DNA from: Myxococcus stipitatus
GTDB taxonomy: Bacteria > Myxococcota > Myxococcia > Myxococcales > Myxococcaceae
DNA length: 64,000 nucleotides
Assembly: GCF_037414475.1 (NCBI RefSeq)
Contig: NZ_CP147913.1
Coordinates: forward strand, 6,322,001 to 6,386,000
Direction of reading: 5' to 3'
A program made the position numbers and the translations under genes. The notes below the pieces were generated by a model. It searched no databases. It was not told the origin of the DNA and was given only the letters and a program-made list of their open reading frames with translations. This document shows, piece by piece, positions 1 through 64,000 of the stretch (its first letter is position 1; every line of letters begins with the position of its first letter).

Positions 1-480
1 GCTCACCGTGAAGGAGTCTCCCTCCACGCGAACCAACATCACGAGCCCCGAGCCGCCCTCTTCATCCAGCGCTCCCGCCCCAGCGAGCGCCACCGACGAC
101 AAGCCCCACGCCTTCGCCGCCGACTCCAACACGACGTCCGGCCCTGGCACTCCCGTGCGCTTCAAGGCCACCGCCACCCGAGGCGGCGTGCGCCCATCCC
201 ACGCACGCGACAGGTCCAACGCGCGCAGGCCGCGTATCAGCGCGCCTTCGTCACTCGCGCGAAACGTCCCCATGCGCAGGAGCACGCGGCTGGCGGTGCG
301 AAGCCGCAGGTTCGCTTCCTGATGCAGCCCCGAGGCTCCCGAGAGCTCCACCCCACCGTCCACCCGGTGGGGCTTGAAGCCCAGCGCGGAGACTTCCGCC
401 TCCAGCGCGGTCTCCAGTCCGGGGAGGGTGGACACGTAGACTTGTTCTTCAGCGCGGTGGGTCGTCACGGGCCGCCCCAT
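1..480 (-). CDS. THUMP-domain class I SAM-dependent RNA methyltransferase, N-terminal part (runs off left edge)
   Basis: The minus strand is open from an ATG at 480 to the window edge, giving the first 160 residues. The start is supported by a GGAG about 9 nt upstream. The N-terminus carries the pattern of RlmL/YcbY-type 23S rRNA guanine-N2 methyltransferases: a LPGLE segment at about residues 19-23, an early GG-x-E-L-S turn, a run of R-L-R-T-A-S-R-V-L-L, and then a THUMP-like region that binds RNA. The catalytic Rossmann domain would lie outside the window and is not seen. It begins 41 nt after the stop of the PlsC-type gene on the same strand, so the two may be co-transcribed. Family assignment is from the N-terminus only. 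Confidence 0.8.
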   Translation of the reverse strand, partial: MGRPVTTHRAEEQVYVSTLPGLETALEAEVSALGFKPHRVDGGVELSGASGLHQEANLRLRTASRVLLRMGTFRASDEGALIRGLRALDLSRAWDGRTPPRVAVALKRTGVPGPDVVLESAAKAWGLSSVALAGAGALDEEGGSGLVMLVRVEGDSFTVS

Positions 481-521
481 TGTCCGTGCTCCGGCGCTGA
501 CCGCAATGCCTCATTGCGCAA

Positions 522-1313
522 TCACGGTGAGGGCACCGCCGGAGGGTCGGGCAGCAGCGTGAGCGGGGGGCGCGGCGGGGCGTCCGCGTAGACGCCCCGG
601 TACTCGGGCGTCAGCAGCTTCGCCACCCGGCGCATCATCGCATCCACCAGCGCCTGTCTGGGGTCCTCCGCGCCGGCAATCTCCGGCTCCAGGTCCTCCA
701 CGCGGAACGAGGGGCCGATACGGATGCGGACGTTCGCGCGATACAGCCGCTCGCCGCCCATGTCCCCGTCGTCGATGGGCATCAGCTTCTCCGTCCCCAT
801 CAACGCGATGGGCACCACCGGCACGCCCGCGCGCTTCGCGATGAGTGACACGCCCTTCTTGGCCTGCTGCAGCTCACCCGTCCGGCTGCGCGCGCCCTCA
901 GGGAAGATGAGCACGGAGTCGCCGCCCTTGAGGGTCTCCACCGCCCGGCGCATGGCCTCGATGTCCGGCGAGTTGGGCTTGATGGCAATCGTGTCCATCG
1001 TCTCCGACGCCAGCCGTGTCATCACCGTGCTCTGCAGCTTCACGCCCGCCATGAAGTACAGCTTGCGAGGACGGAAGGCGCGAAAGAGCGTGAAGCCATC
1101 CGCGTTGGAGAGGTGGTTGCAGATGTAGAGGCAGGGCTCGTCCAGGAGGAAGCCCCGGCCCTCCACCTGCTCTTCAGCCAGCACATCCCACACGCTGTCC
1201 ATCAGCGTACGCACCACAATGCGCCGGGGGCCTTCCGGCAGTCGGGCCATCAGGGAAAAGAGAATGCGGAGCACGCGTCGGTCGCCTCCACCTCGGGGAC
1301 GGCCCGAGAGCAT
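522..1313 (-). CDS. plsC: 1-acyl-sn-glycerol-3-phosphate acyltransferase (PlsC family)
   Basis: A 263-residue protein expected to acylate lysophosphatidic acid at the inner membrane during phospholipid synthesis. The four acyltransferase blocks are visible: H-x4-D at about residues 67-72 (NHLSNAD), a G-V-K segment near 91, FPEGARSR at about 137-144, and a VPVVPIALMGT stretch near 160. The frame stays open 36 codons further upstream, but that extension has no acyltransferase character, so the ATG at 1313 is preferred; a GTG at 1274 just before the first hydrophobic helix is an alternative. The THUMP methyltransferase follows closely on the same strand. Substrate could differ, since many PlsC-like proteins act on other lysolipids. 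Confidence 0.85.
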   Translation of the reverse strand: MLSGRPRGGGDRRVLRILFSLMARLPEGPRRIVVRTLMDSVWDVLAEEQVEGRGFLLDEPCLYICNHLSNADGFTLFRAFRPRKLYFMAGVKLQSTVMTRLASETMDTIAIKPNSPDIEAMRRAVETLKGGDSVLIFPEGARSRTGELQQAKKGVSLIAKRAGVPVVPIALMGTEKLMPIDDGDMGGERLYRANVRIRIGPSFRVEDLEPEIAGAEDPRQALVDAMMRRVAKLLTPEYRGVYADAPPRPPLTLLPDPPAVPSP

Positions 1314-1580
1314 GGACCGGCTGGAGCCTGGATGTCCGGCCGTTGTGGCCTGGACTTTCAAGCAGCCCCACTGGCCACCAGAAGATGTAGTGCCATGGGC
1401 GTCTCGGGTCAGCGCCCACATGCGTCCCGCCCGCGCCCGCCCGGTGGGCCGTCATGCAGCCAACGCTCCGGACCGACTGGGGGACGAGGTGCCCACCTTG
1501 GTGTGACCCGTCCGTGGCCTTCGCTGCCTGTATGAACCCCATCGGCGTGCACCCTGGGTTTGCGCTAAGGGAGGAAGCCT

Positions 1581-2468
1581 ATGAGCGCCGAAGCCACCCC
1601 CTCGCGCAGCAGGAAGCCCGTGGAGTACGAGGTCACCGTCGACCGTGTGCGGATGGACACACACGACACCGCCACCCTCTTCCTCGACTTTGGAGACACC
1701 CCGCCGGACTACAAGGCCGGGCAGTTCATCAACATCGACCCCCACCAGTTCCTCGCGCTCGGCCGGCTGTCCGCCTATCTCCAGGAGCAGAAGGGGCGCA
1801 AGGAGCCGCAGCGCTCGTACTCCATGGCCTCCGCGCCCCACGAGCGGCACGTGGCCATCACCGTGAAGGACGAGGAGTTCATCCCCGGCCTCACCCGCTA
1901 CCCGCCGCTCCTGTCGCCCTACCTCGTGCACGGCAGGCTCACGGGCGCGCGCATCAAGGTTCTGGGCTTCATGGGGCCGTACGTCCTGCCCGAGGACGTG
2001 GACACTCGCACCGACCACGTCGTCCACCTGGTGGCGGGCTCGGGCGCGGTGCCCAACTTCGCCATCCTGAAGGACGCGCTCCACCGGGGCCTCAAGCCGC
2101 GTCACACCGTCCTCATGTCCAACAAGTGCTGGGGCGACGTGCTCTTCCGCGAGGAGCTCGAGGCGCTCGAGCGCCAGCACCCGGACCGCGTCCGCCTGGT
2201 GCACACGCTCACCCGGGAGCTGGACGAGTCGCGCTTCGGGCCGTCCGTGCGCAAGGGGCGCATCCACCAGGCGCTCCTGGAGGAGCTCATCCCGGACCCG
2301 GCCTCCTGCCTCGTCTACGCCTGCGGCCCGGCGATTACGCCGTGGGACCGGCGCAAGGCGCTGGAGACACGCACGCCCGCCACGCCTCGCTTCATGGAGA
2401 CGGTGCTGGGACACCTGCACGCGCTCGGCATCGAGGACAAGCGCATCAGGCGGGAGACGTACGGGTAG
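1581..2468 (+). CDS. FAD/NAD(P)-binding ferredoxin reductase-like oxidoreductase
   Basis: A 295-residue cytosolic flavoprotein of the ferredoxin-NADP reductase superfamily, moving electrons between NAD(P)H and an unknown partner. An N-terminal FAD-binding barrel carries RSYS at 78-81. The NAD(P) domain starts with a glycine-rich G-S-G-A-V-P turn near 153 and ends with the family Y-A-C-G-P at 246-250. No 2Fe-2S cysteine cluster is attached, unlike PaaE or BoxA-like multidomain forms. The start follows a strong GGAGGAA. Its last 23 nt overlap, tail to tail, the end of the convergent histidine kinase gene. The redox partner cannot be read from context. Confidence 0.82.
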   Translation: MSAEATPSRSRKPVEYEVTVDRVRMDTHDTATLFLDFGDTPPDYKAGQFINIDPHQFLALGRLSAYLQEQKGRKEPQRSYSMASAPHERHVAITVKDEEFIPGLTRYPPLLSPYLVHGRLTGARIKVLGFMGPYVLPEDVDTRTDHVVHLVAGSGAVPNFAILKDALHRGLKPRHTVLMSNKCWGDVLFREELEALERQHPDRVRLVHTLTRELDESRFGPSVRKGRIHQALLEELIPDPASCLVYACGPAITPWDRRKALETRTPATPRFMETVLGHLHALGIEDKRIRRETYG

Positions 2469-4077
2469 GCGAGAGCGGCAGCACCACCTCGAAGCGGGCG
2501 CCTTGCTTGGAGCGGGCGCTCGCGCGGACCTGACCTCCGTGGGCCAGCACCACGCGCTTGACGATGGCCAGCCCCAATCCCCGGCCGTTGGCGCGCGTGA
2601 GGAAGAACGGCTCGAAGACGCGGCGCGGGTCCACGTCGGGAATGCCCGGGCCCTCGTCCTCCACCACCAGCCGCACGCCGTCCGGCACCGGCTCCACGCT
2701 CAGCCGCACGCGCCCACCGGGAGGCGAGGCCTGCACCGCGTTGCGCACCAGGTGCGTGGCCGCGAGTTGGAGCAGCGTCTCGTCGCCGAGCAGCTCGGGT
2801 GTGTCCGGCGCTTCGTCCACCACGAAGCGCAGCGTGGGCCCATCCGGCGGACCATGGAGCTGGCCGAGCGCGCGGCGCACCAGCTCTCCCAGATGTACCG
2901 GACGAGGACGCGGCTCCAGCGGACGCACCACGTCCAGCAGGTCCCGCACGATGTCCTCCAGCCGGATGGCCTCCTCCTCCATCATGCCCACCGCGGCGTG
3001 CCCCGTGGGGCCCAGGTGGGGCTCGCGCCGCAGCACCGCCACCGCGTTGAGGATGGCGCCCAGGGGATTTCGCACCTCGTGGGCCACCACGCCCGCGGCC
3101 TCGCCCAGCACCGTCAGGCGCTCGTGGGCCACCAACTCTCCCTGGAGCCGGGACAGCTCGGCCAGCCGCTCCGAGGCCGTGCGCAGGTGCCTCACGTTCT
3201 CCAGCACGCCCCCCACCATCTGCGCGAAGAGCTCCAGCGTGCTCGCGGCGGCGGGCGTGAGGTCCTGTCCTTGCGCGGAGAGGACTCCCAACGGCTGGCC
3301 TCCCACGAAGATGGGCGCGTCCAGCGCGCGGAGGCCGGAGGGATAGGTGCGCTGGATGTCCTCGTAGACCTCGCGCGCGTGGACGCGGTGGGCCACGCCG
3401 AGCGCATCCTGATGGAACGCCGCCTTGCGCCGCGCGAGCACCTCCTCCAGGTGGGGCAGGGTGCCGAGCGGAATGCGGACCTCTGAAATCGGCGCGCCGT
3501 AGAGGCGCTCGGCGAGCGCGACGACGGCCGGCTCCTGGCGCATGGGGCCATGCCGGAACACGTTGCCTTCGACCAGGAGGATGGCCGCATAGAAGCCCTG
3601 CTGGTGGACGGCCTCCACGGCGGACTCCAGGACCTCCTGCTCGCTGCGGGCGTGCAGCATGTCCGACGCGGCCGCGCCCAGCGCCTCGATGAGCCGGTGC
3701 GTGGTGTCCTCGCCCGCGGCGTCGTGCAGGAGCAGCACGGTCTCCTCGGAGATGGCGCCGGGCGCGAAGGTCGCCGTCATCGTGCGCTCGCGTCCATCCG
3801 CCGCGCGCAGGCGCAGCCACAGCGGATGTGCGGGCCGGGGACCTTCGCCCGTGAGGGCCTCGTGAACGGCGTCCACCCAGCGGCGCTCCACCGGCGCGAA
3901 GCGGTCGATGAGCGCGCTGACGGAGGTGGCCTTCACTTCCTCGACGGAGATGCCCAGCAGCGCCGCGAGGGCGGCGTTGGCGACCCGCACCTGCTCACCC
4001 TGGATGACCGCCGCGGGGGTGGGCAGCCGTTCAAGCAGCCAGTAGTCGTCGGGCGAGACGGAAGCGTCGGGGGGCAC
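2446..4077 (-). CDS. PAS-GAF sensor histidine kinase
   Basis: A 543-residue soluble sensor kinase with no membrane segment. A PAS-like domain spans about 12-120 and a GAF-like domain about 125-300. The dimerisation helix carries the phospho-acceptor H333 in an AHEVRNPLG H-box. The ATPase domain follows with N-box N446, the G1 box DEGPGIP near 474-480 and a G2-type GRGLGLA near 498-504. No response regulator is directly adjacent; the nearest is the CheY-like gene at 5550-5924 on the same strand, which could be its partner but is separated by the PilZ gene and a small gene on the other strand. The start is a GTG with no clear ribosome binding site, so a slightly different start is possible. Confidence 0.9.
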   Translation of the reverse strand: MPPDASVSPDDYWLLERLPTPAAVIQGEQVRVANAALAALLGISVEEVKATSVSALIDRFAPVERRWVDAVHEALTGEGPRPAHPLWLRLRAADGRERTMTATFAPGAISEETVLLLHDAAGEDTTHRLIEALGAAASDMLHARSEQEVLESAVEAVHQQGFYAAILLVEGNVFRHGPMRQEPAVVALAERLYGAPISEVRIPLGTLPHLEEVLARRKAAFHQDALGVAHRVHAREVYEDIQRTYPSGLRALDAPIFVGGQPLGVLSAQGQDLTPAAASTLELFAQMVGGVLENVRHLRTASERLAELSRLQGELVAHERLTVLGEAAGVVAHEVRNPLGAILNAVAVLRREPHLGPTGHAAVGMMEEEAIRLEDIVRDLLDVVRPLEPRPRPVHLGELVRRALGQLHGPPDGPTLRFVVDEAPDTPELLGDETLLQLAATHLVRNAVQASPPGGRVRLSVEPVPDGVRLVVEDEGPGIPDVDPRRVFEPFFLTRANGRGLGLAIVKRVVLAHGGQVRASARSKQGARFEVVLPLSPTRTSPA

Positions 4078-4184
4078 GAGGAGGGTCCTGGCGGACGTCG
4101 AGGGGGACCGAAAGGCGGACGCAATCGGTGGAGGGGTGCCTCGTAGGAGAGGGCGAAGGGCGAATGAAGAGGAGGATGGACACC

Positions 4185-4295
4185 ATGAACTTCATGAACG
4201 TGATGGACCGCGGCGACCTGGAGCTCAAGGCGGTGGTGGCGGTGATGATGGCCTTCGTGATGACCGGAGGCGTGTTCCTCGGCCAACTGCTGTAG
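4185..4295 (+). CDS. Small single-pass membrane peptide, 36 residues (hypothetical)
   Basis: A short ORF preceded by an excellent AGAGGAGG ending 9 nt before the ATG at 4185; in-frame ATGs at 4164 and 4176 are less well placed. The product starts with a polar segment containing several Met and charged residues (MNFMNVMDRGDLELK) and continues as an uninterrupted hydrophobic stretch of about 20 residues ending in G-Q-L-L, as expected of a small inner-membrane protein. It lies alone in the gap between the divergently placed kinase gene and the convergent PilZ gene. No family is recognised. Support is the ribosome binding site and the coherent transmembrane segment. Confidence 0.55.
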   Translation: MNFMNVMDRGDLELKAVVAVMMAFVMTGGVFLGQLL

Positions 4296-4329
4296 GCCTC
4301 CTCCCCGGGCGGGCCCGCACCGCCCAGGG

Positions 4330-5529
4330 CTACTTGGGAGGCTTGCGGCTCACGAACTGCTGGATGAAGTCCCGCTCCTCCTTGCGGAGGCTGCTGAGTC
4401 GCAACCCATAGCCGCGCGGATTCTTTCCGTCATCGAGCGAGTTCTCCCAGATGACGGAGCTGCGCAGGGTCATCACCCGCGACGGCTCATCGAAGCGCAG
4501 CGTCAGCTCCACCTGAGTCCCCAACCGCAGCGGCTTGTCCGTGGCGATGAACAGGCCACCCGACGACAAGTTGATGATGCGGTGGTCCGTGAAGATGCCC
4601 GTGTTCTGCATCGACACCCGAACGTCCGCGTGGATGCGATCATCCGCGCGGCGCTCCAACCCCACGAACTCCGCGCTGGAATAGGTGGGCGCGGCGGCGG
4701 CCTTGCGCAGGGGCGGTGCGGGCGGAGGCGGCGCGGGTGGGGCGGGCGGCGGCAGCGTGTGTGTGCGCTGCACCGGAGCCGCTCGAGGCGCCGCGTGCAT
4801 CACCGGAGGCGGAGGCCGCTGCGGCGTCGCCGGCATGATGGGAGGCCCCGAGGGCGCATGCGCGGCCACGGGCTGCGCGGCGGCTTGTGCCATCGACGGC
4901 GCCACCTGCTGAGCCATCACCACCGGCGCCGGTGCGGGCGGGCGCGCGACGGCGGGCGCCACCGGCGGAACCGACGGCGCGATGGTCGGAGCCACGGGAG
5001 GCGGAGGGGGCGGCAGCGGCCCGTTCATGTCCAGCCGGGGTGGCATGGGCCGGGACTGCGGGAACGCGCCCTGGGAATAGAGCACCTCGACCTCGCGCAT
5101 GCAGCGCGAGAGGAAGTCGAAGATCTCCGCGGAGACCTTGCGCAGCTCCGGATGGGTCTCGGGCGCCAGGTGCTCGGGCGAGAAGCGCTTGGCCATGCGG
5201 AAGAAGGCCAGCCGCACCTCATCCAGGCTGGAGGTCGGCTTCGCGCCGAAGACCTCGTGCGGAGGCAGGTTCTGCAGGCCCCGCAACTGGGTGCGCAGCC
5301 GCTCGGCCTGCTGCTGCTCCACCGAGGGGCCCGGCCGCGCCGCGGCGAACAAGTCGCGCAGCTCCGGCAGCTCCTGCACCGCCACCCATTGAGCGCCGTC
5401 TCGCGACGCGCGCACGGCGGCCTTCAGTCGCCCGGAGGCAATCAGCTCTCGAAGAGCCTGGAGGGCGAGCGGGCCCAGCACGCGCCCCAGATTGTCCGCA
5501 ACCCAGTAACCGACAGCAGGAGACGACAC
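4330..5529 (-). CDS. GYF-like / J-like / PilZ domain protein (TIGR02266-type PilZ)
   Basis: A 399-residue cytosolic protein in three parts. Residues 5-55 resemble the GYF_2 domain, with W9 and a D-G-A-Q-W motif. Residues 88-150 have a short J-domain-like helical look, with E-V-R-L-A-F-F-R-M-A-K-R. A Pro/Ala-rich linker of over 120 residues follows. The C-terminal ~105 residues form a PilZ domain with an ERRADDR arginine motif and the N-L-S-S-G-G turn, the usual c-di-GMP contact points; this matches the TIGR02266 PilZ subgroup abundant in Myxococcus. The start is a GTG with a GAGGTG upstream. It lies 20 nt downstream of a CheY-like gene, so the pair is probably one operon linking phosphorylation to c-di-GMP or motility control. 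Confidence 0.85.
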   Translation of the reverse strand: MSSPAVGYWVADNLGRVLGPLALQALRELIASGRLKAAVRASRDGAQWVAVQELPELRDLFAAARPGPSVEQQQAERLRTQLRGLQNLPPHEVFGAKPTSSLDEVRLAFFRMAKRFSPEHLAPETHPELRKVSAEIFDFLSRCMREVEVLYSQGAFPQSRPMPPRLDMNGPLPPPPPPVAPTIAPSVPPVAPAVARPPAPAPVVMAQQVAPSMAQAAAQPVAAHAPSGPPIMPATPQRPPPPVMHAAPRAAPVQRTHTLPPPAPPAPPPPAPPLRKAAAAPTYSSAEFVGLERRADDRIHADVRVSMQNTGIFTDHRIINLSSGGLFIATDKPLRLGTQVELTLRFDEPSRVMTLRSSVIWENSLDDGKNPRGYGLRLSSLRKEERDFIQQFVSRKPPK

Positions 5530-5549
5530 GCAGACACCTCAGGGGGAAG

Positions 5550-5924
5550 TCAGTGGGCCAGCGCCTGGCGCACGGCAGAGGCGATCTCCAGCGGGTGGAA
5601 GGGCTTCCCCACGAAGCCCACCGCCCCCGCGGCCATGGCCTGCTCCACCACGGGCTCGGCATCCATGCTGCTGATGACGAGCACGCGTGTTCCCGGCGAC
5701 ACCTGCTTGATGGCCCCCAGCACCTCCAGCCCGCTCTTCTTGGGCATGAACAGGTCCAGGAACATCACCGCGGGCTTCTCTCGAGCGGCCACCGCGAGCC
5801 CCTCTTCGCCATCCGCGGCCTCGAGCAGTCGCAGCTCGATGCCCGTGTCGGAGATGACGTCCTTGAGGATGCGGCGCACGAAGCTGTCGTCATCGACGAG
5901 CAGCAATGTCGGGGTGTCGGACAT
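5550..5924 (-). CDS. Single-domain response regulator (CheY-like receiver)
   Basis: A 124-residue stand-alone receiver. The acidic pocket D-D-D is near residues 11-13, the phospho-accepting Asp lies in M-F-L-D-L-F-M-P, the switch Ser in I-S-S-M-D, and the conserved Lys in G-K-P-F. No output domain is present, so it must act by protein contact. The GYF/PilZ gene follows after 20 nt on the same strand. The upstream gap holds the divergent M20 peptidase gene. Confidence 0.93.
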   Translation of the reverse strand: MSDTPTLLLVDDDSFVRRILKDVISDTGIELRLLEAADGEEGLAVAAREKPAVMFLDLFMPKKSGLEVLGAIKQVSPGTRVLVISSMDAEPVVEQAMAAGAVGFVGKPFHPLEIASAVRQALAH

Positions 5925-6006
5925 GGCGCCGCATGATACTTGGACCGCGCAACATCCGCGCGAGGTCCTCGCGCGCCTGCTCGCCTTTTTGGGTTAAGGG
6001 GTGAGC

Positions 6007-7398
6007 ATGCCCATCGCTCAGGCTCTCTCTCACTTCGAGTCCCAGAAGACCGCCTACCTCGAGGACCTCAAGGCCCTCGTGCGCATACCCAGCGTCTCGT
6101 TTCCGGGCTTCGACGCGGCCCGGGTCCGGCAGAGCGCGGAGGCGACTTCTCGACTCTTGAAGGACCGTGGGTTTGAAAACGTTCAGCTACTCGAAATTGG
6201 GGAGGCGCACCCCTATGTCTACGGCGAGGTCCTGAGGTCTCCAGGCGCACCCACGTTGCTGTTGTATGCCCATCACGATGTGCAGCCCGTGGGGGACGAG
6301 TCGCTGTGGAAGAGCCCTCCGTTCGAGCCGCAGGTGCGCGACGGCCGGCTGTACGGGCGAGGCACGGCGGACGACAAGGCGGGCATCGTGGTGCACGCGT
6401 CGGCGGTGGACGCGTGGCTGAAGGGCGCAGGCAAGCTGCCGCTCAACGTGAAGGTGCTCATCGAGGGTGAGGAGGAGATTGGCAGCAACCATCTGTCCGC
6501 GTTCCTACAGAAGCACGCGGCGCTCCTGAAGGCGGACGCCATCGTGCTGACGGACACGTCGAACTTCGACACGGGGCTGCCGTCCATCACCACCGCGCTG
6601 CGGGGGCTCGTCACGGTGGACGTGGAGGTGCGCGCGCTGAAGCAGGCGGTGCACTCGGGGATGTGGGGTGGGCCGGTGCCTGACCCGGTGATGGCGCTGT
6701 GCCGGATGCTGGCGACGCTGACGCACGCGGATGGCTCCATCGCCATCGAGGGGCTCCAGGAGAAGGTGAAGCCGCTCACGCAGGCGGAGCGCGAGAGCAT
6801 CCAGTCGCTGCCGGGCGACGAGGCGACCTTCCGCGAGCAGGTGGGGCTGTTGCCGGGAGTCCAGATGCTGGGCGGGCGGCACCCGTGGGAGATGAACTGG
6901 CGTCAGCCGAGCATCGCCATCAACGCCATCCAGGCCAGCACGCGCAAGGACGCGCGCAACATCATCTGCGACGCGGCCTGGGCCCGGGTGGGCATCCGCA
7001 TCGTCCCGGACCTGGACCCGCGGGACGTGGAGCAGCGGCTGAAGGCGCACTTGAGCAAGGTGTGCCCGTGGGGATTGGAGCTGCGCTTCGAGACGGAGGG
7101 CGCGTCGGGGTGGTGGTACACGGACCCGTCGCATCCGGCGTTCCAGGCGGCCTTCCGCGCGTTGGAGAAGGGCTACGGGACGAAGGCGGTGGCCATCGGG
7201 TGTGGCGCGTCCATTCCCTTCGTGGAGCCGTTCGCGCGGGAGTTGGGCGGAGTGCCCGCGCTGCTCATCGGCGTGGAGGACCCGTACACGTATGCCCATT
7301 CCGAGAACGAGAGCCTTCACGTGGGCGACTGGGAGAAGTCCATCCGCAGCGCCATCCACCTCTATGACGAACTGGCGCGGGTGCTGACCGCGCGCTGA
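6007..7398 (+). CDS. M20 family metallopeptidase (dipeptidase)
   Basis: A 463-residue zinc peptidase of the M20/M25/M40 family, likely a cytosolic dipeptidase. Metal-binding and catalytic elements are visible: Y-A-H-H-D-V-Q-P near residue 90, G-R-G-T-A-D-D-K with the bridging Asp near 122, E-G-E-E-E-I-G-S with the catalytic Glu near 155, a D-T-S Asp near 183, and a late H-S-E-N-E-S. The lid domain lies between about 190 and 310. The ATG at 6007 is chosen because AAGGGG sits 5 nt upstream; a GTG at 6001 in frame lacks spacing. Substrate specificity cannot be told. Confidence 0.9.
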
Positions 7399-7488
7399 AC
7401 ACGGGGTGTTGTCGCCACCTCGTGGCTTTCGGCTCGAGACAGGGCGTGTTTACCTGTCCGGGCAGCACGAAGCCTGGGGGAGCGCGCC

Positions 7489-8328
7489 ATGTTCAAGGGA
7501 GTGGAGACGGGAGTGGTCGCCATGTCGGTGGTGGCCGCGGTGTTCGAGGTGTTGATGCCGCTGGCCGTCGTCTTCTGGGCGCGTCGCCGGCTGGGCGTGG
7601 CGTGGAAGGTGGTGGGGTGGGGCGCGCTGGCGTTCGCGCTGTCCCAGCTCTTCACCCGGCTGCCGATGATTCAAGTGCTCGGCATTCTCCTGGGCCCGGC
7701 GGTCAAGGACTCCAAGACGCTGGAGACCGTCTGGCTGCTCTTCCTGTGTCTGACCGCGGCGCTGTTCGAGGAGACGGCGCGGCTGTGGGTGTTTGGCCGT
7801 CCCTTGAAGGACGTCCGGCGCTGGCGCGACGCGGTGGGCTTTGGCGTGGGCCATGGCGGCCTGGAGTCGGCCCTGCTGGTGGCGGGCATGACGGTGCTGG
7901 GGCTCTTCGCCATGGCGGCGCTGGCCAACATGGACCTGTCGACGATGCCTGTTCCTCCCGAGAAGATGGAGGAGTTGGTGAAGGCGAAGCAGACCTACGC
8001 GGAGATGCGTTGGTGGACGCCGCTCCTGGGCGCCTACGAGCGGGTGGGCGCGATGGTGGCGCAAATCACCCTGTCGCTCCTGGTGTTGCAGCGTTACGTG
8101 CGAGGGAGCCCGCGCTGGTACTGGCTGGCGGTGGCGGCGCACTTCGTCTTCAACCTGGTGGCGGTGCTCGTGTCGCAGACGTGGGGCGTGGTGGCGAGCG
8201 AGGGCGTGGTGACGGTGTTCGCGCTGCTGGGGCTGGCCGTCATCCTGCGCTTGCGCCGCGAGGAGGCGGCGCAGCAGGACTCGAACCAGGTCCAATCCTC
8301 CGTGGTGTCACCCGGTGCCGCGTCTTGA
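7489..8328 (+). CDS. YhfC family intramembrane metalloprotease-like protein
   Basis: A 279-residue polytopic membrane protein with about seven to eight hydrophobic segments. It carries F-E-E-T-A-R at 93-98, G-H-G-G-L-E-S at 121-127 and a later A-H-F-V-F-N (H218, N222). This order of EE, H-x3-E and H-x3-N resembles the YhfC/CPBP-type putative glutamic or metallo-intramembrane proteases, where these residues form the active site within the membrane. A GGGGGAG precedes the ATG. It converges with the M23-like gene 26 nt downstream. Proteolytic activity and substrate are inferred from the family only. Confidence 0.75.
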   Translation: MFKGVETGVVAMSVVAAVFEVLMPLAVVFWARRRLGVAWKVVGWGALAFALSQLFTRLPMIQVLGILLGPAVKDSKTLETVWLLFLCLTAALFEETARLWVFGRPLKDVRRWRDAVGFGVGHGGLESALLVAGMTVLGLFAMAALANMDLSTMPVPPEKMEELVKAKQTYAEMRWWTPLLGAYERVGAMVAQITLSLLVLQRYVRGSPRWYWLAVAAHFVFNLVAVLVSQTWGVVASEGVVTVFALLGLAVILRLRREEAAQQDSNQVQSSVVSPGAAS

Positions 8329-8354
8329 ATGAGCCGCGGCTGGAGGGACTTGGT

Positions 8355-9713
8355 CTAAAGCGTCAGGCCGACCAGCGGGGCCGAGGCATCATCTGGGACG
8401 AGGCTGAGCCTCCGCTCCGGGTTCGTCGTCTTTCCGGTCGGCACACACATCCATCCGGACGCCGTTCCCCAGACGTGGGTGATGACGCCGTTGTTGTTGG
8501 CGACCAGTTGGGGCCAGCCGTAGGCCGCGCGGCCGGCGATGGGAATCCCGGTCGGCAGGGACGCCGTGGTCGGAATCCGGTTCCATCTCCCGTTCGCCCC
8601 GAAGAGGTGGTGCACCCGGCTGAACTCCAGTGACAGTCCTTGCAGGGTGCCGTCCGGCTGGATGGTGGCAATCAGGTCCGCGCCGGGTTGCAGGTCCACG
8701 CCGGTGTCGCCCTTGTGCCAGCCGGAGTTGTCCGCCCAGACATGGAACAGCCGGCCGTTGTCGTTGAACAGGCCATGCAGGTCCGTCCCGCTGGCCGTCA
8801 TCGAGAAGGTGCAGTTGCCCGACACCGTCACGGAGGAGGGGAACTTCCTCCATCCGTTTCCGTCGAACGTGTGCCAGAGCCGGCCCCCCTCGAGGGTGAA
8901 GACCTGGGGAGAGGAATTGGCCGGAGTCCTCAGCACCTGGAGCGGAGCGCCCGGGGCCATCGCCAGACCGCTGCTCATCGTGGTCCAGCCGGTGTTGCCC
9001 GCGTAGACCAACATCATCACGCCATCGACATTCGCCATGGCGCGCGGTGACTGGCCAGGGCCCGGTGAGAAGGCCCCATACGTCGTGTTGCCCGGAAAGA
9101 CGAGGTTGCTGAGCAGGTGAGCCCAGCCTCCCGCGGTGCCCAGATGCCCCAGGCGCCGGTCCTCCAGCGGCAGGCCGCCCCCGGTGCCACCGCTGCCCGA
9201 GCCGACGTAGTCGTGGGGATTCACCCGGGTGCCACCCGCGGTCACCAGGTGCCAGTGCAGGTGCGGACCCGTCGACGACCCGGAGCCGGGCGCACCCGCC
9301 GCGCCGCCGGAGTAGCCGATGATTTCGCCCTGCCGGACCGGGCGCTCGCCGCCGTTGAAGCCAGACAGGTGGAGGTATTGGCTCCGCATGCCGTTGGCCA
9401 TCACGACGGTCGCGGTGTAGCCGCCCGTGCCGTTGTTCCAGTCGATGAGCAGCTGCCCCGAGGCGCAGGCCGGCAGCGGAGTTCCCACACCCATCACGTA
9501 GTCGATGCCACCCAGGGAGCCTCGGCTGACGTGGTCCCACCACCCGTCGGAGATGGCGTAACCCGCGAACGGATTGATGATGACCTCGCCCGCGAGGGAC
9601 GCGCTCGCCAGCGACTCGGACACGCCGAGGACGGCGGCGCCGGCCGCGATGCCGCCGGCTTGCAAGAGGGAGCGGCGCGAGAATCGACGAGGGGGGCTGA
9701 ACTCACGGGACAT
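8355..9713 (-). CDS. Tat-exported M23-like peptidase with C-terminal propeller-like repeats
   Basis: A 452-residue secreted protein. The signal has twin arginines at 13-14 (FSRRSLLQ) followed by an Ala/Gly-rich hydrophobic stretch, so Tat export is expected. Residues 45-170 form an M23/LytM-like domain with D71, H115 (YLHL) and H-L-H-W-H at 151-155. The first zinc ligand of the usual H-x-G-x-D motif is Leu here (SLGGID), so activity is uncertain. A Gly/Ser linker at 171-181 leads to about 270 residues of ~50-residue repeats rich in Trp and in G-x-L-x-H-x-W patterns, suggesting a carbohydrate-binding propeller or lectin. A good GGAGG precedes the ATG. A cell-wall or surface-glycan function is inferred. 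Confidence 0.8.
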   Translation of the reverse strand: MSREFSPPRRFSRRSLLQAGGIAAGAAVLGVSESLASASLAGEVIINPFAGYAISDGWWDHVSRGSLGGIDYVMGVGTPLPACASGQLLIDWNNGTGGYTATVVMANGMRSQYLHLSGFNGGERPVRQGEIIGYSGGAAGAPGSGSSTGPHLHWHLVTAGGTRVNPHDYVGSGSGGTGGGLPLEDRRLGHLGTAGGWAHLLSNLVFPGNTTYGAFSPGPGQSPRAMANVDGVMMLVYAGNTGWTTMSSGLAMAPGAPLQVLRTPANSSPQVFTLEGGRLWHTFDGNGWRKFPSSVTVSGNCTFSMTASGTDLHGLFNDNGRLFHVWADNSGWHKGDTGVDLQPGADLIATIQPDGTLQGLSLEFSRVHHLFGANGRWNRIPTTASLPTGIPIAGRAAYGWPQLVANNNGVITHVWGTASGWMCVPTGKTTNPERRLSLVPDDASAPLVGLTL

Positions 9714-9835
9714 CCATACCTCCAGGGGGACTACGTGAGAGGTGATGAGGGTGAGGCAGACCTTCGCGGAGATGCGTGGGTGGACTTCGCTCCTGATGAG
9801 GGACGAGCAGGTCGTGCGAAAGCGAGCCGACAGCG

Positions 9836-10288
9836 CTACTTCTTGAAGCCCAGGTGAGACAGCGCGGCCTTGACCCAGTCCTTGAGGGACACGGTGTCGA
9901 ACGGCACGGCGTCGCGGCCGGGATACTTCTTCTCGAAGTACGCCACCGCGGCGACGCCCATGGCGAACGCGGTGCCGCCGCTGGCGGCGCCCTTGAGCAA
10001 CCAGCCCGCGAAGGGAATCCAGCCCACGGTCTCACCCACGACGGCGGTGGCCGCCTTGCGCGCGACGACGCCCGCGCCCAGCGTGGGAATCAAGCCCAGC
10101 GACTCGCCCAGCGTGAGCTTCTCTCCGTAGATCCCGGCCACGTGATAAATCATGTACGCCTCGATGGCGGACGTGAGCGCCGTGTGCGCGCCCGGCACGG
10201 GGATGGGAATCGCGGCGGCACCCGCGGCCCTCAAGGCACTCTCTTCGACCCAGCTTCGCGCGGCTTTCTCTGCGGTCATGCGAGACAT
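9836..10288 (-). CDS. DUF697-like small protein with hydrophobic helices
   Basis: A 150-residue Ala-rich protein. A central P-I-P-V-P-G-A-H segment followed by Y-M-I-Y-H-V-A-G-I-Y-G-E resembles DUF697 (YcjF/TIGR01620-like) domains, which pair a helical hairpin with membrane association. A second amphipathic region at 85-120 is Gly/Ala rich. Two ATGs are possible: 10288, or 10279 which has GGAG at better spacing. The gene is divergent from the zinc-ribbon/EEP-like gene with a 268-bp gap, so shared regulation is possible. Function is unknown. Confidence 0.65.
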   Translation of the reverse strand: MSRMTAEKAARSWVEESALRAAGAAAIPIPVPGAHTALTSAIEAYMIYHVAGIYGEKLTLGESLGLIPTLGAGVVARKAATAVVGETVGWIPFAGWLLKGAASGGTAFAMGVAAVAYFEKKYPGRDAVPFDTVSLKDWVKAALSHLGFKK

Positions 10289-10556
10289 CTCCAGGAAGAG
10301 TTCCGCGCCACCTTAGTTCACACTCGCGATTATCGTCGGCCCGCACTCCGGGTTGCGCGCGTACCCGGGGAACGCACGGGCGTCCCTGCTGAACGCCGCT
10401 GCGCGCATGGGGAGGGCGCAAGAAGTGCGCGGGCCCCACGGAGCGTCTTGTTCGGGGCGCGTCATCCACACTCGCGGCGAGTTCGATGGGGAGCCCGCGC
10501 GAGGGCAGGGCACAGGCATGGTGGCTGCACTAGGCCGCGGCATCCAGGGAGCCGGA
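10289..10556. promoter_or_regulatory. Divergent intergenic region
   Basis: The 268 bp separate the DUF697-like gene from the zinc-ribbon/EEP-like gene, so promoters for both are expected here. No convincing -35/-10 pair or palindrome was found by eye. The + strand frame is open from 10353, but that part is Arg/Gly-rich with no domain character and is treated as untranslated. Confidence 0.4.
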
Positions 10557-11945
10557 ATGATCATCACCTGCATGCGCTGTGGCCACCGTGCGTTCGTCTT
10601 CATGTTCGAGAGCAAGCGCATCTGCAGGAAGTGCAAGGTCTGGGTGTCCAGGCCTCACCGCGACACGAAGAAGTTCAGCTACAAGACGGCGCAGCGGGAC
10701 CAGCACAAGCGGCGCGTGGACCGGGCCAGCGGAGGGGTCCGCAAGAAGCCCCTGCTGAAGCGCTCCCACTCCGCCACGACGAGCGGCCCCTCGGACTCCA
10801 TCTTCGACCCCTCCATCCCGGCGCTCCCTCCCTCTCTGGAGATGTCGCTGGATGACTCGCAGCCGTTCTTCACGCCGAACGTCCTGCGCTTGCAGTGCAT
10901 GGTGCTCTTCATCCCCTTCGACGCGGGGAACAACTTCTTCAAGCAGAACGCGAACAAGGGGACCTATTCCGCGGACTTCATCCCCTCCCGTGGGAACATG
11001 TTCGCGCCGTTCTCCCAGCCGCAGTCATCCAAGCCGCTCGCGAGCCTCAACACGAAGGTGTATCCGGGGCAGAAGGTGTTCGAGGCGCACTCGACGCCCA
11101 TGTCCCCCAGCGACATCCAGGCCAACTACAGCAAGATTGTGATGAAGCACATCGCGGCCTGCACCAACGTGCGCGAATGGAAGCAGGTCCATGCTTCCGG
11201 TGCCATCGACATGCACGTGCAGCTCAGCCGCCTGTGCCCCGAGGTCATCTTCCTGTCGGAGGAGCTCACGGACGCCCCGTTCCCCTCGGAGCTGCGGCCC
11301 TGTCCGGAGCTCACCTATCGCCGGATTGGCAGCCTCAAGGCGATGCTCCCGAACGTCACGGTGGACGCGAAGAATGAAATCGCCGCCTACGTGCTGGTGG
11401 ATGAGAAGAGCATCACCCAGGTGCTGTACAACGCGAGGGTCCTCCACCGGCAGGGCTGCAAGCACGGGGAGAAGTGGCTGAGCGTCCAGAAGATCGTCCC
11501 CGAGTACCGCGTGTACATCGAGATTGCGGGGGTGCATCTGGACGCCGGCTATACGGGTTACACCTCCGACACCAAGAAGCAGAAGGCCCTGGCGGAAGTC
11601 GGTCAGTTCGCGCGTGAAAATGAAATCGACGCGCTGCTGGGGGACCTGAACATGGACTCGTTCGAGCTGAACGGAGGGTTCTTCCCCAATGCGTTCGGGT
11701 TCAAGGACTACAAGGTGCCGGGCTCGGACAAGGTGCAGGTGAAGCCCGTCTACACCCTGTCCCACTCCAACACGAACGCGAAGAACAACTACATGGGCGG
11801 CATCATCGTGAACTCGGAGCAGGTCGAGACGGAGCCCATGAACTTGCGGGGAGCCGACATGCTGTCCCTCTCCCGCACGCTGGATGACGAGTTCTACTCA
11901 GACCACCCCGCGATTCTGGCCAACTACGTCAAGTCGTTCGAATGA
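10557..11945 (+). CDS. Zinc-ribbon protein with EEP (endonuclease/exonuclease/phosphatase)-like C-terminal region
   Basis: The ATG at 10557 is chosen because AGGGAG sits just upstream and the zinc ribbon begins directly after it, giving 462 residues. C5, C8, C23 and C26 form a CxxC-x14-CxxC ribbon, followed by a basic K/R-rich stretch to about residue 80. The last 145 residues show the order of late EEP-fold motifs: G-V-H-L-D (H327), L-L-G-D-L-N (362-365) and Y-S-D-H-P (D449, H450). The early catalytic Asn and Glu motifs of EEP enzymes are not obvious, so it may be divergent or inactive. No signal peptide. A nucleic-acid-acting enzyme is inferred; a toxin role is possible but unproven. Confidence 0.6.
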   Translation: MIITCMRCGHRAFVFMFESKRICRKCKVWVSRPHRDTKKFSYKTAQRDQHKRRVDRASGGVRKKPLLKRSHSATTSGPSDSIFDPSIPALPPSLEMSLDDSQPFFTPNVLRLQCMVLFIPFDAGNNFFKQNANKGTYSADFIPSRGNMFAPFSQPQSSKPLASLNTKVYPGQKVFEAHSTPMSPSDIQANYSKIVMKHIAACTNVREWKQVHASGAIDMHVQLSRLCPEVIFLSEELTDAPFPSELRPCPELTYRRIGSLKAMLPNVTVDAKNEIAAYVLVDEKSITQVLYNARVLHRQGCKHGEKWLSVQKIVPEYRVYIEIAGVHLDAGYTGYTSDTKKQKALAEVGQFARENEIDALLGDLNMDSFELNGGFFPNAFGFKDYKVPGSDKVQVKPVYTLSHSNTNAKNNYMGGIIVNSEQVETEPMNLRGADMLSLSRTLDDEFYSDHPAILANYVKSFE

Positions 11946-11954
11946 GCCCAAGGC

Positions 11955-12956
<1,002 letters not shown>

Positions 12957-13162
12957 CTAGCAGACCGCGGTTTCGTCGCGGCCTCGTGGACTCTCCGCTG
13001 TCAGGAGGTGTTCGCGCGCTTCCCTCTGTCCATGCGGGATTGTCAGGCAAGGTACAGCAACCCACCCGGCGGGCGTGATGTGACGGCGAGTTTTCCTGCG
13101 CGCGACGTGGAGGTTGCGGGCGTGGTGGATGCTTCCTCGCGACTCAAACCCCGGAGCGTTCC

Positions 13163-13354
13163 ATGAACCTCGCGTCCCTGATGAATCCCCCTCGGAAGCA
13201 CGAAGAGGACGCCGCGCCCCGCCGTCTGAAGCTCTTTCGTATCCAGGCCACTGTTCTTCTTCAAGGCGCGCTGAGCGCGGCCCAGGAGGGCGTGAAGTCC
13301 TTCCGCCACATGCGAGACGTGCTCACCGGCGCCTACGCCCAAGCCCGCACGTAA
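13163..13354 (+). CDS. Small basic protein, 63 residues (hypothetical)
   Basis: A short ORF with CCGGAG seven nucleotides before the ATG. The product is basic and helical, with a charged start (PPRKHEEDAAPRRLK) and a central segment that could be an amphipathic helix. No family is recognised. It stands alone between the Pip gene and a 68-bp tandem-repeat block. Both strands are open here because of base composition, so it may not be expressed; the ribosome binding site is the main support. Confidence 0.4.
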   Translation: MNLASLMNPPRKHEEDAAPRRLKLFRIQATVLLQGALSAAQEGVKSFRHMRDVLTGAYAQART

Positions 13355-13674
13355 TCAGCGCAAGGGCTTCGTCTCGGGGGGCTGGTCACGAAGCCACGAC
13401 GAACACTCTCTATGCACCCAGGTGCGTGGGGGGATGCGCGGATTGGCAGGACCCGCGAAGCATGAGCGGTGCGCGGGAAGAGGAACCCACGAGGGGCGTA
13501 TCCGCGCGGATTGGCAGGACCCGCGCGGCGTGAGTGGCACGCGGGAGGGAAAACCCTCGAGAGGCGCGGCCGCGCGGAGTCGTCAGGCCCGCGCGGAGCG
13601 CCGCGTGTGAGGTGCGTCGCGGTGGATGGAGCGAGGTGCGCGGGCCGTGTCGGCGCCCGTGGACACCTCGCTTC
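13355..13674. other. Gene-free stretch carrying the 68-bp repeat block
   Basis: About 320 bp between the small hypothetical gene and the stop of the Rsm22-like gene. The first 80 bp hold nothing recognisable. From 13436 to about 13620 it is an imperfect tandem repeat, listed separately. Open frames here shift phase from repeat to repeat, because 68 is not a multiple of three, and show only Arg/Gly-rich composition. Confidence 0.6.
13436..13620. repeat. Imperfect 68-bp tandem repeat, about 2.7 copies
   Basis: Units start with GCGCGGA at 13436, 13504 and 13572, exactly 68 bp apart. The first two share GCGCGGATTGGCAGGACCCG followed by diverged but alignable sequence. The third is cut short and more diverged (GCGCGGAGTCGTCAGGCCCG). 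Each unit contains self-complementary GC-rich runs, such as CCCGCG against CGCGGG, and could fold. It lies downstream of the stop of the Rsm22-like gene, so it could act as a terminator or RNA-stability element, or simply be an intergenic minisatellite. Confidence 0.75.
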
Positions 13675-14886
13675 TCAGGAGGGCGCGCCAGGGTTCGGGC
13701 TGGTTCCCGGGCTCTTGGGCGCGTCCTCCTTCGGTGGTGGCGGTGGAACGCCCTTGCCCGCCGGCGCCACCATCCGCACCTCGGAGACGTCGCTCAGCGC
13801 CAGGCCGTCGCCCTTGGGCTCGGTCTCCGTCACGGCGATGACGTCGCCCCGATGGAGCTGGAGGAAACGCTCATTCTTCTCCGTGCGGTGGCGCTCCTGC
13901 ATCGCCAGGCCCACGCGGCCCTCGGGGCCGCAGCCGATGTAGCGGTGGCGCCCCTTGCCCTCCAGCGGCTCGGAGACGATGCGGAACAGCCGGCCCGGCG
14001 GAGGCTCCGGCCAGTCCTCGCCCTTGGGCGCGAGCACGAGGTAACTCATCTTGAGCGCCTCCTTGTGCAGGCTCGCCGCCCGCGCCAGCTCCTCCACCAC
14101 GCGAGGCATGGGCCACGGCCGCTCCGCGTGGCACCAGTCGGTCTCCTTCACCAGCGCCGGACATGCGCCCCGGTAGAGGCACGGCGCGCGCACCGCGTAG
14201 CCCTTCGCCACCATCGCGTCGCGCACGTGCAAAAGGCCCCGGCTCGTCTCGCGCAGCGCGGGCTCCATCACCAGCAGGCTGCCTCCGCGCTTCACCTTCG
14301 TCAGCACCGCCTCCAGCAGCGCCGCGCGAGGCGCCGTCGCGCCGTCGCCCGTGCCATAGAGCTCGTTGATGACGTGCCCCATCGTCACCAGGTCGTACTG
14401 ACCTTCGGGGAGCGGGGCCTTCTTCGTAGGGTCCCACTCCCGCGTGGCCAGCGCCTCGCCGGCCTCCGTGGCCAGCGCGCGCGCCAGGTTGAGGGCGGCC
14501 TTGCTGCGGTCCGCGGCCGTCACTTCCTTGCCGCCCGCGTCCATCGCCGCGAAGGCCACCGGGCCCGGGCCGCTGCCCAGGTCGAGCACCTGCCGGGGAC
14601 GGTTCGGCAGCTCCCCCAACACCTGCCGGGCCTGCGCATAGGACACCGGCCAGTAGAAGAGCAGATAGGCGCCCAGGAGCTTCGGGTCGTCCATGTACCG
14701 CGCGCCCGCCAACTGCCGCTCTCGCGTGAGCCCGAGGGAGAGCTGACGCACCCCGGCGCCCACTTCCTTCACCTCCTGGGGCGTCAGCCGCGAATCGGGG
14801 CCCGTGCCCTTGCCGCGCGACGCACGCCACACGGCGATGAGCCGCGGCAGCCACTTCTCCAGGTCCTTGCTATATCCGTTGCTCAT
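13675..14886 (-). CDS. Rsm22-like small-subunit rRNA/ribosome methyltransferase family protein
   Basis: A 403-residue protein of the Rsm22 family (PF09243), predicted SAM-dependent methyltransferases linked to the small ribosomal subunit. The SAM motif L-D-L-G-S-G-P-G is at 101-108. Three conserved cysteines (C236, C242, C252) form the C-x5-C-x9-C part of the family metal or Fe-S site, with a further Cys in the later Y-I-G-C-G-P segment. The C-terminal domain is basic and OB-like (R-G-D-V-I-A-V-T), followed by a Pro-rich tail. The ABC exporter operon lies divergently after 124 bp. The methylation target is not established. Confidence 0.82.
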   Translation of the reverse strand: MSNGYSKDLEKWLPRLIAVWRASRGKGTGPDSRLTPQEVKEVGAGVRQLSLGLTRERQLAGARYMDDPKLLGAYLLFYWPVSYAQARQVLGELPNRPRQVLDLGSGPGPVAFAAMDAGGKEVTAADRSKAALNLARALATEAGEALATREWDPTKKAPLPEGQYDLVTMGHVINELYGTGDGATAPRAALLEAVLTKVKRGGSLLVMEPALRETSRGLLHVRDAMVAKGYAVRAPCLYRGACPALVKETDWCHAERPWPMPRVVEELARAASLHKEALKMSYLVLAPKGEDWPEPPPGRLFRIVSEPLEGKGRHRYIGCGPEGRVGLAMQERHRTEKNERFLQLHRGDVIAVTETEPKGDGLALSDVSEVRMVAPAGKGVPPPPPKEDAPKSPGTSPNPGAPS

Positions 14887-15010
14887 CCCGCCAAGCCCTC
14901 GACCGAGGAGCCGCTCCCGAACGCGGCCTCCGCCAATCGGTTGTCACGCTTCCACTTGCCCAACTCCACGGTCGCCTCCCGGGGGCGTCCGCGTTAAACC
15001 CTTGTCGCAC

Positions 15011-16012
15011 ATGATCTCCGTCAACGGGCTGCGCAAGCACTACAAAGTCCACAAGCGCCCGCCAGGGCTCAAGGCGGCCCTCCGCTCGCTCGTCCACCGC
15101 ACCTACACCCCCGTGAAGGCCGTGGATGGCATCTCCTTCGATATCCGCCCCGGGGAGCGCGTGGGCTTCCTGGGCCCCAACGGCGCCGGCAAGACGACGA
15201 CGCTGAAGGTCCTCGCCGGCCTCCTGCACCCCTCTGATGGAGAGGTCAGGGTCGACGGCCACGTGCCGCGCCTGCGCGAGGAGGCGTTCCTCAAGAAAAT
15301 CATGCTCGTCATGGGGCAGAAGCAGCAGCTCCTGTGGGACTTGCCTCCGGCGGAGACCTTCGAGCTCAACCGCGCCATCTACGACGTGCCCACCGTCCAA
15401 TACAAGCAGACGTTGGATGAGCTGGTGAGCCTCCTGGAGATTGGCGACCTCATCGGCAAGCCCACCCGCCAGCTCTCCCTGGGCGAGCGGATGAAGTGCG
15501 AGCTGGCCGCGGCCCTCATCCACCGGCCCCGGGTGCTGTTCCTGGACGAGCCCACCATCGGCCTGGACGTGTCCATGCAGGCCACCATGCGCACCTTCAT
15601 CAAGGACTACAACGAGAAGTACGGCGCCACGCTCATCCTCACCAGCCACTACATGGACGACGTGGCCGCGCTGTGCCCGCGTGTCATCGTCATCGACAAG
15701 GGGCTGTTGTCCTACGACGGCAGCCTGGACGCGCTGGTGCAGCGGGTGCGCCCGGAGAAGCGCGTGGTGCTGCGGCTGGCGGAGCAGGTGGACGCCTCGC
15801 GGCTGCACCCCCTGGGCAAGGTGGTGACCCACGAGGCGGGGACCGCGGTGCTCCAGGTCCAGCAGGACGCGGTCAACGCGACCATCAGCCGGGCGCTGTC
15901 CGGGCTGCCGGTGACGGACCTCACGGTGGAGAACGCGCCGCTCGAAGAGGTGATGAGCGAGCTGTTCGCGGAGAACAAGGCGCGCCGTCAGGCGGACGTG
16001 GTGCCGGCATGA
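15011..16012 (+). CDS. ABC-2 type exporter, ATP-binding subunit
   Basis: A 333-residue ABC ATPase. The Walker A G-P-N-G-A-G-K-T is at 55-62, a Q-loop Q103 lies in M-G-Q-K, the signature is L-S-L-G-E at 155-159, the Walker B L-F-L-D-E at 176-180, and the switch His is in L-T-S-H-Y. The frame is open upstream to 14804, but the extension is low-complexity, so the ATG at 15011 is used. Its stop overlaps the next start in ATGA (16009-16012), so the permease is translationally coupled. The V-D-G-I-S-F start and closing V-E-N-A-P-L-E-E motif are typical of the ATPases that pair with PF06182-type permeases. Substrate unknown. Confidence 0.92.
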   Translation: MISVNGLRKHYKVHKRPPGLKAALRSLVHRTYTPVKAVDGISFDIRPGERVGFLGPNGAGKTTTLKVLAGLLHPSDGEVRVDGHVPRLREEAFLKKIMLVMGQKQQLLWDLPPAETFELNRAIYDVPTVQYKQTLDELVSLLEIGDLIGKPTRQLSLGERMKCELAAALIHRPRVLFLDEPTIGLDVSMQATMRTFIKDYNEKYGATLILTSHYMDDVAALCPRVIVIDKGLLSYDGSLDALVQRVRPEKRVVLRLAEQVDASRLHPLGKVVTHEAGTAVLQVQQDAVNATISRALSGLPVTDLTVENAPLEEVMSELFAENKARRQADVVPA

Positions 16013-16815
16013 GCGTGCGCGGCGTGATTCGAGCCATGCCCACCATGCTGCGCGTGGGCTTCGCCGAGTCCGTGGCCTACCGGGCGGAGATGCTCGTCTG
16101 GGTGCTGTCCACCACCATGCCGCTGGTGAACATGGTGCTGTGGATGGCGGTGGCGAAGCACGCGCCGGTGGGGAAGTACGGCCAGGTGGACTTCGTGAGC
16201 TACTTCCTGGCCACCTTCGCGGTGCGTCAGCTCACCAGCGCCTGGGCCGCGTGGATCATCAACTGGGAGGTGAAGCAGGGCACGCTGGCCATGCGGCTGT
16301 TGCGTCCCATCTCTCCGCTGTGGGCCTACGCGTTCGACAACATCGCGGGCTTCCCGCTGCGCCTGGTGGTGGCGGTGCCGGTGATGGTGCTGAGCGTGGT
16401 GCTGGTGGGCGCGGACAAGGCGGTGCCGCAGCACGCGTGGCAGTGGGGGCTGTTCCTCATCGCGGTGCTGGGCGGCTGGGCCATCACGTTCTTCGCCAAC
16501 GTGGCCATGGGCGCGCTGAGCCTCTTCATGGACAGCAGCCAGAAGACGATGGAGGTGTGGATGGTCCTCTTCTTCGTGTGCTCGGGGTACATGTACCCGG
16601 TGGAGCTGCTGCCGGACGGGCTGCGCTCGGTCATCAACTGGTTGCCGTTCCGCTACCAGATGGGGCTGCCGGTGGAGCTGATGACGGGGGCGCACGACCT
16701 GCCCACCGCGCTGGGACTGTTGGCCCGGCAGTGGGCGTGGGTGCTGGGCATGGGCACGTTGGCGCTGGGCATCTGGAAGTACGGCGTCCGGCGCTTCGCG
16801 GCGTTTGGAGGGTAG
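16009..16815 (+). CDS. ABC-2 family transporter permease, subunit 1 (ABC2_membrane_6-like)
   Basis: A 268-residue integral membrane protein with six predicted helices. The amphipathic start with R-A-E-M-L-V-W-V-L and the internal L-L-R-P-I-S-P-L-W segment are typical of the DUF990/ABC2_membrane_6 family (PF06182), which works as a heterodimer of two related permeases with one ATPase. The start overlaps the ATPase stop by 4 nt. The second permease begins 4 nt after its stop, so all three are one operon. Confidence 0.88.
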   Translation: MSVRGVIRAMPTMLRVGFAESVAYRAEMLVWVLSTTMPLVNMVLWMAVAKHAPVGKYGQVDFVSYFLATFAVRQLTSAWAAWIINWEVKQGTLAMRLLRPISPLWAYAFDNIAGFPLRLVVAVPVMVLSVVLVGADKAVPQHAWQWGLFLIAVLGGWAITFFANVAMGALSLFMDSSQKTMEVWMVLFFVCSGYMYPVELLPDGLRSVINWLPFRYQMGLPVELMTGAHDLPTALGLLARQWAWVLGMGTLALGIWKYGVRRFAAFGG

Positions 16816-16819
16816 GGGC

Positions 16820-17623
16820 ATGGTGCGGCGTTATCTGCGGCTGTTGGGCGTGCAGCTCAAGGCGTCCACCCTCCAGGCGCTCCAGTACCGCGCGGACTTC
16901 TTCACGGAGGGCTTCACGTCCCTGTGCTGGACCTTCACCGCGCTGGCGCCGCTGTTCGTGGTGTACGGCGGGCGGCCGGAGGTGGAGGGGTGGAGCTTCG
17001 GCGAGGCGCTCCTGGTGGTGGGCTGGTTCACCTTGCTGCAAGGCGTGCTCGAGGGCGCCATCAACCCCAGCCTCACGGGGGTGGTGGAGCACATCCGCAA
17101 GGGCACGCTGGACTTCGTGCTGCTCAAGCCCGCGGACGCGCAGTTCCTCGTGTCGACGCAGCGCTTCTTGCCGTGGCGCGCCTTCAACGTGCTCACGGGC
17201 GTGGGGCTCTTCGTCTATGCCTTCGGTCTGCTGGGGCACGGCCCGTCGCCGCTGGGACTGCTGACGTCACTGGTATTGCTGTGCACGAGCACGCTGCTCT
17301 TGTATTCGCTGTGGATATTGACGGTGAGCGCCGCGTTCTTCGTGGTCCGGGTGGACAACCTCACGTATCTCTTCAGCTCCATCTTTGACTTCGCGCGTTG
17401 GCCTTCCACCGTCTTCAAGGGCGTGGGGCGCGGTGCGTTGACGCTTGTTTTCACGTACGTGATTCCCCTGGCGCTGATGACCACCTTCCCGGCGGAGGCC
17501 ATGCTGGGCCGGCTGCCGGTGACCTCGCTGGTGGGGGCGGTGGTGGGCTCCGTGGTATTCGCCTGGGTGGCGCGGCGCGTCTGGATTCGCTCCATCGGTC
17601 ATTACACTTCCGCGAGCAGTTAA
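16820..17623 (+). CDS. ABC-2 family transporter permease, subunit 2 (ABC2_membrane_6-like)
   Basis: A 267-residue partner permease with six predicted helices, similar in plan to subunit 1: Y-R-A-D-F-F-T-E-G near residue 24 and H-I-R-K-G-T-L-D-F-V-L-L-K-P near 95 mirror the R-A-E-M and Q-G-T-L-A-M-R-L-L-R-P elements of its neighbour. It has its own GGAGGG before the ATG. It is the last gene of the operon; a GGTGGGG/CCCCACC hairpin follows at 17641. The exporter substrate is not evident. Confidence 0.88.
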   Translation: MVRRYLRLLGVQLKASTLQALQYRADFFTEGFTSLCWTFTALAPLFVVYGGRPEVEGWSFGEALLVVGWFTLLQGVLEGAINPSLTGVVEHIRKGTLDFVLLKPADAQFLVSTQRFLPWRAFNVLTGVGLFVYAFGLLGHGPSPLGLLTSLVLLCTSTLLLYSLWILTVSAAFFVVRVDNLTYLFSSIFDFARWPSTVFKGVGRGALTLVFTYVIPLALMTTFPAEAMLGRLPVTSLVGAVVGSVVFAWVARRVWIRSIGHYTSASS

Positions 17624-17640
17624 TCCCTTTCATGACTCAA

Positions 17641-17662
17641 GGTGGGGTGTGTCAGCCCCACC
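17641..17662 (+). terminator. Candidate hairpin after the ABC exporter operon
   Basis: GGTGGGG at 17641-17647 pairs with CCCCACC at 17656-17662 around an 8-nt loop, 18 nt after the permease stop. No T-run follows, so intrinsic termination is weak; it may instead protect the mRNA end. Confidence 0.35.
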
Positions 17663-17780
17663 TGTCGCATGGAGTGGGTGAATCTTTTCAGAGGGTGTCA
17701 TGGCCTCCAACCCTGGGATTGGGTAAGGGCCGACGTGTGCGGTTTTGAGGACGCACTCCCCCTGGGAAAGGACACCACCC

Positions 17781-19952
17781 ATGACTCGATGTATCGGGCT
17801 CGGCCGATTGGCCGCGCTTCTGACTGCGTTTGTCCTCGCGGGATGTTCCGGCGAATCCATGACCCAGCCGTGGGAGGCGCGGGCGCAGCACGAGGAGCTG
17901 GCGCAAGGCTGGACTCCGACGGTGAGCATGTCGCTTCAGCGCATGGACCACACGGCGACGGTGCTGCGCTCCGGGCAGGTGTTGGTGGTGGGCGGGCAGT
18001 CCTCGTCGAGCGCGGAGTTGTATGACGTGAAGGGTTCGCGCTGGTTGTCCGCGGGGACGATGGGCGCGGCGCGGCGGCGGCACACGGCGACGCTCCTGGG
18101 CAATGGCAAGGTGCTCGTGGTGGGTGGGGATTCGGGTGCGTCGGTGACGGGCACGGCGGAGGTGTATGACCCGTCGATGGGGGGCTGGGCGGCGACGGGG
18201 AGTCTGGACTCGCTGCGTTCGGGGCACACGGCGACGTTGATGCCGAACGGGAAGGTGTTGGTGGTGGGAGGGGAGAATGGCGCGGGCGAGGGGCTGGCCA
18301 GTGCTCAGTTGTATGACCCGGCGGCGGGGACGTGGGCGGCGGTGGGGAGCATGAGCAAGGTTCGGGTGGGGCACACGGCGACGTTGATACCGGGGGGGAA
18401 GGTGTTGGTGACGGGCGGGCGTCAGGGGCCGCGCGGCGCGTTCCTTCGCGACGCGGAAGTGTTTGAGCCGAGCACGGGGCAGTGGAGCGTGGTGGCGAGC
18501 ATGCTCAGCGCGCGTGCCGGGCACAGCGCGACGTTGTTGTTGTCGGGGAAGGTGTTGGTGGCGGGTGGGTTCGTGGATGAGCTCACGGCGTCGAAGAGCG
18601 CGGAGTTGTTCGACAGCGTGGCGGGATGGAGTCCGGTGGCGCAGTTGATGCCGGGGGAGCGGGCGCAGCACACGGCCACGCTGTTGCACTCGGGGGAGGT
18701 GCTGGTCAGCGGCGGGACGGATGGCAATGACCCGTATCTGCAGAGCGCGGCGTTGTTCGACCCGACGTTGGGGCGGTGGACCGCGGTGGCGTCGATGGGG
18801 GCGAGCCGGTTGGGGCACACCGCGACGTTGTTGCAGCAGGGGGAGGTGTTGGTGACGGGGGGGAGTCCGGATGGGGTGCAGCGTTCATCCTCGGCCGAGC
18901 GGTTCGCGGTGCCCACGCCGCCGTGGCGGCTGACGGCGAGCATGGGGGCGGCGCGGTATCACCACACGGTGACGATGTTGGAGTCGGGGCGGATGTTGGT
19001 GGCGGGGGGGACTGCGACGGGGGGCAGCGGAGTCGTTGGGGCGGAGGTGTATGACGAGCAGTTGTCGGTATGGCTTCCGACGGGTGGGTTGAACACGCCG
19101 CGTTTCATCCACACGGCGACGAGGCTGCCTTCGGGGAAGGTGTTGGTGGCGGGAGGGCAGGGGAGTGCGTCTGTCTATTTGTCCTCGGCGGAGGTGTATG
19201 ACCCGGCGCGGGGGGAGTGGGAGGTCACGGGAGGGATGGCGGGGCTTCGTTCGCGTCACACGGCGACGTTGTTGGCGTCGGGGCAGGTGTTGGTGACGGG
19301 TGGGCGGAGCTCGTCGAGTTTCAGCAGCATCCTGGCGACGGCGGAGTTGTTCGACCCGCCCTCGGGGACGTGGCGAGTGACGGGGACGATGAACACCCGG
19401 CGGATGAATCACACGGCGACGCCGTTGTTGTCTGGGAAGGTGTTGGTGGCGGGGGGAACGACGCCGGCGGGAGACACGGCGTCCGCGGAGCTCTACGACC
19501 TTCACACGGGGCAGTGGACGCCGACGGGGCCGATGGCGGGGACGCGCTATGGGCACATCGCGGTGGCGTTGCCGGGAGGGAAGGTGTTGGTGGCGGGAGG
19601 TTGGGGACAGGGTGGGGCGCTGGCGTCGGCGGAGATTTATGACCCGGCGTTGGGGACCTGGTCGGTGGTGGCTCCGATGACGAGCAGTCGCTATGGGGCG
19701 TTGGCGATGGTGTTGGCGTCGGGGCGGGTGTTGGTGTTGGGAGGGGATGCGGGCGCGGCGACGGGGCTGTTGGCGACGTCGGAGGTGTTCGACCCGTGGA
19801 CGGGGCAGTGGACGTCGGGTGGGGCGATGTCGAACGCGATGGTGAACGGGGTGGTGATTCGCCTGTCCAACTCGGACCGGGTGCTGGTCGCGGGAGGACT
19901 GGGCTCCAGCGGAGCACTCAGCTCCGCGGAGCTGTACACACCGGCGCCGTGA
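17781..19952 (+). CDS. Kelch-repeat lipoprotein with 14 repeats
   Basis: A 723-residue surface lipoprotein. The signal ends in the lipobox L-A-G-C with the lipidated Cys at residue 22; ATG 17781 is preferred to an upstream ATG at 17745 because it starts the signal peptide cleanly and follows AAAGGA. The rest consists of 14 kelch-like repeats of about 50 residues, each with an H-T-A-T-L-type strand, a G-K-V-L-V-x-G-G turn, a S-A-E-L-Y-D strand and a Trp. Repeats 12-14 are more diverged. Fourteen could make two seven-bladed propellers. The DNA repeats are close, with heavy use of TTG for Leu and GGG for Gly. A binding role at the envelope is inferred. Confidence 0.88.
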   Translation: MTRCIGLGRLAALLTAFVLAGCSGESMTQPWEARAQHEELAQGWTPTVSMSLQRMDHTATVLRSGQVLVVGGQSSSSAELYDVKGSRWLSAGTMGAARRRHTATLLGNGKVLVVGGDSGASVTGTAEVYDPSMGGWAATGSLDSLRSGHTATLMPNGKVLVVGGENGAGEGLASAQLYDPAAGTWAAVGSMSKVRVGHTATLIPGGKVLVTGGRQGPRGAFLRDAEVFEPSTGQWSVVASMLSARAGHSATLLLSGKVLVAGGFVDELTASKSAELFDSVAGWSPVAQLMPGERAQHTATLLHSGEVLVSGGTDGNDPYLQSAALFDPTLGRWTAVASMGASRLGHTATLLQQGEVLVTGGSPDGVQRSSSAERFAVPTPPWRLTASMGAARYHHTVTMLESGRMLVAGGTATGGSGVVGAEVYDEQLSVWLPTGGLNTPRFIHTATRLPSGKVLVAGGQGSASVYLSSAEVYDPARGEWEVTGGMAGLRSRHTATLLASGQVLVTGGRSSSSFSSILATAELFDPPSGTWRVTGTMNTRRMNHTATPLLSGKVLVAGGTTPAGDTASAELYDLHTGQWTPTGPMAGTRYGHIAVALPGGKVLVAGGWGQGGALASAEIYDPALGTWSVVAPMTSSRYGALAMVLASGRVLVLGGDAGAATGLLATSEVFDPWTGQWTSGGAMSNAMVNGVVIRLSNSDRVLVAGGLGSSGALSSAELYTPAP

Positions 19953-19959
19953 GGTGACG

Positions 19960-19992
19960 GGCCCGCGTCCGTGTCCGGGGCGCGGGCCTTGT
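19960..19992 (+). terminator. Terminator hairpin after the kelch gene
   Basis: GGCCCGCG at 19960-19967 pairs with CGCGGGCC at 19981-19988 around a 13-nt loop, followed by TTGTG. It begins 8 nt after the kelch gene stop. The 8-bp GC stem fits an intrinsic terminator with a poor T-run. Confidence 0.55.
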
Positions 19993-20141
19993 GACCTGGG
20001 AGGTGTCGTACTGGGCTGTCTGTTGATGTGAAATGGATGGCGGCGCTTTGGTGCATCCGAAGCTGTGAGCGCCAGGGCCTTGGAAATCGGGCGTGAGGCC
20101 TTTGCCAGGGCAGGCATCCTCTTTCCCCAGTAGTCGAGACC

Positions 20142-20687
20142 ATGGAATCCACTCGAGACCTTCTGGATGATGTTCTGACCTGGCCTTCGCGAGAGGTGGA
20201 GGCATGGCTCGACAAGGTCGTGGTGGGGGAGCCCATCAAGGGTGAGGGCTTCAACTGGGAGGTCTTCGCCTTCACCTTGGCCGCGAGGGCAGGGGATGAA
20301 ACGAGCCTTCCTTGGGCTCGAGTCGCATTGCGCGTCTATGAAGGGCTCGCGGCTCGTGCACCCGCGAGGGTTGCTCACTCGCTCCGGCTCTCCGAGATGA
20401 ACCTGCGCGCTCGGATGATGGGCTTGCTCGGCCCGAAGGCAGGAGACGCCATCCTCGACCCAGATATCCTCGTGGCATGGTTCGTGGGCCTCGCTGGCGT
20501 GTCTCTGGGAGATGCCACGCGACTCGTGTCCTCACCGGACCTCTACACCCAGCCTCCCGACCTGCTCCTGAAGCTGAGGGATATCAAGAACGCACTCAAT
20601 GTCCTCGCCCACGTCTCTGACTCGGACGTGATTCAGAAGCACTCCGAGTTGACGGACTGGCTCAAGCTCCGAAGTCGTCTGCCGTGA
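20142..20687 (+). CDS. Hypothetical protein, 181 residues
   Basis: No family is recognised. The product is a soluble, mainly helical protein: an acidic N-terminus (MESTRDLLDDVL), a Leu/Arg-rich centre with S-L-R-L-S-E-M-N-L-R, and a Lys/Asp-rich C-terminal helix region around D-I-K-N-A-L-N-V-L. There is no signal peptide or membrane segment. Third-position G/C bias looks weaker than in neighbouring genes and the start lacks a clear ribosome binding site. It lies beside a decayed antitoxin gene, so it may be part of a small acquired segment. Confidence 0.6.
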   Translation: MESTRDLLDDVLTWPSREVEAWLDKVVVGEPIKGEGFNWEVFAFTLAARAGDETSLPWARVALRVYEGLAARAPARVAHSLRLSEMNLRARMMGLLGPKAGDAILDPDILVAWFVGLAGVSLGDATRLVSSPDLYTQPPDLLLKLRDIKNALNVLAHVSDSDVIQKHSELTDWLKLRSRLP

Positions 20688-20802
20688 ACCTCTCTGCTGG
20701 GGCCCGCGTGTTCGCGTCGCCGCCTCTCCTGTGCATCGGGGCTCCTGCCTCAATCAATGGTGCGATGCGGAGATGGCGCGTCGCTGCCAGTGACGGAGGT
20801 CA

Positions 20803-21041
20803 TCAGCGCTGGTGCGTCAACCGACCGGCAATCTGCTGCTCCTCTTTCTCCCAAGGGACTGTCTCGACACGGCCTTCGCGGTATCCGTCGCGCGCCGGTC
20901 GAGTTCATGTGCCCACTCGGATTCCGCGTCGCCAGTCTCGTCAGGGTCGTCGAGGCTGCGCAGCAGCTCACGGGCGACCTCGGCGCGCTCCTTGGGAGGG
21001 AGGCTCAAGACACTTGTGAGCAGCTCGTCCTTGGTAGACAT
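20803..21041 (-). pseudogene. Frameshifted antitoxin of the Unstab_antitox (TIGR02574/PF09720) family
   Basis: The ATG at 21041 opens a 74-codon frame whose first ~48 residues fit the addiction-module antitoxin family: L-P-P-K-E-R-A-E-V-A-R-E-L-L-R-S-L-D near 14-31 and W-A-H-E-L-D-R-R near 43-50. The family C-terminus, with G-R-V-E-T-V-P-W-E, is absent from that frame but present in another frame from about 20884 to a stop at 20803-20805. The two halves join cleanly if one nucleotide is missing in the GGCGCGCGAC tract near 20890-20900. As written, the gene ends in an unrelated 24-residue tail. No RelE/ParE-like toxin lies on either side. A sequencing error in the CG tract would give the same picture. 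Confidence 0.7.
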
Positions 21042-21108
21042 GACGGCAAGCCTACGGGTTCACGTCACCGTTGGCCTCAGGGACTGTCGCCCGCTTGCCC
21101 CTCGAGCG

Positions 21109-22011
21109 TCACGCCCCCGGCTGCGGTGCCTCGGTCTCCTCGGATTCCACGCCGTAATAGGCCAGACACTCCACCTCCCGGCCTCGCACCACGCGCCTTC
21201 CATCCAGCGGCCCACCGTGCGCGGTGACGACGGTGCACTGTCCTTCCACTCCGTCCTTGTCGAAGTACAGCACCACCCACTCGCGCGTCGCGTTCTGCTG
21301 GTGCGCCACCGCCGTGTTGGAGAACAGCGCCCGCACCCGCCAGCCCTCCAGCGTGCGCTGCATCACCGGCAGCCACGCTTCTCCCGTGGGATTGAAGCGC
21401 CTCGGCGCGATGGTCCGCAGCGCTCCCGCCGCCGCCTTGCGCCGGTACTCCTCGTCCACCTGAAGCAGCAGCCCCACCTCCGGCCGCGGCCCTTCGTCCG
21501 TCCCCTCCCGCTTTCGCGCGAAGCCCCGCCGCGCTCGCCCCAGCCGCGCCTCCAGCAGGTCCCTCACCTGCTGCCCACGCCTCGGACCGAAACCCTCCAC
21601 TCGCTCCAGATGCCCGTCATGCGCCGCCTGCTCCAACTCCTCGAGCGTGCGCACCCCCAGCTCCTCGTGAATCCGCCGAGCCAGCTCCGGCCCTATCCCC
21701 GGCACACTGGCGAGCAACTGCTCGGGAGAGGACTCCCGCTCCAGCCGCTCCAACAACTCCCACTGCCCCGTCCGCACCAGCTCCGCCACCGCCGCCGCGA
21801 TGCTCTTGCCCACCCCCGGCAGCTCTCTCAGCCCCGCCTGCCCCTTCGAGGCGAGCACCTCCGCCACCGGCTTGGGCCAGCGCGCAATCGACGCCGCCGC
21901 CTTGCGATAGGCCGTCACCCGGAACGGCATCGCGTCCTGCTCCTCCAGCAGGTCCGCCACCCGCTCCAGCGCATCCGCGATGTCGATGTTGTCCTTCCAC
22001 TCGACGCCCAT
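21109..22011 (-). CDS. Helix-hairpin-helix protein resembling the PolX N-terminal domain
   Basis: A 300-residue DNA-binding protein. Residues 1-75 match the N-terminal 8-kDa-like domain of family X DNA polymerases (N-I-D-I-A-D-A-L-E-R-V-A-D-L-L, P-F-R-V-x-A-Y-R-K-A, then L-P-G-V-G-K-S-I-A). Two further HhH motifs follow: V-P-G-I-G-P-E-L-A near 103 and V-E-G-F-G-P-R-R near 137. The polymerase nucleotidyltransferase motif (G-S-x-R-R) and the PHP domain of bacterial PolX are absent; instead there is a ~120-residue C-terminal domain ending Y-Y-G-V-E-S. AAGGAG lies 5 nt before the ATG. DNA binding is well supported; the enzymatic role is unknown. Confidence 0.75.
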   Translation of the reverse strand: MGVEWKDNIDIADALERVADLLEEQDAMPFRVTAYRKAAASIARWPKPVAEVLASKGQAGLRELPGVGKSIAAAVAELVRTGQWELLERLERESSPEQLLASVPGIGPELARRIHEELGVRTLEELEQAAHDGHLERVEGFGPRRGQQVRDLLEARLGRARRGFARKREGTDEGPRPEVGLLLQVDEEYRRKAAAGALRTIAPRRFNPTGEAWLPVMQRTLEGWRVRALFSNTAVAHQQNATREWVVLYFDKDGVEGQCTVVTAHGGPLDGRRVVRGREVECLAYYGVESEETEAPQPGA

Positions 22012-22081
22012 GGCTCCTTCGAACCTGGAGCGTCGAATGGATGACCGCTACCACCCAGCCATGCAGGGGAGCGCCCGTCCC

Positions 22082-22480
22082 TCAGCGCACTTGCTCCGCC
22101 ACCACCGCGTCCGCCTCGATCTCCACCAGCATCTCCGGCGAGATGAGCTTGCTCACCTCCACCATCGACGTGGCCGGCCGGATGTCAGCGAAGAACTCCC
22201 CGTGCGCCCGGCCAACCTCCTCCCAGCGCGAGATGTCCGTCACGAACATCCGCGTGCGCACCACGTCCTTCAGCCCCGCCCCCACCGCCTTGAGCGCTGA
22301 CTCGATGTTCCTCAGCGCCTGGACGGCCTGCCGGTAGGCATCCCCGGCCCCCACCACCTGCCCGGAGTCATCCGTGGCCGTGGTCCCCGACACACTGATG
22401 AACGGCCCGACCCGCACCGCCCGCGAATAGCCCACGCGAGGCTCCCAAGGGGTCCCCGTCGAGTGATGGGTCCGCTGCAT
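22082..22480 (-). CDS. RidA family protein (reactive enamine/imine deaminase)
   Basis: A 132-residue protein of the RidA/YER057c/UK114 family, which hydrolyses reactive enamines and imines produced by PLP enzymes. It has the [10 protein letters not shown] strand, a family R near 94 in [10 protein letters not shown], and a C-terminal [13 protein letters not shown] strand. The ATG at 22480 follows GGGAGG at good spacing; an in-frame ATG at 22540 would add 20 unrelated residues. It is divergent from the RF3 gene. Confidence 0.9.
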
Positions 22481-22596
22481 ACCTGCCTCCCAAGGCGAGA
22501 AAGTGTGGCTTGACCCTCCCATGGTGACCCGGCTGTCCACCAGGGGCTCCTTGCGGGCTGCAAGGAAACACGGCCCGTGGTAGTTGGCCCCGGGTC

Positions 22597-24222
22597 ATGA
22601 CGAACGAGCTCGACAGGGAGGTCGCCCGGCGGCGCACCTTCGCGATCATCTCCCACCCCGACGCGGGAAAGACCACGCTCACGGAGAAGCTGCTGCTCTA
22701 CGGCGGCGCCATCCACCTGGCCGGTAGCGTCAAGGCCAAGCGCGCGCGGCGCCACGCCACCAGCGACTGGATGGAGCTGGAGAAGGAGCGCGGTATCTCC
22801 GTCACCTCGTCCGTCCTCCAGTTCGTGTACCGGGACCACGCGGTCAACCTGCTGGACACCCCGGGCCACCAGGACTTCTCCGAGGACACCTACCGCACCC
22901 TCGCCGCCGCCGACGCCGCGGTGATGCTCATCGACGCGGCCAAGGGCGTCGAGCCCCAGACGAAGAAGCTCTTCAAGGTGTGCCGGATGCGCGGCATCCC
23001 CATCTTCACCTTCGTCAACAAGCTGGACCGCTACGGCCGCGAGCCGCTCGAACTGATGAACGAATTGGAGCAGGTGCTCGGCATCCGCTCCTACCCGATG
23101 AACTGGCCCATCGGCATGGGGCCCGAGTTCCGCGGCGTCTATGACCGCCAGGCCCGCGTCGTCCACGTCTTCTCCGCCGAGGGCTCCCACGGCGAATCCG
23201 AAGTCTCGGAGCGCTCGGTCTCCATCGACTCGGATGAAATCAAGACGGTCCTCACGGACACGGAGCTGGCGAAGCTCCACGAGGACATCGAGCTGCTCGA
23301 CATCGGCGGCGACGAGTTCACCCGCGAGAAGAGCGACCAGGGCCAGCTGACGCCCATGTTCTTCGGCAGCGCGATGACGAACTTCGGCGTGCGCCCGTTC
23401 CTCGACGCGTTCCTGGACCTGGCCCCCGCGCCCACCTCGCGCCAGACGACGACCGGCACGCGCGAGCCGACCAACCCCAAGTTCGCGGGCTTCGTCTTCA
23501 AGATTCAGGCGAACATGGACCCCGCCCACCGCGACCGCATCGCCTTCATGCGCGTGGTGAGCGGCCGCTACGTCAAGGGCATGAACGCGTTCCACTCGCG
23601 GCTGGGCAAGGAAGTGCGCCTGGCCAAGCCCAGCCAGTTCATGGCCGCCGAGCGCACCGCCATCGAAGACGCCTGGCCCGGTGACGTCATCGGCCTGTTC
23701 GACCCGGGGCAGTACCGCATCGGAGACACCCTCGCGGAGGGCTCCGACGTGGAGTTCGAGGGCGTGCCGCGCTTCAGTCCGGAGTACTTCGCGGTGGTCC
23801 GCTCCAAGGACCCGCTGCGCCGCAAGCAGATGGAGAAGGGCCTGGAGCAGCTCTCGGAAGAGGGCACCGTGCAAATCTTCCAGCAGCTCGCCATGGGCAT
23901 GAAGGACCCGATCGTCGGCGTGGTCGGCGCCCTCCAGTTCGAGGTCCTCCAGTACCGCCTGGAGCACGAGTACGGGGCGAAGATTGCCCTGGACCGGCTG
24001 CCCTTCAGCCACGCGCGCTGGGTGGTGGGGCCGAACTTCGACCCCAAGTCCTTCGACTGGGAAGGCAACCGTCAGACAGTGCAGGACCGCGACGGGTTGC
24101 CCCTGGTGCTCTTCCGCGACGACTGGGCGCTCCAGCACGCCGAGGACAAGCACCCGGAGCTGAAGTTCCTCAACGAGGCGCCGCAGCTGCGCAAGCTCGC
24201 CGCGCTCGCCTCGGGGAGCTGA
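22597..24222 (+). CDS. prfC: Peptide chain release factor 3
   Basis: A 541-residue translational GTPase that recycles RF1/RF2 from the ribosome after termination. G1 is S-H-P-D-A-G-K-T-T at 19-27, switch I includes the G-I-S-V-T-S-S-V segment near 67, G3 is D-T-P-G-H-Q-D-F, and G4 is N-K-L-D. RF3-specific features are the S-D-W-M-E-L-E-K-E-R-G-I motif and a C-terminal region with V-V-G-A-L-Q-F-E-V-L and P-F-S-H-A-R-W. Length equals the family norm. No strong ribosome binding site precedes the ATG. Confidence 0.96.
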   Translation: MTNELDREVARRRTFAIISHPDAGKTTLTEKLLLYGGAIHLAGSVKAKRARRHATSDWMELEKERGISVTSSVLQFVYRDHAVNLLDTPGHQDFSEDTYRTLAAADAAVMLIDAAKGVEPQTKKLFKVCRMRGIPIFTFVNKLDRYGREPLELMNELEQVLGIRSYPMNWPIGMGPEFRGVYDRQARVVHVFSAEGSHGESEVSERSVSIDSDEIKTVLTDTELAKLHEDIELLDIGGDEFTREKSDQGQLTPMFFGSAMTNFGVRPFLDAFLDLAPAPTSRQTTTGTREPTNPKFAGFVFKIQANMDPAHRDRIAFMRVVSGRYVKGMNAFHSRLGKEVRLAKPSQFMAAERTAIEDAWPGDVIGLFDPGQYRIGDTLAEGSDVEFEGVPRFSPEYFAVVRSKDPLRRKQMEKGLEQLSEEGTVQIFQQLAMGMKDPIVGVVGALQFEVLQYRLEHEYGAKIALDRLPFSHARWVVGPNFDPKSFDWEGNRQTVQDRDGLPLVLFRDDWALQHAEDKHPELKFLNEAPQLRKLAALASGS

Positions 24223-24230
24223 GAAGCGGA

Positions 24231-24773
24231 CTACTTGTAGACGTTCACCGTGCCGCCACGGTGAGCGGAGTCCCGGAGGACCAGGCCTTCCTTGTAGAGG
24301 CGGGCCGCCTTGGGGCCGACGAAGAAGTCCTTCGGCTGGCCCCGGCGGAAGGTCTTCTTCACGTACTCCTCAATCTCCAGGAACAGGCGCCGGAAGCGGT
24401 CCGGCGCCGCGTTCTTCCGGCCCGTCTGCGCGGTGATGTCCAGCTCCGCCCAGAGGCTGCCGCTGACCAGCTCGCCCTCTTCGTTGGTGCGGCAGCGCTC
24501 CATGAAGATGACGGGGGAGCGCACCTCGTCCACGCGCCAGTAGCCCTTGTCCGGGCCGCGCTTCATCTTGTCGACGATGGCGGGGCCCAGCTCGCTCGCC
24601 ACCAGGTACATCTCCTCCTGGGGGAGCCGCTCGATGTTGTCCTGATGGGCGCGGAACGTCTTCCAGTCCTCGGGGACGCGGCGGGGGTACACCTCCAGGA
24701 CGAAGCGCTCCAGGAAGCGGAAGAAGGCGACCTCGTCGTCGGGGGTCATGAAGAACTGGATGACATTGGCCAT
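24231..24773 (-). CDS. Hypothetical protein, 180 residues
   Basis: Not assigned to a family. The ATG at 24773 follows a GAGGG and removes a long non-conserved-looking open extension. The protein is soluble and charged, with a F-F-M-T-P-D-D-E-V-A-F-F-R-F-L-E start, a Y-P-R-R-V-P segment, a strand-rich middle (Y-W-R-V-D-E-V-R-S-P-V-I-F-M-E-R), and a Lys/Arg-rich C-terminal helix with F-F-V-G-P-K-A-A. It converges on prfC with an 8-nt gap and is divergent from the M32 peptidase gene across 72 bp. Confidence 0.7.
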   Translation of the reverse strand: MANVIQFFMTPDDEVAFFRFLERFVLEVYPRRVPEDWKTFRAHQDNIERLPQEEMYLVASELGPAIVDKMKRGPDKGYWRVDEVRSPVIFMERCRTNEEGELVSGSLWAELDITAQTGRKNAAPDRFRRLFLEIEEYVKKTFRRGQPKDFFVGPKAARLYKEGLVLRDSAHRGGTVNVYK

Positions 24774-24845
24774 TGCCGGGCCCTCATATCCTTGTGCCCC
24801 TCGCGGCGAAAGCCCGGGGTGAAGCCCGCTGTTATAGAGAGCCCC

Positions 24846-26339
24846 ATGGATACCTGGCTGCTCTCCCGGATGCAGGAGTTGAAGGACCTCCAAGGGCTCA
24901 TTGGCCTCGCCACGTGGGACCAGGAGACGTACCTCCCGGCCCGGGCGGGCCCCGCCAGGGCCCATCAGCTCTCCACCCTCCAAGGCATCCACCACGAGCG
25001 TCTGGTGGACCCGAGGCTCGGCGATGCCCTCGAGAAGGCCGCCACGGAGGCGGGCCTGTCGGACGACGAGCGGGCCATGGTGGAGGTCCTCTGGCGCGAG
25101 CGGGAGCGCGAGGTGCGGGTGCCCTCGGCGCTGGTGCGTGCCCTGGCCGAGGCCCAGAGCCAGGGCCTCCACGCCTGGCGAGAGGCCCGTCAGGAGCGCA
25201 AGTTCGCCCGCTTCCAGCCCGCGCTCCACCGCCTCCTGACGCTGCGCCGCGAGCAGGCGGATGCCTATGGCCACGCGGGTGAGCGGTATGACGCGCTGCT
25301 GGAGGGCTATGAGCCTGGCATGCGTGTCGCGCGGCTCACCCCGGTGTTGAGCGCGCTGCGTGAGCACCTCATCCCCATGGTGGGGCGCCTGTCGGGTTCA
25401 TCGCGCCCGGTGCCGAAGCTCTTCGACGGCCGGCGCTACGACAAGGATGCGCAGTGGCGCTTCACCTTGCGGCTGCTCAAGGACATCGGCTTCGACCTGG
25501 AGGCGGGCCGGCAGGACCTGAGCATCCATCCCTTCACCGGAGGCACCCACGCGCTCGACGTGCGGCTCACCACGCGCGTGGACGAGACGAACCCGCTCTC
25601 CGCCATCTTCAGCACCATCCACGAGGCGGGCCACGGCTTGTTCGAGCAGGGCTTCGCGCCCGAGCACCACCGCACCCCGCTGGCCGCCGCGCCCTCCATG
25701 GGCCTGCACGAGTCGCAGTCGCGCCTGTGGGAGAACCTGGTCGGCCGGAGCCAGCCCTTCTGGGAGCACTACTTCCCGCTCTTGCGCGACAGCTTCCCGG
25801 AGGCGCTGGCCGGGGTGGACGTGGAGGACTTCCTCGCGGTCGTCAACGCGGTGAGCCCGTCGCTCATCCGCACCGAGTCCGACGAGGTGACGTACAACCT
25901 GCACATCGCCGTGCGCTACGAGCTGGAGCTGTTGCTGATTCGGGACGAGCTCCCGCTCGACGAGCTGCCCGCCGCGTGGAACACGCGCATGGAGCGCTAC
26001 CTGGGAGTCACTCCTCCCGATGACACGAAGGGCGTGCTCCAGGACATCCACTGGGCCTGGGGCGAGCTGGGCTATTTCCCCACGTACTCGCTGGGCAATC
26101 TCTATTCCGCGTCGCTCTATCGCGCCGCCGAACGCGCCTTGCCTGACCTCGACGGGCTGCTGGGGAAGGGACAACTGCTTCCCCTGCGTGACTGGCTGCG
26201 GGAGCACATCCACGGCCAGGGCTTCCGCCTCCCCGCCGAGGAGCGCGTGCGCGTGGTGACGGGGCAGGGCCTCACCGATACAGACTTCCTCGGCTACCTG
26301 CGCACGAAGTACGGCGTCGTGTCGTCTGCACGGACGTGA
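24846..26339 (+). CDS. Carboxypeptidase M32 (Taq type)
   Basis: A 497-residue cytosolic zinc carboxypeptidase. The catalytic H-E-A-G-H spans residues 259-263, and the third zinc ligand lies in the downstream [13 protein letters not shown] segment, which is diagnostic for M32. The family motifs H-P-F-T-G-G at about 229, D-V-R-L-T-T-R, and a late [13 protein letters not shown] are present. The open frame reaches back to 24261, but ATG 24846 starts where the family N-terminus ([14 protein letters not shown]) begins. Confidence 0.93.
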
Positions 26340-26364
26340 CGGCCCACGGGCAACCCAGGGGCGG

Positions 26365-27027
26365 CTAACGCGCGCTGCCCTCGGGGACCCCGAGGCGCTG
26401 CTCATAGGCGTCCAGCGTCCGCTTCCATGCGGGCCGCGCCTCACAGCGCTCGCGATAGGCGGAGACTCGGGGGTAGTCGTCGAGCACCCCCGCGTTGCGC
26501 ACCTCGCGCAGCACCGTGGTCATCAAGATGTCCGCCACGGTGAACGCCTCGCCGGTGAGATACGGGCGTTCCTGGAGCCAGTCCTCGAGCGAAGCCAGCT
26601 TGCGTGTGGCGTGCTTCAAGACCACGGGGCGCCGCTGCTCACCGGTGGGGTCGGAGGCGCCGAGCAGTTCAATCATCACGAGGTCGAACAGCGGCGGCTC
26701 CACGCTGTTGAGCGCGGCGAAACACCAGCGCGACACCTGGGCGCGGCCGCGCAGGTCCAAGGGAATCAACCGGCCCGTCTTCTCCGCCAGATACAACAGG
26801 ATGGCGCCCGTCTCTGTGAGCACGAAGCCGTCGTCGTCGAGCACCGGCACCTGCGCGAAGGGGTTCAGCCGCAGGTACTCCTCGCTCCGGGTTTCCCCGG
26901 CGGGGTGGTCCACGCCATGGACCCGATAGGGAACTCCCAGCTCCTCAAGCGCCCATAGGACGCGCAAGTCGCGCGTGAGACCGACGACCTTCGAGTGGAC
27001 CCGACCGAAGCCATAGAGCGTGATCAT
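26365..27027 (-). CDS. Glutathione S-transferase family protein
   Basis: A 220-residue cytosolic protein. A thioredoxin-like N-terminal domain (M-I-T-L-Y-G-F-G, with R-V-L-W-A-L-E-E-L and the cis-Pro in V-P-V-L-D-D) contains the GSH-contact E-T-G-A-I-L motif. A helical C-terminal domain has the F-T-V-A-D-I-L N-capping motif of GSTs. The ATG at 27027 replaces an upstream extension without fold character. It lies downstream of the serine hydrolase gene on the same strand, 89 bp apart. Confidence 0.88.
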   Translation of the reverse strand: MITLYGFGRVHSKVVGLTRDLRVLWALEELGVPYRVHGVDHPAGETRSEEYLRLNPFAQVPVLDDDGFVLTETGAILLYLAEKTGRLIPLDLRGRAQVSRWCFAALNSVEPPLFDLVMIELLGASDPTGEQRRPVVLKHATRKLASLEDWLQERPYLTGEAFTVADILMTTVLREVRNAGVLDDYPRVSAYRERCEARPAWKRTLDAYEQRLGVPEGSAR

Positions 27028-27116
27028 CCGCGCATTCTTTTCCCACCTCGGTCCGCTGTCGAGGACCTCGCGGCCAGCGCCAGCCTGGAGCGCGGCGCGA
27101 GGGGCGGGGGGCGTCC

Positions 27117-28889
27117 TCACTTCGCCGGGGTCACCGCGCTCAAGATGAACTGGGGCAAGAGCTCCTCGCGGAACTTCCGCCACAGGGCCACGTGGTTGTA
27201 ATTGCCCGCGGTGAACATCGTGACGAGGTCCAGCTCGGGGACCACCATGATGAGCTGCCCGCCGTTCCCGCTGGCTTCATATTGCGAATACACCCGGTCG
27301 CCCACGCGCAGCTCGTGTCGCCACCACGTGTAGCCGTACGTCTGTTTCGGATTCATGGCCGCGTGCCGGGCCGTGGAGCGCTCGACCCAGCGCTGACTGA
27401 CGACGCGCCTTCCGTTCCAGCTCCCGCCAGAGAGGTAGAGCTGCCCGAGCTTGAGCGCATCGCGAGGGCGCATGTAGATGCCGCCACCCAGGTACATCTC
27501 GCCCGAGGGCATCAGGTCCAGGTGGTACTTCCGCATCTGGAGCGGCGTGGCGAGGTGCTTCTCGAAGAACTCCGGCAGCCAGCTCCGGGTCGTGTTGCGA
27601 AGGACTCCGCCGAGGAGGTTGATGTTGGCGGAGCAATACACGGCCTGACTGCCGGGCTCGCGCACCATGGGCAGGTCCAACGTGTACTTGTACCAATCGG
27701 GGACGGAGTCCTCGAGCCGGTCCTCGTTGCCCGGGGACTCCGGGTCATCGTCGTCACAGGCCAGCCCCGTGGACATGGACATCAAGTGCGCGACGGTGAG
27801 CTTCTTCTTGCGTGCGTCGAGGTTTGAAATCTTCCCGGCGTACTCGGGGAACAGGGTGACGACGGGCGTGTCGACGGTGAAGGGCGCGCCCTGGTCCAAC
27901 GCGATGCCCACCAGCACCGAGGCATAGGTCTTCGCCGCAGAGCGCAAATCATGCGGACGCTCCTTGTCGAAGCCGTGGAAGTACTCCTCCACGACGAGCT
28001 TCCCGTGGCGAGCGATGAGCAGGCCCTGGATGGCGGGCGCGGGCTGCGCCCCGGGCGTCTGGTCGATGATGCTCTGCACGAGCTTCCGGATGGGCTGGAC
28101 GTCCATCCCCACGTCGGTGAGCGAGGCCGTGGGCCAGCCGTCGTCCTCGGCGATGGGCGCTTGATACACGTAAGGACCCGAGGCGGGGGAGCGCGGATGA
28201 AGGCCCACCGCCTGCGTCCGCTCCCTCCGGGTGAAGTCGAACGTCAGACCGAAGGGAGGGTAGCGCAAGGCCAACCGGTGGGCCTCCGCGTCGAACGTCC
28301 CCTCCAAGGGCTGCGCACTCCCCGACGTGGGCGTGAGGCGCACGGCACCGTCCTGGAGGCTCACGCGAAACATCACCCGGTTGCCGAAGTTCCGCTCGGG
28401 GTTGCGGATGAACGCGCCCACGGAGCCATCGGGTTGCTTCTCGACCACGAGATAGAGCGAGAACCGGTCCTCGAGGGGTGACACCTCGCCGCGCCATACG
28501 CCCGGCTGGAGCACGCGCAGCACCACGGGCGTGGCGAACGTCATGCCGCTCATGAGCACTCGCGGCTGAAGCCAGTGGCCGGTGATGCGCTGGCCATCCT
28601 CCGCGAGGGTCCCCCGCAGCTCGCCCTGACCTCCAGGTAGGATGATGGAGACCTTCTTCCCCTCCACGCGCGCCTGGACGTCGTAGCCCGCGATGCGCGC
28701 CCGCCACGTGTCCGTGCCTCGAACGAGGGTCAGCTCGCCTCGGACCTCCGGGCCCAGGAGCCGCTCACTGCCCCAGACTCCCACCAGCCGCTCCGCCGGG
28801 GACTCCGGTGAAGCCGCCGCGTGAGCACTTCCAGAAACCACCAGCAGGAGGAGCCAGACGGCGGCGAGGCATCGGTCGAGAGCGCACAT
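27117..28889 (-). CDS. Exported serine hydrolase (beta-lactamase class C/PBP4-like) with N-terminal beta domain
   Basis: A 590-residue exported protein. A signal peptide spans roughly residues 1-25 (hydrophobic V-W-L-L-L-L-V-V-S-G, cleavage after A-H-A). Residues 30-230 are strand-rich with repeated lipocalin-like features. The C-terminal 330 residues form a serine beta-lactamase-like domain: S-A-A-K near 316 carries the nucleophile and Lys, Y-C-S near 416 is the Tyr motif, and a G-N-G-G-Q segment near 555 stands where K/H-T-G is expected. Likely a periplasmic or surface esterase or peptidase rather than an antibiotic-resistance enzyme. Confidence 0.85.
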   Translation of the reverse strand: MCALDRCLAAVWLLLLVVSGSAHAAASPESPAERLVGVWGSERLLGPEVRGELTLVRGTDTWRARIAGYDVQARVEGKKVSIILPGGQGELRGTLAEDGQRITGHWLQPRVLMSGMTFATPVVLRVLQPGVWRGEVSPLEDRFSLYLVVEKQPDGSVGAFIRNPERNFGNRVMFRVSLQDGAVRLTPTSGSAQPLEGTFDAEAHRLALRYPPFGLTFDFTRRERTQAVGLHPRSPASGPYVYQAPIAEDDGWPTASLTDVGMDVQPIRKLVQSIIDQTPGAQPAPAIQGLLIARHGKLVVEEYFHGFDKERPHDLRSAAKTYASVLVGIALDQGAPFTVDTPVVTLFPEYAGKISNLDARKKKLTVAHLMSMSTGLACDDDDPESPGNEDRLEDSVPDWYKYTLDLPMVREPGSQAVYCSANINLLGGVLRNTTRSWLPEFFEKHLATPLQMRKYHLDLMPSGEMYLGGGIYMRPRDALKLGQLYLSGGSWNGRRVVSQRWVERSTARHAAMNPKQTYGYTWWRHELRVGDRVYSQYEASGNGGQLIMVVPELDLVTMFTAGNYNHVALWRKFREELLPQFILSAVTPAK

Positions 28890-28956
28890 TCCGGCGTGGA
28901 CCTTACGCCGTGGGATGACTCATGCAACGAGATGTCGAGTGAATCTGGACGGCGGC

Positions 28957-29313
28957 TCAGTACGAGAACAGCAGCGGGCGGCAGGAGCGGGCCAGTCTCA
29001 GGGCGTCTCGCGAGAGGTCGTGGGCACCGGGGTCCCCGGCGTCCCGCCAGGCCTCACACGCCACCTGATTGCTCAGCTCGAAACACAGGCTGGCGGTGCG
29101 CCGCGCCAGCCGGCTCTCCTTGCGCAGCGCTCGCACGTTCAACTCACACAGCTCCGCGCACTGCCGGAGCATCCGCACGGAGGCGCTGCTGACTCCCAGT
29201 CCTCGAGCCAACAGTCTCGTCATGCTGGCTTCGCACGAAGCCTGACACTGGAGGCTGGCATCAATACAGCGCGACACGTCCGCGCGAGCACCACCCAATC
29301 TCGCTCCCGTCAT
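28957..29313 (-). CDS. Cys-rich four-helix protein, DUF326 / copper-storage (Csp)-like
   Basis: A 118-residue helical protein with eight cysteines: C16, C23, C27, C52, C56, C77, C86 and C111. The C-x3-C and C-x6-C spacing along helices follows the DUF326/Csp family, whose members line a four-helix bundle with thiols and store Cu(I). No Tat or Sec signal is seen, so a cytosolic Csp3-like role is more likely than Csp1. It has fewer Cys than well-loaded Csp proteins. GGAGG lies 9 nt before the ATG. Divergent from the O-methyltransferase gene. Copper binding is inferred. Confidence 0.75.
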   Translation of the reverse strand: MTGARLGGARADVSRCIDASLQCQASCEASMTRLLARGLGVSSASVRMLRQCAELCELNVRALRKESRLARRTASLCFELSNQVACEAWRDAGDPGAHDLSRDALRLARSCRPLLFSY

Positions 29314-29406
29314 GGCTCGCACCTCCGACTGTCCACCAGGGTATGCCCGCCGGAAAGCAGGGCAACTCGAAGTGAGACATGAGAACCCAGATGTTAAACC
29401 GTTGTC

Positions 29407-30048
29407 ATGCCCAAGCTCACGCTCGTCTCGCCCGAAGCCGAGGAGTACGTCCGCGCGCACTCCGTGGCGCCTTCGCCTCTTTTCGAGGAACTCAAGGACA
29501 TCACCCTCGCACGCACGAGTTCTCCTGGGATGCAGGTCGGACCCGTGGAGGGGGCCTTCCTGAAAATGCTCGTCTCGCTCACCCGTGCGGGGCGCGTGCT
29601 GGAGATTGGCACCTTCACGGGTTACTCGGCGCTGATGATGGCGGAAGGTCTCCCGGATGACGGGGAGCTCATTACCTGTGACATCAACCCCGAGACGTCC
29701 GAGATTGCCCGCTCCTTCTTCGCACGCAGTCCGCATGGCCGGAAAATCCAGCTCAAGTTCGGGCCTGCCCTGGAAACCTTGAAGACGCTGCGGGGCCCGT
29801 TCGACCTCGCCTTCATCGACGCGGACAAGGTGAACTACGGCGCGTACTGGGACGCGGTGGTGCCGCTGGTGCGGGCTGGGGGGCTGTTGGTGGTGGACAA
29901 CGTGTTGTGGTCCGGGCGCGTGGTGAGCCCGGAGTCGGACCTGGACCATGTGATTGCGGCCTTCAACGACAAGGTCCTGAAGGATGCCCGCGTGGAGCCG
30001 GTGATGTTGACGGTGCGCGACGGGATGACGCTCGCGCGCAAGCGCTGA
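29407..30048 (+). CDS. O-methyltransferase (caffeoyl-CoA/catechol OMT family)
   Basis: A 213-residue class I methyltransferase of the PF01596 family. The SAM motif is L-E-I-G-T-F-T-G-Y-S near 65, a metal-binding Asp lies in F-I-D-A-D-K near 137, and D-N-V-L-W-S-G near 164 completes the Mg2+-dependent catechol OMT pattern. N-terminal length is short, as in bacterial members. The acceptor is unknown. It converges on the M1 aminopeptidase gene with one base between the stops. Confidence 0.9.
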   Translation: MPKLTLVSPEAEEYVRAHSVAPSPLFEELKDITLARTSSPGMQVGPVEGAFLKMLVSLTRAGRVLEIGTFTGYSALMMAEGLPDDGELITCDINPETSEIARSFFARSPHGRKIQLKFGPALETLKTLRGPFDLAFIDADKVNYGAYWDAVVPLVRAGGLLVVDNVLWSGRVVSPESDLDHVIAAFNDKVLKDARVEPVMLTVRDGMTLARKR

Positions 30049-30049
30049 C

Positions 30050-32782
<2,733 letters not shown>

Positions 32783-32861
32783 CGTGAAGCTCCGTCCGCC
32801 TTGCACCGGGCGACTCGTGACTTCAGTTCATTCCACCACCGCCGGGGTTGGGACGGTAGGG

Positions 32862-34031
32862 TCAGCCACCGACGACGGGGAAGGCGGCGAGCAGCTCGAT
32901 GAGGGCGGGTCCGTAGAGCTTCAGTCGCTTGTCACCCAGGTAGGGCACCCGCGCCAGCTCCTCCAGGTCTCGAGGCGGCTGGCCGAGCAGCGCATCCATC
33001 AGCGGATTGGTGAGAATCACGCTGGGCGTCACCTTGCGCTCGGCCGCCTTCTCCACGCGGAACGCCTTGAGCGCGTCCTCGCGCTTGCGGCGGTTGGAGT
33101 CCTTGGGGCCCTTGTTCTCCCGCTCCGGTTGCAGCTCGCCCTTGCGGGCCTTCTCCTGCTGCTCGCGGAGGATGGAGAGGACCTCGTCGCCGTGGGTGCG
33201 CACGAAGGAGCCGCGCACGCCGGCCGCGCGCGCCAGGTCCCTGGGCGTGGAGGGCATCCGCGTGGCGATGTCCGCGATGGCCATGTTGGAGAGCATGCGC
33301 CCCATGGGCACGTTCTCCTTCTCCGCCCACTCCAGCCGCTTCTGGTGCAGCGCGTGGGCGATGGCGTTGGCCAGCGTCTGCTGCGCCGGAGACAGCCCGG
33401 AGCGGGGCAGCTTCGGCTTGAAGTCCGCGCCCACGTCGGGACGCGCCACGGCTTCGTCACACAGCCGCTCGCAGTCCAGCTCCACCTCTTCCTGGATGCC
33501 GGCCTCGCGGGTGGCCTCGCGCACCTGCCGCCCCAATTCGCAGAGGTAGCGCACGTCGTTGGCGATGTAGTCGCGCATGCCCGGGGGCAGGGGCCGCAGC
33601 GAGAAGTCCGACTGCTGGTGCTCCTTGGGCAGCTCCACCCCCAGCTTCTCCCGGGCGAGGTCCGCCAGGCCCACCTTGGGCCAGCCCAGGAGGGTGGCGG
33701 CCCGGTGGGTATCGAACAGACCGCGCACCCGCACCCCCGCCTCGGCCAGGAACTGCAAGTCCCCCTGGGCCGCGTGGAAGTACTTGGGACGGCCTGGGTC
33801 CCCCATCAGCGGGGCGAGCAGCCGGGCTTCCACGCCGGGCTGGAGTGTATCGAAGAGGAAGACGTCGCTGTCGGTGGAGACCTGGAGGAAGCACAGGCGG
33901 GCCCGGAAGGCGTGCATGGAGTCGGCCTCCAGGTCCACGGCCAGCTCCCGCGCCTGCTCCAGCTTCCCGAGGGCGCTCTGGGCCCCCTCGGCATCGACCA
34001 CGTCCACGGCACCCTGTGGGTAGGTTGGCAT
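32862..34031 (-). CDS. rnd: Ribonuclease D
   Basis: A 389-residue 3'-5' exoribonuclease that trims tRNA precursors. The DEDDy residues are visible: D33 and E35 in V-D-L-E-A-D, D91 in Q-G-D-L-Q-F-L, and Y155/D159 in Y-I-A-N-D-V. Two HRDC-like helical repeats follow, the first near 215-295 and the second near 340-385 (L-P-Y-type L-G-D-K-R-L-K-L-Y). Length is normal. It is divergent from ttcA across 65 bp. Confidence 0.93.
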   Translation of the reverse strand: MPTYPQGAVDVVDAEGAQSALGKLEQARELAVDLEADSMHAFRARLCFLQVSTDSDVFLFDTLQPGVEARLLAPLMGDPGRPKYFHAAQGDLQFLAEAGVRVRGLFDTHRAATLLGWPKVGLADLAREKLGVELPKEHQQSDFSLRPLPPGMRDYIANDVRYLCELGRQVREATREAGIQEEVELDCERLCDEAVARPDVGADFKPKLPRSGLSPAQQTLANAIAHALHQKRLEWAEKENVPMGRMLSNMAIADIATRMPSTPRDLARAAGVRGSFVRTHGDEVLSILREQQEKARKGELQPERENKGPKDSNRRKREDALKAFRVEKAAERKVTPSVILTNPLMDALLGQPPRDLEELARVPYLGDKRLKLYGPALIELLAAFPVVGG

Positions 34032-34096
34032 CGAGCTGGGCAGGCTAGCGGACCCGACCGCCTGAATGACGTGTTTTTTCCCGGGCCGCCGCTAGG

Positions 34097-34954
34097 ATGG
34101 CCACGCCGATGAACGACGTCCAGCGCCTGGAAAAGAGTCTGCTTGGCCACATGGGCCGAGCCATCGCGGACCACCGCCTCATCGAGGACGGGGACCGCAT
34201 CATGGTGGGTGTGTCCGGAGGCAAGGACTCCTACACCATGCTCTACCTCCTCCGGGAGCTGCAGCGCCGCGCGCCAGTGAAGTTCGACTTGCTCGCGGTG
34301 AACCTGGACCAGGGGCACCCGGGATTCCCGGGGCACATCCTGGAGGAGTACTTCCAGCGGGAGGGCTACGCGTACAAGCTCCTCAAGGAGGACACGTACA
34401 GCATCGTCCTGGAGAAGACGCCCCCGGGGAAGACGCAATGCGCGGTGTGCTCGCGCATGCGCCGGGGCATCCTCTACACGGCGGCGGTGGAGCTGGGCTG
34501 CAACAAGATTGCCCTGGGCCACCACCGCGATGACCTCATCCACACGCTGCTCTTGAACCTCTTCTTCGCGGGCTCCATCAAGGCGATGCCGCCCCTGCTG
34601 AAGAGCGATGACGGCCGCAACGTGGTCATCCGGCCGCTGTGCTACGCGCCGGAGAAGGACATCGCGAAGTTCGCGGAGCTGAAGGCCTTCCCCATCATCC
34701 CCTGTGACTTGTGTGGCACGCAGGAGAACCTCCAGCGCAAGCGGATGCAGCGGCTGGTGGAGGAGTTGGGCAAGGAGATTCCCAATGTCCGGCAGAGCCT
34801 TCTCAACGCGATGGCCAACGTGCGGCCGTCGCACCTGTTGGACCGGGCGCTCAACCCCGACCCGCTGAACGCGAGCGAGCCGGCGGCGGCGCCCACCCAC
34901 GAAACGCAGGACACGCAAGGGGGAGCCAGTCCATGGCTCGAGAGCAGGCAGTGA
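34097..34954 (+). CDS. ttcA: tRNA 2-thiocytidine(32) synthetase
   Basis: A 285-residue PP-loop ATPase that adds sulfur to C32 of tRNA. The PP-loop S-G-G-K-D-S is at 40-45. The Fe-S cluster cysteines are C115 and C118 (C-A-V-C) and C203 in C-D-L-C-G. The G-H-H-R-D-D motif near 141-146 and [10 protein letters not shown] near 180-189 are TtcA-specific. A Pro/Thr/Glu-rich C-terminal tail of about 30 residues is extra. Its last 22 nt overlap the TerB-like gene. Confidence 0.95.
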
Positions 34955-35757
34955 GCGCACGCAAGGAACGCAACGCGGCGCTGGTGGAGGTGATGTTGCT
35001 GGCGGCCATGGCCGACGGCCGTGTCTCCCAGAGGGAGCTTCAGACGCTGCTCAGCCGGGTGCTGGAGCGGCCGGAGTTCGAGGGCACGCGTTCCGAGGAA
35101 CTCAACGCGCTGGTGGAGTCCAGCGTGGTGAAGCTGGCGGGGGTGCGCAACCTGGAGGACCTGCTGGCGTCCCTGCGTCGCCGGCTGCCGGACCACAAGA
35201 ACCGGATGCTGGCCTTCGGGCTGGCGGCGGCGGTGGCGCTGGCGGACCAGCGGGCCACGCGCTCGGAGTTGGGGCTGCTCAAGACGTTCCAGGCCGCGCT
35301 GGGCATCTCCGAGGACGAGGTGGCGCAAATCATCGACGTCATCGAGAACGGCGGCAGCCTGGCGGAGGCGCTGGGTGAGCCCCTGGAGCGGCTGTACGCG
35401 GAGGTGATGGTGCTGGTGAGCGCCGCGGACGGGAAGCTCAAGGAGGCCGAGGCCCGGGCGCTGGTGGAGAGCTTCGCGGCGGACCCCCTGTTCGAGAACG
35501 TCAGCCCGGAGCGCGCGCAGAGCTTCGTGAGCGAGGCGGTGTCGGCGCTGTCCGCCGAGGGACTGCCCCAGCGGCTGCACGTGCTGGCCCATGGGTTGAC
35601 CACCCATGCCCAGCGGGTGAAGGCCTTCCGGCTGGCCACGAAAATCGCCTTCGCGAGCGGGGAGCCCAGTCCGGCGGAACAGCGCATCCTGGACATGTTG
35701 CAGGCGACTTTCGGTCTGGCCGACGACGAAGTGGCGCGGTTGGGCAGGGAGGGGTAG
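34933..35757 (+). CDS. TerB-like protein with two tellurite-resistance TerB domains
   Basis: A 274-residue cytosolic helical protein. Two halves share the TerB pattern M-x2-A-A-x-A-D-G-x-x-x-x-x-E: [15 protein letters not shown] near 21-36 and [15 protein letters not shown] near 158-172. Each is followed by a second helical hairpin. GGGAG precedes the ATG at 34933, which lies inside the ttcA 3' end. TerB domains bind metal and often appear in stress or membrane-surveillance proteins. No other ter genes are nearby, so tellurite resistance should not be assumed. Confidence 0.75.
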
Positions 35758-35770
35758 TTAGGGGGGCGGT

Positions 35771-36595
35771 ATGACCCTTCAAGTCCCCCCAACGTCCAGA
35801 CACTCCTTCCGCTTCGGGCTGCCGCCGTCGCTGGGCAACGAAACGGCCAGGGAGCGCGCGGACCGGCTGGCGGCCTTCCTCCAGCGGGCGCTGGGCAAGC
35901 TGGTGGAGGTGAGCGTCGCGTCGAGCTACGAGACGCTCGCCAAGGATTTGCTCTCGGGCCGCGCGGACGCGGCCTGGGCGCCTCCCTTCGTGTGCGCGCG
36001 CATGGAGGCGATGGGCGTGAGGGTGGTGGTGCGCGGGGTCCGTCGGGGCATGTCCTCCTACCGTTCGGCGTTGGTGTGCCGCGCGGGGGCGGGGCTGACG
36101 GTGGACCGGCTCAAGGGCACCACGGCGGCGTGGGTGGACCGCGATTCCGTGGCGGGCTACCTGCTGCCCACCGCGTACCTGAAGGCGCAGGGCGTGGAGC
36201 CGGCGCGGGCCTTCTTCGCGCAGCACTTCACCAGCTCCTACCGGGGCGCGCTGGAGTCGGTTCTGGACGGCAAGGCGGACGTGGCCAGTGTCTTCTGCCC
36301 GCCGGCCTCCACGGGCCTGACGTACACCACGGGCGTGGAGGATGTGCTGGGGGCGGGCGCGGGCCGCCGCTTCGAGCTCATCGCGTACACGGACGAGGCG
36401 CCCAATGACGGAGTGCCCGTGGCCATGGGGTTGGCGCCGCAGTTGGTGACGGCGTTGGAGTCCACGCTGCAGGGGCTCCAGTCCTCCGCGGAGGGCGTGG
36501 CGCTGCTGCGTGACATCTTCAACGCGGAGCGCTTCGAGCCCGCGCCCCGCATGGGCTATCGCGCGCTGTATCGCGTGGCGCTCGCGAGCCTGTAG
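35771..36595 (+). CDS. PhnD-like substrate-binding protein lacking a signal peptide
   Basis: A 274-residue periplasmic-binding-protein-like fold of the phosphate/phosphonate PhnD type: F-R-F-G-L-P-P-S-L near 13, S-Y-E-T-L-A-K-D-L-L-S-G-R-A-D-A-A-W-A-P near 52-71, R-G-M-S-S-Y-R-S-A-L-V near 90-101, a hinge D-S-V-A-G-Y near 125, and F-T-S-S-Y near 152. No signal peptide or lipobox is present and no permease or ATPase genes adjoin it. It may be a cytosolic ligand sensor rather than a transport component. AGGGGGGCGGT precedes the ATG. Confidence 0.75.
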   Translation: MTLQVPPTSRHSFRFGLPPSLGNETARERADRLAAFLQRALGKLVEVSVASSYETLAKDLLSGRADAAWAPPFVCARMEAMGVRVVVRGVRRGMSSYRSALVCRAGAGLTVDRLKGTTAAWVDRDSVAGYLLPTAYLKAQGVEPARAFFAQHFTSSYRGALESVLDGKADVASVFCPPASTGLTYTTGVEDVLGAGAGRRFELIAYTDEAPNDGVPVAMGLAPQLVTALESTLQGLQSSAEGVALLRDIFNAERFEPAPRMGYRALYRVALASL

Positions 36596-36666
36596 TCCCG
36601 TGGGTGCCGCGTCGCGGCGCGCGAATCCGGGGGCACCCCTGGAGTGCGCGGTGTAGGGTGCCGCGC

Positions 36667-37032
36667 ATGAGCGAATCCAAGAGCTACGAGGGTGGCTGTC
36701 ACTGTGGCGCGGTCCGTTACGAGGCGAAGCTGGACCTCTCCCAGCCGGTGGTCTCGTGCAACTGCTCCATCTGTCAGAAGTCGGGGACGATTTTGAGCTT
36801 CACCCCGGTGTCGCAGTTCACGCTGCGCTCGGGGCAGGACGTGCTCACCGACTACCAGTTCAACAAGAAGGTCATCCACCACCTGTTCTGCTCCAAGTGC
36901 GGCGTGCGCTCCTTCGCGCGCGGCGTCGGGCCGGATGGCAAGGAGATGGCCGCCGTCAACGTGCGCTGCCTGGACGGCATGGACCTGAGCACCTTGAAGG
37001 CGCCCATCCAGTTCAACGGCCGCGACCTCTGA
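36667..37032 (+). CDS. GFA family zinc protein (CENP-V/GFA domain)
   Basis: A 121-residue protein with the GFA fold. Zinc ligands follow the family spacing: C11 and C13 (C-H-C-G-A-V), C31, C33 and C36 (C-N-C-S-I-C), and C75 and C78 (F-C-S-K-C-G). The ATG at 36667 starts just before the first Cys pair. GFA proteins were named for glutathione-dependent formaldehyde activation, but most act on unknown substrates. It is followed by a strong terminator. Confidence 0.88.
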   Translation: MSESKSYEGGCHCGAVRYEAKLDLSQPVVSCNCSICQKSGTILSFTPVSQFTLRSGQDVLTDYQFNKKVIHHLFCSKCGVRSFARGVGPDGKEMAAVNVRCLDGMDLSTLKAPIQFNGRDL

Positions 37033-37087
37033 GGGCGCGCTCCGGACGGCACGAGACACCGTGTGCCCGGTGACGGCGTGTTGTTTT

Positions 37088-37126
37088 CAGCCCGCGAGCG
37101 CTCAGGTGCGCCGCGGGCTGTTTGTT
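37088..37126. terminator. Bidirectional terminator between the GFA and Ser/Thr kinase genes
   Basis: CAGCCCGCG at 37088-37096 pairs with CGCGGGCTG at 37112-37120 around a 15-nt loop, followed by TTTGTTT on the + strand. TGTTGTTTT precedes the stem, giving a run of A/U for the other strand too. It lies between two convergent stop codons. Confidence 0.75.
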
Positions 37127-37156
37127 TCAAGGGATGTGTCTGGCTGAAGGGCGGGC

Positions 37157-38596
37157 CTAGACGTCTTCCGGCTCGTCTTGGGGACCGCGCGTCGGCACAC
37201 GCTTGGGCGCGGAGCCCGCGGAGGCGGTCCCCGTCCGATGGGGCGGGGGCGTGGGCACCTTGCCGGAGCCTGTTCCTCCCTTGCTCGCGGAGGCCGCCGA
37301 GACGGCCGTCGCCGACGACGTCGAGCCACCCGCCGTCCCCTGCGGACGAGAGGACACGGGAGCCGCGGCCGAGGTGGAGCCGGTCGCCACGCGCCGGGGT
37401 GCCATGGGCGCGGTCGACGAGGCGGAGGCTCCAGGGGGGCCCTTCGAAGAGGGCGCGGCCGGTGGTGCACCGGAGGCCGTGCGAGGCGCGGGCCGGGCCG
37501 CATGCGAGCCCGTATCCCCCGCCGCCGCGGCCGCCGCCGCTGCCTGTTGCCGGGCGGCGATGCGCGGGTCGTAGTGGATGACGGTGGGCTCGGCCGCGAG
37601 CCGCTCCTCCTCCAGCTCCACCGAATACATGTCCTGCATGAACGCCGCGAGGTGCGCGGGCGTCGCGTGCAGCTTGTGCTGCACCAGGAACTCATCCAGC
37701 GCGAGCTGCACCTCGCCCGCGGAGGAGAAGCGCTCGTCGCGCTTGCGCGCCAGCGCCTTCAGCACGATGGCGTCCAGCTCCTTGGGGATATCGGGAGACA
37801 GCTCCGAGGGCGGGATGAGCTTCGCGCCCACCACGGCCTTCAGCGTCGCGATTTCCGTGTCGCGCTTGAACAGCCGCTGATGCGTCAGCAGCTCGTAGAA
37901 CACCGTGCCCAGGCCGAAGATGTCGGAGCGGTGGTCCAGCGGCTCGCCCCGCGCCTGCTCCGGGGACATGTACGCGTGCTTGCCCTTGATGGTGCCGACC
38001 ACCGTCTGGGAGAACTTCCCGGACGCCTTGGCCACGCCGAAGTCGATGAGCTTGACGCCGCCGTTGTAGCCCACCAGCACGTTCTGCGGAGACACGTCCC
38101 GGTGGATCAACGCCAGCTTGCGGCCCGAGGGGCTGCGCGCGTTGTGCGCCGCATCCAGTCCCGCCGCCGCGTCCGCGATGATGCGGCACTTGAGCGCCAG
38201 GGGAATCGTCAGCTTGCGCTGCTGAGCCCTGAGTCCCAGGGGCCCCACCGCCTCGCCGTGCACGTACTCCATGGCGATGAAGTACTGCCCGTCCACGTCT
38301 CCCAAGTCATAAATCTGGGCGATGTTGGGATGGTTGAGGTGCGCGGCGATGCGCCCCTCGTCGAGAAACATCTCGATGAACTCATCGTCCTCGGAGAGGT
38401 GGGGCAGCAGCCGCTTCACCACCAGCTGCTTCTGGAAGCCCACCGGCCCCTTCTGCCGCGCGAGATAGACGGCACCCATCCCGCCGATGGCGATTTTGCG
38501 CAGCAACTCGTAGCGACCGAATGTCTCCACGTCGACGCAACGATAGCCGCGCGGACCGACGCGCGGAAGCCCGCGCCGCGTCATTTCCCGACCCAT
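37157..38596 (-). CDS. Hanks-type serine/threonine protein kinase (cytosolic)
   Basis: A 479-residue kinase. The Gly-loop I-G-G-M-G-A-V-Y is near 37-44, catalytic Lys K61 lies in V-V-K-R-L, the catalytic H-R-D-V-S-P-Q-N is at 165-172, D-F-G at 185-187, and S-P-E replaces the APE start. The variant Q-N (rather than K-P-x-N) after HRD is common in myxobacterial kinases. After about residue 320 the protein is Ala/Ser/Pro/Thr-rich with no predicted membrane helix. It lies 39 nt downstream of the choice-of-anchor-D lipoprotein gene, probably in the same operon, so it may act on envelope-related signals. Confidence 0.92.
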   Translation of the reverse strand: MGREMTRRGLPRVGPRGYRCVDVETFGRYELLRKIAIGGMGAVYLARQKGPVGFQKQLVVKRLLPHLSEDDEFIEMFLDEGRIAAHLNHPNIAQIYDLGDVDGQYFIAMEYVHGEAVGPLGLRAQQRKLTIPLALKCRIIADAAAGLDAAHNARSPSGRKLALIHRDVSPQNVLVGYNGGVKLIDFGVAKASGKFSQTVVGTIKGKHAYMSPEQARGEPLDHRSDIFGLGTVFYELLTHQRLFKRDTEIATLKAVVGAKLIPPSELSPDIPKELDAIVLKALARKRDERFSSAGEVQLALDEFLVQHKLHATPAHLAAFMQDMYSVELEEERLAAEPTVIHYDPRIAARQQAAAAAAAAGDTGSHAARPAPRTASGAPPAAPSSKGPPGASASSTAPMAPRRVATGSTSAAAPVSSRPQGTAGGSTSSATAVSAASASKGGTGSGKVPTPPPHRTGTASAGSAPKRVPTRGPQDEPEDV

Positions 38597-38635
38597 TCGT
38601 CCCCGCCTCGGCTCTGGCGCGGGGCGAGTGACCTC

Positions 38636-41600
38636 TCAGGGCGCGGCGGGTGGTGTCTTGCACATGCTGCGGTAGCGGACCTCCACCGCCTGTCCAGGCC
38701 GAGGCACCGCGGCGGGTTCGAAGACGATGGCGTTCGCCTCGGCGTCGTACGTCCACTGGCTGTCCGGCACCGGCTGCCCCTGGACTCGCACCGCCATCTC
38801 TCCGTCACCCGTGGGGTCGGCCGTGAGCGGGAAGTCCGCCTGCGGCTCTCCCGCGCGCTGGATGACCGAGTCCAGCAAGGACCGGTAGCTGCCCTCGCAG
38901 ATGGAGTCCACCCGGCCACCGGTGCCGCGCGCCACTTCGATGAAGCGGTCCGCGTCTCCGCCCGCGGTGGAGCAGCGGTTGTCGGTGGGCACCAGCGCGT
39001 AGAGCTGGCTGCGGTGGGCCATGCCCGTGCCCTTCAGCGTCTGGAGGAACTGGATGAAGCTGTCGGCGCTGAAGCCCGAGTTGTCATCCTCGTCCGCCAG
39101 CACCACCACCGCCATGCGCGCCGCGGGCCGCACGAAGCCCCAGTTGCCGTCGTTGGGGAGCGCGGTGCGCGGGTCGTCCGTCTGCTCGGACAAGGGCGCG
39201 GACAGCGCCTGCCGCATCGTCGCCAGTCCCTGCACCAGGTTGTGGCACAGGCCCACCTCCACGTTGGCCTGGAGCCCCTCCGCCGCGTTGGGGCTGCTGC
39301 TGGAGAGCACTCGCGCGCGGCTCCCGTCCGCGGGGAACAGCCGCCCCGCCTCGCCGCCGTTGGCGCCTCCGCCGCACTGTGGCCCCCGCTGCACCAGGCC
39401 CGTGGTGGTGACGCCCATGCGCACGTCCACCTGCTGCTGCCGCGCGTACTCCAGCCAGCCGGGAATCGCCGACTTCAGACGCTGCTGGTAGGGCCCCATC
39501 GTCGTCGTGTTGGAGACCACGAAGAGCACGTCGAGCTGGCTGTCGGTGCCCTGCGTGTAGCGGTCCACCTGGATGCCCTCATGGTTCGTCTCGCCAATCA
39601 GCGGAATCAGGAAGGGCGTGCGCTCGTTGGCCACGTGCAGGTACAGCGGCGTGAAGTGCTGACCCAGCACGTTGCGCGCGTAGTCCACTTCCAGCTCGAA
39701 CCCCTCGGTCGGCTGGAGCGTGCGCGGCTGGGGTATCGGCGTCAGCAGCGTGAACTGGGCGCTGGTGCCGTGGCCCAGGCTCGCGGCGGTGACGGTGATG
39801 GGTGTGCCGCACCGGTTGGAGACAAACGTCTTGCGCGGCGGCGCGGCGCAATCGTAACGGATGGGGCCGAAGTCCACGAACGGCGGCGAGGCCGTCAGGC
39901 AGCTGGCCCGGGACACCCCCTTGATGGGCAGCGTCACCGTGGGCGCGGCCGGGTTGTTCACCGTCAGCTTCAGCTCTCCGGTGTACTCACCCTCGGCGTT
40001 GGGCCGGAAGGCCACCATGGCGCTGAAGGCGGAGTCGTAGAGGACGATGCCTCCGGTGAGCCTGCCGCCCGGCATGAAGAAGGCGCCGTTGGCGTCGTTG
40101 GACAGGTGGATGTCCTTCACCGCGCACGCGCCGCGCCCCGGGTTGCGGAAGCGGAAGCCCAGCACGGCGCCCTTGCCGGGCGGCACGTTGCCGAAGTCCA
40201 TCACCGGCTGGGGCAGCAGCTCGTACTCGCAAGGTCCGCTGGTGCGCGAGCGGCCCGTGAGGATGATTTCGCGCTCGGGGTTGAAGAGGTCATCCGAGCG
40301 CACGCGCAACCGCGCCCGGAAGCTGCCCTCCGCGATGGGCTCGAAATAGACCTTCAGCTCCAGCGCGTCATTGCCCGGCGCGATTTCCAGCCCGTTCGCC
40401 TCCAGCTGGGGCCAGGTGCCCGACTGCCACGGATAGCGCTGCGCGCCCCGCGTGGGCACGTCCACGCTGAACTGCCCGCTGTCCCCATCCGCTGTCACGC
40501 CGGTGAAGCGCAGCGAGCCGTTGGTGCCCGCGTTGGTGATGCGGATGGACTGCTCCATCTTGCCGCCCACGGGCAGCTCGCCGAAGTCCAGCGTCACCGG
40601 TGTCACCGCGAGGGTGGGCCGTCCGCCTCGAGCATCCAGGATGACCTCCGACTGGCGCGGCTTGTCGGAGGCGTAGTGGACCTTGAGGTCTCCGAGGTTG
40701 GGGCCGGAGTAGCGCGCGGCGAACTCCATCTTCAGCTCCACTACCTCGCCCGGCTGCACCGTGGAGCCTTCCGGCTTGGAGAGCGGCACGAAGGCATGGT
40801 CGCTGGTGATGAGCCGGTCGATGGTGACGGGCCGCCAGGTGACGTTGCGCGCGCGGGTGTACGACTGCGTCGTCTCATGCACTGGAATCAAATCGAACGG
40901 CACGGGCGCCGGGTCGAACACGAAGGCGGTGGGCACGGAGTTGCCCTTGAGCTCCACCACCGACGGCGTGCAGCGCTCGCACGAGCGCACCTCCAGCCGC
41001 GCGTCCATGGCCCCCAGCGCGCGCGGCAGGTACTGCGTGCTCACCTTGCGCGTGGACTGGGGCGGAATGGTGAAGGTGTCGGGCGTGAAGGGGTCCGGCC
41101 AGTTGCCTCGCACGGCGACGGTCAGCGGCAGGTCCACCGGGTTGGTGATGGTCACCTCCAGCGCTCGGTCGCTGTCCACCTCCAGCGTCTCGTAGTCCAG
41201 CACGGGCGGGTCGATGCCAATCTCGGTGGGCGTGCCCATGCCCGTGACGCGCACCTGCGCCTGGGAACCCTGGTTGGCGTCGGTGGAGACGTAGACCGTC
41301 TCCTGGGTGAGGCCCTCCGCCAGCGGATGGAAGCGCACGTGCACCACGTGCGACTGGCCCGGCATCACCCGGCCTCCGCCGTCTTGGAGCTCGACCTCGT
41401 AGGAAGGGTTGCCGACGATGGGCAGTGCCTCGATGGCGAAGAAGGGCACATAGCCGATGTTGCGGATGCGCACTTCGCGCTCCCGCCACTCGCCGACCGG
41501 CACCTCGCCGAAGTCGAGCACGTCCATGTCCACCACCGCCGTGGCCTGCACCGCGCGGGTCTCATCCCCCTCGTGGCAGGCGACGAGGGTGGTTACGAGC

Positions 41601-41641
41601 ACCGCCAACGCGAGGACTCGCCCCCTCTGCCCCATCCCCAT
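38636..41641 (-). CDS. Large lipoprotein with choice-of-anchor-D repeats and a vWA-like C-terminal region
   Basis: A 1001-residue lipoprotein: the signal ends in L-V-A-C, lipidated Cys at 22 (ATG 41641 chosen after GAGGAG; upstream ATG 41725 adds 28 unrelated residues). Repeated ~100-residue beta domains follow, with the L-D-F-G-x-V/L-P-V-G pattern (D-V-L-D-F-G-E-V-P-V-G near 30, T-L-D-F-G-E-L-P-V-G near 360, V-M-D-F-G-N-V-P-P-G near 480), as in choice-of-anchor D/ASPM-Hydin-like Ig domains. From about residue 700 a von Willebrand factor A-like fold appears with D-V-L-F-V-V-S-N, but the MIDAS D-x-S-x-S is not intact. A role in outer-membrane adhesion or as a surface scaffold is inferred. Confidence 0.85.
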   Translation of the reverse strand: MGMGQRGRVLALAVLVTTLVACHEGDETRAVQATAVVDMDVLDFGEVPVGEWREREVRIRNIGYVPFFAIEALPIVGNPSYEVELQDGGGRVMPGQSHVVHVRFHPLAEGLTQETVYVSTDANQGSQAQVRVTGMGTPTEIGIDPPVLDYETLEVDSDRALEVTITNPVDLPLTVAVRGNWPDPFTPDTFTIPPQSTRKVSTQYLPRALGAMDARLEVRSCERCTPSVVELKGNSVPTAFVFDPAPVPFDLIPVHETTQSYTRARNVTWRPVTIDRLITSDHAFVPLSKPEGSTVQPGEVVELKMEFAARYSGPNLGDLKVHYASDKPRQSEVILDARGGRPTLAVTPVTLDFGELPVGGKMEQSIRITNAGTNGSLRFTGVTADGDSGQFSVDVPTRGAQRYPWQSGTWPQLEANGLEIAPGNDALELKVYFEPIAEGSFRARLRVRSDDLFNPEREIILTGRSRTSGPCEYELLPQPVMDFGNVPPGKGAVLGFRFRNPGRGACAVKDIHLSNDANGAFFMPGGRLTGGIVLYDSAFSAMVAFRPNAEGEYTGELKLTVNNPAAPTVTLPIKGVSRASCLTASPPFVDFGPIRYDCAAPPRKTFVSNRCGTPITVTAASLGHGTSAQFTLLTPIPQPRTLQPTEGFELEVDYARNVLGQHFTPLYLHVANERTPFLIPLIGETNHEGIQVDRYTQGTDSQLDVLFVVSNTTTMGPYQQRLKSAIPGWLEYARQQQVDVRMGVTTTGLVQRGPQCGGGANGGEAGRLFPADGSRARVLSSSSPNAAEGLQANVEVGLCHNLVQGLATMRQALSAPLSEQTDDPRTALPNDGNWGFVRPAARMAVVVLADEDDNSGFSADSFIQFLQTLKGTGMAHRSQLYALVPTDNRCSTAGGDADRFIEVARGTGGRVDSICEGSYRSLLDSVIQRAGEPQADFPLTADPTGDGEMAVRVQGQPVPDSQWTYDAEANAIVFEPAAVPRPGQAVEVRYRSMCKTPPAAP

Positions 41642-41861
41642 GTTCCGCTCCTCACCCTTCTCCCCACACGCACCCGTCAGGGTCCGGTGCGTGCTCCACC
41701 GACGACTCCCCGTTCCAAATGCCATACCAACCCGGGGGAACTAGGCTGCTGTCCTGAATTCAAGGGGTTGGGATGCGCAGTCGCCGCCGTGTGCTTCGGA
41801 AGGAACGGCGTTGCCCTGAAGGATGAAAGAGTTTTCCCGACGGGCTGCCCGGATGCGGGCT

Positions 41862-42719
41862 TCAGCGGATGAACTCGGAGAGCGCGCGAGCGACCTCGGC
41901 GGGTTGCTCCAGGTGGACGTGATGCCCCCCGGGAATCATCCGCGGCGGTGCAACGAGCGTGCGCAGCGCTTGCTGCCTGCGGTCCAACTTCTCGGAGTCG
42001 GGCCACAGGCCCTGCTCTCCGCGGATGACCTGGACTGGACAGGTGAGGGCGGCCTGGATGGCCAGCCACTGGGCCTCGTCATAGCCCTGGGCGAAGCGGC
42101 GGCGGTGGCGCGGGTCGAAGGTGAAGGCCACGCCTCCCTCGACGCGCTCGGTGCCGTGGCGCACCAGGTACAGGGCGGCGGCGTGGGGGAGGGTCGGGTT
42201 CGTCTCGCGCAGGCGCGCGGCGGCGTCCTCCAGCGTGGGGTAGCTCTTGCGGCGGGGCGGGCGGCGCGTGTCGTTGAGGAAGGAGCGCAGCCGGTCCACC
42301 GTGAGCTCGGGCGCGCCGCCCAGGGGACCCATGCTCTCGATGAGCGTCAGGCTCTGGATGCGCTCCGGACGCGTGGCCGCATAGGTGGTGCCGATGATGC
42401 CGCCCAGCGAGTGGCCCACCAGGTGCGCCTGGGTGAGGCCCATCCCGTCGAGCGCGGCCTCCACGTCCAGCAGATGCTCACCGGATTGATAGTGGGCCTC
42501 GGGGGGCGCGTGCGCGCTCTTCCCCATGCCCCGGAAGTCGAGCAGCACCAGCCGCCAGTGCGCGGGGACGTGCTCGATGACACCGTCGAAGCTGTGGGTG
42601 TGGTCCAGCCAGCCATGGAGGAACAGCACGGCGGGCGCGGAGGGAGCCCCAGGGCGATGGCGCACGTGCAAGCGCAGCCCCTGGGCATCAACGAAGCGGG
42701 ATTCAAGCATGAGGGACAC
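41862..42719 (-). CDS. Alpha/beta hydrolase
   Basis: A 285-residue cytosolic hydrolase. An H-G-W segment marks the oxyanion region near 35, the nucleophile Ser lies in G-H-S-L-G-G near 102-107, and the catalytic His in P-G-G-H-H-V-H-L near 265. D-F-R-G-M-G-K-S near 61-68 is also typical. The start is GTG at 42719, supported by AGGAG six nt upstream. Substrate unknown; the family includes esterases, epoxide hydrolases and peptidases. The upstream 220 bp (41642-41861) hold nothing else recognisable. Confidence 0.88.
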   Translation of the reverse strand: MSLMLESRFVDAQGLRLHVRHRPGAPSAPAVLFLHGWLDHTHSFDGVIEHVPAHWRLVLLDFRGMGKSAHAPPEAHYQSGEHLLDVEAALDGMGLTQAHLVGHSLGGIIGTTYAATRPERIQSLTLIESMGPLGGAPELTVDRLRSFLNDTRRPPRRKSYPTLEDAAARLRETNPTLPHAAALYLVRHGTERVEGGVAFTFDPRHRRRFAQGYDEAQWLAIQAALTCPVQVIRGEQGLWPDSEKLDRRQQALRTLVAPPRMIPGGHHVHLEQPAEVARALSEFIR

Positions 42720-42769
42720 GGGCGGCTCCTGGCCCGTGCCTTACCTCATCGCGGCGGCTTCGAGGACGG

Positions 42770-42949
42770 CTAGCGCGGAGGCGCGGGCGGCCTCGGCGGC
42801 CCCCCGGTGTCCGGCTTGGACATCACCAACGCGAGCTGCCGGGCCTGGTTCTCCGTCGCGCACCTGTATTCCTGAACCTTCCCGTTGTCCTTCTCGATTC
42901 GGAGCACCCAGACGTCGTTTTCCTTCGTCACATTGGGCCGTTGAGACAT
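42770..42949 (-). CDS. Small conserved-type protein, 59 residues
   Basis: The ATG at 42949 follows a very strong GGGGAGGA about 8 nt upstream. The 59-residue product has a short beta-hairpin-like core (V-W-V-L-R-I-E-K-D-N-G-K-V-Q-E-Y-R) and a helix (E-N-Q-A-R-Q-L-A-L), then a Pro-rich tail. This is the size and pattern of small DUF proteins in the group, but no family is named with confidence. It lies 50 nt upstream of the alpha/beta hydrolase gene. Two palindromes in its upstream region suggest regulation. Confidence 0.65.
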   Translation of the reverse strand: MSQRPNVTKENDVWVLRIEKDNGKVQEYRCATENQARQLALVMSKPDTGGPPRPPAPPR

Positions 42950-43005
42950 GTGGCGGTTCCTCCCCACCCTGGAGCAGAAGCACGTCTCGTGCCCGACAAC
43001 AGGTT

Positions 43006-43092
43006 TCAAGCCAAATGCTTGATATCCCAGGTCCGCGCCCCGCACGGGGAGGGGCGGGTGACAAAATTGGTTCACCGTTGCGACAAATTTTG
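43006..43092. promoter_or_regulatory. Two palindromes upstream of the 59-residue protein gene
   Basis: TCAAGC at 43006-43011 pairs with GCTTGA at 43017-43022 around 5 nt. An AT-rich inverted repeat CAAAATT at 43062-43068 pairs with AATTTTG at 43086-43092, 24 bp start to start. In such GC-rich DNA an AT-rich palindrome in a promoter is suggestive of an operator. They lie 57-143 bp upstream of the start at 42949. Confidence 0.45.
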
Positions 43093-43168
43093 GATCATGA
43101 CCCTGTCAGTCCTTGCGTAGTACCCCAGGGCTGGGTCGGTGTGGACCTGTCGATGAAAGGGATTGGGC

Positions 43169-45082
43169 TCACGGGCTGTCGGGCCACTCCCAGGCGGAGC
43201 GGTAGCCGCCGTGCGTCTGGGACTCCTCGATGAAGCGCCCGTAGAAGGGGTGGCCGCTGAGGGTGGCCGAGTCGCCCACGACGAAGAGGTGCCGGCGGGC
43301 GCGGGTGAGGGCGACGTTCATGCGCCGCAAGTCATTGAGGAAGCCGACCTGTCCCTCGCTGTTGGAGCGGGTGAGGGAGACGAGCACGGCGTCCTTCTCG
43401 CGGCCCTGGAAGGCGTCCACGGTGTCCACCTCGACATCGGGCGCGAAGGACTCCAGGCGCTCGCGCAGGCGGTGGGCCTGGGCGCTGTAAGGGGTAATCA
43501 CGGCGAGCTCCCGCTGGGGCAGGCCCAAGGCGAGCAGGGCGCGCACGCGGGCCTCGATGAGGTCCGCCTCGCCGGTGTTGAAGAGGCTGCGCGTGGTGGG
43601 CTCCACCTCCTCGTCGAAGCCCTTGCCGGCGGTGTCGAGGTAGAGGACGGGCGGGGCGTCCACCTCGGTGCCAGGAGGGAGGACCTCCGCGAGCGTGCGG
43701 TCCGCGACGGAGGGGTGGGCGCGCAGCTGGCCGCCGTACATCTCGCGCGAGGGGAAGTCCATGATGCGCGTGTTCATCCGGTACTGCTCGCGCAGCATGC
43801 GTTTGACGCCGTCGCCGTGGTCGGCGAGCAGCCGCTCGAAGAGGCTCACCGCCAGGCCCGCGCGCGCGGCCTCCTGGGAGAGCACCGTGGGCGGAAGCTG
43901 CTGCGGGTCGCCGGCGAGGATGACGATGGGCGCGCGCAGGAAGCCCAGGAGCGCGAGCGGCTCGGTGGCCTGGGTGGCTTCATCCAGGAGCGCCAGGTCG
44001 AACTGCTCACCGGACAGCACGCCCGAGTCGAGGCTCGCGAGCGTGACGCAGACGACGTCCGCGTTGGCCAGCACGGAGCGCACCGCCTTGCGCTCGAGCG
44101 CGCGGGCCTCGTCGAGCATGGCCTTGGCCTCCGTGGTGGAGGCGCGTGCGTTGGAGAAGCGCTCGCGGCTGCGCCCCTGGGTTCGCTGGCGCCGCGCGTA
44201 GCCGAGCAGCGAGAAGGCCTCGTCGAAGAGCTCGCGGGAGACGACGCGGTCGGGGTGCTCCTCCACGACGATGTCCAGTGTGTGCTCCTGGAGTCGGGCC
44301 GCGACGCGCGCGGGGTGGCCCACGCGGATGGCGCGCAGGCCCTGGCCGAGGCACAGGTCCAACAGATGGTCCACCGCGGCGTTGCTGGCGGCGGTGCACA
44401 GCAGTCGCTGGCCTCGAGCCACGGCTTGGGCGGCCACCTCCGCCAGCACGGTGGACTTGCCGGTGCCCGGAGGGCCGTGGACCAGGAAGAAGTCCTCGGC
44501 GGCGAGCGCGCGTCCCACCGCGTCCAGCTGCTCGGGGTTGAGGGGGCGGCCGGGCTCGAACTCGCGAGGCTTGTCCGTGCGAGGCGGCTCGTTGCCCAGG
44601 AGGACCTCGCGCTTGCGGCGCTCGAGGCCCTTGTCCATGGCCTTCACGCGCTGAAGGCCCGTGCGCATGCGCTCGTACGTGACGTCGTTGGGGACGACGT
44701 CGAGCCGCAGCAGTCCCTCATGGACGTACGGAGGTGGAGCGCGGTCGAAGGCCAGTTGGAGGCGCGTGGCGCTGGCGCGGGAGATGAGTGCCTTGGCGGG
44801 TTCGCTGACCTCGGCGCGGCGAGGGAGCACGGCGACCAGGTCTCCGTTGTGGAGCCGGGAGGGAAGTCGTGCCCGGTCCGCGCGGGCGAGGGTGAGCAGC
44901 ACGCGTCCACCCAGGCCGACCTCTTCCTCCACCGTCTCGAGGTCCAGGACGGACAGGCCCTGCTCCTCGCGCTCGTGGAGGGACATGCCCTCGGCGAGGG
45001 TGGCGAGGCGGGCTTTCTCGGCCTCGCGCTCCTTGGCGAGGAGGGAGCCGAGCTGGTCGAAGAAGGAGACGTCACGAGCCAT
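43169..45082 (-). CDS. IGHMBP2/SMUBP-2-like superfamily 1 helicase
   Basis: A 637-residue SF1B helicase. An N-terminal OB-like region lies at 50-160. Walker A is G-P-P-G-T-G-K-S at 203-210, Walker B D-E-A-T near 382, motif III G-D-P-Q-Q-L-P-P-T near 408, motif IV-type Y-R-M-N near 450, motif V V-D-A-F-Q-G-R-E near 575, and motif VI A-L-T-R-A-R near 605. The order and spacing match Upf1/IGHMBP2-like 5'-3' helicases. A role in RNA or DNA metabolism is inferred. The 219 bp downstream of its stop hold palindromes described separately. Confidence 0.93.
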   Translation of the reverse strand: MARDVSFFDQLGSLLAKEREAEKARLATLAEGMSLHEREEQGLSVLDLETVEEEVGLGGRVLLTLARADRARLPSRLHNGDLVAVLPRRAEVSEPAKALISRASATRLQLAFDRAPPPYVHEGLLRLDVVPNDVTYERMRTGLQRVKAMDKGLERRKREVLLGNEPPRTDKPREFEPGRPLNPEQLDAVGRALAAEDFFLVHGPPGTGKSTVLAEVAAQAVARGQRLLCTAASNAAVDHLLDLCLGQGLRAIRVGHPARVAARLQEHTLDIVVEEHPDRVVSRELFDEAFSLLGYARRQRTQGRSRERFSNARASTTEAKAMLDEARALERKAVRSVLANADVVCVTLASLDSGVLSGEQFDLALLDEATQATEPLALLGFLRAPIVILAGDPQQLPPTVLSQEAARAGLAVSLFERLLADHGDGVKRMLREQYRMNTRIMDFPSREMYGGQLRAHPSVADRTLAEVLPPGTEVDAPPVLYLDTAGKGFDEEVEPTTRSLFNTGEADLIEARVRALLALGLPQRELAVITPYSAQAHRLRERLESFAPDVEVDTVDAFQGREKDAVLVSLTRSNSEGQVGFLNDLRRMNVALTRARRHLFVVGDSATLSGHPFYGRFIEESQTHGGYRSAWEWPDSP

Positions 45083-45143
45083 GGGGCCACGTCATGCCAT
45101 CCGGACGCGGCGGCGGCCAGTGTCTCGGGCGCGGGCGTGTCAC

Positions 45144-45189
45144 GCGGTGGGCGGGCCGGTGCTCTTCGTGGAGAGCACCGGCCCACCGC
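45144..45189 (-). terminator. Strong hairpin after the S8 protease gene
   Basis: GGGCCGGTGCTCT at 45153-45165 pairs perfectly (13 bp) with AGAGCACCGGCCC at 45172-45184 around a 6-nt loop. An outer GCGGT/ACCGC pair extends it past a 4-nt bulge. It lies 13 nt past the protease stop. No T-run follows in that direction. Confidence 0.65.
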
Positions 45190-45202
45190 ATGCCCGAGGG
45201 GG

Positions 45203-47518
45203 CTACTTCTGGATGAGGCCGCCGCTCACGACCAGGCCGTACTTCGCGTCGATGGTGGGAGTGCTCAGGTCGGCGTCCTGGACGATTTCATCGCCGAGCA
45301 CCGTCACCGTCCACGCGCCCGCCTGGGGGTTGGCGAGGAAGACGTTCTCCACGGTGTCCACCTTGTTGGAGACGCCGCCGGACGTGGAGACGTTGCTCGC
45401 CGTCAGGCCGTTGTTGCCCCAGTACACGACGCCGGAGGGCGAGGTGACGCGCAGCGAGAGGTCATTGATGCGCGCCTGGGCGGCGCCCACCGTGCCCGCG
45501 GGGTCCGTGTAGACCATCGTGACGTTGAGCTCCGTCTCGCCCGAGGCCACGTTGACCGTGTACGACTTGCTGCCCAGCGGCAGGAGCGTGTCCGTCTCGT
45601 CGATGATGTTCGTCACGGCGGCGCGGTCGTAGAGCCGCTTGACGTCCGCGGTGCCCCAGCCCTGGCGCGCGCGCGTCAGGTCGCCGTTGGAGCCGCCCGC
45701 GAGCCAGTTGTAGCGGTAGGCCATGTTGATCATCAGCGCCTTGGCGGTGGCCATCTGCGGGCGGCTGGTGAAGACATCCGCCTTGCCGCCGTGGCCCGCC
45801 CACACGCCCCGGTGCCACATCTCGAACAAGAGCCCGAAGTGGCCCGCCGTCTGCGGGGTTGCGGCGCTGGTGCCACCGAACTCGGTGTACGACGTGTCGC
45901 TCGCGTTACTGGCGGCGCGAATGTTGTCGTAGAAGTAGGACAGGTCCGGCTTGAGGCGTCCGTCGGCCGCGGGGCCGATGCTCGCGCTGTTGGCCCAGGC
46001 GTCATCGGCGCGGTTGGCGGTGCTGCGGTGGTTGAAGCCACCCACGGACACGATGTTCTTGGCCCACGCCTGCGGCCGCGAGTTGCGCGTTCCTGAGTTG
46101 CTCTGGGACTGGGTGCTGAGGATGGGGGCCTTGTGGAGGTAGTCATCCACCTCGGCGGAGATGGTGGTGTACGTCGTGCCCAGCGTGCTGCCCACGCTCG
46201 AGGTCTGGAACACGGCGCGATAGGGGCCCGCCGGGTCCGTCAGCTCGCGGTTGATGTCGTAGCGGGACTTGGCGCCGCCGAACTGGCTGGACTGGCTGTA
46301 GAGGAAGAAGATGCCCTGGCCCTTGGGGAGCATGCCTCGGGCCTCGGGGTTCACTCCGCGAGCGAAGTTGATGCTGTAGCAGCTCGTCCCGTGCGCGCTG
46401 CCCGCGGTGGAGGTGCTGTGGATGATGGGTGCCACGGCCCATTCCTGGTGCGTCGTGCGCAGCTCGGTGTCGAAGATTTCGCCGCGCACGCCTTCACCCG
46501 TCCAGCCGCGCAGCTGCTCGAGGTAGTTGGCTCCGCCCACCTCGCGAACGATGTTCATGTCCACTTCACCCGGGCCACCCCAGCGGTCGATGAACTGCAC
46601 CGCGTTGGAGCGCACCAACTGCTCGAGCTGCGGCTGGGTGAGCGTGGCCTCCACGCGCAACCCACCGGACTCGATGAGGTCCACGGTGCCGCCCAGCTTG
46701 CGCACCAGGTCGGCGACCTCGCCCTGGCGCACGGCGCCTCGCTCACCCACCATGATGGAGTAGCGCTGCGCCTCCAACCGCGCGGAGCGCCCCGTGAGGG
46801 CATCGCGCAGGAAACCCTCCACGCGGTACTCCGGATGGTACGGGCCCACCCAACGCACGAAGGGCAGCTCCGCGACGCGCTTCTTCGTGTCCGCGTTCAT
46901 CTCCACCAGGAACGTGTGGTCCGTGAGGAAGCGCAGCACCTTGCCTCCCTCGCGCTCCAAGGCCTCGCGCAGCTCCGGCAACGGCGTCGCCTGCAGTTGC
47001 ACCAGCGACAGGGTATTGCCCGGGTCCGCCGTCAACAGGCCCGCCACCAACGGCGCCGTGTCACGCAGCGGATCGAACTGAACGTGCCCCAGCCGTACCT
47101 GGTACGTCGTGGCCTGGGCCCGGCCCACCAGCTCCGTGCCTCCCCGGCTGTACGCGAAGAAGTCCTGACGCTGCCCGGCCGCGTCGACCTCCTGCCAGAC
47201 ATGCAGTTGGAGCGCGGTGCTGGGGACCGCGAGCGTCTTCAGCCCCTGCACCTGGTTGTCCGTTCGGTGGAACACCAGGCCCGTGCCCGTGACGAGCGAA
47301 CGCAGCTTCTCCTGCGTGCCCGTCAGCGACCCAGGATTCCGCGGCGTGGGGGTGTTGGTGTTGTCGACGACACGGGCCGCCGGTATCGCGGCGCGTTCGA
47401 CTCCTGCTGGCGCCTTGGACGCCGCGAGCGCCGGAATCGGCGCGAGAAGACCACAGCCCAGGGTCATCACAGTGAGGCGACGCCAGCGTCCCGCATACGA
47501 CGAGAATGCAGTCTTCAT
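45203..47518 (-). CDS. Subtilisin-like S8 serine protease, exported
   Basis: A 771-residue secreted protease. The signal peptide is about residues 1-33 (L-G-C-G-L-L-A-P-I-P-A-L-A-A). Residues 70-310 resemble a propeptide with an inhibitor-like beta region. The catalytic Asp is in E-I-F-D-T-E near 348, His in H-G-T-S near 376, and Ser in G-G-T-S-A-A-T-P near 549; spacing is normal for S8. A ~100-residue C-terminal P-domain/jelly-roll follows. AGGAGAG precedes the ATG. Probably used in predation or nutrient acquisition; this is inferred. Confidence 0.9.
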   Translation of the reverse strand: MKTAFSSYAGRWRRLTVMTLGCGLLAPIPALAASKAPAGVERAAIPAARVVDNTNTPTPRNPGSLTGTQEKLRSLVTGTGLVFHRTDNQVQGLKTLAVPSTALQLHVWQEVDAAGQRQDFFAYSRGGTELVGRAQATTYQVRLGHVQFDPLRDTAPLVAGLLTADPGNTLSLVQLQATPLPELREALEREGGKVLRFLTDHTFLVEMNADTKKRVAELPFVRWVGPYHPEYRVEGFLRDALTGRSARLEAQRYSIMVGERGAVRQGEVADLVRKLGGTVDLIESGGLRVEATLTQPQLEQLVRSNAVQFIDRWGGPGEVDMNIVREVGGANYLEQLRGWTGEGVRGEIFDTELRTTHQEWAVAPIIHSTSTAGSAHGTSCYSINFARGVNPEARGMLPKGQGIFFLYSQSSQFGGAKSRYDINRELTDPAGPYRAVFQTSSVGSTLGTTYTTISAEVDDYLHKAPILSTQSQSNSGTRNSRPQAWAKNIVSVGGFNHRSTANRADDAWANSASIGPAADGRLKPDLSYFYDNIRAASNASDTSYTEFGGTSAATPQTAGHFGLLFEMWHRGVWAGHGGKADVFTSRPQMATAKALMINMAYRYNWLAGGSNGDLTRARQGWGTADVKRLYDRAAVTNIIDETDTLLPLGSKSYTVNVASGETELNVTMVYTDPAGTVGAAQARINDLSLRVTSPSGVVYWGNNGLTASNVSTSGGVSNKVDTVENVFLANPQAGAWTVTVLGDEIVQDADLSTPTIDAKYGLVVSGGLIQK

Positions 47519-47847
47519 GAGGTGTCTCTCCTGCTGCTCGGGTTGCGTTTCATGCTGCGCCCGCCACTCCCGACTTCAGTCCGGGCGGCGGATTACGACA
47601 GTCGTTGAATTGCTGGAAATCGAGAATTAATTGTTAATCTGGATTACCGCGTCGAATCAACACATTCGCCATTCCAGCCATGCGCGGTGTGCAATGCCTC
47701 ACATCTGGAGGAGATTCAGGTAGACGCGGTGCGCGAGCTGGAACGCCGCGCAAGGTCTTCCGTGCGTGAGCGTGCGCGCGCCGGGGAGGAGGCTTCTTCG
47801 CGCAGCGTCAGCCGTGTTCTGGACGCCGCGTCCGGAGGGGCCTCGTC
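47519..47847. promoter_or_regulatory. Divergent promoter region with an AT-rich island
   Basis: 329 bp between the protease start and the PNKP-like kinase start. An AT-rich island at about 47605-47650 (core GAATTAATTGTTAATCTGG) contrasts with the GC-rich surroundings and is a plausible promoter core for the protease, possibly also for the divergent RNA-repair pair. No -35/-10 pair is assigned with confidence. Confidence 0.5.
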
Positions 47848-48315
47848 ATGGAACTCATCCTCTTCATCGGGTTGCAGGCCTCGGGCAAGAGCCGCTTCTT
47901 CGAGCGGCGCTTCGCCTCGACACACGTCCTGGTGAGCAAGGACCTGTGGCCTAACGCGCGGCGCAAGGAGGCGCGTCAGCAGCGATGGGTGGCCGACGCG
48001 CTGAGCCAGGGGAAGTCGGTGGTGGTGGACAACACCCACCCGACGTTGGCGCAGCGCGCGCCGCTCATCGCGCTGGGGCATGCGCAGGGCGCGTCTGTCA
48101 TTGGCTTCTACTTCTCGTCGCGCCTGGAGGACTGCCTGGCGCGGAACGCGAAGCGGCAGGGGCGCGCGCGAGTGCCGGACGTGGCGTTGTTCGCGACGGC
48201 GAAGCTGCTGCGGCGGCCCAGCCGTGAGGAGGGATTTGATGCGTTGTACCGCGTCACCCTCGGCGGCGACGGGGACTTCGTCGTCGAGGACTGGAAGGAG
48301 GAGCGAGATGATTGA
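47848..48315 (+). CDS. PNKP-like polynucleotide 5'-kinase (P-loop ATPase)
   Basis: A 155-residue P-loop kinase. Walker A is G-L-Q-A-S-G-K-S at 8-15. The acceptor-side motif V-V-V-D-N-T-H-P lies at 58-65, and the region to residue 131 follows the kinase domain of eukaryotic PNKP closely as recalled: D-N-T-x-P, an R at 70 (A-Q-R), a hydrophobic strand G-F-Y-F-S, R-N then K-R, then V-P-D-V-A-L, and a final R-P-S-R-E-E-G-F-D. This is the family of T4 Pnk/PNKP kinases that add phosphate to 5'-OH nucleic acid ends. No phosphatase or ligase domain is fused. GGAGG precedes the ATG. Its last 8 nt overlap the Thg1-like gene. Confidence 0.8.
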   Translation: MELILFIGLQASGKSRFFERRFASTHVLVSKDLWPNARRKEARQQRWVADALSQGKSVVVDNTHPTLAQRAPLIALGHAQGASVIGFYFSSRLEDCLARNAKRQGRARVPDVALFATAKLLRRPSREEGFDALYRVTLGGDGDFVVEDWKEERDD

Positions 48316-49078
48316 CGCCGATGAGCTGGCCCGGCGGATGAGGCAGGGGGAGCTGTTTCACAGCCTGCGCCTGTTGCCCGGGGCGTGGGCGGTGCTGCGG
48401 GTGGATGGGCGAGGCTTCTCTCGCTTCACGCAGGAGCGCTTCGAGAAGCCCTTCGACCCGCTCTTCCACAGGATGATGGTCCGCACGGCGAGCACGCTGC
48501 TGGAGGAGTTCCAGGGCATCTACGCGTATACGCAGAGCGACGAAATCTCCGTGCTCTTCCGGCCGGACTGGTCGCTGTTCGACCGCGAGGTGGAGAAGCT
48601 GGTGTCGCTGTCCGCCAGCGTCGCGAGCGCCACCTTCACGCACGCGGTGGGGGTGCCCGCCGTGTTCGACGGGCGCGTGTGGATGGGGGTGGATGAGCGC
48701 TCGGTGCTCGACTACTTCGCGTGGCGTCAGGCGGACGGCACCCGGTGTTCGCTTCAAGGGTGGTGCTACTGGACGCTGCGCAAGGAGGGGCTGAGCGCGG
48801 CGCAGGCCACGCGCGAACTGGACGGGCGCTCCGCGTCCTTCAAGAACGAGCTGCTCTTCCAGCGCGGCATCAACTTCAACGAGGTGCCGCTCTGGCAGCG
48901 ACGGGGCTCCGCCATCCGGTGGGAGCACTACGTGAAGGAAGGCGTGGACCCTCGAGACGGCTCCCGTCATCGGACGACGCGGCGCCGGCTCGGGGTGGAT
49001 TCGGAGCTGCCCATGAAGGAGGCCTACGAGCGCTACCTGCGTGAGGTGCTCGTGTCCTCCACGCCGGAGCCTCGCTAG
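48308..49078 (+). CDS. Thg1-like protein (TLP), 3'-5' RNA polymerase family
   Basis: A 256-residue member of the tRNA-His guanylyltransferase superfamily, which adds nucleotides to RNA 5' ends in the 3'-5' direction. Metal-binding residues are D33 and G34 in R-V-D-G-R-G-F and D78 in Y-T-Q-S-D-E-I. The segment W-R-Q-A-D is at 139-143, but the H-I-N-N-L-Y-N motif of true Thg1 is replaced by T-R-C-S-L-Q-G, as in bacterial TLPs that repair 5'-truncated tRNAs. K179/N180 and G-I-N-F-N at 187-191 are conserved. AAGGAGG lies 6 nt before the ATG, inside the kinase gene. The frame is open upstream, but this start is well marked. Confidence 0.88.
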   Translation: MIDADELARRMRQGELFHSLRLLPGAWAVLRVDGRGFSRFTQERFEKPFDPLFHRMMVRTASTLLEEFQGIYAYTQSDEISVLFRPDWSLFDREVEKLVSLSASVASATFTHAVGVPAVFDGRVWMGVDERSVLDYFAWRQADGTRCSLQGWCYWTLRKEGLSAAQATRELDGRSASFKNELLFQRGINFNEVPLWQRRGSAIRWEHYVKEGVDPRDGSRHRTTRRRLGVDSELPMKEAYERYLREVLVSSTPEPR

Positions 49079-49929
49079 CCGGTGGGGGCATCCAACAGCA
49101 TCACCCGCCACAGCCGGGGCTTGTCGTACTTGGGAGGAATCATTCCCAGCGGCCAGCCCTCGGCGGTGACTTCCGCGTACTGGTAGCTGCGCCCGCCGTG
49201 GCGCAGCCGGGTGCCGGAGCCCGGGAGGCCCACGCCCACCGCCGCGTGTGCCAGCGGGTCCGAGTAGAGCAGCACCGCGTCGACGCCCACCTGCCGCAGC
49301 AGCATCACCGCCAGCAGGGCCTTGGAGTCGCAGTCGCCACGGTTTCGCGCCGGCACCAGCGCGGGAGGGACGATGCCGAAGGGCTCGTCCTGGGGCAGCT
49401 CGTACTGGATGCGCTGCACGAAGCCGAGGATGAGCTGCGTGGCCTGCGCGGAGTCCAGGTTGCGCTCGCGGACGGAGGTGACGAAGCGCTCGCCCAGTGC
49501 CTTCACTGGCCCCTCGTTGCTGCGCATCAGCTCCTCGTAGATGCAGCGCATGTCGGCGGAGCAACCGCGGGGCGGCTGATAGGTGAAGCGCTCTCCGCCG
49601 AGCGAGCGGTAGCGCAGCCTTCGTCCAAGGACCTTGAGCTGGTCCTCCAGCCACGCATCCAGCGTGTCGCCCAGCCCGTAGGTCAGCCGATGGTTGGAAG
49701 GAGTGACGCTCGCCGTGCTCCAGTCATACGTGCGCGCGCGGGAGCGTGGCGTGTCCGCGGGGATGAGCACGGCGCCCAGCTCCACCGAGTCGGGGCCCAA
49801 GGGCTGCTCATGCGGCGCGGAGCCGGCGTTCGTGTCCGCGAGGCGGCCCGTGATTCCCAGACGGAGCCCGCCCATCAGCGCGCCGGCCAGGACCAGCAGC
49901 GCGAGGAGGAGCTTGAGGGCCGTCTTCAT
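49075..49929 (-). CDS. Membrane-anchored transglutaminase-like protein
   Basis: A 284-residue protein with an N-terminal membrane helix (residues 5-25) and a transglutaminase-like core: C200 in N-R-G-D-C-D-S-K, H228 in L-A-H-A-A-V-G-V, and a downstream Y-A-E-V-T-A-E in place of the catalytic Asp strand. The start at 49929 sits directly before the anchor; another ATG at 49947 adds six residues. It lies 39 nt downstream of the DUF350 gene, and its end overlaps the end of the convergent TLP gene by 4 nt. Such proteins often act as peptidases in the periplasm. Confidence 0.78.
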   Translation of the reverse strand: MKTALKLLLALLVLAGALMGGLRLGITGRLADTNAGSAPHEQPLGPDSVELGAVLIPADTPRSRARTYDWSTASVTPSNHRLTYGLGDTLDAWLEDQLKVLGRRLRYRSLGGERFTYQPPRGCSADMRCIYEELMRSNEGPVKALGERFVTSVRERNLDSAQATQLILGFVQRIQYELPQDEPFGIVPPALVPARNRGDCDSKALLAVMLLRQVGVDAVLLYSDPLAHAAVGVGLPGSGTRLRHGGRSYQYAEVTAEGWPLGMIPPKYDKPRLWRVMLLDAPTG

Positions 49930-49968
49930 GCGGGAATCCGAGGACATGATGGTGGCGGCGACAGCCCC

Positions 49969-50511
49969 TCACGCGGGCGCGACGACCGTTCCTTCCGGGA
50001 GCTGGGGAAAGGGGATGAGCCCATTGAGCGCCGCCTGGAGCCCTGGCGCGGTGAGCAGCGCGAGCACCAGCAGGATGGCGGCGAGGATGAGCGCGGCGGC
50101 GATGTTGCCCTTGCGCACCTCTTCCAGCTCATCGATGCCTGGCGTCATCCGGTCGAACAGGAGGATGCCCAGCGCGAGCACGGCGACCCCCACGCCCAGC
50201 GACAGGCCCACGTGCAGCGCGGCCACGGCGATGAGCTTCGCCAGCATGATGGGCTGGAAGGGCGCGGTGCGCACGGTGAGGTCCACCGCGTCCGACGTGG
50301 CCAGCACCGAGTGCTGCACGAGCAGCCCCAACGACACGAGGCTCGACGCATGGACGAGTCCCGCCGCGATGTTGCCCTGGCGCAGCTCCTCCACGGGCTG
50401 GGTGCCGAGGAGGCGGCTCAGGCCGCGCAGCGCCATCCAGATTCCGAGGGCCGCGACCAGGCCCCCCAGAACCACTTTGACGAGACCGACGAGGAAAAGG
50501 GTGAGGTCCAT
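49969..50511 (-). CDS. DUF350 membrane protein
   Basis: A 180-residue polytopic protein with two DUF350-like halves, each two to three helices. The halves share R-Q-G-N-I-A-A-G near 44 and R-K-G-N-I-A-A-A near 134. ATG 50511 is the start; the frame is open upstream but without membrane character. DUF350 proteins of unknown function are often next to exported transglutaminase-like or tail-fiber-like proteins, which fits the neighbour here. The 138-bp gap upstream holds nothing recognisable. Confidence 0.8.
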   Translation of the reverse strand: MDLTLFLVGLVKVVLGGLVAALGIWMALRGLSRLLGTQPVEELRQGNIAAGLVHASSLVSLGLLVQHSVLATSDAVDLTVRTAPFQPIMLAKLIAVAALHVGLSLGVGVAVLALGILLFDRMTPGIDELEEVRKGNIAAALILAAILLVLALLTAPGLQAALNGLIPFPQLPEGTVVAPA

Positions 50512-50649
50512 GTGGAGCGGCCGGAGTCTACACCCGCGGGTGGCTCGCGGAGGGCTCACGAGCGGCCCGCTGTCGTCCGGCGGCCGGGGAGGCGCGGCTG
50601 TCAGGGCTTGCCCGTCCACCCGGCCTCGTTGTCGAGGGCGTGAGCGGAC

Positions 50650-52074
50650 TCAGCGGTGCGACTGGTTCTCTCCATCAGGCACGGGCGTGGCGGGGGATGG
50701 CGGCGCGGGCCTCGCGCTTCGCAGCCACCACACGCGGAATGGATGCAGGACGCGGCCCTTGAAGTGGCCCACCAACTCGACGGGCTCCTCCATGGCCTCG
50801 AAGCGGTCCGTCAACGCCGAGGGCGCGAAGGGGCCGTCCTCCTCCACCCAGAGCACGTCTCCGCCTGGGGGGACGACCGGCTCGGGCCACACGTCGTACT
50901 GGCTGAAGCGCACCGGGCCCGCCGTGCCCACGGGGACCCTCGCGTGGAGCGCCACCGCCGAGGCGAGCTGATAGTTGCCGGTGAAGACCGCGGCCACGCT
51001 GCCCGGCTTCATCTCGGGGAAGAGCTTCTCGGGCGTGGCCAGGGCACTCAGCACCTCCCAGCCGTGGGTGCGCCACAGCGTCGTGTCGCGCTTGAAGGAC
51101 ATCAGCGGGAAGAAGAGATGGAAGGACACCCCCAGCACCACCGCGAGCCCGGAGAAGGCCGCCGTGCGCTGCCACAGCCGGCTCATGCCCGCCACGCCCA
51201 CGCACACCGAGAGATAGGCCATGGTCGCCCAGTTGACCTCGCTGCGCGCGCGTGAGGCCGCGTAGCCGAAGAACAACAGCGGCACCAGCGCCGCCATGCG
51301 CAGGAGGAAGTGCTCGCGTGGACCTCGCACCGCGTACACCAGCGCGAGCAGCGCCAGCACCGGCCCGCCAAAGGCGAACTGTCCCACGATGAAGTCGCCC
51401 AGGGTTCGCCACCCTCCTTGGCCGTCCAGTCCATGTCGGAGCTGGAAGAGGATGCCCACCCAGTCGTGGCGCGCGTTCCAGAGGAGCACGGGCACCAGGA
51501 ACACCGCGGCGATGGCGCCCGTGCCCCACGCGCCCCAGGGCAGGCGCCGGGCCTTCAGCGCGGTGATGAGGAAGGCGATGCCCAACAGCACCGCCGGGAA
51601 CTTGGCGAGCAGCGCGAGCCCCGACGCGAGGCCCGCCCACAGCCAGCGCTCGCGCCACAGCGCCCAGAGCGCCAGCGTCCAGAACAAGAGCAGGGGGGAA
51701 TCCGGCGTGGCCCAGATGCCCGCCACCATGCCTCCGGGCACCACGCTCCACAGGGCCGCCGCGCGCCAGGCCGCTTCACGGCTCTGGTACACGTCCCTGG
51801 CCAGGCCCCACACGGCGGCGAGGGTACCCACGCCACACAGGAGCGCCGTGCCGTGGATGCCCAGCAGGGCGATGAGCCACGCGATGAGCGGTGGGTGGTC
51901 GTAGTAGCCCCAGTCGAGCCGCTGCGCCCATTGCCAGTAGTACGCCGTGTCGAAATAGACATCGGTGCCCACCGCCACCACGGCCCTCACCGCGAGGGCC
52001 ACGCCGAGCAGGGCAAGACAGGTCTTGAGGCCAAGGCCCGCGGGGCCCGGTGCAGCAGGGGCGGTGGAAGCCAT
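50650..52074 (-). CDS. GT39/ArnT-like glycosyltransferase (PMT family membrane protein)
   Basis: A 474-residue integral membrane protein with about ten to eleven helices. The first loop carries D-T-A-Y-Y-W-Q-W-A and G-Y-Y-D-H-P-P-L, the dolichol/undecaprenyl-phosphate-mannose transferase signature containing the catalytic D. A second H-D-W-x-G segment near 225 is also typical of PMT_2-type proteins. A C-terminal periplasmic domain of ~120 residues follows. It likely transfers a sugar from a polyprenyl-phosphate carrier to lipid or protein. The frame extends upstream, but ATG 52074 is where the membrane protein starts. Confidence 0.85.
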   Translation of the reverse strand: MASTAPAAPGPAGLGLKTCLALLGVALAVRAVVAVGTDVYFDTAYYWQWAQRLDWGYYDHPPLIAWLIALLGIHGTALLCGVGTLAAVWGLARDVYQSREAAWRAAALWSVVPGGMVAGIWATPDSPLLLFWTLALWALWRERWLWAGLASGLALLAKFPAVLLGIAFLITALKARRLPWGAWGTGAIAAVFLVPVLLWNARHDWVGILFQLRHGLDGQGGWRTLGDFIVGQFAFGGPVLALLALVYAVRGPREHFLLRMAALVPLLFFGYAASRARSEVNWATMAYLSVCVGVAGMSRLWQRTAAFSGLAVVLGVSFHLFFPLMSFKRDTTLWRTHGWEVLSALATPEKLFPEMKPGSVAAVFTGNYQLASAVALHARVPVGTAGPVRFSQYDVWPEPVVPPGGDVLWVEEDGPFAPSALTDRFEAMEEPVELVGHFKGRVLHPFRVWWLRSARPAPPSPATPVPDGENQSHR

Positions 52075-52197
52075 GCGTGAGTCTGGGCGCAGGGTACCCC
52101 ACCCGCGTTCTCCAGTGGAGGGTCGTGCCCAAGGGCCTTGCCGAGTTTTCCACGTCTTCGTATGGCGTCTCGACGCAATCCCTTGCTTGGAGTCCGC

Positions 52198-54291
52198 ATG
52201 GCCACCCACCCACCGTCCTCGGGTCCGTCCAACCGGCTCGACCATGAGCCCTCGCCGTACCTGCGCCAACACGCCAGCAATCCGGTGGACTGGTACGCGT
52301 GGGGAGATGAAGCGCTCGCGCGAGCCCGCGCGGAGGACAAGCCCATCCTGCTCTCGGTGGGCTACTCCGCGTGTCATTGGTGTCACGTCATGGCGCACGA
52401 GTCCTTCGAGTCGCCCGACACGGCGCGGTTGATGAACGAGGGCTTCATCAACATCAAGGTGGACCGCGAGGAGCGCCCGGACCTGGACCAGATTTATCAA
52501 GGCGTGGTCCAACTCATGGGGCAGGGCGGCGGGTGGCCGTTGACGGTGTTCCTCACGCCGGACCTGAAGCCTTTCTACGGAGGCACCTACTTCCCTCCGG
52601 AGGACCGCTACGGCCGCCCCGGTTTCCCCCGCCTGCTGATGGCGCTGCGGGATGCGTGGACGAACAAGCGCGAGGACCTCCACCGTCAGGCCGCGCAGTT
52701 CGAAGAGGGGCTGGGGGAATTGGCCGCGTATGGCCTGGACGCCGCGCCCGGGGTGTTGTCCTCGGCCGACGTGGTGTCCATGGGCCAGCGCATGGCCCAG
52801 CAGGTGGACTCCGTGTACGGCGGCTTCGGGGGCGCGCCCAAGTTCCCCAACCCGATGAACCTCTCCCTCCTCTTGCGCGCATGGCGGCGCGGTGGGGGCG
52901 AGCCCTTGCGGGACGCGGTGTCACTCACGCTGGAGCGGATGGCGCTGGGGGGCATCTACGACCAGCTGGGCGGAGGCTTCCATCGCTACTCGGTGGACGC
53001 GCGCTGGTTGGTGCCGCACTTCGAGAAGATGCTCTACGACAACGCCCAGCTCGTGCACCTGTACTCGGAAGCGCAGCAGGTGGCGCCCCGGCCGCTGTGG
53101 CGCAAGGTGGTGGAGGAGACGGTGGAGTACGTGCACCGCGAGATGACGGACGCGGGCGGCGCCTTCTACGCGGCGCAGGACGCGGACAGCGAAGGCGAAG
53201 AGGGCAAGTTCTTCGTGTGGCGCCCGGAGGAGATTCAGGCCGTGCTCCCGCCCGAGCGCGCTGAGCTCGTCATGCGTCACTTCCGCGTCACGCCCCTGGG
53301 CAACTTCGAGCACGGCGCCACGGTGCTCGAGGTCGTGGTGCCCGTGGAGACGCTGGCGCGCGAGCGGAGCCTTCCGGTGGAGGCCGTGGAGCGTGAACTG
53401 TCCGAAGCGCGACAGGTGTTGTTCCAGGCGCGCGAGCGCCGCGTGAAGCCAGGGCGCGACGACAAGATTCTCGCGGGCTGGAATGGCTTGATGATTCGCG
53501 GGCTGGCGCTCGCCTCGCGAGTCTTCGAGCGTCCGGACTGGGCGCGTCTGGCCGTCGCCGCCGCGGACTTCGTGCTCGCGAAGCTATGGGATGGGACTCG
53601 ACTGGCACGCTCGTACCAGGAGGGCCAGGCGCGCATCGACGGCTTCCTCGAGGACTATGGTGACCTCGCGTCAGGCCTCACCGCGCTGTATCAGGCCACG
53701 TTCGACGTGAAGTACCTGGAGGCGGCGCGGGCGCTCGTGAAGCGCGCGGAGGAGCTCTTCTGGGACGCGGAGAAGCAGGCCTATCTCACCGCGCCGCGCG
53801 GCCAGAAGGACCTGGTGGTGGCGACGTATGGCCTCTTCGACAACGCGTTCCCCTCTGGTGCGTCCACGCTGACGGAGGCGCAGGTGGCGCTGGCGGCGCT
53901 CACGGGGGAGGAGCACCACCTCGAGCTGCCGTCGAAGTACGTGGCGCGGATGCGCGAGGGACTGGTGGCCAATGCGATGGGTTATGGCCACCTGGGGCTC
54001 GCGGCGGACTCGCTCCTGGACGGTGGCGCGGGGGTGACGTTCTCCGGCTCGCGCGACGCGGTGGCGCCCCTGCTGAGCGCGGCGAACGGCGTCTACGCTC
54101 CGACGTTCGCCTTCGGCTGGAAGGAAGAGGGGCAGCCCGTGCCCGCGCTCTTGAAGGGGCTCTTCGAGGGCCGCGAGCCCATGGCGGGGAAGGGCGCCGC
54201 GTACCTGTGCCGGGGCTTCGCGTGTGAGATGCCTCGCACGGACGCGAAGGTCCTGGCCGAACGGCTGGCCGAGAAGCCCGCGGGCGCTTGA
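52198..54291 (+). CDS. YyaL/SPATA20-type DUF255 protein (thioredoxin domain plus (alpha/alpha)6 barrel)
   Basis: A 697-residue cytosolic protein. The N-terminal DUF255 thioredoxin-like domain has C-H-W-C in S-A-C-H-W-C-H near 60, followed by [10 protein letters not shown] and G-G-W-P-L. The remaining ~500 residues form an N-acylglucosamine-2-epimerase-like (alpha/alpha)6 barrel with the family [17 protein letters not shown] motif. ATG 52198 follows TTGGAG; upstream ATGs at 52162 and 52138 are in frame but lack a site. Function in bacteria is unclear. Confidence 0.93.
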
Positions 54292-54305
54292 GCGTCGCGC
54301 GGAAC

Positions 54306-54338
54306 GGAGGGCACGGACCCAGGCGGCCCGTGCTCTCC
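54306..54338. terminator. Hairpin between convergent YyaL and transglutaminase genes
   Basis: GGAGGGCACGG at 54306-54316 pairs with CCGTGCTCTCC at 54328-54338 (10 of 11 positions) around an 11-nt loop, in the 58-bp gap between two stops. Confidence 0.5.
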
Positions 54339-54349
54339 GGGGCCCGGTG

Positions 54350-55855
54350 CTACTTGACCTCGATGACCTTCAGCGTGCCGATGAGGGGCGTGATTTCAGC
54401 GTTGCCCTCGGTGCCGAACGCGAAGTGCGTGGCGTCCGCGACGGGCTGGTTGAAGGTCGGGTCCATCTGCGTCCACTCGCCGACGAAGGCCTCCACCCAC
54501 TCGTGCCAGTACAGGGCGGGCACGCCGTCCTGGTTCACCATGTAGATGACACCGTCGATGCGCCGCGCGGGGATGCCGGCCGCGCGCAGCAGCGCCACCG
54601 ACAACAGCGAGTGCTCGGTGCAGTCACCGCGCTTCTGCCGCAGCACATCCGTGGCCCGGTCCGCGCTGGCCCCGTAGTCCTTCTCCAGGTGGGTGGCCAC
54701 CCACGTGTTCACCTTCAGGGCCGCCTGGTACGCGTCCTTCTCGTCGCCGATGATTTTCTTCGACTGCTCGCGGATGGCCGGAGCGCTGCTCTCCACCATG
54801 AGCGTGGACTTGAGGTTCTCTCCCCCGTCCGGGTCCACCAGCGGCCGGCTCTTGCGCGTGCCCGGGGCGGGCGCGGCGGCCTTCAGCGTCACCTCCACGC
54901 TGCCATCCGGCTTCGCGGCGAACTTCTGCCGGTACGAATCCACGCGGAACTTCTCCGGCAGCCCCTTCACCACCAGATTCACGCTCCCGGGCACCGCCCG
55001 CGCGGACTCCGGCAACGCCTTGGGCAGCACCACGCGGGTGAGGCCGAACACCTCCACCAGGTCCATGCGCTTGGCGACGGCCTCCGTCTCCTTGCGCGCC
55101 TGCATCGTCTGGCCGAAGTCCACCAGCACCATCTCTCCGCGCTCGGTGACGTAGGTGGTGACGGGCACGTTCTCCTTCTTCGAGATGCTGGTGGCCTTGC
55201 CCAGCTTCACCTTCACGCCGTTCAACGTGCGCTGCTCCGCGGGCTCCAGCGTGGTGGAGATTCCGTACGTCTCCAGGTCCATGCCATCCAGCGCGAAGCC
55301 GCTCACGTTCGCCTTGCGCAGCAGCGCCACGCGCGTCTGGTCCGCGTCCTCCACGCGCTCCTTCGGGGGCGGAGTCACTGGCAGCACCTCGTCCGCGTGG
55401 CCCAGGCGCTTGCGCACCACGCGCATGCCGCCTTCGGGCGTGGCCGTGCCCTCCAGCGTCTGGTCTCCACCGTCACCGCGCTGCACGACGGAGAAGGACA
55501 GGAGCCGGCCCTCGGGCTTGGCCTCGTAGACGCGCTCCTCGCGGTGGTTGCGCTCCGACAGGCGCGTGCCGACCATGGCCTTGAAGACCATCTGGTTGAT
55601 GCTCTTCACCTTCTGCGGCTCACCGGGCAGCAGCACCAGGTCGGTGAAGAGCCAGCCCACCTTTTTGTCCATCAGGTAGAGGCCGAAGAACTCGCCGCCT
55701 TGGGGACGGGGAGCCCGCATCACGTCGGAGAGCGCGGGCTTGTCGGCGGTTGCCGCGGCGGGGGCGGGAGTCTTCGCCCGGGCGGACGGCGCGCCCACCA
55801 GCAGGGCGGCCAAGGCCGCGAGGGCCAGGGACATCGGTCGGAGCGTGCGGGTCAT
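54350..55855 (-). CDS. Exported transglutaminase-like protein
   Basis: A 500-residue protein with a signal peptide (residues 1-27, cleavage near A-R-A). Residues 45-370 form a beta-rich region typical of transglutaminase-associated N-terminal domains. The catalytic core near 400-470 has Cys in K-R-G-D-C-T-E-H, His in Y-W-H-E-W-V, and Asp in Q-M-D-P-T-F. The start at 55855 follows AGAAGGGG; the frame is open to 55903 without a better site. Likely a periplasmic cysteine protease or transglutaminase; no substrate is known. Confidence 0.87.
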   Translation of the reverse strand: MTRTLRPMSLALAALAALLVGAPSARAKTPAPAAATADKPALSDVMRAPRPQGGEFFGLYLMDKKVGWLFTDLVLLPGEPQKVKSINQMVFKAMVGTRLSERNHREERVYEAKPEGRLLSFSVVQRGDGGDQTLEGTATPEGGMRVVRKRLGHADEVLPVTPPPKERVEDADQTRVALLRKANVSGFALDGMDLETYGISTTLEPAEQRTLNGVKVKLGKATSISKKENVPVTTYVTERGEMVLVDFGQTMQARKETEAVAKRMDLVEVFGLTRVVLPKALPESARAVPGSVNLVVKGLPEKFRVDSYRQKFAAKPDGSVEVTLKAAAPAPGTRKSRPLVDPDGGENLKSTLMVESSAPAIREQSKKIIGDEKDAYQAALKVNTWVATHLEKDYGASADRATDVLRQKRGDCTEHSLLSVALLRAAGIPARRIDGVIYMVNQDGVPALYWHEWVEAFVGEWTQMDPTFNQPVADATHFAFGTEGNAEITPLIGTLKVIEVK

Positions 55856-55918
55856 CACGCCCCTTCTAACGGGGGAGGCGGCCAAAGTCTTCAACCGCCC
55901 CACACCCCGTGCGGTGGA

Positions 55919-56386
55919 CTACAGCCGCTTGGTGAGGATGATGAGGTCGTCCCCCACCTTGTAGAAGTCGCGGATGCGCGCTTCCTCGCCGTACTTCATG
56001 GACGCGTAGAAGCCGCGCGTGGGGCCGTAGGCCTCCGTGGCGCTGGTCTCCACTCGGATGAGCCGGCCATTCCTCCGGCGCAAATCCCCCTCCATGGCGG
56101 ACACCAACGCCGCGCCCACGCCCTGGCCTCGGACCTCCGGAGAGGAGGCAATCCAGTACAGGTCGTAGGTGTCCTCCGTCATCGGCGTGGGCCCGTAGCA
56201 GATGTAGCCCACGAGCTCGCCTTGGCGGTCCGCGACGAGGATGGCGTAGTCGGTGTTGCCGGGCGTCAGCGCGACGCCCACCAGTTCGATGGCGACCTCA
56301 ACCTCCTGCGGCGAGAAGGTTTCGATCTTTCGAATCAGCGCGGCGAGGGGCTCCCGGTCCTTTCCTTCGATGGGACGGATGTCCAT
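55919..56386 (-). CDS. GNAT family N-acetyltransferase
   Basis: A 155-residue acetyltransferase. The acetyl-CoA-binding motif A is V-R-G-Q-G-V-G-A-A near 90-98, preceded by strand I-A-S-S-P-E. The start at 56386 is inside the 3' end of the ATP-grasp gene: the two genes overlap by 89 nt in different frames. The N-terminus R-P-I-E-G-K-D-R-E-P-L-A is a typical GNAT opening, so both reading frames are real. A shared pathway with the ATP-grasp enzyme, for example in making a modified peptide or amino acid, is inferred. Confidence 0.88.
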   Translation of the reverse strand: MDIRPIEGKDREPLAALIRKIETFSPQEVEVAIELVGVALTPGNTDYAILVADRQGELVGYICYGPTPMTEDTYDLYWIASSPEVRGQGVGAALVSAMEGDLRRRNGRLIRVETSATEAYGPTRGFYASMKYGEEARIRDFYKVGDDLIILTKRL

Positions 56387-57377
56387 GGGCTCTTTCGGAA
56401 GCGACCTCCACCAGCCGGGCGGCCAGGGCGGGATAGTCCATGCCCGCGGCTGCGGCGGCCCTGGCGAACCCGGCGCTGGGATGGAGGTCGCAGTTGGGGT
56501 TGATATCGATGACGTAGGGCACGCCCTCCGGAGACACCCGAAGGTCGACCCTGCCGTAGTCCTGACAGTCGAGCGCTGCGAACGCTTCCAGCGCTACCTG
56601 CACACAGCGAGCTTCCAGCGCCGCATCCACCTGGCACGGCCCGGCGGGCGTATCCCGGTACTCGTCGGAGCCCTCCTCCCACTTGGCGCTGTACGACACG
56701 ATGTTCGGCCGGTCCTCGAAGGACCGTCCGAAGTGGATTTCCGTCAACGGCAGCGCGCGTCGGGGCTGGTTGCCCAACAGCGGCACGTAGATTTCGCGGC
56801 CGGGAATGAACTGCTCCACCAGCGCGGGCTGGTGGAAGTTGCGCAGCACCGCCTCGCAGGCGCGCACCAGCGCGGAGCGCTCGTAGACGACGGAGTCGCC
56901 CGTCACGCCGACGCTCGCGTCCTCGCGCGCGGGCTTCACGATGAGCGGCCAGGGCAGGTCCACGGCCAGGGCGTCCTCGAGCCGCTCCACCACCCGGAAA
57001 GCGGGCGTGGACACGCCTCGGGCGCTCAACACTTCCTTGGCCTTGGGCTTGTGCAGCGCCAGCCCCAGCGACAGGGCGGACGAGCCGGTGTACGCCATGC
57101 CCAGCGCGTCCAGGAGGCACGGGACGGCCATCTCTCCCCGGCTGTCGGCGGCGAGCGACTCGCAGAGGTTGACGACCAGGTCCGGCTGCCGGCGGCGCAG
57201 CGTGTCCACGAAGTCCAGCCGGTCTCCCTCGACGGCGAGTGGCTCGGCGACGGTGTCGCCCCGGGTGAGGGCCTCGGAGAGCGCGGCGGCGACTCGCACC
57301 ACGTCCTCTCGGGCCTCCCGTCCCGGGTCATCCTGGAGGAGCTCGTGGTCGCGGTTGTGCAGCAGAATGATGTGCAT
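56298..57377 (-). CDS. ATP-grasp ligase (D-Ala-D-Ala ligase family)
   Basis: A 359-residue ATP-grasp enzyme. It has an N-terminal pre-ATP domain, a nucleotide-binding L-I-V-K-P-A segment, L-V-E-Q-F-I-P-G-R-E-I in the middle, and the Mg-binding end Y-V-I-D-I-N-P-N-C-D. It is not a standard Ddl: the typical Ddl loops and the S-E-x-S-I-F style motifs are missing, so the product may be another amide. The last 89 nt overlap the GNAT gene; the C-terminal 30 residues are Arg/Gly/Ala rich and may be non-essential. Confidence 0.85.
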   Translation of the reverse strand: MHIILLHNRDHELLQDDPGREAREDVVRVAAALSEALTRGDTVAEPLAVEGDRLDFVDTLRRRQPDLVVNLCESLAADSRGEMAVPCLLDALGMAYTGSSALSLGLALHKPKAKEVLSARGVSTPAFRVVERLEDALAVDLPWPLIVKPAREDASVGVTGDSVVYERSALVRACEAVLRNFHQPALVEQFIPGREIYVPLLGNQPRRALPLTEIHFGRSFEDRPNIVSYSAKWEEGSDEYRDTPAGPCQVDAALEARCVQVALEAFAALDCQDYGRVDLRVSPEGVPYVIDINPNCDLHPSAGFARAAAAAGMDYPALAARLVEVASERAHGHPSHRRKGPGAPRRADSKDRNLLAAGG

Positions 57378-57441
57378 TCGGAGGTGCCGGGAGGGTTACC
57401 ACGTCCCCCGGCCCCAGCCCAGTCCACAGGTGACGGTTGGT

Positions 57442-57492
57442 TACCTCCTGGGCTACCTCCCGGAAGGGCTTGAAGTACGGTGGACTACCTCC
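57442..57492. promoter_or_regulatory. Three TACCTCC direct repeats in a divergent promoter
   Basis: TACCTCC occurs at 57442-57448, 57454-57460 and 57486-57492, spaced 12 and 32 bp, in the contexts GGTTACCTCCTGG, GGCTACCTCCCGG and GGACTACCTCCGG. They lie in the 148-bp gap between the ATP-grasp gene and the HD gene. They could bind a regulator. The set is short and could be chance in GC-rich DNA. Confidence 0.4.
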
Positions 57493-57525
57493 GGTGGGGG
57501 TATCCAGGAGTATGGAAAGGGCATC

Positions 57526-58824
57526 ATGCGCATCCGCGACCCCATCCACGGCACCATTCCGGTCAGTGACTCGGAAAAGGCCGTCATCGACAGCCGCCAC
57601 TACCAGCGGCTGCGGTACGTCCGTCAGCTCGGATTCGGGGACCTGGCCTTCCCCGGCGCCACGCACACCCGCCACATCCATTCCCTGGGCGCCATGCATG
57701 TCGCCGCGCGAGTGTTCAGCGCGGTGGCCTCCCGCTCCTCGCTCCCCGAGGACGTGCGGGAGCGCTTCAGCACGGCCGTGCGCCTGGCGGTGCTCTGTCA
57801 CGATTTGGGACACATGCCGCTGTCGCACGCCTCGGAGCGCATCGCTCCCAAGCGCTCGCTGTTGCGGCTGCCCGGCTGGCTGGATTCGGTGGCGGAAGGG
57901 GAGCAGGCGACACACGAGGACTTCACCGCGAAAATCCTCCTGGACAGTCAGCTCACGCCCATCATCGAGCGCGAGTTCAACGGCCGGGGCATCTCCCCCA
58001 TGGCCGCGGTCGCGCTGATTACGGGCGCGAAGCCGCCCAAGGACCCGGGCTTCACGTGGCAGGGCGTGGACTGGACGCCGCTGCTGCGCGCCATCGTCTC
58101 CGGAGAGCTGGACGCGGACCGCATGGACTACCTGCTGCGTGACTCCTTCTACACGGGCGTCAACTACGGCCGGTACGACATGGATTGGATCATCAACAAC
58201 CTCAATCCCGCGGTGAAGGATGGCCGCGCGTACCTCGCGCTGAGCCGGGCGGCGGCGTTCGCGTTCGAGGACTTCCTGCTCAGCCGCTACCACATGTTCG
58301 TGTCGGTGTATCTGCACCACACGTCTGTGAGCTTCGACCACATGCTGCGGCGCTACTACGAGGAGTCGCCCGGCGAGTTCGAGATTCCCGCCGACCCGGA
58401 GGCGTTCCTGCTCTGTGACGATTCGGCGCTCTGGTACACGCTGCGCCGCTCACGCAACCGCTGGGCCCAGCGCATCATCACCCGACAGGGCTTCAAGCTG
58501 CTCGCGCAGTTCACCGAGCGGGACGCGGGCTACGATTTGGAAGTGCTGCGCGGCGCGTTGGTGTCCTCGGGCTTCGAGCACTACGTCGTCGAGTCCGTGA
58601 ATGTGCTCAGCAAGTACACCTCGGGGCATGGGAACAGCAGCGGGCCCAGCCTGTTCATCATCGACGCGTCCACGGGTCGGTTGACGGAGGTGGCGCGATA
58701 CACGCCGCTGTATCAGCGCTACAGTGGCGCGGTGCGCCTGACGCGACTGTATGTGCGGCCGGACCAGTCCCAGGCGGCACACGAGCTGATGGGCCAACTG
58801 CTGGGCCAGGCGGGGCAATCATGA
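57526..58824 (+). CDS. HD superfamily phosphohydrolase (SAMHD1/dGTPase-like)
   Basis: A 432-residue metal-dependent phosphohydrolase. The HD residues are H50 (T-R-H-I-H-S), H92-D93 in C-H-D-L-G-H, and D196 in G-E-L-D-A-D-R-M-D-Y; the latter is the dNTPase-like signature. The N-terminal D-P-I-H-G-T-I motif and Y-Q-R-L-R-x-V-R-Q-L-G are shared with the SAMHD1/YwfO family. The start at 57526 follows AAAGGG; the frame is open further upstream into the divergent gene. Its stop overlaps the Nudix-MBL start (ATGA), giving translational coupling. Confidence 0.92.
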   Translation: MRIRDPIHGTIPVSDSEKAVIDSRHYQRLRYVRQLGFGDLAFPGATHTRHIHSLGAMHVAARVFSAVASRSSLPEDVRERFSTAVRLAVLCHDLGHMPLSHASERIAPKRSLLRLPGWLDSVAEGEQATHEDFTAKILLDSQLTPIIEREFNGRGISPMAAVALITGAKPPKDPGFTWQGVDWTPLLRAIVSGELDADRMDYLLRDSFYTGVNYGRYDMDWIINNLNPAVKDGRAYLALSRAAAFAFEDFLLSRYHMFVSVYLHHTSVSFDHMLRRYYEESPGEFEIPADPEAFLLCDDSALWYTLRRSRNRWAQRIITRQGFKLLAQFTERDAGYDLEVLRGALVSSGFEHYVVESVNVLSKYTSGHGNSSGPSLFIIDASTGRLTEVARYTPLYQRYSGAVRLTRLYVRPDQSQAAHELMGQLLGQAGQS

Positions 58825-60353
58825 GCGAGCGACTTGCGAATCTGGGTCTGGGTCTGGACTTCAGTCACGTGCCCAGCGAGCCCCGAGGCTCCGCGGTGGC
58901 GCTGTTGTACCGGCGCGTGGTCGCGGGCGTGGAGGTGTACTGGGTGAAGCGCGGCAAGGCGCTGGCCTTCGCGGGCGGCTTCTATGCGTTCCCCGGAGGC
59001 AAGCTGGACGCGGCGGACGCGGAGGTCCCCGTGCAGGGCGCCACGGGAGAGGAGGCCGCGCTGCGTTCGGCCGCCGCGCGTGAGCTCTTCGAGGAGGCGG
59101 GCGTGCTCGTCGCCGAGGGCGCGGAGGCGCTCTCCCAGACGAGGCTGGATGCCCTGCGCAAGTCGCTGCTCGCGGGGCAGCTCGGCTGGGGCGCGATGCT
59201 CCAGGACGAAGGGCTGTCGCTGAGGGCGGAGGACTTCCGGAGCGCGGGCCGGTGGATTACCCCGCCCGCGGTGCCGGTGCGCTTCGACACGCACTTCTAC
59301 CTGGTGGAGATGCCGCCCAAGGCGCGCGCGGAGCTGTGGCCCGGAGAGCTGTCGGAGGGCGCGTGGATTGCGCCGGACGCGGCGCTGGCGCGGTGGACGG
59401 ATGGCACCGCGCTCTTGCATCCGCCCGCGGTGCATGCGCTCCAGGTGCTCGGCTCCTTCCAGGATGAAGCGGATGCTCGGGCGCGGCTGTCCACGCCGCC
59501 CTACTGCCCCGGCTACATCTCGCAGCGCATCGAGTTCCAGCGGGGCGTGCGCACGGTGGCGCTGGAGACGGCCACGTTGCCGCCCGCGACGCATACCAAC
59601 GCGTATGTGCTGGGCAACGGCGAGCTGTTGCTGGTGGACCCGGGCTCTGGTGACGTGAAGCAGTACGCCAAGCTGTTGTCGCTGGTGGCGGGGCTGAAGT
59701 CGGAGGGGATGAAGCCCGTTGCGGTGGTGTTGACGCACCACCATGGAGACCACGTGGGCGGCGCCCGCGCGGTGAAGGAGCGGCTGGGCATTCCCCTGTG
59801 GTGCCATGCGCGCACGGCGCAGGCGTTGGACTTCCCGGCGGAGCGGCTGCTCGAGGACGGCGACGTGCTGGAGCTGGCCGGAGAGGTGCCTCAGCGCTGG
59901 CGCGTGTTGCACACGCCCGGGCACGCGCGAGGCCACATCTGCCTGGTGGATGAGCGCAGCCGCGCGGCGGTGGTGGGCGACATGGTGGCGGGCGTGGGCA
60001 CCATCGTCATCGACCCGCCCGAGGGCAACATGCGCGACTACCTGACTCAGCTCGCCCGCCTGCGCGACTGGCCCGTCACCACGATGTATCCCGCGCACGG
60101 CCAGCCGCTGCCCGATGGCCCCTCGAAGCTCCAGGAGTACTTGAACCACCGCGCCCAGCGAGAGGCGCTCATCCTGGAGATGGTTCCGCCCGACGGCATC
60201 TCCCTGGCGAGGGTGGTGGAGCTGGCGTACGCGGACACGCACCCGCTGATGCACCCGGTGGCCGAGCGCAGCGCGCTGGCCACGCTGGAGAAGCTGGTGT
60301 CCGAGGGCCGCGTGCGCGAGGAGTCGCTGCAGTACTTCCGCGTGGCGACGTGA
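58821..60353 (+). CDS. Nudix - metallo-beta-lactamase - winged-helix fusion protein
   Basis: A 510-residue fusion. Residues 20-230 form a Nudix domain with R-E-L-F-E-E-A-G-V at 87-95, the core of the Nudix box. Residues 245-440 form a metallo-beta-lactamase domain with H-H-H-G-D-H at 306-311 and the later T-P-G-H-A-R-G-H and G-D metal motifs, close to LACTB2. A C-terminal winged-helix of about 60 residues follows. The gene starts inside the stop codon of the HD gene. The pairing suggests a nucleotide- or RNA-degrading unit; LACTB2 is an endoribonuclease, but specificity is not determined. Confidence 0.9.
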   Translation: MSERLANLGLGLDFSHVPSEPRGSAVALLYRRVVAGVEVYWVKRGKALAFAGGFYAFPGGKLDAADAEVPVQGATGEEAALRSAAARELFEEAGVLVAEGAEALSQTRLDALRKSLLAGQLGWGAMLQDEGLSLRAEDFRSAGRWITPPAVPVRFDTHFYLVEMPPKARAELWPGELSEGAWIAPDAALARWTDGTALLHPPAVHALQVLGSFQDEADARARLSTPPYCPGYISQRIEFQRGVRTVALETATLPPATHTNAYVLGNGELLLVDPGSGDVKQYAKLLSLVAGLKSEGMKPVAVVLTHHHGDHVGGARAVKERLGIPLWCHARTAQALDFPAERLLEDGDVLELAGEVPQRWRVLHTPGHARGHICLVDERSRAAVVGDMVAGVGTIVIDPPEGNMRDYLTQLARLRDWPVTTMYPAHGQPLPDGPSKLQEYLNHRAQREALILEMVPPDGISLARVVELAYADTHPLMHPVAERSALATLEKLVSEGRVREESLQYFRVAT

Positions 60354-60360
60354 GCGGCAA

Positions 60361-60387
60361 GGGGCGCTTCAGAATCAGAAGCGTCCC
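60361..60387. terminator. Hairpin at a convergent gene boundary
   Basis: GGGGCGCTTC at 60361-60370 pairs with GAAGCGTCCC at 60378-60387 (9 of 10) around a 7-nt loop. It covers the stop of the exported glycine-rich protein gene and lies 8 nt after the stop of the Nudix-MBL gene. Confidence 0.45.
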
Positions 60388-61130
60388 ATCAACCCCAGCC
60401 GCGCGCCGTGCTCGGTCATCCCCGCGACGGGCAACAGCCGCACGCCGGTGTCGGCGCGGGACGCAGGCGGGGGCGTCACCACGCGGTTGGCCTGATGGGA
60501 CATCTCGTAGCCCGTCGTCGCGCCGATGATGGGCATGAGCAAGAGCAGGACGGAGAGCGCCTTGTCGTCCTCGTCGATGCCCAGGATGAACGAGCCCAAG
60601 AGCGCGCTGCCCCAGCCGACCAGGCTGCCTCCGGCGGTCGCGAGGAACGTGCCCTGTCCGTCCATCAGCCGTCCGCCCACCCACGTCCCGGCGGGAACAC
60701 CGATGAGCACGCCCGTGAGGCCACCCACGAGCGAGACGACCTGGCACTCGTCGCAGCCCACCGTGGGCGCGCCCACCAGGTAGCCCACCAGCAGGCCCAG
60801 CGCGCCTCCGGCGATGCCGCCCGTCGTCCCCGAGATGAACTCCACCGCCACCCGGGGAACGGTGGCCTCCCGGCCGTCCGCCGGCTTCTGTCCCGACAGG
60901 GCCTGGGCCGCCATGTCCGTGCCCGTCCCCGCGGAAGCGGCGGCCTCCTCGAGGCTCCGCGGATTCGCGTACGGGACGTCCTGCGGCGCGGGGACGAGCG
61001 GAGGAGGGGACAGCTCGGGAGCGGGGCTTTGCGCGGGCTCGTTCTCGGGGGCGACCTGTGCACGAGCAAAGCCCGTGCTCGACAGGAGCAGGACGGCGAA
61101 CCCGATGGAGAGCGTGCGCGAAAGCCTCAC
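60375..61130 (-). CDS. Exported glycine-zipper membrane protein (hypothetical)
   Basis: A 251-residue protein with a signal peptide (about residues 1-24, F-A-R-A-Q cleavage), a Pro/Ala-rich stretch, then several Gly/Ala-rich hydrophobic segments (T-G-G-I-A-G-G-A-L-G-L-L-V-G-Y, T-G-V-L-I-G-V-P-A-G) that look like glycine-zipper helices, and a short C-terminal strand ending G-R-F. A pair of Cys (C-D-E-C) sits in a loop. The start is GTG. It may be an outer-membrane or envelope protein; no family is recognised. Confidence 0.7.
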   Translation of the reverse strand: MRLSRTLSIGFAVLLLSSTGFARAQVAPENEPAQSPAPELSPPPLVPAPQDVPYANPRSLEEAAASAGTGTDMAAQALSGQKPADGREATVPRVAVEFISGTTGGIAGGALGLLVGYLVGAPTVGCDECQVVSLVGGLTGVLIGVPAGTWVGGRLMDGQGTFLATAGGSLVGWGSALLGSFILGIDEDDKALSVLLLLMPIIGATTGYEMSHQANRVVTPPPASRADTGVRLLPVAGMTEHGARLGLMGRF

Positions 61131-61167
61131 TCCGACACGCTACCGCAAGCAGAGGGGTGTCGTCGCG

Positions 61168-63021
61168 TCAACTGGCGGACACTCCGGAGACGGACTCTCC
61201 GCGCGCCTTGCGCCGCAGCGCCACCAGGACCAGCGGCACGGCGGCCAGCACCACTTGGGGTAGCAGCGACACGAGGTCCGGATAGAGCCCGAGCAGGTCC
61301 ACCGTGACGAAGGGCACGGGCACGAGCGGCAGCGCGCCGACTTCCTGGAGCGAGTGCAGCCCCTTGCCCAGGAGCATCACCGCGGTGACGACGAGCACGC
61401 CGGTGGACACGTTGAAGAGCGTCTTCATGGGCAGGCGGAAGCCCAGCCGGTTGATGAAGAGGACCAGGAAGCCGAGCGCCACGACGCCCACCAGCGAGCC
61501 CCACGCCACGCCCGCCGGAGAGTCCAGCGCGAGGCCCTGGAGGAAGATGGCGGTCTCGAAGCTCTCGCGCAGCACGGCGGTGAAGGCGATGAAGAACAGG
61601 CCCACCAGGCTGCCCTTGCCCAGCGCGCCCTGCATCTTCTGGCGCAGCTCTCCCATGAACTGGCTCATGTTGGAGCGTGCGTTGAGCCACAGCGCGGCGT
61701 ACACCAGCATGACCACCGCGGCCAACGCGGCCACGCCCTCCATCCACTCGCGCTGCGCGCCGGCGAGCAGGTGCCGGCCCAGCACGTAGGCCACGGCGCC
61801 CAGCACCAGCGCGGAGACCCAGCCGGCGTGCACCACGCGCACGTGTTCGGTGGCCTTCATCTTCTTGAGCGCCGCCAGCAGCGCCGCGACGATGATGGTG
61901 GCCTCGAAGCCCTCGCGCAGCAGGATGAGCACGGTGAGCCACAGCGTGGACATCAGGTCGGACGTGCTGCCGCTGTCCCGGCGCGCCTGGTCCAACAGGG
62001 ACACCAGCTCCCGGCCCTCGTCCTGCAACTTCGGGCTGCCGCTCTCCGCCGCGAGCCGCGCCGCGAGGAAGCCCTTCTCCAGCTTGCGCACCAGCGCCGC
62101 GTCACGCGAGCTGAGCTTGGGCTCCACCGGCTCCAGGCCGTTGAGGTAGGCATCCAGCAGCGCCGCCTTGGCGTTCGCCGCGTTGCCCGCGGCGCCCTGC
62201 CGCATGGCCTCCTGCACGCCGTCGCGCGCGGTCATCAGCGAGCGCTCCTCGTCGACCTCGGGCAGCTTGCGGCGCAGGCACGCGAGGTTCTCCGCGCCGA
62301 ACATCTTCACCAGGTCGTCGTCGGTGGTGTTCGCCAGCCGCTCCAGCGACGCGCGCGGCGGAGTGCCCTCGCACGGCGGCAGCCGCATGGTGAAGGTGTA
62401 GAAGGCCAGCGACCAGCGCTCGTCCTCGGTCAGTGTGGGGTAGGCCGGCATGGCCGTGCCAGGTACGCCGAAGCTGGTGGTGTTGAAGGCCTTGTAGGGC
62501 GTGAGGCCGCCCATCAGCTCCGCGTTCCGGAAGTTCGCGGGCAGGGGCTCCATGGTGGCGGCGATGGGCAGGTTGGCGCTGCCGTCCGCGGCGTGGCAGG
62601 CCGCGCAGTTGGTCTGGTAGAGCTGTTCGCCGCGCTTCAGGTCGGGCGGGTGACGCGGGCTGCGCGCAAGGCCCCCCGCCAGCACCAGGTCCTCCACCAG
62701 CGCGCCGCAGTCCCGGCTGACGCCCTCCGCGTCGCGAGACTGGTCCACTCGCGCCTGGATGGCCTTCACCCGGGGAACGAAGACCTCCGCCGCGGCTCCC
62801 AGGTCCTGCGCCGCGTCCACGGCCTCCGCCGCGAAGCTCTTCTGCTCCGACAGCTCGAACTCGGACTGGGACGCGATGGCGGCCGGATAGTCCGCCTCCA
62901 GGTACTGGAGGATGCCCACCAGGCGATGCCAGGTCCGCTCATCCGAGCCGTTCTCGCCAGCCAGGGCCGGCAAGGGCAACACGAACATCAGGCACAGGGC
63001 GGCTCGGACCACATGATTCAT
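61168..63021 (-). CDS. Cytochrome c - FTR1 iron permease fusion protein
   Basis: A 617-residue protein. A signal peptide (1-21) is followed by a helical region and a class I cytochrome c domain with C-A-A-C-H at 139-143 and the distal Met near 191 (A-M-P-A-Y-P). The C-terminal ~260 residues form an FTR1/EfeU-type iron permease with seven helices and both iron-relay motifs R-E-G-F-E (369-373) and R-E-S-F-E (485-489). This places an electron-carrier next to an Fe(II)/Fe(III) channel in one chain. AGAGGGG precedes the ATG. The AT-rich upstream stretch at 63040-63085 may hold an iron-regulated promoter, though no clear Fur box was found. Confidence 0.92.
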   Translation of the reverse strand: MNHVVRAALCLMFVLPLPALAGENGSDERTWHRLVGILQYLEADYPAAIASQSEFELSEQKSFAAEAVDAAQDLGAAAEVFVPRVKAIQARVDQSRDAEGVSRDCGALVEDLVLAGGLARSPRHPPDLKRGEQLYQTNCAACHAADGSANLPIAATMEPLPANFRNAELMGGLTPYKAFNTTSFGVPGTAMPAYPTLTEDERWSLAFYTFTMRLPPCEGTPPRASLERLANTTDDDLVKMFGAENLACLRRKLPEVDEERSLMTARDGVQEAMRQGAAGNAANAKAALLDAYLNGLEPVEPKLSSRDAALVRKLEKGFLAARLAAESGSPKLQDEGRELVSLLDQARRDSGSTSDLMSTLWLTVLILLREGFEATIIVAALLAALKKMKATEHVRVVHAGWVSALVLGAVAYVLGRHLLAGAQREWMEGVAALAAVVMLVYAALWLNARSNMSQFMGELRQKMQGALGKGSLVGLFFIAFTAVLRESFETAIFLQGLALDSPAGVAWGSLVGVVALGFLVLFINRLGFRLPMKTLFNVSTGVLVVTAVMLLGKGLHSLQEVGALPLVPVPFVTVDLLGLYPDLVSLLPQVVLAAVPLVLVALRRKARGESVSGVSAS

Positions 63022-63086
63022 CAGACCCCTCTACCAGCGGAGAGGCCGTGGTTTCAATTTTGCGAGTCAATATCGAAATGAGCGTT

Positions 63087-63494
63087 TCAAGTGGCTGATG
63101 GCACGGTGAAGGCGCCCGCGCTGTTGCCAGGGCCTGTCCACTTCGCGACGTCGAGGGAATCGATGCGCAAGCGGGCAAGGCGCCAGTCACCCCCGCGCAA
63201 GCGGCCGACCGCGAGGGCGCCGATGCTGAGGGCGCCAATGGCGAGCGCCCCGACGGCGACGGCCCCCAGTGCCGTCGCGCCAATGGTGAGCGCCCGGAAG
63301 GCCCGAGGCCTCGTGGCGTGCCTCCGGGCGCGCCACTCGAGCTGGCGGGAGATGCGTGCGAGCGCCACGGCGTTGCCGACGGAGAGCGCGGCGCTGGCCA
63401 GGGAGGTGCGGCCCCAGGGGCGGGGCGCGCCTGAGGTCCAGGGGAGTATCAACCGGTGTGAGAGCGAGGTGCCCATGCCCTTCGAGGTGCACAC
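63087..63494 (-). CDS. Pentad-repeat (AxIGA-type) protein, hypothetical
   Basis: A 135-residue protein whose residues 68-100 repeat with period five: L-T-I-G-A, T-A-L-G-A, V-A-V-G-A, L-A-I-G-A, L-S-I-G-A, L-A-V-G-R, continuing with L-R-I-D-S and L-D-V-A-K. This resembles pentapeptide-repeat-like right-handed helices. The start is uncertain: GTG at 63494 with a GGGAG close by, or ATG at 63476. It lies 59 nt downstream of folA on the same strand. Function unknown. Confidence 0.6.
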   Translation of the reverse strand: MCTSKGMGTSLSHRLILPWTSGAPRPWGRTSLASAALSVGNAVALARISRQLEWRARRHATRPRAFRALTIGATALGAVAVGALAIGALSIGALAVGRLRGGDWRLARLRIDSLDVAKWTGPGNSAGAFTVPSAT

Positions 63495-63553
63495 GCTCCC
63501 GGCGGGGAACCACCCGCGGGCGTGGGGCTCGCCGCCTGGAGGGCAGGGCGGCG

Positions 63554-64000
63554 TCAGCGCTCGTAGGTGAGGAACGCGAACGGCGGCTCCCCCTCGGGGT
63601 GCTGCTCCTCCTCGACGAGCCGCCAGCCAGACAGGTCCACGTCCGGGAAGAAGACGTCGCCGGGGTACTCCCGGGCGATGCGCGTGAGGTACAGGCGCTG
63701 GATGCGCTCCATCGTCTGCGCGTAGAGGTCCGCGCCGCCCGCGATGAAGACCTCGTCATCGCCCTTCGCCTGGGCGAGCTGGAGGGCCTGCTCGACCGAG
63801 TGGGCCACCGTGACACCTGGAGGCGCGAAGTCTTGCTGGCGCGTGACGACCAGGGTGGTGCGGCCTGGGAGCGGACGGCCGATGGAGTCGTACGTCTTGC
63901 GGCCCATGATGAGCGTGTGGCCCATCGTGAGGCGCTTGAAGCGCGCCAGGTCCGGAGGCAGGCGCCAGGGGAGCTGGTTGTGGGTGCCGATGACGCGGTT
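63554..64000 (-). CDS. folA: Dihydrofolate reductase (5' end beyond the right edge)
   Basis: The frame is open to the window edge and gives the last 148 residues of DHFR, which reduces dihydrofolate with NADPH. At the edge the family N-terminus is seen as N-R-V-I-G-T-H-N-Q-L-P-W-R-L-P-P-D, followed by F-K-R-L-T-M, M-G-R-K-T-Y, G-R-P-L-P-G-R-T-T-L-V-V-T-R and V-F-I-A-G-G-A-D-L-Y. About a dozen N-terminal residues are missing. An internal ATG near 63925 is not the start. Confidence 0.95.
   Translation of the reverse strand, partial: NRVIGTHNQLPWRLPPDLARFKRLTMGHTLIMGRKTYDSIGRPLPGRTTLVVTRQQDFAPPGVTVAHSVEQALQLAQAKGDDEVFIAGGADLYAQTMERIQRLYLTRIAREYPGDVFFPDVDLSGWRLVEEEQHPEGEPPFAFLTYER

Follow-up and report, generated by a model that had tools for sequence, protein, structure and literature searches.

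The window, a 64,000-nucleotide stretch of the 10.3-Mb genome of Myxococcus stipitatus, contains on its forward strand two overlapping genes, the first encoding a predicted polynucleotide kinase and the second a Thg1-like protein (TLP) of the 3'-5' RNA polymerase family (Table 1). The original prediction had read the two open reading frames as overlapping by 8 nt and had placed an AAGGAGG for the second gene inside the first, and both are borne out by the sequence: the overlap contains the TLP start together with the kinase stop, and the likely ribosome-binding site is separated from the TLP ATG (48308) by 6 nt. Upstream of the kinase lies a divergent subtilase gene (45203-47518) and downstream of the TLP a convergent transglutaminase-like gene (49075-49947), so that the kinase and the TLP form a separate two-gene unit.

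We searched this operon for sigma-54 and sigma-70 promoters and for a terminator and found none, the sole candidate element being the AT-rich palindrome ATTAATTGTTAAT between the subtilase and kinase genes, which may serve the divergent subtilase gene instead of the kinase. No tRNA or Rfam RNA was identified within the window, and neither the kinase nor the TLP matched the PADLOC defence-system models.

Table 1. Features of the kinase-TLP locus, with positions numbered within the window
Feature	Position	Strand	Evidence
Stand-alone PNKP-like 5'-OH polynucleotide kinase (predicted), 155 aa	47848..48315	+	PF13671, NCBIfam, PDB profile, AF2 model
Thg1-like protein (TLP), 3'-5' RNA polymerase family, 256 aa	48308..49078	+	PF04446, PF14413, 5axk
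Kinase/TLP overlap, 8 nt, ATGATTGA; TLP start and kinase stop	48308..48315	+	Sequence
AAGGAGG, likely TLP ribosome-binding site, within the kinase gene	48295..48301	+	Sequence
AT-rich palindrome ATTAATTGTTAAT, subtilase-kinase intergenic; possible operator or promoter element (candidate)	47626..47638	.	Conserved in close relatives
Kinase P-loop G8-S15, GLQASGKS (GxxxxGK[ST])	47869..47892	+	G8, G13, K14 invariant, n=45
Kinase D32, aligns with mammalian PNKP Asp396	47941..47943	+	Invariant, n=45; profile and structure alignment
Kinase D61-N62-T63	48028..48036	+	Invariant, n=45
Kinase lid R99-N-x-x-R103, putative counterpart of T4 Pnk R122/R126	48142..48156	+	R99, N100, R103 invariant, n=45
TLP D33, first catalytic carboxylate, DGR motif	48404..48406	+	Invariant in TLP alignment; aligned to human Thg1
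TLP D78-E79, second and third catalytic carboxylates, SDE motif	48539..48544	+	Invariant in TLP alignment; aligned to human Thg1

The First Gene Encodes a Probable Stand-Alone Polynucleotide Kinase

The kinase matches Pfam PF13671 (AAA_33) with 54.6 bits (cut-off 27), and its top NCBIfam models are PNK-3'Pase and bacterial Pnkp (bacter_Pnkp); the former is matched by all 45 of the 45 aligned relatives (E 0.01). A profile of the kinase compared with the PDB places mammalian PNKP at the top (4e-22) and Clostridium thermocellum Pnkp (CthPnkp) at 1e-14, with tRNA(Sec) kinase (1.5e-11) and T4 Pnk (1e-6) lower. The AlphaFold (AF2) model has a mean pLDDT of 94.8 and, as a predicted structure, ranks PNKP and CthPnkp top in both Foldseek and VIA-align, the VIA-align Z scores being 19.1 for PNKP, 18.9 for CthPnkp, 15.9 for tRNA(Sec) kinase, and 14.6 for T4 Pnk. 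Small-molecule and sugar kinases, including PFKFB and gluconate kinase, score ~14, and two solved kinases for which we found no paper (9d8a and 9drz) rank near PNKP.

Besides the invariant residues listed in Table 1, P110, P124, and D131 are the same in all 45 sequences. D32 aligns with D396, the catalytic Asp of mammalian PNKP, and the D-N-T-x-P pattern of the original prediction is exact, reading DNTHP at residues 61-65 and DNTNP in most relatives. T4 Pnk binds its substrate through R38 and has lid arginines at R122 and R126. The correspondence of the lid to the latter two is inferred from the offset in the PDB profile alignment; at the R38 site, three residues beyond the catalytic Asp, the window kinase has Pro and its relatives R, K, P, or G, with another Arg nearby. 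The fold (Z ~19), P-loop, catalytic Asp, and PNK profile are shared with the kinase domains of mammalian PNKP and CthPnkp; unlike these proteins, the window kinase consists of the 155-residue kinase domain only, with neither a 3'-phosphatase nor a ligase domain. The original assignment to a PNKP/T4 Pnk-type kinase lacking a phosphatase thus agrees with the motifs, the PNK profiles, and the predicted structure, and the protein is a stand-alone PNK domain, predicted to phosphorylate 5'-OH RNA. We also considered N-terminal extensions of the kinase in Actinomadura as fusions and rejected them, as they resemble open frames in GC-rich DNA.

The Second Gene Encodes a Thg1-Family Protein

Assignment of the second gene to the Thg1 family stands, as the protein contains the Thg1 palm and Thg1C domains (PF04446, 108.6 bits; PF14413, 58.8 bits) and keeps all three catalytic carboxylates. 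Among solved structures it matches the archaeal TLP 5axk (3e-33) and human Thg1 (7e-27), and the eukaryotic HINNLYN motif is absent, with RCSLQGW in the place of human HINNLYN. Both domains, the DGR and SDE carboxylates, and the lack of HINNLYN are shared with the Myxococcus xanthus TLP and BtTLP.

In vitro, tRNA-His receives a single G from the M. xanthus TLP, templated 3'-5' addition is common to all characterised TLPs including that of M. xanthus, and repair of 5'-truncated tRNA has been reported for every bacterial or archaeal homolog investigated for that activity (PMC6471195). By analogy with its M. xanthus homologue, the window TLP would carry out templated 3'-5' addition.

The Pair Is Conserved and Co-Diverges

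We scanned the GTDB genomes once with a TLP alignment and took the best 80 TLP loci, which come from Myxococcota, Cyanobacteriota, Actinomycetota, Planctomycetota, Chloroflexota, Acidobacteriota, Bacillota, Bacteroidota, Pseudomonadota, and other phyla. In 57 of these 80 related loci, from at least nine phyla, the TLP is immediately preceded by a kinase gene on the same strand, and since the loci are the best matches to one TLP alignment, these counts describe one TLP clade and not all TLPs. The gap between the two genes is between -17 and +8 nt in 52 of the 57 adjacent pairs. In the TLP tree, 91 proteins fall within the clade of the window TLP (63 kinase-linked) and 12 outside it (1 kinase-linked); the latter are mostly plasmid, phage, and Bacillus-type TLPs, and the sampled TLPs of these types have no adjacent kinase. 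The window TLP belongs to a kinase-linked clade, apart from these sampled proteins.

Among 195 Myxococcota genomes, the TLP is found in 58 and the kinase in 73, with both in 53, the TLP only in 5, the kinase only in 20, and neither in 117 (Fisher 4e-25 for co-presence, uncorrected for shared ancestry), and the two genes are adjacent in 48 of the 58 genomes with a TLP. Kinase and TLP distances correlate across 60 pairs with r 0.84, the best of 2000 permutations reaching 0.26, and, once a pair whose start was mis-assigned is excluded, kinase dN/dS within the genus spans ~0.07-0.43 and TLP dN/dS ~0.04-0.26. Purifying selection acts on both genes, and they co-diverge. The kinase-TLP arrangement that the original prediction noted at this locus is a conserved one in this TLP clade, so that the prediction survives the refuting condition of non-conservation in related genomes that it had set itself, and its recurrence in 57 of 80 loci together with the dN/dS values indicates that the gene order is not due to chance.

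Each gene is also found without the other. Comparison with 26 genomes of the same genus shows that the TLP is decayed or missing in 4 of 27 (G012, G016, G021, and G024), three of which retain an intact kinase. TLP deletions lie alongside an intact kinase in G012 (L183) and G021 (L185), and in G016 (L184) a deletion has left the beginning of the kinase gene fused to the end of the TLP gene. Three Myxococcus kinases without an intact TLP have dN/dS of 0.15-0.27, still indicative of purifying selection. The kinase is frameshifted in G017 (L187), and the adjoining TLP is intact. Across the Myxococcota, the 20 genomes that match the kinase but have no intact TLP include other families. Of the 23 genomes whose TLP has no kinase next to it, 21 gave no clear kinase match elsewhere, one of which (Streptomyces sp. 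SID3343) has only a weak 65-bit match, and many of these 21 are drafts or MAGs, so that absence of the kinase from them is not proven. As kinase and TLP survive independently, they are better described as frequent partners than as an inseparable machine, and relatives that have lost just one gene of the pair provide natural built-in comparisons.

Other RNA-Repair Genes Adjoin Related TLPs

Some TLPs without a kinase have other neighbours. The nucleotidyltransferase RlaP, described as a restorer of lost nucleotides beside RNA ligases (PMC7824862), flanks the TLP on either side in Phormidium and overlaps it in Thiodictyon; an HD-domain protein is encoded upstream of it in three Plantactinospora; and an Rnl5-type RNA ligase lies downstream of it in Butyrivibrio. 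Ligases of this type occur in 2 of the 80 surveyed loci (L129 and L176) and are absent from the window operon; in Limnoglobus, an Rnl5-type ligase, the kinase, and the TLP form an operon of overlapping genes. In Deinococcus taeanensis the kinase-TLP pair is followed downstream by Hen1 and two RlaP genes. The HD-TLP and RlaP-TLP pairings may be unreported so far.

These neighbourhoods lead us to suggest, tentatively, that the TLP clade could be the core of a modular RNA-repair system in which 5' kinase, RlaP, HD protein, and Rnl5-type ligase are interchangeable, the 3'-5' polymerase rebuilding the 5' strand and the others healing and sealing the rest.

Two further neighbourhoods were observed at TLPs without a kinase. 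A PIN_3-domain gene, possibly a ribonuclease next to a repair enzyme, adjoins and diverges from a TLP belonging to a different clade in two Myxococcota genomes (L207:2933-3391 in G113 and L208:2857-3402 in G159), and the TLP of an Anaerolineales MAG has downstream of it the gene for an ATPase that carries an Mrr-type nuclease domain (L113:5893-7560).

A Probable Pathway for RNA 5'-End Repair

The enzyme families, their catalytic residues, the order and overlap of the genes, co-divergence, and purifying selection point to a two-gene operon that probably heals RNA 5' ends in sequence. The damage would be RNA cleavage leaving 5'-OH ends; the kinase would act on RNA, most likely tRNA, phosphorylating the 5'-OH with an NTP, after which the TLP would activate the resulting 5'-monophosphate and, with the facing acceptor-stem strand as template, restore the lost 5' nucleotides by 3'-5' addition. 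We infer this joint pathway, and yet rank it first among the readings, favoured as it is by the RNA-acting partners at other TLP loci (RlaP, Rnl5-type ligase, and Hen1); counting against it are the solo kinases, the solo TLPs, the TLPs outside the clade without a kinase, and Pro at the T4 R38 site.

The solo kinases suggest a different reading, in which the kinase is a general RNA or DNA end-healing enzyme that works alone or for several pathways, the pairing with the TLP being a frequent convenience and not obligate. They belong to the same subfamily in the 20 Myxococcota genomes without an intact TLP, they remain under purifying selection after TLP loss, and DNA-acting PNKP is among the closest solved relatives; however, the usual position of the kinase just upstream of and overlapping the TLP, in TLP-bearing genomes of many phyla, and its co-divergence with the TLP make this reading rather unlikely. 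That the kinase substrate is instead a small molecule (nucleoside, sugar, or antibiotic) and the gene order incidental is the least probable explanation of all: only the general P-loop kinase fold, as seen in the Z of ~14 for PFKFB and gluconate kinase, argues for it, whereas polynucleotide kinases rank first by both sequence profile and structure, the PNK-3'Pase model is matched by every aligned member, and the RNA-repair context is conserved.

Two other explanations differ in what the TLP would do. The TLP could only activate the 5'-phosphates made by the kinase, giving App-RNA or ppp-RNA for sealing by a ligase with nothing rebuilt, an alternative raised in PMC2904730 and in keeping with the RNA ligases that adjoin the Butyrivibrio TLP and form part of the Limnoglobus operon, but improbable given the rarity of such ligases among the surveyed loci, their absence from the window operon, and the polymerase activity of the TLPs characterised to date (PMC6471195). 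Alternatively, the pair could maintain G-1 of tRNA-His, restoring it after loss of the 5' end, in line with the G addition by the M. xanthus TLP in vitro (PMC6471195). The tRNA-His gene of the source genome, however, already encodes G-1, opposite C73, which rules out a tRNA-His without G-1 and makes a TLP role at this tRNA redundant, and the pair is missing or decayed in some relatives, so that G-1 upkeep is very improbable.

Relation to Known Systems

Both the pairing and the sequential repair mechanism that we favour have been known as a prediction since 2010, when Anantharaman, Iyer and Aravind reported a PNK-family kinase as the most persistent associate of bacterial Thg1, proposed that it supplies the 5'-phosphate substrate of Thg1, listed M. 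xanthus among the species, and noted a MACRO-domain gene or an RNA ligase in subsets of these operons (PMC2904730). The gene families, the association, and the proposed mechanism are the same here and nothing essential differs; adjacency across lineages is also found, as is the RNA-ligase subset (Rnl5-type, L129 and L176). Added here are the counting of the association, the tracing of its exceptions, and the RlaP and HD-domain neighbours. Pnkp/Rnl/Hen1 RNA repair likewise relies on a PNK domain for 5'-OH end healing, and the D. taeanensis pair has Hen1 and RlaP close by; unlike that kinase-phosphatase-ligase fusion system, the window operon has no ligase, phosphatase, or Hen1. We found no experimental test of the kinase-TLP pair in the open-access literature, and its presence as an operon in a culturable, genetically tractable Myxococcus offers a direct route to testing RNA 5'-end repair.

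tRNA-Like Elements and tRNA Arrays in the Genus

Elsewhere in the source genome we observed a tRNA-like element (G000:C1:4001637-4001756; about 8640-8760 in L288) that is conserved in 17 Myxococcus genomes, the source included (L271-L286 for the others). Its body is near-constant and its anticodon triplet varies by species (CCC, CCT, GCC, CTT, TGT, GAT, TTC, CGA, TTG, and CTG); in the source genome, its acceptor strands are unpaired and it receives no ARAGORN call. A Band_7/SPFH gene follows the L288 element at a distance of ~0.4 kb, and tRNA-like RNA has reportedly been described with Band-7 proteins by Burroughs and Aravind in 2016. The source genome also carries compact arrays of 6 and 9 tRNA genes (G000:C1:2421517-2421997 and 2621923-2622833), both with divergent sequences and resembling the tRNA arrays of phages and mobile elements.
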